Origin: a virus
IMG/VR virus record: IMGVR_UViG_3300025687_000353
Location: 1 to 22,722 of that record
Direction: 5' to 3' (one strand)
DNA: 22,722 nt
Shown here: positions 1 to 22,722 of the stretch, in pieces
How the letters are laid out: each line of letters starts with the position of its first letter
Position numbering within the stretch: position 1 is the first letter of the stretch
The notes under the pieces: model-generated
Databases searched by the model: none
Told to the model about the DNA's origin: nothing
Seen by the model: the letters and a program-made list of their open reading frames with translations, nothing else
Program-made: the position numbers and the translations under genes

Positions 1-334
1 CGAGTATACGCACGACATCGAGACATCGGACGGTCGTCTGATCGAGGTGAAGACAAAGCGTCGCCGCTTTCCCCCGCAGCCTGACTGGACGGTCAGCATT
101 ACGATGGCGTCGTGGCACCGCCAAAGCAGCGCGGTAGACCTTCTCGCCTTCGCGCAGGTCACGCCAAGCCTCTCGCGCGCGTGGCTCCTTGGCTATTGCA
201 CGCCGGATCAGTTCGAAATGCTCTCGTGGGTCGTGCGCGAGGGTGAGCCAGACGGGGACAACGGATTTGTGGCGCGGTGCGACATGCTAAACATGCGCAT
301 CGCGGACCTGTCTCCAACGCTGCCCCTGTGGTGA
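1..334 (+). CDS. Partial PD-(D/E)XK nuclease-like phage protein (5' end outside window)
   Basis: The reading frame is open from base 2 to a TGA at 332-334, so only the C-terminal 110 residues or so are present. A GTG at 47 is an internal valine, because the coding pattern clearly continues upstream of it. Near the visible start there is an acidic residue followed by an E-V-K triplet (ETSDGRLIEVKTKR), the D...ExK core expected of PD-(D/E)XK nucleases. Downstream are WLLGY and GDNGFVARCDMLNMRI, which I recognise as typical of small conserved phage proteins that share the EVKTKR core. It is the only plus-strand gene and runs convergently into the late operon, so it probably ends the replication/DNA-metabolism half of the genome. 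Nuclease activity is inferred from motif shape only; the substrate is unknown. Confidence 0.72.
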   Translation, partial: EYTHDIETSDGRLIEVKTKRRRFPPQPDWTVSITMASWHRQSSAVDLLAFAQVTPSLSRAWLLGYCTPDQFEMLSWVVREGEPDGDNGFVARCDMLNMRIADLSPTLPLW

Positions 335-335
335 C

Positions 336-2009
336 CTACTGCTGGCCCTGCAAGCTGGTTAGGAGGCCCGGAAGAGCTGGCAACACATATCTGGACGATG
401 TCTGGGGCAGATCGGGCGCGAACAATTGGTTTCGCGCCCATTGCTGACCAGCCGGGGTTGCGACAAATGCGTTAATTGCGCGCGGGGCTTGACTGGACGC
501 CATCGCCGCCATCGCCGCTCCGGTTGGCTCTGCGCCAGCTAGTAGCGCCAAAGCTCCACCAGATACTGCACTCCCAGCGCCGCCCATGCCCATCGCTTTG
601 AGGCGCTCAGATGTTCCAGAGGTCGGGACATTTTCGATGACATTATAACCTGACTTGGCAAGGTCGGCGAGATCACCCTTGCCACGCATGACGTTTCGCC
701 GATTTTGCTTGATTAGCGCATTTTGCAATTGAGACGGCGTAAACACGCCAGATTTGGCCCGTATGGATGCCTCTGCAATCGGGATCAGATTTTTGTAGGA
801 GTTGTTCAAAGTGGCCCACTCTGCCACAAGAGCTGGGTTGCCAGCCGCAGCGGCGGTACGGCCAAGTGCATCATTCAGCGCTGTGCGAGCCTCGATTGCA
901 AACTGACGCAGGTCGGCGTCGCCAGACTTGGCGGCCTCGTCCAGTTGCTGCTTGATGTTTTGATATGCACCGCCAAATATGGTGCCGTTTCCGCTGCGCG
1001 CAGCGGTGATCACCGACTGAATCACATTTTGGGGCCGGGGGGCTGTCCCGCCGTTGAGCGCATAATTTTCTGCGGCATACTTCAGATCGCTGACAAACAT
1101 TGCGTCGAGCGAAATGCCTGATTGGGCCACAAGATCGTCCATCTGCTGGCCGGTCTTGGTAAATGCATCATCGATGACGCTTGGCGTCGCCCTGTCGCCA
1201 GTGATGCCCGCCGTTTTGAGAACTGCACGCATAAACTGATCAGACGTGCGCCCTTGAGCGCGCGACCCTGCCTCTGTCACGCTTTCGCGAAACAGAACGT
1301 CACGCACGCCAGTCGTTTGGCCAGCGGTTGGCTCAATGCCATAGCGCCGCAACACCTCGGCGCTTGCCAACCTGAGTGGATCAGCGCCGCCGCCGGGGGA
1401 GGCCAGCGAGCGAAGTTTCAACTCGGCAGCACCAAGGCCCATCGGCGCGGCCAATGCCGCAGCCAGACGCGCCGGACCCTCCATAGACGTTCCCTCGAAG
1501 AATTGTCCCGCACTCTCTGACGCCACGCCCGGAGCGACGGCTCCATATGCCAGCTTGCGCCCAATGCTGCCCGGTCCAAGCAGCGCGCCGGGAACAAACT
1601 CCGCCCCGGTTTGAGCGTATTTTCCGGGCGTTGTTTTGGCGCGATACGATGGCAACATATCGCCAAACTGGCCCAGCGGCGTTGCACCCTTTTCCGCCGC
1701 CTGTTGCAGCGCGCCTTCGGGGGTGTAGAGGGGCGATGGCATGTCTACTGTTACGGTTCCAAGGCCAGCATTTCCAGCCCCGGTTACGGCTCCAAGCGCC
1801 AAGGCACCAAGGTCGATCAGGCCGGTGATCCCGCGCTGCAACCCCCCGAGACTTGCTTTTGCAACATCCTCGGCGACACCGGGCGCGGGCGCGGCTGGAA
1901 ACTTTTGACGCAGAACCTCCAGAATCTGCTCATCCGACATTGACTTCGGAAAGCGTATCAAAGAGCCGTCTGCCAGCCTAACCGTTACGAAATCGGACGA
2001 TTCGGCCAT
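336..2009 (-). CDS. Putative internal virion / DNA-ejection protein (557 aa)
   Basis: This is the last gene of the minus-strand late operon. Its ATG overlaps the TAA of the muramidase-like gene by one base (TAATG). The N-terminus holds a short segment, VRLADGSLIRFPKSMSDEQI, of the kind found at the start of phage internal proteins. Residues 50-200 are rich in Gly and Ala with hydrophobic stretches around 54-85 and 140-165. A second Gly/Ala-rich hydrophobic stretch lies near the C-terminus (about 475-505). No enzyme motif is visible. Position after two other internal-type proteins, with amphipathic or membrane-seeking segments, fits a protein packed in the capsid and ejected with the DNA, as for the P22 or T7 ejection proteins. 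That role is inferred from position and composition. Confidence 0.6.
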   Translation of the reverse strand: MAESSDFVTVRLADGSLIRFPKSMSDEQILEVLRQKFPAAPAPGVAEDVAKASLGGLQRGITGLIDLGALALGAVTGAGNAGLGTVTVDMPSPLYTPEGALQQAAEKGATPLGQFGDMLPSYRAKTTPGKYAQTGAEFVPGALLGPGSIGRKLAYGAVAPGVASESAGQFFEGTSMEGPARLAAALAAPMGLGAAELKLRSLASPGGGADPLRLASAEVLRRYGIEPTAGQTTGVRDVLFRESVTEAGSRAQGRTSDQFMRAVLKTAGITGDRATPSVIDDAFTKTGQQMDDLVAQSGISLDAMFVSDLKYAAENYALNGGTAPRPQNVIQSVITAARSGNGTIFGGAYQNIKQQLDEAAKSGDADLRQFAIEARTALNDALGRTAAAAGNPALVAEWATLNNSYKNLIPIAEASIRAKSGVFTPSQLQNALIKQNRRNVMRGKGDLADLAKSGYNVIENVPTSGTSERLKAMGMGGAGSAVSGGALALLAGAEPTGAAMAAMASSQAPRAINAFVATPAGQQWARNQLFAPDLPQTSSRYVLPALPGLLTSLQGQQ

Positions 2010-3544
2010 TATTCAAATTCTCCCGTTTGGATGTTATACGTTTTGACACCAGAGCCTACGGCGTCAGAACCGGCACCCTGTTCGAAGTAGTTAGGGTACG
2101 GGATTGGAAGCCCTTTGGCCCGCGCCGCGCGGTTGGAAAATGCGGCCTGCAGATCGCGCAGCGCCTTTTTGTACCCCTCGACCGTTCCGCCGCGCACTTT
2201 GAGGCGGCTTGCTGCGCTGACGGCAGCTTTGCCTTCTGCGTCGCTGACTGGACCGCCACCCTTTAGGGACTCAAAAGCCTCGAGGAAAATTTTGCCCTGA
2301 ATTTGATTGATCTTTGCCAGAATGTCGGCTTCCTCCGGGGAGGTGATGAGCTTGCCGAGACCCTCCGTGGACTTGGACTGACCAAGATAGCCGATCACAT
2401 TGTCCAAATATTGCGAGCTGGTAATTTCATCGACCAGCGAAACGCCCTCGCTCAACTTGTCGGCGTTGGCGTATTGTTTTTGGCGATCGGCAAGTGTCTC
2501 AGCCGCGCGCGTAGCGGCTTGCTTGTTGGGGCGGCCCTGCAGCCAAGCGTTTGCTGCGGCCAAGTCCTCGATAGAGGAAAATTGATCTGCAACAATCTTG
2601 TTTGCGAGTGCATCACTCATCGGTTGATCGGCGGCAGGTTCAGCACCGGGCGCAACGGCAGGTTCAGCACCGGGCGCAACGGCAGGTTCAGCACCGGGCG
2701 CAACGGCAGGCGTGACGCCGGGCGCAACGGCAGGCGTGACGCCGGGCGCAACGGCCATATTCAATTGACGCAAAAGAGCTTGCTCGAGTTGCAGCGCAGA
2801 CGGCGATACGCTACCCGTCGCAGCCCGCTGATCGGAGATTACCTTCTGCACCTCTGTCAGCGCCTCAATGGTCCGCAGCCTAGATGCAATCGCGTTCTGC
2901 GCCTGAGACTGCATCTGCTGATCAATCAGCCGCTGTTCTTGAGCCTGCCTGTAGGCCAACTCTTGGCCATACTGGTGCTCGCGCTGCAGGCCACCCATTG
3001 CTTGGGCGAAGTAATCGCTGCTTTCATTTCGGAGTGCAGCCGCAGCATCACGCAGCGCCGCGAAGCCAAGCATCGTCCGCTGCGATCTGGAAAGCCCATC
3101 GACGCTGAATGGCGTATATCCGCCAGAGACCTGCGGCAGGATGCCGCCGCGAATGTTATTCTGCATAACGCCCACCTTCTTTGGCCCTTCCCACGCACCG
3201 ATACCTTGCTTGTCATAAATCCAGTCCGCAAGACGCCGCTGCATTTGCGGGTCAAAGCGCTCGCTCCCTGTCAGCCCGAGACCCTCTTTGGCTTGTCGCA
3301 GGGTGCTGCCGACGATCTGAAACGCCCCAGCGGGCGTTGCCGTCTTGCCGATTTTCGCCCTGACGCTTTTAGCATATGGCCCAGACGGGTCTTGGAACTG
3401 CAGCACCTCATCGACCGTCATGTCAGATACGTTGACGCCGGAGAACTGGCCACCGGGTCGGTTGACGTAACCAAACAAAGCGTTCTGGTCGCCGCCGCTT
3501 TCGGTGCCAACAATAAGCGGGATGAGGTGCTCTGGGATAGGCAT
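2009..3544 (-). CDS. Internal virion protein with N-terminal muramidase-like domain (511 aa)
   Basis: Residues 5-125 look like a lysozyme-superfamily domain: VGTESGG puts the likely catalytic Glu at position 15, followed by FGY (24-26), TPAGAFQIVGSTL (70-82) and FDPQMQRRLADWIY (97-110). This arrangement resembles GH104-type and virion-associated lytic enzymes. Residues 185-265 are Gln/Glu-rich and probably helical. Residues 264-305 are a Pro/Ala tandem repeat (five 8-residue units), then come further helical segments to the C-terminus. The gene begins on TAATG overlapping the previous stop and couples to the next gene the same way. Probable role: cutting peptidoglycan locally during genome ejection, as in T7 gp16. 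The fold call is by motif only. The lysis endolysin is a separate gene at 8407-9024. Confidence 0.68.
   Translation of the reverse strand: MPIPEHLIPLIVGTESGGDQNALFGYVNRPGGQFSGVNVSDMTVDEVLQFQDPSGPYAKSVRAKIGKTATPAGAFQIVGSTLRQAKEGLGLTGSERFDPQMQRRLADWIYDKQGIGAWEGPKKVGVMQNNIRGGILPQVSGGYTPFSVDGLSRSQRTMLGFAALRDAAAALRNESSDYFAQAMGGLQREHQYGQELAYRQAQEQRLIDQQMQSQAQNAIASRLRTIEALTEVQKVISDQRAATGSVSPSALQLEQALLRQLNMAVAPGVTPAVAPGVTPAVAPGAEPAVAPGAEPAVAPGAEPAADQPMSDALANKIVADQFSSIEDLAAANAWLQGRPNKQAATRAAETLADRQKQYANADKLSEGVSLVDEITSSQYLDNVIGYLGQSKSTEGLGKLITSPEEADILAKINQIQGKIFLEAFESLKGGGPVSDAEGKAAVSAASRLKVRGGTVEGYKKALRDLQAAFSNRAARAKGLPIPYPNYFEQGAGSDAVGSGVKTYNIQTGEFE
2630..2755 (-). repeat. Five-unit 24-bp tandem repeat coding for Ala/Pro linker
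   Basis: Within the muramidase-like gene, about five in-frame 24-base units encode AVAPGVTP (twice) followed by AVAPGAEP (three times). Copies within each sub-type are nearly identical at the DNA level, so copy number could change by slippage or recombination without breaking the frame. The product is likely an extended flexible linker separating the lytic domain and its helical region from the C-terminal part. Confidence 0.9.
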
Positions 3545-4194
3545 TACAGCGCGAACAACTGGCCGAGGGCAGCGATGCTACCAAGAATATTGGGGGACTG
3601 GGTCTGCGTCGTTGTGCCAGCGCCATATGATGGCATTCCCTGCAAGGCCGATAGCACTTGCAGCGGGTAGCCTTGCTGACGCAGGAACTCGTTGTACTGC
3701 ATCTGCAACGCCGCCTGATCAGACGCCTGTTGCGATGCCATCTGCGCCATCGTCTGGCTGGCCGCCTGCGTGTATCCCTGCGACTGCAGGTTGGCAATGG
3801 TCTGCGCCATGTTCACATCGCGCGCCGCCTCTCGCTCGCCCTCGTATACGCCTCGGCGCGATGAGTCGAAAGCGCCAGCGCCGATCACATTGCCAGATTC
3901 ACCTACGCGCTGTTGCGCAAAGCGACGCTCCATCGCCGCCATCGTCGGGTCGATCACATTGGTCTGGAAGCCACCCATGTTTCGGCTGATCAGCGACTGA
4001 TAGTCTTCTGGCGTCATCGCGCCAACGCCAGCCATCCGGGTGTAAATATCTCCAGCCCCTGCCGAGTCGGACAGCGGCGCGTATGACTGCATTGGCGTGT
4101 TTGCCAAGTTCTGCGCATACGGATAAGCCGTCTCTCGGAGGTAACTCTCCATGTATTCGGGCAGCGCCGTCGTTGTCTTGCTCTTTGTGCCCAA
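3544..4194 (-). CDS. Putative internal virion protein, Gln/Ala-rich (216 aa)
   Basis: The frame is open back to a GTG at 4263, but that stretch lies inside the GNAT-like gene. The protein-like part begins GTKSKTTTALPEYMESY, a start I associate with phage internal proteins in this position. I chose the TTG at 4194, which follows the GNAT stop codon directly and has a GGGGG tract about seven bases upstream. The next ATG is at 4152. The first half is mixed. Residues 110-185 are helical and Gln/Ala-rich (MAQTIANLQSQGYTQAASQ), and the tail is hydrophobic (ILGSIAALGQLFAL). It is the first of three successive internal-type genes, each starting on the stop codon of the one before. Function is inferred from position; the start is uncertain. 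Confidence 0.6.
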   Translation of the reverse strand: MGTKSKTTTALPEYMESYLRETAYPYAQNLANTPMQSYAPLSDSAGAGDIYTRMAGVGAMTPEDYQSLISRNMGGFQTNVIDPTMAAMERRFAQQRVGESGNVIGAGAFDSSRRGVYEGEREAARDVNMAQTIANLQSQGYTQAASQTMAQMASQQASDQAALQMQYNEFLRQQGYPLQVLSALQGMPSYGAGTTTQTQSPNILGSIAALGQLFAL

Positions 4195-4196
4195 AA

Positions 4197-4646
4197 TCAG
4201 ACCCCCATCTCGTAATGCGCCCAGCGCCGTTTGAACTGGCTCCGGCCAGCGTATTTCATCCACCCGTCGCGGGCCGTCGCCTCAATTGCCGACGCCCCAA
4301 GGCCGCGCGCCACATCTACAACAACATCCAGCGCCAACTGCCACCACTCCTCAAATCGATCACCGCCCAGATAGTCGATGCGGATCGTGAGGCGGCGTGG
4401 GTGCTTTGATAGCGCGGTGATAAAAGCGCCCACCAGATTGTCCTCTACTTTGACGACCCACGCGAGCGAATTGCCAGCGGCGATGTCGTCGTAAACGTCT
4501 TCAGGTCCAATGTTCCTCGCCTCTCTTTCAATGGCCGGAGCGAGTAGCTCCAAGATTGCGGGCCAGTGATCATCGATAGAGGCCCGAGGAACGTAGTAAA
4601 TGCGGACCCTTGCGGCGATATTACCACTCGCGACTTGCAATGTCAT
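4197..4646 (-). CDS. GNAT-like acetyltransferase-fold phage protein (149 aa)
   Basis: The ATG overlaps the upstream TGA (ATGA) and has GAGG eight bases before it. The layout is that of the small phage proteins usually annotated as GNAT acetyltransferases: a helical N-terminal half with EDVYDDIAAGNSLAWVV, then the VGAFITAL strand, DYLGGDRFEEWWQLALDVVVDVARGLGASAIEA, and the terminal TARDGWMKYAGRSQFKRRW in place of the acetyl-CoA binding region. I do not see a strict Q/RxxGxG/A loop, so activity is unproven and it may be a structural derivative of the fold. Proteins of this type sit among tail genes in several podoviruses. Their substrate is not known to me; modification of a virion protein would be a guess. 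Confidence 0.6.
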   Translation of the reverse strand: MTLQVASGNIAARVRIYYVPRASIDDHWPAILELLAPAIEREARNIGPEDVYDDIAAGNSLAWVVKVEDNLVGAFITALSKHPRRLTIRIDYLGGDRFEEWWQLALDVVVDVARGLGASAIEATARDGWMKYAGRSQFKRRWAHYEMGV

Positions 4647-5299
4647 CCGTGTATCCTCGTTATCACGATGGTGCTGGCTGGGGCAGATGGCGCATACGCT
4701 GTCGCCGCAGTAGCATCCAAAAAGCCGCTCGTGTCGGTCGTGGCCCAGACCGCCTCTAGGTAGTCGCCAGCATCAACATGAAACACCGCAGCCCTTGAGG
4801 CCGCAAACGTGGCCCCGTTGTTGTGCAGGCTGCAGACCATTGTTGCGCCAGACGAATTTACACCATTGATGCGCGGCCAGAAGCGGAACGTCACCGCCGC
4901 CGCCGTGCTGGAGGAAAACTGGGCGGAGAAGTTGACCAAGTATTCACCAGCCTCCGCGAAAACGATGCGGCTCGGATAGGTGCCATCGTTGGCGACCCCA
5001 TTTGCCAGCGTCGGCGTGTAGGTCAGTTCGTATGGCGTATCCGCCACTGCCGCCGTCACGTTGCTGGTGATGGTGCCTCGGTAATTCCCATCCTCCAAGA
5101 TGATCTGCCGGAACTCGCCGTTTTTCGAGACCACAGGGTAGCCCGCCACGTCGTCCCAAAGCAGGATGCCGTTCTCGGACGGCACGGGATCGCCGACCTT
5201 GAACTGCATACGCGACAGCGCTCGACCAAGGTAGGTCGAAAGCTGACGGCCCCAGACCTTCCAGTCGGGGCCGACGGGTGGCGGGAGGATCGCGCTCAT
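4643..5299 (-). CDS. Putative receptor-binding / tail fibre protein (218 aa)
   Basis: The ATG overlaps the stop of the gp10-like gene (ATGA). The first 80 residues (LPPPVGPDWKVWGRQLSTYLGRAL, then ILLWDDVAGYPVVSKNGEFRQIIL) look like a virion attachment region known from phage tail genes. Residues 85-218 are Ala/Thr/Ser-rich with alternating strands (SRIVFAEAGEYLVNFSAQFSSS, TFRFWPRINGV, VFHVDAGDYLEAVW, STIVITRIHG). That pattern matches a trimeric C1q/TNF-like jelly roll, common in receptor-binding domains. It lies between the tail protein and the GNAT-like gene. The tail role is well supported by pattern and place; binding of a host surface sugar or protein is inferred. Confidence 0.62.
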   Translation of the reverse strand: MSAILPPPVGPDWKVWGRQLSTYLGRALSRMQFKVGDPVPSENGILLWDDVAGYPVVSKNGEFRQIILEDGNYRGTITSNVTAAVADTPYELTYTPTLANGVANDGTYPSRIVFAEAGEYLVNFSAQFSSSTAAAVTFRFWPRINGVNSSGATMVCSLHNNGATFAASRAAVFHVDAGDYLEAVWATTDTSGFLDATAATAYAPSAPASTIVITRIHG

Positions 5300-6777
5300 C
5301 TGCGGCCCGCCGGTTTCACGTCAAAGCGGAACTTGCCAACGCGCCAGTCGCCTCCGACGTTGCCAGATAGCCGCATCCTGATCTGGCGGCCCTGAAAGCG
5401 AACGCTCGTCGGGTTGCCCATCGTGTATGGGCCGTGGGAATCCTCTTCAGCCGTGGGGTAGAGGCGCGTCTTGAACGTGGCCGTCACGTCGCCGAGGTTG
5501 ATCTCGTCAGGCACAAGTTCAGTGACGGCAGCGAGGTTGTCGCCAGCGCCAATGCGGAACGGGCCGCTCTCGGCGTAGACCTCGGCCCCGTCGTAGTTGA
5601 AGCCCGTCTCGTGGTCATAGAGGCGGCCAGCGGACGAGGCCCACACGGGCTGCCGGAAGATGCCGCGATCCACGCCAGCCGTGCGGTCGATGGAGCCGAC
5701 AAGCCAGTGGCCGTCGTGGTGGTCAAATGCGACATAGCTGTCGATCTCGGTGGAGTTTGCGGACGGGTAGAAGAACCACACCTCGCCGTTCTGGCCATTG
5801 GACACGGCCCACGACTTGGTGACCTGCGCGGTGTTGATGTTCAGGAAGACGCGGTCCCACACTGGGCATGGCACCTCCTGAACGCGGGAGCCGTCGTAGT
5901 AGTAGAAGCCGCGCTGGCCCATCCAATAGATGCCGCTAGCCGTGTCGGCGATGGCCTTGCGGGCGACGGCACCAGAAGCCGTGCCAACCCGCTCAAACTG
6001 GTAGATAAACGGCGCACCGACGTAGACGGCTCTATGGGCATCTTGATCCGTCAGAATGATCGTTTGGCCTTGCGTCCTCGCGGCGCACATGATCTGGCCG
6101 GTTGTCTGGAGTAGCTGATCGCCAGCCTGATTGGTCGAGGCTGGCGTCCAGAGCGTGTTGTCCTCAAAGTCGCACCACTGCACCTTTCGCGGGTTGCCGC
6201 CAGCGCCGAGCGCCATGAGGAAGCGCTCCTCGGTGACGAAGAGGCTAAGGTTGTTGGTCGGCGCATTGGTGATAACCGCCGCAGGTGTGCCGGTGTTGAG
6301 TTGCCACTCGTATAGCTTGCCATCTGCGCTTGAGCAGGCGACGAGATATTGCCCCCAAGTGTCGAGCGCCCATGTCGTGACCTCGCCGTAGTTGCCAGTG
6401 TCGGGACGAGCTTGGCCGTAGTAGCCAGTGCCGTAATAGCCACCACTGTAGCCGGTGTTGACCGTCGCGTCCTCAACGCCAACCGTCAGGCCAGCGGGGG
6501 TGATGTCGTAGGTGATGCCGCCAGAGGTCGTTGCGTAGAGCTTATTGTAGGTGCCTGCCGCAATCCAGCGCGAGCCGCTATTGTCCTGCCACGCAATCAT
6601 GCCGCGAGGCGGCGCGGCGTATGCGGCGGCTCCAATCCTGTCAGTCCATCCGCGAATTGGCCTCAGTGACCCTTCGCGCCAGCGGACGAAGTTGCCATCG
6701 CGCCAGCGGCCCTCGCTCTCGAGGTCCGTGCCGTGATTGTGGAAACCGGCTGGTGGCTTTATTTCGATGAGCGCCAT
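5296..6777 (-). CDS. P22 gp10-like tail / packaged-DNA stabilisation protein (493 aa)
   Basis: The N-terminus has the signature of this tail family: GRWRDGNFVRWREGSLRPIRGW at about residues 23-44. Blade-like repeats of short strands follow (WIAAGTYNKLYATTSGG, LVACSSADGKLYEWQL, FVTEERFLMALGAGGNPRKVQW, IYWMGQRGFYYYDGSRVQEV, DSYVAFDHHDGHWLVG), suggesting a beta-propeller. In P22, gp10 lies in the tail hub below the gp4 adaptor and helps hold in the packaged DNA. Members elsewhere are called stabilisation or nozzle proteins, and about 470-500 residues is a normal length. The ATG at 6777 follows the upstream TGA by a few bases. The product is probably a ring component at the tip of a short tail. 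Confidence 0.72.
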   Translation of the reverse strand: MALIEIKPPAGFHNHGTDLESEGRWRDGNFVRWREGSLRPIRGWTDRIGAAAYAAPPRGMIAWQDNSGSRWIAAGTYNKLYATTSGGITYDITPAGLTVGVEDATVNTGYSGGYYGTGYYGQARPDTGNYGEVTTWALDTWGQYLVACSSADGKLYEWQLNTGTPAAVITNAPTNNLSLFVTEERFLMALGAGGNPRKVQWCDFEDNTLWTPASTNQAGDQLLQTTGQIMCAARTQGQTIILTDQDAHRAVYVGAPFIYQFERVGTASGAVARKAIADTASGIYWMGQRGFYYYDGSRVQEVPCPVWDRVFLNINTAQVTKSWAVSNGQNGEVWFFYPSANSTEIDSYVAFDHHDGHWLVGSIDRTAGVDRGIFRQPVWASSAGRLYDHETGFNYDGAEVYAESGPFRIGAGDNLAAVTELVPDEINLGDVTATFKTRLYPTAEEDSHGPYTMGNPTSVRFQGRQIRMRLSGNVGGDWRVGKFRFDVKPAGRR

Positions 6778-6783
6778 TGACTG

Positions 6784-7425
6784 TCACCACCCGAGAGCCA
6801 CGTAAATCTGATCGGTTTTAGTATCATCAACATCGTTTGCCCGATTGGCCTTAAAGCCAGTCGTTGTGATTGTGTTGGCGGTCCACGGAATCCATCCCGT
6901 TTCAGCGGTAGCCGTCCCCCCATTGAATACAGCCAAACACTCGTTGGGGAATGCGGCAGCAAAGTTTACCTGTTGATTGTCGTCGCTGTTGCTGTTGAAC
7001 TTGCCGACCTTGACGATAAAGCCGTTTTTCAGAACGACATTCGCGTAGCCGTTCAGCGGAAGGTTAGCCCCACTGGCCATATACGCCTTGACACTCTGCT
7101 GCGAGGGGATGCCGGTGGCGCTATCGGAAGCAAAATCATCTTCATCCAGAAAGTCGTAAAGCAGGGCGGTATCCGCCGCGCTGTAGCCCTGCACCTTATT
7201 GGCGGCGGTCGTTTGGGCGGCAAGAGATGTCAGCAGGGCGTCGGACGCCTGCTTGCCATCGATTTGCGTCTGGATAGCGCTTGTCACGCCACTCAGATGT
7301 TGGAACTCGGCAGAGTCCACCGATCCGAGATACGTGCCGAGCGCAGTCCAGTTGGCGTTCAGGGTCGTGCCCCAAGTGTCTTGCGATCCGCCGACCGTCG
7401 GCAGCGAGTAGCTAAAAGTGGCCAT
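6784..7425 (-). CDS. Tail fibre protein with gp53-like C-terminal domain (213 aa)
   Basis: It starts on TAAATG immediately after the previous stop, with GGAG six bases upstream. The N-terminus (SLPTVGGSQDTWGTTLNANWTALGTYLG) carries the WGT-LN-NW pattern typical of phage fibre attachment segments. Residues 45-125 contain short heptad-like pieces that may trimerise. The C-terminal part (VNFAAAFPNECLAVFNGGT, then WIPWTANTITTTGFKANR and YVALGW at the end) resembles the small carbohydrate-binding gp53-like tip domain. Probable role: fibre or tip protein contacting the host surface. No diversity-generating element is visible next to it. Confidence is good for tail fibre, lower for the named domain. 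Confidence 0.68.
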   Translation of the reverse strand: MATFSYSLPTVGGSQDTWGTTLNANWTALGTYLGSVDSAEFQHLSGVTSAIQTQIDGKQASDALLTSLAAQTTAANKVQGYSAADTALLYDFLDEDDFASDSATGIPSQQSVKAYMASGANLPLNGYANVVLKNGFIVKVGKFNSNSDDNQQVNFAAAFPNECLAVFNGGTATAETGWIPWTANTITTTGFKANRANDVDDTKTDQIYVALGW

Positions 7426-7902
7426 TTATTGCTCCGTCCATGTTCCGGTCGCCGCCGGTATGTCAGCCCAAGTCTTGCTCGCCTGTGGGCCATCAGTCCA
7501 CGAGCCAGATGCCGCCGCCAAGTCAGACCAAATACCTGCAGCAGCGGCAGCGTCTGCCCATACGTCAAGCGCCGCGCTCGGCACCTCCCAGCGGTATCTC
7601 ACCGTTGCGCTAAATATAGCACGCGGTGCGGATGTCGCGATACCCCGACGCACCCTGAGTGGAGCCAAGGCCAAGGAAGATGACGGCGATGCCAGAATGG
7701 ACGAGGAGGCAATCTTTACCGCCGATTGAGCCATAGACGCAGATGTCGCGACAACCGCAGAAGTCGGCCTGACCCTATCTGCGGATGATGTGACGGTCGC
7801 GGCTGGCGCGATAGAGACGGATGATGTCTCAATTATTATATCGCCAACGGCGTATCCGACCACCCAATAATCTGATTCTACATAATATGTCTGCACCGGC
7901 AT
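7426..7902 (-). CDS. Ser/Ala-rich virion protein with Trp-every-10-residue repeat (158 aa)
   Basis: The ATG has GAGG eight bases upstream. An N-terminal region (YYVESDYWVVGYAVGDIII) is followed by a Ser/Thr/Ala-rich stretch (27-80) and a mixed segment. The C-terminal 44 residues are a tandem repeat in which Trp falls at 115, 125, 135, 145 and 155, each followed by an acidic residue two places on (WAD, WSD, WTD, WAD, WTE). I do not recognise a named family, although W-x-D-x-P-A-A-x-G-x repeats do occur in small phage virion proteins. Neighbours are a tail fibre gene downstream and the lysis module upstream, so a tail or decoration role is plausible. No catalytic motif is visible. Confidence 0.65.
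   Translation of the reverse strand: MPVQTYYVESDYWVVGYAVGDIIIETSSVSIAPAATVTSSADRVRPTSAVVATSASMAQSAVKIASSSILASPSSSLALAPLRVRRGIATSAPRAIFSATVRYRWEVPSAALDVWADAAAAAGIWSDLAAASGSWTDGPQASKTWADIPAATGTWTEQ
7429..7560 (-). repeat. 30-bp period repeat (Trp every 10 residues)
   Basis: Four full units and a partial one at the 3' end of the 158-residue gene. The DNA has diverged but the protein keeps Trp at an exact 10-residue spacing with D/E at the third place of each unit. This implies selection on the protein repeat rather than a recent DNA duplication. Confidence 0.85.
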
Positions 7903-7912
7903 CCGTTATACC

Positions 7913-8056
7913 TCAACCAACTTTGGCGACAGTGATGCCGCCCCATGACCCACACAACGATTGATCGCCCAGTGAGTAGGCGACGGTGCCAAGCCGCCGC
8001 GCACCAAGAACAGTCTTGGCCTGTGATTGCTTTATGCGAGATGCGGGAGAGATCAT
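7913..8056 (-). CDS. Small hypothetical protein (47 aa)
   Basis: A short frame fills the space between the o-spanin-like gene and the Trp-repeat gene. Its ATG at 8056 follows the TAG of the upstream gene with no gap (TAGATG), and it ends in TGA ten bases before the next ATG. The product starts MISPASRIKQSQAKTVLGAR and continues with LGTVAYSLGDQSLCGSWGGITVAKVG. The SD is weak (GGTGG), so translation would depend on coupling. No transmembrane helix or motif is evident, and I do not recognise a family. It is supported by its exact fit between neighbours and by the absence of a better frame here. The longer frame at 7878-8138 has an unnatural Trp/Arg/His-rich composition. Confidence 0.55.
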   Translation of the reverse strand: MISPASRIKQSQAKTVLGARRLGTVAYSLGDQSLCGSWGGITVAKVG

Positions 8057-8257
8057 CTAGCCACCACACAGTCCACTGACCTGTTCGTTGTGGACGATCA
8101 CGTCGGTCAGTAGTCCGAGATCGTTGCGAGCCAGCCACTCGACTGTCCGTTGGGTGTCAAACAGAATTGGCGAGGCGATGTCGCAGTAGCTGTCAGTCTG
8201 GACGGCGCACCCAGCGACCAGCGCGAGACACGATGTCAGGGTCAGCGTTGATTTCAT
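8057..8257 (-). CDS. o-spanin-like (Rz1-type) lipoprotein (66 aa)
   Basis: The ATG at 8257 has a strong SD (AAGGAG, seven bases upstream) and was preferred over the longer open frame. The first 17 residues form a lipoprotein signal: K2, a hydrophobic core LTLTSCLALVAG, and lipobox V-A-G-C with the lipidated Cys at 17. The mature part (CDIASPILFD, then WLARNDLGLLTDVIVHNEQVSGLC) matches a pattern I recognise from small phage lipoproteins encoded beside endolysins. The 5' 65 bases overlap the end of the i-spanin-like gene in another frame, the usual Rz/Rz1 layout. Expected role: outer-membrane subunit of the spanin complex that fuses the inner and outer membranes in the last step of lysis. This implies a Gram-negative host. 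Confidence 0.68.
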   Translation of the reverse strand: MKSTLTLTSCLALVAGCAVQTDSYCDIASPILFDTQRTVEWLARNDLGLLTDVIVHNEQVSGLCGG

Positions 8258-8420
8258 CTTCGATCTCCTTGGCCCTATTGATCTGGTCCAGCCGCTGGCG
8301 GTCGATTTTCGTCCGCTGGCGATCAATACCTCGCTGAACACCTGACCAGTAGAGACCAAAGAGGCCAGCCACAAAGGCCAGCGCGACCAGCGCGTAGAGT
8401 TGCAGTCTAGCGCCGACCAT
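8193..8420 (-). CDS. i-spanin-like (Rz-type) membrane protein (75 aa)
   Basis: I chose the ATG at 8420; the open frame extends to 8489, but that part reads as an out-of-frame copy of the endolysin end. Residues 6-27 (LQLYALVALAFVAGLFGLYWSG) form an N-terminal membrane segment. They are followed by a charged, coiled-coil-like stretch (RGIDRQRTKIDRQRLDQINRAKEIEDEI) and a short basic tail. Type II topology with a periplasmic coiled coil is the i-spanin pattern, though it is short compared with lambda Rz (153 residues). It overlaps the endolysin end by 14 bases and contains the start of the lipoprotein gene. Membrane topology is clear from the sequence; spanin function is inferred from the cassette. 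Confidence 0.68.
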   Translation of the reverse strand: MVGARLQLYALVALAFVAGLFGLYWSGVQRGIDRQRTKIDRQRLDQINRAKEIEDEINADPDIVSRAGRWVRRPD

Positions 8421-9024
8421 CTGCCCACGCCCTGATCCGCTCGCGCATGATCCACAGACCCAATAGCACGACCAGCACACAGCCGCCAATAGCCACTAGC
8501 TGGGCAGTGCCGTCAAGCGCCCCTGTCGCCGCCACAGCGCCGCCCACACCGGAGGCAATCTGCGCTGCCGAGGCTTGGACCGTCGTGGACTGCACCGGGC
8601 TTGTACGAGGCTCTGCGGGCTTCTGGTTGGGTGTGTAGTCTCTGGCCGGATACGCATCGCGATCCAGTTCAAAGTGTGGGCCATCGCGGAACTTCGTCCA
8701 TCGTCCACCCCACTGAATCGCCACGCCTTCCAACGCTGCCGCTGCCTCGACCGCAGGGCCAAGGTGGTCGTAGAAGGCCCACGAAAACGACGGACCATCA
8801 GGACCAATGGGGACCAGATCAACCGCGTGGCCGGTCAGGTGTCGGCTGTTCATGGTCTTCGACGCGCCAGACGCAACCAGTTGTCTCTGCCGCTCTGTCG
8901 TCCGCAGTCCTTCGATGACCACGAAGTCAACGGGGCTTTCTTGCAGCGCCCGGTCGATCACCCGACGCAGGTCAGGGTGTATCCCCCTGAGATTGTTCAG
9001 GCTGCGTTGGCTATAGCGTCTCAT
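8407..9024 (-). CDS. Endolysin, M15-type peptidase with C-terminal membrane segment (205 aa)
   Basis: Residues 10-125 are a peptidase M15 (VanY / L-alanyl-D-glutamate endopeptidase-like) domain. SRHLTGHAVDL gives the zinc ligands H62 and D69, and DGPHFELD gives H117. A Pro/Gln/Thr-rich linker (130-160) leads to a hydrophobic segment at about 174-193 (LVAIGGCVLVVLLGLWIM) followed by a basic tail (RERIRAW...GRR). Expected role: cleaving peptide stems of murein at lysis. The ATG overlaps the upstream TGA (ATGA), with GGAG five bases before it. The C-terminal membrane anchor is unusual; most M15 endolysins are soluble and released by a holin. Here the catalytic domain could be tethered until the membrane is breached, or the segment could act as a built-in pinholin-like element (inference). 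Confidence 0.82.
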   Translation of the reverse strand: MRRYSQRSLNNLRGIHPDLRRVIDRALQESPVDFVVIEGLRTTERQRQLVASGASKTMNSRHLTGHAVDLVPIGPDGPSFSWAFYDHLGPAVEAAAALEGVAIQWGGRWTKFRDGPHFELDRDAYPARDYTPNQKPAEPRTSPVQSTTVQASAAQIASGVGGAVAATGALDGTAQLVAIGGCVLVVLLGLWIMRERIRAWADGRR

Positions 9025-9290
9025 CGCCGCTCCATTGCCATCAGGATACGATCCGTCTTGTCCATAAGGCTGTCGATCTGCGCTTCAATCCGGCCAAGCT
9101 GGACCGCCTGCTGTTGCGCCCGGTCGGTGATCTCGCCCACCTTCACCTCTACGTGATCGAGGCGCTTGGTGTTGTTGTCCACGTCCGACGACATCTGCGA
9201 AAACATCCAGACGACGCCGACACCCTGCACCAGCAGGCCGACAAGGAGAGTGACCGGAACAGATTTTGAGAGGTGCCAGCTTTCGTCCAT
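9021..9290 (-). CDS. Small membrane protein with coiled coil, candidate holin (89 aa)
   Basis: The N-terminus MDESWHLSKSVPVTLLVGLLVQGVGVVWMF has one membrane segment at about residues 10-30. It is followed by a long heptad-rich helix (MSSDVDNNTKRLDHVEVKVGEITDRAQQQAVQLGRIEAQIDSLMDKTDRIL). This one-TM plus coiled-coil form is common directly ahead of phage endolysins, where it is often labelled holin or holin-like. It is followed by the endolysin with a four-base ATGA overlap. An AAGG lies a few bases before the ATG. A single TM makes a canonical class I or II holin unlikely, so a class III-like holin or an accessory lysis protein is possible. Assignment to the lysis module is firm; the holin call is an inference from position. 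Confidence 0.6.
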   Translation of the reverse strand: MDESWHLSKSVPVTLLVGLLVQGVGVVWMFSQMSSDVDNNTKRLDHVEVKVGEITDRAQQQAVQLGRIEAQIDSLMDKTDRILMAMERR

Positions 9291-9301
9291 TTTGCCTTAC
9301 C

Positions 9302-9613
9302 TTACCACGGTGTGCCTTGGATCGTCGGTGGGGTCTGCTGGTCTCGGATTTGCTTCTCGACCAGCGCCTCGACCGCGCCCATGTCGAAGCCCTCGGAGTG
9401 CCAAACCCATCCCAGAACATCCGATTGCGTCAGTTCTGCGAACGGCTTGAAGTCCGGCGCGGATGCATCGGGCGCGAAGGACACGGACCCGTAGACGAGA
9501 CCCTTGGTGCCGTCTGACTCATCCTCTCCGGTGCATTCCCAATGGGCTTGGGTGACCCCGCCGTCAGCAGCGTTGCGATCCAGTTGGAGGATCTTCCATT
9601 CAAGTGCAATCAT
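9302..9613 (-). CDS. Small conserved phage protein, DUF7936-like (103 aa)
   Basis: I chose the ATG at 9613: it has GGAG seven bases upstream, overlapping the stop region of the fibre gene, whereas the longer frame to 9655 reads into that gene. The product begins MIALEWKILQLDRN. It carries a strand-rich middle (VTQAHWECTG, LVYGSVSFAP), then FKPFAELTQSDVLGWVWHSEG, EALVEKQIRDQQTPP and an ending GTPW. The pattern of F-x-P-[FY]-A-[DE]-L-T-x-[ED]-x-V-[IL]-G-W and a terminal PW is one I associate with a widespread small phage family of unknown function found beside tail fibres. It may be a fibre chaperone or accessory protein, which is inferred from place only. Confidence 0.62.
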   Translation of the reverse strand: MIALEWKILQLDRNAADGGVTQAHWECTGEDESDGTKGLVYGSVSFAPDASAPDFKPFAELTQSDVLGWVWHSEGFDMGAVEALVEKQIRDQQTPPTIQGTPW

Positions 9614-9624
9614 TTTTAGTCTCC

Positions 9625-11037
9625 CTACCAAGTCGAAAGCGCCGCGCGCTTCCATGTGTTTGCTGCCACGCAGACATAAATGTAATTGCTGTTCCAGCAG
9701 ATCAGACCGGGGTTACCACCTGCCGACGCGCTGGGCGGGGTTTGGGCCGTGCGAATGCGGATCGCATCCGAGTTCACATCGAGCGCCTCAGTGGGGTTCG
9801 TCGTGCCGATGCCGACAGTGCCATCGCTTTTGATCCGCATCCTTTCAGACGAGTTGGTCGTGAAACGCATCGAGTTGTCCGTATGAAAGTACAACAGCGT
9901 TCCTACTTCGGCGGCGTCAGTGTCCGAAAAAGTCATGCCGCCCGAGGCCCCATTGCCTCCAAGACAGGCCACATATGCGCCCGCTGCGGTCGACCCATTC
10001 CCCGAACTCACTACCACGGTGGTGTTGCCATGCAGAGAGGGCGTGGACGACACGGCTCCACCCAGGCGACTCACCTGCATCCGCGCTACGGGCGTCGTGT
10101 CGCCGATGCCGACCCGGTCGTTGGTCGCGTCAACATAGAGCGTGTTGGTGTCCACGGTCAGACCAGCAAAGGCGGGGCTATCGGTAGTAGCCACCCCTTG
10201 GTTAAGAGCCTTGACGGACGCCTCAGATGTCAGTTCGCTGTCCATGAGTGCGCCTGCAGCCGTGACATTAGTGGCATCTGTTACATCTGCCCCAGACTCG
10301 ATCCCGTCGAGCTTGGTCCCGTCCGTCGCAACATCACGTCCGTCCACGGTACCGCTGACGATAATGTTTCCGTTGATCTCGGCATTACCGACAACATCAA
10401 GCGTTTCAGAGGGGCTAGCGGTACTGATGCCCACCCGGTTGTTCGTGGCATCCACGTAGAGCGTGTTGGTGTCTACGGTCAGCCCCGCAAACGAAGGACT
10501 ATCGGTAGTCGCTACACCTTGGTTGAGAGCTTTGACGGACGATATGGACGCCAACTCGCTGTCCATCAATGCGCCCGCAGCCGTGACGTTAGCGGTATCT
10601 GTTACATCTGCCCCAGCTTCGATGCCAGCCAACTTGGTTTGTTCGGCATCCGTAAATGCGTTAGTGTTTGCGTTGCTCTCGTATGCCGTTTTGATTTCAG
10701 CGGCAGTCTGATCAGCAGTAGCCCCAGCTTCGATGCCGTCGAGCTTGGTGCCGTCCGTAGCGACATCACGGCCATCCACAGTACCGCTGACGATAATGTT
10801 TCCGTTGATCTCGGCATTACCGACAACATCAAGCGCCTCGGTTGGGGTGGCTGTGCCGATGCCCACCCGGTTGTTCGTGGCATCCACGTAGAGCGTGTTG
10901 GTATCGACTGTTAGGCCGGAAAATGATGGCGCGTCGCCGCTCTGATATTTGTCGGAATTAAGATTGTTGAAGTTGGCATCAACCTCATCATGCGTGAGGG
11001 CCGACCCTTTTCCAGCTCTGGTTACAATGGTTGACAT
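9625..11037 (-). CDS. Modular repeat-containing tail fibre protein (470 aa)
   Basis: The N-terminal TRAGKGSALTHDEVDANFNNLN is a common fibre attachment module. The shaft is built from long repeats: DTNTLYVDATN(N/D)RVGI at 45, 189 and 296; EALDVVGNAEINGNIIVSGT-type segments at 68 and 212; DGRDVATDGTKLDGIE twice; and GALMDSEL/SVKALNQGVATTDS twice. Residues 320-470 are a distinct tip with GTVGIGTTNPTEALDV near 407 and a C-terminal LICWNSNYIYVCVAANTWKRAAL, a small terminal domain found in many fibres. VGIGT-x-x-P repeats are usual in trimeric beta-rich fibres. The DNA repeats are near-identical, so the gene is a recombination hotspot. The ATG at 11037 has GGGG seven bases upstream. Confidence 0.8.
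   Translation of the reverse strand: MSTIVTRAGKGSALTHDEVDANFNNLNSDKYQSGDAPSFSGLTVDTNTLYVDATNNRVGIGTATPTEALDVVGNAEINGNIIVSGTVDGRDVATDGTKLDGIEAGATADQTAAEIKTAYESNANTNAFTDAEQTKLAGIEAGADVTDTANVTAAGALMDSELASISSVKALNQGVATTDSPSFAGLTVDTNTLYVDATNNRVGISTASPSETLDVVGNAEINGNIIVSGTVDGRDVATDGTKLDGIESGADVTDATNVTAAGALMDSELTSEASVKALNQGVATTDSPAFAGLTVDTNTLYVDATNDRVGIGDTTPVARMQVSRLGGAVSSTPSLHGNTTVVVSSGNGSTAAGAYVACLGGNGASGGMTFSDTDAAEVGTLLYFHTDNSMRFTTNSSERMRIKSDGTVGIGTTNPTEALDVNSDAIRIRTAQTPPSASAGGNPGLICWNSNYIYVCVAANTWKRAALSTW
10294..10491 (-). repeat. Long fibre-gene repeat, copy 2
   Basis: Codes for residues 183-248 of the repeat fibre and pairs with the copy at 10726-10923. A third, truncated copy (residues 290-313, 10099-10170) holds only the DTNTLYVDATNDRVGIGD part. 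Spacing between the DTNTLY starts is 144 and then 107 codons, so the third unit looks like a partial duplication or a deletion. Confidence 0.82.
10726..10923 (-). repeat. Long fibre-gene repeat, copy 1
   Basis: Codes for residues 39-104 of the repeat fibre. It is highly similar at the DNA level to 10294-10491. The longest shared stretches cover the region coding GNAEINGNIIVSGTVDG and the DTNTLYVDATN segment. Confidence 0.85.
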
Positions 11038-11050
11038 TGCGCGGCCCCAA

Positions 11051-11434
11051 TCAGTCCAAGGTTACATCGATGTCGCCAGCCGGGAACCGCAACACGTCGC
11101 CGGTATCAATGGCCCTCGACGCAGACAGCGATGCATACGCGATCTGCGACCCAGCCGTAGCATGGTCAAAGATTGCAGCGTGTGTGACTGTACCCCAAGA
11201 ACCCGTCGCGGTCGGAAATTCAACAGCACTGGTGTTGCTGGCGGTGTCCCCGCTGACGCTCAAGGTCACGGCGATACGTGAGTAATTGTTTCCAGTGATT
11301 TCGGTGGCACCGCCGCCGGTTTCACCGGGATTGGCGGTGAACAGGCCAACATACCACACAGTCGGGCGTGTGACGCTGTCTGCCGTAAACGCCCACTTTA
11401 GGATGTTCGTCTCATACGTATTCGAGAAGCTCAT
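11051..11434 (-). CDS. Tail fibre-like phage protein (127 aa)
   Basis: The ATG at 11434 was chosen over a TTG at 11479; it is preceded by AGGGA about eight bases away. The sequence starts MSFSNTYETNILKWAF and continues VWYVGLFTANPGETGGGATEITGNNYSRIAVTL, EFPTATGSWGTVTHAAIFD and a terminal GDVLRFPAGDIDVTLD. This is a clear match to a very common small phage family (YVALxTAxP...EvxGxxYxRxxV...FPxATxxWGxVTHxxIfD...) usually labelled tail fibre protein. It lies directly before the large repeat fibre gene, with 13 bases between them. Likely a beta-sandwich virion or tail component. The family match is confident; the exact position in the virion is not known to me. Confidence 0.75.
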   Translation of the reverse strand: MSFSNTYETNILKWAFTADSVTRPTVWYVGLFTANPGETGGGATEITGNNYSRIAVTLSVSGDTASNTSAVEFPTATGSWGTVTHAAIFDHATAGSQIAYASLSASRAIDTGDVLRFPAGDIDVTLD

Positions 11435-11493
11435 AGCCAAGTTCCCTGATGCCTGATTATTTCTACCACGCCACGCCAAAACACGATAGTGAA

Positions 11494-11883
11494 CTACGTT
11501 TGCAGCAGGCGCTCCATGTCTGACGTTTCCGCGTCGTTGCTGAAAAATTCACAAGGAACGCGCAATGTTGCGCGTTCCGGAACGCGCAATGTTGCGCGCT
11601 TTGGAAGATCGCTGATGGTCAGTAGTCGCACGGCCATTCTATCGCACGTGAAAAGAGCAACAATGTCGCAGTGACTGATGTTGCCGATGTAAAACTTGTA
11701 TTTTCTCGAGGTCTCGCAAGAACTTGACGACTTGACTTCGACCCTGATCATGCGCTCGGACGGCGTGCAAACAAGCAGATCGTACCTATCGGAAACGTGG
11801 AATACATCAAAGCCAGCAAGTGTCATCTTTCCGGCGACTATGAACTCACCGGCCCTGCCGATCCTTGTTGGCGATGACTTCAT
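11494..11883 (-). CDS. Small PD-(D/E)XK endonuclease-like protein (129 aa)
   Basis: The order of motifs fits a small PD-(D/E)XK nuclease of the Hjc / intron-endonuclease type: a helix with E13 (RIGRAGEFIVAGKMTLAGFDVF), D35 in SDRYDLLVC, and E49-V-E/V-K51 in RMIRVEVKSSS, with the catalytic Lys at 51. Residues 62-80 (YKFYIGNISHCDIVALFTC) provide the next strands. The ATG overlaps the stop of the adaptor gene (TGATG). It sits between capsid-adaptor and fibre genes, where no nuclease is needed for assembly. By rough count its GC is about 52 percent, lower than neighbours, suggesting a later arrival. It could be a free-standing homing-type nuclease, a junction resolvase or a defence/exclusion factor. 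Residues 97-112 contain a tandem RATLRVP duplication. Confidence 0.68.
   Translation of the reverse strand: MKSSPTRIGRAGEFIVAGKMTLAGFDVFHVSDRYDLLVCTPSERMIRVEVKSSSSCETSRKYKFYIGNISHCDIVALFTCDRMAVRLLTISDLPKRATLRVPERATLRVPCEFFSNDAETSDMERLLQT
11555..11602. repeat. Tandem 24-bp palindromic unit inside the nuclease gene
   Basis: The first unit (11555-11578) is an inverted repeat with 11-base perfect arms, GGAACGCGCAA and TTGCGCGTTCC, around a TG centre. The second (11579-11602) repeats the first 20 or so bases exactly, then diverges, leaving 7-base perfect inner arms. The units are in frame and code RATLRVPE then RATLRVPC. The second copy could fold against the first as well. Confidence 0.93.
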
Positions 11884-12503
11884 CAGGCCATAGCCTTCGC
11901 TCGCATTCTGATCGAGGACGAGCCAATTCTCGCTCGGTCGCTTTGGACCGAAAGGGACTCAACAGCCTGCCTGTAGAGGCCACCCCACACGGAGATCCTC
12001 TCATCGTCCTTGAGGTATGGTGCGGCCTGCAGGAGCGTGCCGTACAGGTACACATCCGGGGCTGCAGTCAGCAGCCAGTTCTGCGCGACACTGTTAGACA
12101 GTGCGTCAATCTTGGCGTAGTACGTCAGCTCGCCGTCATATGTGCCATCCGGCGTGGGCACGACTTGGAACTCAGAGCCAATCATGGTGAAGAACAGGGG
12201 CTTCCCATTGGACGACCGCAGGGAAAGCTCTTCAGCGGCCTGATCCGGCGTCACATATTCGAGCGTGACTACTGGGGACGTGTTAAGTTGGAACCGGATG
12301 TTCTGCAGCCAGTCAGACGGCACAGCGGTATACCCGCTGTCGATCTCAGCGGTGGCGCGCTTGATCATGCGGTAGTCGCGCACCTCGCGCTGTATTGCCG
12401 CCTCGGCGAGGGAAATGAATGTCGGGATGACAGATGTCAGATCATCCCTAATAAGCCAATCAGCGACAGCAGATTTCAGCTCGGTATACGTGGTAATGCT
12501 CAC
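11883..12503 (-). CDS. Head-to-tail adaptor protein (206 aa)
   Basis: The GTG start overlaps the upstream TGA (GTGA) and has GAGGTG about seven bases before it. The sequence follows the SU10/P22 gp4-type adaptor pattern: TTYTELKSAVADWLIRDDLTSVIPTFISLAEAAIQREVRDYRM at the N-terminus, then GYTAVPSDWLQNIRFQL, FQVVPTPDGTYDGELTYYAKIDALS, and a C-terminal helix with WLLTAAPDVYLYGTLLQAAPYLKDDERI...W. These proteins form the ring that binds the portal and receives the tail. The length of about 200 residues is normal. Position two genes after the capsid protein agrees. Confidence 0.78.
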   Translation of the reverse strand: MSITTYTELKSAVADWLIRDDLTSVIPTFISLAEAAIQREVRDYRMIKRATAEIDSGYTAVPSDWLQNIRFQLNTSPVVTLEYVTPDQAAEELSLRSSNGKPLFFTMIGSEFQVVPTPDGTYDGELTYYAKIDALSNSVAQNWLLTAAPDVYLYGTLLQAAPYLKDDERISVWGGLYRQAVESLSVQSDRARIGSSSIRMRAKAMA

Positions 12504-12808
12504 AGCCGCCCACCTCTTGTCCGAAAGGCCAGATTGTCAGGGTCATTCAGCCACTTTTTCAAAGCCGCTGGATCATCTGCGATCCCGCGTTTTTTCAAAT
12601 CGTAGTAAACCGAGAGAGGTATTGACGCGACGCGCGCCAGATCACCCCACTTCGCCTTGCTATCGATATCCGTGTAGCTGCGTGAATTTTGCCGCGAGAT
12701 GGCAGAAACGTCTTGCACGGTTTCAATCGCAAACTCGCCATTGTCTTTGACGTGCCAATAGCGAGTGATCCCGCTTGCTGGGTCAGTATCAAAAACTCGC
12801 TTACTCAT
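12500..12808 (-). CDS. Conserved phage protein between capsid and adaptor genes (102 aa)
   Basis: The sequence MSKRVFDTDPASGITRYWHVKDNGEFAIETVQDVSAI, then RSYTDIDSKAKWGDLARVASIPLSVYYDLKKRGIADDPAALKKWLNDPDNLAFRTRGGRL, matches a small conserved family that I recognise from many podovirus genomes at this same place. The IPLxxYYDLKxxGI-DDPxALKxWLNDPDNxxFRTRxGR block is its hallmark. Its function is not known to me; a connector or head-completion role is suggested by position. The ATG is preceded by a run of six G. It overlaps the adaptor gene by four bases. Upstream lies the tetraloop hairpin at 12829-12854, so its expression relative to the capsid protein may be lowered there. Confidence 0.7.
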   Translation of the reverse strand: MSKRVFDTDPASGITRYWHVKDNGEFAIETVQDVSAISRQNSRSYTDIDSKAKWGDLARVASIPLSVYYDLKKRGIADDPAALKKWLNDPDNLAFRTRGGRL

Positions 12809-12828
12809 TGGCCCCCCAAGAGCTAATA

Positions 12829-12854
12829 GGGAGGGCCACCGAAGCAGCCCTCCC
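12829..12854 (-). terminator. cUUCGg-capped hairpin after capsid gene (attenuator or weak terminator)
   Basis: On the minus-strand transcript the 8-base arms GGGAGGGC and GCCCUCCC pair perfectly. Two U-G/G-U wobble pairs and a C-G pair then close a UUCG loop, giving an 11-pair stem with an extra-stable tetraloop. It starts nine bases past the capsid TGA. It is not followed by a T run (TATTAGCTCTT), so it may act as an RNA 3'-end stabiliser or partial terminator rather than a full stop. Confidence 0.75.
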
Positions 12855-12863
12855 CAATTGTCA

Positions 12864-13817
12864 TCACGACGTGGTCAGGTCGGCGATGAGGCCGTGGGCC
12901 GCCTCATTAGCAACCTTCAGGCCACCCTCCCAGATCAGCATCGCTTTCGACGCATCGCCGGTCTTTGCCAGATCGACCTTCTGGATCGGGCGCAGGTTGC
13001 AGACAGCCGCATATTCGGTGTCCAGAACCCAAGCGTCACGAGCACGCTGGAAACGGTTCGGGACGACCGACAGGGTGCCGAAGTCCGACATATACACGTC
13101 GGCAGCGCCAATGATAGTGGTCGGGCCGTCAGCCGGAGCCATGTAGCGCTGGGCAGCGATACCAGCGAAGCCGGATACCTTCTGCTTGTTGAACGCGCCA
13201 ACCATGAGCACGGTCGGGTTGCCGCCAGCAGTCCAGACGGACGACATAACCGACTTCAGCATGTCTTCGGTGAAGGCGCGCTGAGTGCCGTCGGTGCGGG
13301 CATTCGTACCGTCGCCGGTCGGGGAGGCACCGCTGGTACCAATGCTGTCGTTGGTGGCGATCCAAGCGCCCAGACCTGCGGTCTCAGGGGCGGTGGACGA
13401 GTTACCAGCGACGCGCGCATTGTTGTCGGTCAGGACCGCCTCGATGTCGCGCTTCAGCTCCTTGCCGCGCTTGGCAACCTGATAGGCCATCTCGCTATCA
13501 CGGCCAGCCTTGTCCACGGCCTCGAGGTTGTCGGAAACGACAACGGTGCGGCGCAGGATGTGGGTGTAGTTGCCGTGCCGGGTGGTGGCCGCAGTCGAGT
13601 CAAACGACGAAACGTCGTCACCCGAAATGCGCGCGGTGGTCGCAGCAGCCGCCAGAGAGTCGGTCTGCCACTCGAAGAAGGTGTTGGACACGCTTTCAGA
13701 GCCGACATTCGACTGGAACGGGGTCTCTTCGGGCGAGATGTTTGCGATAACGTCGCTGAGCGACTCGCGGATACCTTTCGCATCGAAATGCGTGAAGGTG
13801 TTGGTTACGATAGCCAT
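12864..13817 (-). CDS. Major capsid protein, SU10 / DUF5309-like (317 aa)
   Basis: The sequence follows the pattern of SU10-type HK97-fold capsid proteins: an N-terminal TNTFTHFDAKGIRESLSDVIANISPEETPF, then FFEWQTDSL, HGNYTHILRRTVVVSDNLEAVDKAGRDSEMAYQVAKRGKELKRDIEAVL, a glycine/threonine-rich middle, NPTVLMVGAFNKQKVSGFAG, VYMSDFGTLSVVPNRFQ and a C-terminal KAMLIWEGGLKVANEAAHGLI. About 320 residues is normal for the group. It assembles the icosahedral shell over the scaffold encoded just upstream. The ATG has a strong SD (GAGGAG, five bases before), but that SD is part of a hairpin. No protease gene is seen nearby, consistent with families that do not cleave a long delta domain. Confidence 0.85.
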   Translation of the reverse strand: MAIVTNTFTHFDAKGIRESLSDVIANISPEETPFQSNVGSESVSNTFFEWQTDSLAAAATTARISGDDVSSFDSTAATTRHGNYTHILRRTVVVSDNLEAVDKAGRDSEMAYQVAKRGKELKRDIEAVLTDNNARVAGNSSTAPETAGLGAWIATNDSIGTSGASPTGDGTNARTDGTQRAFTEDMLKSVMSSVWTAGGNPTVLMVGAFNKQKVSGFAGIAAQRYMAPADGPTTIIGAADVYMSDFGTLSVVPNRFQRARDAWVLDTEYAAVCNLRPIQKVDLAKTGDASKAMLIWEGGLKVANEAAHGLIADLTTS

Positions 13818-13820
13818 GTT

Positions 13821-13849
13821 GGCTCCTCACAGTTTCCATGCGAGGAGCC
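13821..13849 (-). promoter_or_regulatory. Hairpin covering the capsid gene ribosome binding site
   Basis: In the minus-strand transcript GGCUCCUC (13842-13849) can pair perfectly with GAGGAGCC (13821-13828) across a 13-base loop. The right arm is the SD itself, ending three bases before the ATG at 13817. Folding would hide the SD of the most heavily made virion protein unless it is opened by ribosomes finishing the scaffold gene (its TGA is at 13857-13859, eight bases upstream of the stem) or by a trans factor. The structure is seen; the regulation is inferred. Confidence 0.7.
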
Positions 13850-13856
13850 TACGTCC

Positions 13857-14834
13857 TCACAGGAGGGTTTTGATTGCAGCCGCAGCGTCTGCTACGCGGC
13901 CAGATTGCTTCAGGCGTTGATGCGCCGCTTCAAATGCACCCTTTTGGCGTGGCTGCGTCCCACGGCTACCGGGCTTCATCGTCTTCGGGCCAGTTCCGCG
14001 CTCAGACTGAGCCTTGCGGATGGTGTTCTGGCCGCGCTCGTAAAGCATGGCGTTCCGGGCGATAGCCACCAAAGACGCGCTGCGGATGTTGTCCACATCT
14101 GCCTCGGCAAATCCCTTTTCCAGAAGGAACGACCGAATTTCGGTTGCCTCCCTAGAGGCGGTCGCGGCGTCCTTCCACGAAGGGATCAGTTCCGGCAGGT
14201 GCGCCTCTTCCACTTGGCGCTGCCTTTCAGCCTCTGCCATTGCTCGCGTCTGATCGATGCGCGCCAGTCTCTCCTGTTCAGCGCGCACGGCCTGCAACTG
14301 CTGGCCGCGCATCTCCTGAACTTTCTTCCACTGACGCTCCATCTTCATCGCTTCGGCGGGGTTCTCGTTGTAGAGAGCGTCCCAGTCCGGCTCTGCAGAA
14401 ACTTGTTGCTCGATCTGCTGCCGAAGCGCTGGCAACATCTGAGCGTATTGGGCACGTTCCGCTTGAATCTCAGCCTCGTATGCCTCAAACGCCCTGCGGC
14501 GCTCGGCGAGGTCTTGCGATTTCCGCGTATAATCTTGCTGCCGCGAGTATCCGCTCAGAAGCTCGCTTTCCGTCACCTCGATCTCTTGGCCATTAACCTT
14601 CACACGATAGGTTTTGGCCCCTTCGGGTTGGAAATCGTCTTCCTGCGCGTAATCTTCGCCTGCATCAAGCTCCTCGGCAGCTTCCGCCTCGTAGGCTTCC
14701 GTTGCGTCAGATGAGGCTTCATCCTCGGGCGCATCAGCGGCTGCAGCAGTATCCCCGGAGGGTGCAATCATAGCCCTGATAGCATCTTGTGCGCTTCGCA
14801 GGTCGGTCCCGAGAGGGTTGCCGTTGTCTGCCAT
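13857..14834 (-). CDS. Capsid scaffolding protein (325 aa)
   Basis: I chose the ATG at 14834 (GGAG seven bases upstream) over the TTG at 14837. Residues 24-72 are strongly acidic and Ala-rich. Then YRVKVNGQEIEVTESELLSGYSRQQDYTRKSQDLAERR (about 76-113) matches the conserved core of podovirus scaffolds (V-x-G-x-E-x-x-V-...-E-L-x-x-G-Y-S-R-x-x-D-Y-T-R-K). A long Gln/Glu/Arg helical region (110-215) and a basic C-terminal end (about 275-310), suited to capsid binding, follow. It lies between the portal and capsid genes, the standard place. It guides capsid and portal assembly inside the prohead and leaves before packaging. Confidence 0.82.
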   Translation of the reverse strand: MADNGNPLGTDLRSAQDAIRAMIAPSGDTAAAADAPEDEASSDATEAYEAEAAEELDAGEDYAQEDDFQPEGAKTYRVKVNGQEIEVTESELLSGYSRQQDYTRKSQDLAERRRAFEAYEAEIQAERAQYAQMLPALRQQIEQQVSAEPDWDALYNENPAEAMKMERQWKKVQEMRGQQLQAVRAEQERLARIDQTRAMAEAERQRQVEEAHLPELIPSWKDAATASREATEIRSFLLEKGFAEADVDNIRSASLVAIARNAMLYERGQNTIRKAQSERGTGPKTMKPGSRGTQPRQKGAFEAAHQRLKQSGRVADAAAAIKTLL

Positions 14835-14851
14835 CAATAGTCTCCATTATG

Positions 14852-15100
14852 TCACTTGACCCGCTTCTGCGCAACGGCACCCGCATCAACCAAAGCTTTG
14901 AGGTATATTCGGATGTGATCGACGCTCAGAAGTCGAGCGTGGAGCATTTCTAGCTCCTTGGTGTCACCCGCTTTTGCGATCTTCATGGAGGCGAAGACCT
15001 CGCCCTCCATGTCGGCGAGGAAGCGAGACAAGTCCTCGTCGTCCAGCAGCCGCGATGCCGCGCGGGCATCGCGGATATGATCTTCCTTCGTCTTACTCAC
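14852..15100 (-). CDS. Small helical protein after portal gene (82 aa)
   Basis: The GTG start at 15100 lies inside the end of the portal gene (8-base overlap). No ATG occurs until residue 31, and an AGAGA-type weak SD precedes it. The product is nearly all charged helix: MSKTKEDHIRDARAASRLLDDEDLSRFLADMEGEVFASM, then a second helix from ELEMLHARLLSVDHIRIYLKALVDAG. Small helical proteins in this position occur in several podoviruses, but I cannot give a named function. A portal accessory or assembly factor would be the first guess, from position alone. Confidence 0.66.
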   Translation of the reverse strand: MSKTKEDHIRDARAASRLLDDEDLSRFLADMEGEVFASMKIAKAGDTKELEMLHARLLSVDHIRIYLKALVDAGAVAQKRVK

Positions 15101-17213
15101 TGACGGCGTCTCTGATCATCTGAGCCTCTGCCTTGAAGGCGTCGCGATCAATCGACGTTTCTCGCTTGATGCGCTCAACCTCCAACTGGGTGCCGTATTT
15201 TGCCTTCATCTCTTCGGCGGTCACGTACAGGTCCAGTTCCATCTTGTCGCGCGCGAGGTTGTCTTCCATCGCCATCTTTTCCCGCTGCAGATCAAGGTCT
15301 GCGGCCTTTTTCTGCATGTCAGCCTGAATTTGCTGAATTTGAACGGCAATCAGTTGCTCGTTGATGTCGGGCTGCTTTGGCTCCTGCGGCGGCGGCTGGA
15401 ATTGAGCCGGATCGGTCCAGAACTTTTGCGTATCCTTGAAGCCCGCGAGCTTCGTCATCTCGACAAGCGTATTGTACATGCGCGACATGTCGGTCAGGGG
15501 ATTCACCGGACCCATCGTTGCCATCGCCTCTTTCTGCATTTCACCGATCTGGCGCAGCATCGCCATGCGCTCAACATCAGTGCCACGGCCAAGGGCAATG
15601 TTCACCGTCACGTCCATCGTTGCATCCCACCAACGCGGATCGATAGGCACAAACTCGTTGCGAAGGCGAACCATCCGCGCGCCATCTTGGTGCTTGCACA
15701 CAAGGCGCAGGATGCCACGAAACAGGTCACGCATACCCGTTTCGGCAAAGATTCGCGCGATCATCTCAATATGCTGCGCTGCGGCATTAACCGTGGCGTT
15801 GACCGCAGACGCCGTCGAGGACTGCAGGGCGTCAGCGTCCAGACCGGCAGCGGCCTTCGAAATGCCGGTGCGCGAATGTTTGATCTCGTCCATGTATTGC
15901 AGAACGGGGAATGCTTGCTGACCGACAAATGGCATCGCAATCGGCTGCACCTGACCCGCAGATCGTTGGCGGATGATGCCGCCAACCTCTGTGTTCATAA
16001 CGTCTTCGAGGTTTACCTGACCCTCGGTGATCGCAATGCGCGGGTGGATGGCCATCGCCAAGCTGTCCAGCGTGTTACGCATGATGACCGACTTGATGCG
16101 CTGGATGTCCATGACAACGTCAGCAGACGAAATGCCAAAAAACTCATGCGGCTCTGGGTCGGGCGTAAACGAGGCGAATGGAGCAAAATCGCACGCCTCG
16201 TCCATCAGGACGGTGTACCCGCCGCCCGCCACACACACTTTGCGAAGCTCGGCAATGCCATCTCCGTCGCGGTCAACGCGGATATAGGCCTCGATATACG
16301 TGACCTTGCGCATCGCGTCGTCCCGGCGATCTGCAGTGCGCGAGGTTAGCGCCGGGTTGCGGGTGTAGCGCTCGACGTTCATGTCCATCTTGTCGGTGTC
16401 TGACGCCAGTGACTGCACGTCGTCGGCGTCATATCCCATCGCGATCAGGTCTGACACAGTCACGACGCGGCGGTGACCCACGAAGTCGGCGTCCTTGATG
16501 CTCTTGGCACGACGGTCGATCAGGAACTCTTCCGGCGGAACTGCCTCCACCTTGACGCGCCCGGTTGACACGCGCCGCGTCGCACGCACGTCGTGCATCA
16601 TCGGCGGCTCCATTCCGAGTGCCATGAGTTCGTCGGGGATCTCAGCAGCCGGGTAGCTGGAAACAACGTCCAAAGAGATGTCCCGATCCGACGCGAGTAG
16701 CGCCAGCGCCGCATCGTCAAGACCAGACATTTCCGACGTGCTCGTCTCCACGGACTGGTCCCAGAAGAACTTGATGATCCCGTTCTTTCGGATCAGGGCG
16801 TCCTTGAATGCCGCATGAAGCTCTACGAAGCCATTGTTATCATTGTTGAAAATGTAGTTTACATATTCCGTTGCCTGCGCTGCGGACGCAACATCTTCGG
16901 CGTTGCGAGGCGCAAACTCAACCGTTCTGTCGCTTGACGTAAACACGCGCATGAGCGACGGCATGATCGCCTGAACCGTGTCTCGCACATCCATGCTGAC
17001 GACCTGACTGCGACCATCTTCCTCGTCGCCGTATGGCTCGCCTCGATAATATTCTGTCGCCCTTGCTCGCGCTGGCGAAACAATATTATCGATAAAATCA
17101 ATTGCATCGTCAATTTCGTTGCGGACGATGCCCTGCAGCTTCTCGTCTGACATCCAGTTAGGATTGATGGCCTCCTGAACCTCGCCGACCAGATCGTTTA
17201 CTTCGTAGGCCAT
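15093..17213 (-). CDS. Portal protein, P22-like (706 aa)
   Basis: The length and pattern fit the P22-like portal group: an N-terminal helical region (WMSDEKLQGIVRNEIDDAIDF, then RARATEYYRGEPYGDEEDGRSQVVSMDVRDTVQAIMPSLMRVF), a central wing with VKVEAVPPEEFLIDRRAKSI and YIEAYIRVDRDGDGIAELRKVCVAG, the stem/crown helices (FFGISSADVVMDIQRIKSVIMRNTLDSL), and a C-terminal coiled coil from about 605 to 700 (IQQIQADMQKKAADLDLQREKM). Twelve copies would form the vertex through which DNA enters and leaves and to which the adaptor binds. The ATG has GAGG seven bases upstream, inside the end of the 47-residue ORF. Confidence 0.88.
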   Translation of the reverse strand: MAYEVNDLVGEVQEAINPNWMSDEKLQGIVRNEIDDAIDFIDNIVSPARARATEYYRGEPYGDEEDGRSQVVSMDVRDTVQAIMPSLMRVFTSSDRTVEFAPRNAEDVASAAQATEYVNYIFNNDNNGFVELHAAFKDALIRKNGIIKFFWDQSVETSTSEMSGLDDAALALLASDRDISLDVVSSYPAAEIPDELMALGMEPPMMHDVRATRRVSTGRVKVEAVPPEEFLIDRRAKSIKDADFVGHRRVVTVSDLIAMGYDADDVQSLASDTDKMDMNVERYTRNPALTSRTADRRDDAMRKVTYIEAYIRVDRDGDGIAELRKVCVAGGGYTVLMDEACDFAPFASFTPDPEPHEFFGISSADVVMDIQRIKSVIMRNTLDSLAMAIHPRIAITEGQVNLEDVMNTEVGGIIRQRSAGQVQPIAMPFVGQQAFPVLQYMDEIKHSRTGISKAAAGLDADALQSSTASAVNATVNAAAQHIEMIARIFAETGMRDLFRGILRLVCKHQDGARMVRLRNEFVPIDPRWWDATMDVTVNIALGRGTDVERMAMLRQIGEMQKEAMATMGPVNPLTDMSRMYNTLVEMTKLAGFKDTQKFWTDPAQFQPPPQEPKQPDINEQLIAVQIQQIQADMQKKAADLDLQREKMAMEDNLARDKMELDLYVTAEEMKAKYGTQLEVERIKRETSIDRDAFKAEAQMIRDAVSE

Positions 17214-17341
17214 TGGAACACCTCGGGAATGGAATGCTGCTGCTGTCTGGACGTGGCGCGAGCCTCTTCAGCAGCGGATTCTTCTCGCTCTTCCTCTTCC
17301 CAATCGGGGAGCGATCTGTGGTTTACACCCGGCAATTTCAT
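17198..17341 (-). CDS. Small acidic protein upstream of portal (47 aa)
   Basis: A short frame joins its neighbours exactly. Its ATG at 17341 overlaps the upstream TGA (ATGA), and its stop at 17198 lies 16 bases inside the portal gene. The product begins MKLPGVNHRSLPDWEEEER and ends SIPEVFQWPTK, with an acidic/charged middle. An AGGGG tract lies about seven bases before the ATG. Without it there would be a gap of more than 120 bases in an otherwise overlapping operon. I do not recognise a named family. The longer frame to 17419 reads into the upstream gene and is rejected as the start. A scaffold-like or portal-associated peptide is possible but unproven. Confidence 0.6.
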   Translation of the reverse strand: MKLPGVNHRSLPDWEEEEREESAAEEARATSRQQQHSIPEVFQWPTK

Positions 17342-18678
17342 TTCCAGCCCCTGTTGATGTAGGCGTTCAAGAGGCCAATTTCCTCTTCTGTCGGCATCCC
17401 GGCGGCCTCGTATGTCCACTCCGGCATCAGACCGATCTTTTGGTCAGCAAATATAGTATCTTCGGTGGAGGCGCGCCGATTCCACGCGCCGTGAGGGCCA
17501 GAATTGAGCCAGCTATTTTGACCCCGAGTTTCGCTGGTCATCGCACCGCGAGCCTCCGGCGAGTACATGCGCGAATGCTCTAGGAATGCTCTCTCCTCGC
17601 CCTTATGCCTAAAAAACGGGTTTCCGGGGCCGAAGTGGCCGTATGCATCATGCACCGCCCTGAACGCATCATTGGCGACTGCATCACTCTTGTCCCCGAT
17701 CCGACCAACGCGGACAAGGAGCGGGTTCTTGCGCGGATCAAAGTAGTCAGACCCGACATCGCTGCCATACCCAAAGTCCGTTGGGAACACATAGAGCCTG
17801 CCGTTTTCAACGATGTCTCTATAACCTAGTGCAGGGTTTTCTTTGTACGGATCAACCATGCCCTTGCGCAGAAACTTGAAATCTATGCCTGAATTTTTCA
17901 GGGCGATGTACTGGTCAAGGGTTTCCTGAACCATCGCGTCATACGCCCTTTTGACGGCTGGGTTCCCCGGATCATCTAGCATCTGATCGTATGCGGCAGC
18001 TATAAGTCGCGCTCGCTCCTCACTAAATTGCGGATACTCTCGCAGCGGTGCAGCGTCCATCCCACGCCGCTGCATGTACTCAACTGCAGCCTGTTCGATG
18101 GGGTTAATCGGCTTTGCATCGAAACGCTCACCTCCGGGCAGCGCAAACTGCGACGGCCTCCCAGCCGTGGCGCTGCGATACGCGGACGCTGGTGAGAGCC
18201 TGTCGCCAATCATATAAACACTTGCGGCAGAATCACCGGGCGACATCATGGCGTCACGTGTCGGCCTTATGGCGGAAGAACCGCCACGACGGGCAGCCTT
18301 GAGAAGCCCGCCAGCAAGTGGCGCAGCCTCGAGCGCCCCAAACACGGTTGGGGTCACATCTCCACGCCTAGCACCAGCAATGCCGTCAAGGATACCGAGG
18401 CCCGCAAAGTCGCCAAAAGACAACCCGCCGTCGCCGTAGTAGCCTGACCCGATCAGATTGTTAGCGCCCTCAAGGCCAAAAACAGGAATTGCTTTCTGCC
18501 AAAGCCATTCGCGTGGGTTAAATCGCTGCGGCTTGTCTAGGGTTGCTTGTTTTCTCGGCGGGGCAGGTCGAGACGGTGGCTCGGATAGAAGCCTCTCTAG
18601 CTCTAGAGCATACCTTTCGAGTTCAAGCTGCCGATCTCTTTCAGCTAGAGAGTTACGGTGGCTATATCTATCCGCCAT
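17338..18678 (-). CDS. Large conserved phage protein with HDAYGH motif, polyvalent-protein-like (446 aa)
   Basis: I chose the ATG at 18678 (TGATG with the upstream stop, GAGG seven bases before) over the GTG at 18681. A coiled, charged N-terminus (1-30) precedes a Gly-rich hydrophobic part (65-130). The conserved-looking C-terminal domain has AVHDAYGHFGPGNPFF (H343, H348), GEERAFLEH (E361, E362, H368) and SPEARGAMTSETRGQNSW (E383). The regular His/Glu spacing suggests a metal or active site. The domain resembles modules I have seen in large 'polyvalent' phage proteins thought to be injected with the DNA, but I cannot name its activity. It sits between the terminase unit and the portal, next to another unknown of similar size. 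Confidence 0.62.
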   Translation of the reverse strand: MADRYSHRNSLAERDRQLELERYALELERLLSEPPSRPAPPRKQATLDKPQRFNPREWLWQKAIPVFGLEGANNLIGSGYYGDGGLSFGDFAGLGILDGIAGARRGDVTPTVFGALEAAPLAGGLLKAARRGGSSAIRPTRDAMMSPGDSAASVYMIGDRLSPASAYRSATAGRPSQFALPGGERFDAKPINPIEQAAVEYMQRRGMDAAPLREYPQFSEERARLIAAAYDQMLDDPGNPAVKRAYDAMVQETLDQYIALKNSGIDFKFLRKGMVDPYKENPALGYRDIVENGRLYVFPTDFGYGSDVGSDYFDPRKNPLLVRVGRIGDKSDAVANDAFRAVHDAYGHFGPGNPFFRHKGEERAFLEHSRMYSPEARGAMTSETRGQNSWLNSGPHGAWNRRASTEDTIFADQKIGLMPEWTYEAAGMPTEEEIGLLNAYINRGWK

Positions 18679-20057
18679 CACCGGCCCTCGATTTCGCGCA
18701 GGTAGGACTCAATGTCTCCGCCATACATTGCGGAACCCAAAAGACCGCCCGCGACCGGCGCAATCGCCAGCGGCGCTTCACCTCTTGCGAACATCTCAAA
18801 CATCTTGCGACGGTCCACGCCAAGCTCACCAGCGCGCCTGTCGAGGGTCCGTCGAATCAACTCCATAGCAATGCCCTGACTTTCGTCCGCCAGCCCGGTC
18901 AGGTCGCCAGCGCCCATCCAGAGGGACGCCTGAAATTGGGCAGGAGTCATGTCGTAATTTTCAGCAAGACGTGCCGCCATATCCTCGAGAGCGGCATACT
19001 CATTGGCCTTCGGCGTGTCGGTCCACGCCTGCGGGATAGACTTGAACGCCGTCGCGTCGGTCACGACCCCATCATTCACCGCTTTCGCCAGATTGACCTC
19101 TGTGATCTGCTGACCCGTTCCGGTCCTGCGGACCTTGGTATACGGGTCGAGGGAGTCGCCAAAGACATCGCGCAGGCGCGCAAGATTTTGGCCGCTTATC
19201 TGCGCTTGACCCGACAAAAAGTCCAACCCGCCATCCGCCATCGCCAAAAGGCGCATGAAATGCTTGTCAGCCGCAATGTTTTTGCGGTTTCCCAGAAGAT
19301 CGTTGGCAAAGCCCTTCACCTTGGGGTTCGCCTTTAGCCAATCCGAAAGTGCCGCCCCAGAAAGCCCCTCCGGCACCGTGCGATCCCACGTTCCACGCAA
19401 CGAGTTGGCGACGTTAGCGCCCTGATTTGCTTGCATAACATGGCCGTAATTGTAGTTGTCGGGCATGTTTGGAACGTCGATCCCGAGCCTGCGCGCGGCA
19501 TCCGCTGGCGTAATACCGCCACCCGCCACCAGATCGGCAACAGCCAGACGATCTGTCGGGTTCAGCGTGGCGTAGAACGATGCATTGCGAAAATTGGAGG
19601 GCACGTTAGAGCCGGTCGAAGTGTTGCCGATCAGGTCAACATATTCGCGCCAGCGCGCATCCCCGGCATCCTTGCCAAGTACGGCAATGAACCAATCGCG
19701 CAGTTCCTCGGTGTTGTACCAATCCGGGCCTCCCAGCCCGACGCCCCTGCGGATGTAGTCGTCCAGCATCTGATGGATTGGCAAAGACCTGTCGTTTACG
19801 ATTGATGTCAGGCGCGCCATTCGCTCTGGCAACCCTCTGGCAGGGATATAGCGCGCATAGTCTCCGGGTGATCGATCCGGGGCGGCACCAAGGTAGCGCG
19901 GATCGGCCCCAGCGGGCCGCTCAATAGACCACATCGGGTCCAAGTCACGCTGCGTGAAGCGCGGCCCCATATTGTGCCCAATGCCGGGTGCGGCATCCTC
20001 AACGGCACCCAAAAGGCCACGCTTGGCAGCCTTGATTCCGCTCAGAAGTCCAGCCAT
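18678..20057 (-). CDS. Large conserved phage protein of unknown function (459 aa)
   Basis: The open frame begins at 20198, but the first 47 codons overlap the small basic gene. The ATG at 20057 has AAGGAG about ten bases before it and starts two bases past the stop of that gene, so it was chosen. The N-terminus (MAGLLSGIKAAKRGLLGAVEDAAPGIGHNMG) is amphipathic. Then PDWYNTEELRDWFIAVLGKDAGDARWREYVDLIGNTSTGSNV (111-152) looks like a conserved core, followed by a helical region with many Asn and Asp, and a Gly/Ala-rich hydrophobic end (PLAIAPVAGGLLGSAMYGG). No catalytic motif is obvious to me. Together with the next gene it forms a pair of 450-residue unknowns that may be virion-packaged (inference). 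Confidence 0.62.
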   Translation of the reverse strand: MAGLLSGIKAAKRGLLGAVEDAAPGIGHNMGPRFTQRDLDPMWSIERPAGADPRYLGAAPDRSPGDYARYIPARGLPERMARLTSIVNDRSLPIHQMLDDYIRRGVGLGGPDWYNTEELRDWFIAVLGKDAGDARWREYVDLIGNTSTGSNVPSNFRNASFYATLNPTDRLAVADLVAGGGITPADAARRLGIDVPNMPDNYNYGHVMQANQGANVANSLRGTWDRTVPEGLSGAALSDWLKANPKVKGFANDLLGNRKNIAADKHFMRLLAMADGGLDFLSGQAQISGQNLARLRDVFGDSLDPYTKVRRTGTGQQITEVNLAKAVNDGVVTDATAFKSIPQAWTDTPKANEYAALEDMAARLAENYDMTPAQFQASLWMGAGDLTGLADESQGIAMELIRRTLDRRAGELGVDRRKMFEMFARGEAPLAIAPVAGGLLGSAMYGGDIESYLREIEGR

Positions 20058-20058
20058 G

Positions 20059-20337
20059 CTACCACTTCTCCTTGTTGGCCCAGTACGCTGCAGACATTTT
20101 GCCCTTATCGATGTTCTTTGCGTGACGCGCCTTAAAGCTCTCGCGTCGAGCGCGGCTCGCATCGCTTTCGCCAGCTTTCTTTGGCGATCCCTTGACACCT
20201 TGCTGCCCGAAACGGATCAGCTTGACTTGCTCGCCAGATTTAGCGACCACAGCGTGGCTCTTGCTGGGGTGCGATGGCGTTTTGACCGGCTGATTGTACC
20301 GCGCCGCGCCAATCTTACTCAGGCGCGGGTCTTTCAC
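20059..20337 (-). CDS. Small basic conserved phage protein, DUF5872-like (92 aa)
   Basis: The sequence MKDPRLSKIGAARYNQPVKTPSHPSKSHAVVAKSGEQVKLIRFGQQGVKGSP, then RRESFKARHAKNIDKGKMSAAYWANKEKW, matches a small, very basic family that I recognise from many podoviruses of aquatic bacteria, usually annotated as a domain of unknown function (from memory, DUF5872). The C-terminal ESFKARHAKNI-KGKMSAAYWANK-KW block is its hallmark. The charge suggests nucleic-acid contact. It overlaps the upstream gene by four bases (ATGA) and ends two bases before the next ATG. Its place in the packaging/head region suggests a virion or packaging role; no experiment is known to me. Confidence 0.72.
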   Translation of the reverse strand: MKDPRLSKIGAARYNQPVKTPSHPSKSHAVVAKSGEQVKLIRFGQQGVKGSPKKAGESDASRARRESFKARHAKNIDKGKMSAAYWANKEKW

Positions 20338-20960
20338 ATGTAGCCTCCGCGCCCACCAACGCCGCCAAAACGGCTATACATGCCCGGATCAGCGACGGCT
20401 GGCATGTAGGGATTGCCGATAACCGGCTGCGTAACCGAGGTCAGAACCTGCGGACCTCGGGGCAAATAACCATACGGCGATTGCTCCATCTCGGTCATGG
20501 CAATCAACTCCTCGAGCGTAATGCCATCGAAATTAACGTCGCGTCGATTGCCCACTGGCCTGGTTGGAGGGCCATACGAGACGACATCAACCGTCGGGGC
20601 GGATGCCCGAGAGGGCCGTGCGCGCGGGCGCTGGGCCGCAAGATATTCCGCATAGCCCATCGGCTTGATGCCTATGGTGTTAGCGATGGACGACAGGGGG
20701 CCTCCCTCAAACCGCAAGCCAGATCGGCCACGGCCACCGCCATTGATCATATCCATCAAAGCGGATACGCGCGCACCGCTCGGGTCCGTATATCCCCAGC
20801 CCATTGGGCCGGTGTTACTACGCCCGCCGCCGAAGATGCCGCCGAAGATGCCGCCGTCGCCGAAGATGCCGCCACCAGAGCCACCAGAGCCGCCGCTGTA
20901 AACGCCCGCCCCAATACCAGAGCCACGCCCATCGTAGCGGGGGTCATCACCCATCGGCAT
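20334..20960 (-). CDS. Glycine-rich phage protein (208 aa)
   Basis: I chose the ATG at 20960 because GGAG lies eight bases before it. The GTG at 20966 is only two bases from that SD. The N-terminal 50 residues are Gly/Ser/Ile/Phe low complexity (SGGSGGSGGGIFGDGGIFGGIFGGGRS). The middle has DPSGARVSALMDMI, SIANTIGIKPMGYAEYLAAQRPRARP and NFDGITLEELIAMTEME, and the end is Pro/Gly/Tyr-rich (GNPYMPAVADPGMYSRFGGVGGRGGYM). I do not recognise a family. It is the first gene after the terminator, so it opens the morphogenesis transcript. It could be a structural or disordered adaptor protein; nothing in the sequence allows a sharper call. Confidence 0.6.
   Translation of the reverse strand: MPMGDDPRYDGRGSGIGAGVYSGGSGGSGGGIFGDGGIFGGIFGGGRSNTGPMGWGYTDPSGARVSALMDMINGGGRGRSGLRFEGGPLSSIANTIGIKPMGYAEYLAAQRPRARPSRASAPTVDVVSYGPPTRPVGNRRDVNFDGITLEELIAMTEMEQSPYGYLPRGPQVLTSVTQPVIGNPYMPAVADPGMYSRFGGVGGRGGYM
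20835..20900 (-). repeat. Low-complexity GGIFG / GGSGGS coding repeat
   Basis: Short units of CCGAAGATGCCGC (plus strand) recur three times and code GGIFG on the minus strand, next to repeated GGSGG codons. The array is imperfect. It is likely prone to slippage and probably encodes a flexible or self-associating segment. Confidence 0.75.
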
Positions 20961-21018
20961 CTGCACAACTCCAATCTGCGTATCCAGTCAGAGCCAACAA
21001 TATCACCCAAGGGGCAAT

Positions 21019-21056
21019 AAAAAAAGGCCACCAAGCCGGTAGTAGGCTTGATGGCC
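21019..21056 (-). terminator. Strong rho-independent terminator after terminase gene
   Basis: On the minus-strand transcript the arm GGCCAUCAAGCC (21045-21056) pairs with GGCUUGGUGGCC (21026-21037) over 12 pairs with one U-G wobble and a 7-base loop. Seven T follow (21019-21025). It lies 47 bases past the terminase stop and separates the terminase transcript from the head and tail operon. The rest of the gap (20967-21018 and 21057-21102) shows no convincing sigma70 promoter, though one would be expected. Confidence 0.9.
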
Positions 21057-21102
21057 CTCAGTCAGGGGAGAACACAGCCAAACATTACCCCAGAAATACG
21101 CG

Positions 21103-22668
21103 CTACACAACACCTTTTATCGCCCGCCGAAGAGGTTTATTCCACCCACCAGCCGCCGAAATGCCATACGCCATCGTCGTGTGATCGCTTGCCAGAGACA
21201 GGCAGACAGCGTCAGCGCGGTCGGGCGACTTCAACCCGCGCTTTTTCATCTCGTCCTTGCTCTCAACCTTGATCTTGCCTGACGACATAAACGAATACCG
21301 GGGCGCGGTAAGCTCGCCAACCAGCTTCTCATCGCGTGGCAACTTAACATCGCGGCCCTCAAGCCACTCCTTGGCCTTGAACCACAGCTCAGCCCGCATA
21401 TTGGCGTAAATAGCGCTCGAGGCCGCCCTCTCCGACACATTCAAACCCCGCGCTGGCAGCCCAAGTTCGCGCAAACGATCCAGCACACCAGCGCCAAGCC
21501 CAATGCTGTCCACGATGATCTCAATTGGCCGCTTGGACGGTGGCATCGTGTCAAACTCAATCTTCACAGCGCCAACAAGCTGCATCAGGTCCATGCCATT
21601 CCACACCTTGAGCGGATGCACGACAGGCCCCTGCCGCTTGCACAGCACCGAGCTGTCGTTGCCATGCCGCGCCACGTCCAAGCCCCACACGGCACGCGCA
21701 TCCTCGGCCACAACCGCATCCGAATTGATCGCCGCCTCGACCAGCTCCATCGGGATCACCGTGTCATCCTCTGCAGGCGGGAAATTGCCCAGAACCCGGA
21801 CGTGATACGCAGGCGATCCCTCGCCATATCGATCCTTCATCTCGCGCACAAAGTCATCAGACACACGCGGGCTGTCAATGCACGACACATGCATCGTAAA
21901 CCAGTCCTCGCGCAGCCTGTGGTGCGTCTCATAGAACAACCCGCTAACGCGCGTCGGGTTGCCGGTCAGGATCGTCGTGGCGTTGTGGCCAGACATCGAG
22001 CCAGCGGCACTCTCAAACACAGCCTCGGGGACGCCGCTGGCCTCGTCCGCAATAAGCAAAACGTGCGGCGAGTGAACGCCAGCAAGCGCCTCCGGTTGCT
22101 CCGCGCGGCTCGTCCGGCACGAAATAAACGTATCGGATGGCGACGCCCTGCTTTCAATGCGATCACTCTTCACCTCGAGCAAGTCGCTCAGTGGCGGCTT
22201 CAATCGCTTGATCAGCCGCTTCACCTCGGCGAACAGCGCGTCAAACAACTGCGCCGAGGTCGGAGCCGTCATAACGACCTTCGACGGCGTGCGCCAGAGA
22301 ACGTGCCACACAGCCGCAATGGCCACGGCAGTCGATTTGCCCACACCGTGGCCAGAGCGAACACTGATCCGGCGCTTGGACGGATCAGCGACGGCGCGCA
22401 GAAACTCCACCTGCCAATCGTCAGGTTCGATGCCCAACGCCTCGCGGGCAAACGCCACAGGGTCGCGGCTGTAGCGACGCGCCAGCGTCAGAAACGGGTT
22501 CTCGTCGGGGCGCGCGTCAGCCAATCGCCAATCCTCTTCGGTGATATTTCGCAAAATTTTCAGCGCCGGGGCCGAAAACGTCAAGCCATGCCGGGTGGGG
22601 GGGTGGGCGTTGCGGCGTTGGGGCGTTGGGGCGGGTCGGTGTGTGGGGGCCTGCATAGCGAGGACCAC
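21103..22668 (-). CDS. terL: Terminase large subunit (521 aa as shown; 5' end uncertain)
   Basis: Residues 105-112 SGHGVGKS are the Walker A loop, VLLIADEAS (203-211) the Walker B strand with catalytic D208/E209, and ILTGN (233-237) the coupling motif. The C-terminal nuclease shows D331 (WGLDVARHG), D387 (IIVDSIGLG) and D483/D486 (SPDRADAV), the acidic cluster of the RNase H-like fold. The protein drives DNA into the prohead and cuts the concatemer, docking on the portal. The start is uncertain: a GTG at 22668 and an ATG at 22656 both lack a clear SD, and the frame stays open to the window edge. The first 30 residues are Pro/Arg/His low complexity over a G/C-tract region. The small subunit is not visible and would lie beyond the edge. 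Confidence 0.92.
   Translation of the reverse strand: MVLAMQAPTHRPAPTPQRRNAHPPTRHGLTFSAPALKILRNITEEDWRLADARPDENPFLTLARRYSRDPVAFAREALGIEPDDWQVEFLRAVADPSKRRISVRSGHGVGKSTAVAIAAVWHVLWRTPSKVVMTAPTSAQLFDALFAEVKRLIKRLKPPLSDLLEVKSDRIESRASPSDTFISCRTSRAEQPEALAGVHSPHVLLIADEASGVPEAVFESAAGSMSGHNATTILTGNPTRVSGLFYETHHRLREDWFTMHVSCIDSPRVSDDFVREMKDRYGEGSPAYHVRVLGNFPPAEDDTVIPMELVEAAINSDAVVAEDARAVWGLDVARHGNDSSVLCKRQGPVVHPLKVWNGMDLMQLVGAVKIEFDTMPPSKRPIEIIVDSIGLGAGVLDRLRELGLPARGLNVSERAASSAIYANMRAELWFKAKEWLEGRDVKLPRDEKLVGELTAPRYSFMSSGKIKVESKDEMKKRGLKSPDRADAVCLSLASDHTTMAYGISAAGGWNKPLRRAIKGVV
22593..22649 (+). other. G-tract cluster with G-quadruplex potential at terminase 5' end
   Basis: The plus strand here carries seven runs of three to seven G separated mostly by short spacers (GGGTGGGGGGGTGGG, then GGGGCGTTGGGGCGGG and GGGGG). 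An eight-G run follows at 22686-22693. The minus strand, which codes terminase, is correspondingly C-rich and gives the Pro/Arg/Thr/His-rich N-terminus. Confidence 0.7.
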
Positions 22669-22722
22669 CCGGCGGATCGCGGGCCGGGGGGGGTCGAGCG
22701 CCCCGCGATGCTGCGCTGCGGC

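Follow-up and report, generated by a model that had tools for sequence, protein, structure and literature searches.

Introduction

How a pair of palindromic 24-nt units came to lie in frame within a phage nuclease-like gene, and whether the pair has any function there, is the question raised by this locus of the window, the whole 22,722-base IMG/VR record analyzed here.

Anatomy of the repeat

The plus-strand letters at 11555–11602 read GGAACGCGCAATGTTGCGCGTTCC and then GGAACGCGCAATGTTGCGCGCTTT (Table 1), and TRF assigns this repeat a period of 24 with 95% matches. The preliminary description presented it as a duplicated palindrome with 11-nt perfect arms. The head-to-tail 24-nt repeat holds, but the 11-nt perfect arms are found in the first unit only: unit 2 (GGAACGCGCAATGTTGCGCGCTTT) is identical to unit 1 at 21 of 24 positions, all three mismatches falling among the last four bases, and keeps perfect core arms of 7 nt (CGCGCAA/TTGCGCG). 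That account had also left unmentioned that the junction between the units forms another perfect palindrome, in which GGAACGCGCAA is the reverse complement of the adjoining TTGCGCGTTCC, as expected of template switching. In coding order, the layout is CCAAAG-X-GGAA-X-TTGTGAA, with X being CGCGCAACATTGCGCGTTCC, and the linker GGAA reverse-complements the TTCC immediately preceding it. In dinucleotide shuffles of the window, the 24-mer with up to three mismatches is expected 0.00 times, and at least one inverted repeat with arms of at least 11 nt and a loop of at most 8 nt occurs in 6 of 100 shuffles; the tandem copy is therefore far beyond chance, and a single palindrome by itself is only moderately unusual.

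Table 1. Coordinates of the repeat, the gene that contains it, and the adjoining genes in the window.
Feature	Position	Strand	Remarks
gp80-like fibre protein gene	11051..11479	-	downstream of nuclease
PD-(D/E)XK nuclease-like ORF, 129 aa, phrog_5018	11494..11883	-	extra block within residues 96–110
Unit 1, GGAACGCGCAA TG TTGCGCGTTCC	11555..11578	+	perfect 11-nt arms; on the minus strand, the downstream one of the gene's two units
Joint palindrome, TTGCGCGTTCC joined to GGAACGCGCAA	11568..11589	.	perfect, loop 0
Linker GGAA, 4 nt	11575..11578	-	separates two 20-nt identical stretches
Unit 2, GGAACGCGCAATGTTGCGCG CTTT	11579..11602	+	imperfect head-to-tail copy; 7-nt perfect core arms
SU10-type adaptor gene	11883..12503	-	upstream, 1-nt overlap with nuclease

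The nuclease and its slot

Both units are read in frame in the minus-strand nuclease ORF as RATLRVPE-RATLRVP, and this translation bears out the earlier statement that an in-frame 24-nt duplication gives a PD-(D/E)XK protein one additional RATLRVP block. Alignment motifs and the predicted fold both uphold its classification as a nuclease. The conserved positions are D35, E49-x-K51, G9, and GE12-13; D35 and V50-K51 are invariant across 25 sequences, and the E position is E49 in the window (E49-V-K51) and E or Q in the homologues. The D...E-x-K active-site residues are present on the core sheet of the AlphaFold model (pLDDT 87.6, pTM 0.82), whose best fold match is I-Ssp6803I (Foldseek 1e-5; VIA-align Z 13.0, rmsd 2.7, 114 residues aligned), followed by Hjc resolvases and SPARDA nucleases at Z of about 10 in VIA-align. 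The protein matches phrog_5018 at 1e-7, and its Pfam PDDEXK_5 score of 15 bits falls below the cut-off of 26.1 and hence outside profile membership. It resembles I-Ssp6803I (PDB 2ost) in its predicted PD-(D/E)XK fold, I-Ssp6803I ranking top in both Foldseek and VIA-align; however, the identity is 15%, PDDEXK_5 is below its cut-off, and no group I intron is in evidence.

Of the adaptor loci fetched, nine carry the nuclease gene after the adaptor, whereas gp80 directly follows the adaptor in 15 others (loci compared: L004–L010 and L016 with the nuclease; L017, L018, L022, L023, L051, and L052 without it). The nuclease is about 35% identical to its relatives, as against over 80% for the adaptor, and in the closest relatives with the same slot (L004–L008) the respective values are just 33–36% and 81–83%. 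These comparisons indicate that phages may have or lack the nuclease gene in this slot and that it diverges fast there. Given its strong divergence relative to its neighbors and its I-Ssp6803I-like fold, it behaves as an exchangeable, optional cassette, and a putative free-standing homing-type nuclease at a virion gene junction is a reasonable interpretation. The surrounding gene is the larger lead at this locus: it encodes an I-Ssp6803I-like nuclease that SU10-like phages either carry or lack between two virion genes, and its divergence is far greater than that of the neighboring genes.

In some relatives (L015, at 1966–3583, L016, and L098), the same slot downstream of the adaptor is occupied by at least two additional small genes, including those for a small membrane-type protein and a lysis-type enzyme, which suggests a cargo site after the adaptor.

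A unit gained in one lineage

An adaptor search, a nuclease profile search, and Roseobacter phage CRP-821 together gave 25 distinct nuclease homologues, 21–38% identical to the window protein; neither a single-sequence scan nor a profile search of genome contigs yielded closer ones. When the units were counted in the alignment, as had been proposed, all 25 had one, and the extra residues were confined to the window; the closest homologues are shorter by exactly 8 aa (24 nt) at the repeat site. Since every homologue has a single unit and lacks the extra 8 aa, the comparison indicates that the lineage of the window acquired the second unit. Such presence and absence at the repeat site is expected of any insertion. 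We infer a one-unit ancestor from the length difference, which is clear; at 21–38% identity, the ancestral DNA is not visible in the alignment. The single-unit state of all 25 homologues argues against a conserved protein repeat, the reading that would have been indicated had both units been present throughout.

In the AlphaFold model, the downstream copy forms the terminal core strand (residues 106–110), and the upstream copy lies in a linker of lower confidence (mean pLDDT of 72 for block 91–100). Because the extra unit maps to this linker, the additional eight residues, placed in a predicted flexible segment before the last core strand, were probably tolerated rather than selected.

Origin of the second unit

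The repeat probably reflects a 24-nt insertion, in frame and specific to this lineage, that one template switch during replication introduced into an optional phage nuclease gene; this is the simplest history for it, and one that the preliminary description did not raise. The ancestor would have carried a single 20-nt stretch, reading CGCGCAA, CA, TTGCGCG, and TTCC on the coding strand and able to form a 7-bp hairpin. After TTCC, the growing end would have turned back on itself and used its own TTGCGCGTTCC as the template for GGAACGCGCAA; it would then have returned to the original template at the identical CGCGCAA, so that CATTGCGCGTTCC was copied again. Such an event would produce a second unit that is itself a perfect 24-nt inverted repeat, and the joint would carry a perfect 22-nt palindrome. 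Under this scheme, unit 1 would be the inserted 24 nt, unit 2 the ancestral quasipalindrome, and the joint palindrome the expected fold-back joint; because the net gain is 24 nt, the frame would be kept and the protein lengthened by eight residues. Both the switching step and the tolerance of the insertion are what we infer from the present sequence.

The imperfect inverted repeat assigned to the ancestor would correspond to the 7-nt arms CGCGCAA/TTGCGCG of the upstream unit; no close relative displays it. Several features fit the template-switch history. Two perfect 11-nt inverted repeats overlap, one lying precisely across the joint and the other in the new unit. A four-point template switch from a one-unit ancestor explains the sequence with zero substitutions and an 11-nt template. 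After a plain tandem duplication, the copies would be separated by AAAG, TTGT, or a mixture of the two, and the best fit needs three substitutions. The flexibility of the switch model was assessed with all 189 linkers that differ from AAAG by at least three changes. A short (4-nt) switch solution within 30 nt was available for 54 of the 189 random linkers, which leaves template length as the one informative measure, and the mere existence of a solution was dropped as evidence for being too weak. Templates of at least 8 nt were obtained for 10 of the 189 linkers, and a template of 11 nt for GGAA alone. At roughly one in two hundred, this sequence-based test favors a template switch as moderate evidence, not as proof.

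The class of mutation is already established in phage T4, E. coli, and yeast. The earliest descriptions of quasipalindrome template switching concern phage T4 rIIB and yeast CYC1, and the process is also known in E. coli (PMC7202029). As in the T4 rIIB and E. coli thyA mutations, the proposed event would start from an imperfect inverted repeat, involve self-copying by the nascent strand, and leave a more perfect repeat (PMC7202029); unlike in those cases, a displaced return point would add a whole 24-nt unit instead of correcting an arm alone, and the event is deduced from one sequence. Template switching can create perfect hairpin stems in one event (PMC8794818), and the reverse-complement copy beside its template, with a perfect stem at the joint, is shared with such cases, which concern the histories of RNA genes, whereas the present one lies in frame in a phage protein gene. 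Template-switch mutations also alter proteins in yeast (PMC8604942). The locus would offer a clean case in which one local copying error gave a phage gene perfect palindromes together with an extra in-frame block of peptide sequence, and such a scar could be taken for a mobile palindrome or for a control element that had been designed.

Alternative explanations

Slippage offers another, though unlikely, route, in which a perfect single palindrome underwent plain 24-nt tandem duplication and the upstream copy then acquired three substitutions. Duplications of that kind are common, the same phage bears another 24-nt in-frame tandem array (2632–2755), the 21/24 identity is compatible, and the identical sequence results if the first copy undergoes three changes (GGAA to AAAG) once duplicated. 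Nevertheless, the three required substitutions are clustered in 4 nt, and the ancestor must already have carried a perfect palindrome with 11-nt arms, of the kind seen in just 6 of 100 shuffles.

An artefact of metagenomic-contig assembly or amplification is improbable. Fold-back chimeras are known in amplified DNA, and the repeat comes from a single contig; however, the reading frame is kept, the ORF is intact in all other respects, and a simple biological event fits the sequence.

It is likewise very doubtful that the repeat is a selected cis-element, either an mRNA hairpin pair or a binding or cleavage site, controlling the nuclease gene or the downstream gp80 gene. The coding-strand RNA of the repeat is indeed predicted to adopt a two-hairpin fold at -30.7 kcal/mol, with a z of -3.7 relative to shuffles. 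However, no comparable palindrome occurs in the 3' part of any homologous nuclease gene, including those in the same slot, which weighs against the suggestion of a conserved hairpin pair controlling the gene; terminator prediction on the coding strand gave no call at the repeat; the 3' 150 nt are about as stable overall in same-slot relatives (about -57 to -47 vs. -51 kcal/mol); and the rest of the window contains no other site resembling the 24-mer. That the palindrome is the nuclease's own DNA site, as had also been suggested, is unlikely because no second copy was found anywhere and a cutter bearing its own target would cut itself. Very improbable, too, is the broader proposal that selection maintains the tandem palindrome as part of a free-standing homing-type nuclease gene, for instance as an RNA hairpin pair or a self-recognized site that limits the nuclease's own expression or tags its allele.

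The proposed search for the 24-mer outside the repeat also found no further copy in the phage relatives and sequence collections. With a central YR, it is absent from IMG/VR, and with any two central bases, it is absent from the GTDB species genomes; its 18-nt core is absent from IMG/VR, and its 14-nt core, even allowing one mismatch, has no site in the records of the seven closest adaptor relatives. Distant blastn searches of phage and plasmid collections gave only partial matches at chance level (E 0.6 or worse). Dispersed copies, which a mobile element should leave, were thus found in neither the window, the phage relatives searched, IMG/VR, nor the GTDB species genomes. The lack of the 24-mer elsewhere, together with the lack of a comparable palindrome in the homologues, argues against both a mobile element and a conserved hairpin. 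Rickettsia palindromic elements are about 150 bp long, occur in many dispersed copies, and are palindromic and in frame inside protein genes (PMC10969869); the window unit is likewise palindromic, in frame within a protein gene, and confined to its own lineage, but at only 24 nt, with no other copy found and with local copying from the adjoining ancestral copy accounting for its sequence, the earlier idea of a scar left by a small inserted element of this type is scarcely tenable. The insertion thus looks like an ordinary mutation that the protein tolerates, and not like a mobile element or a control signal.

Other repeats in the window

Three further repeats were observed in the window. A 24-nt in-frame tandem repeat of 5.2 copies (PAVAPGAE/PAVAPGVT) occupies 2632–2755 in a 511-aa minus-strand ORF (2009–3544). 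Long direct repeats at 10105–10929, of 209 nt at 87% and 213 nt at 81%, lie in a 470-aa fibre-like ORF (9625–11037), which represents an internally duplicated fibre protein. An inverted repeat with 10-nt arms and a loop of 5 is located at 15050–15074, near the 5' end of a small minus-strand ORF (14852–15100) that adjoins the portal gene (15093–17213).
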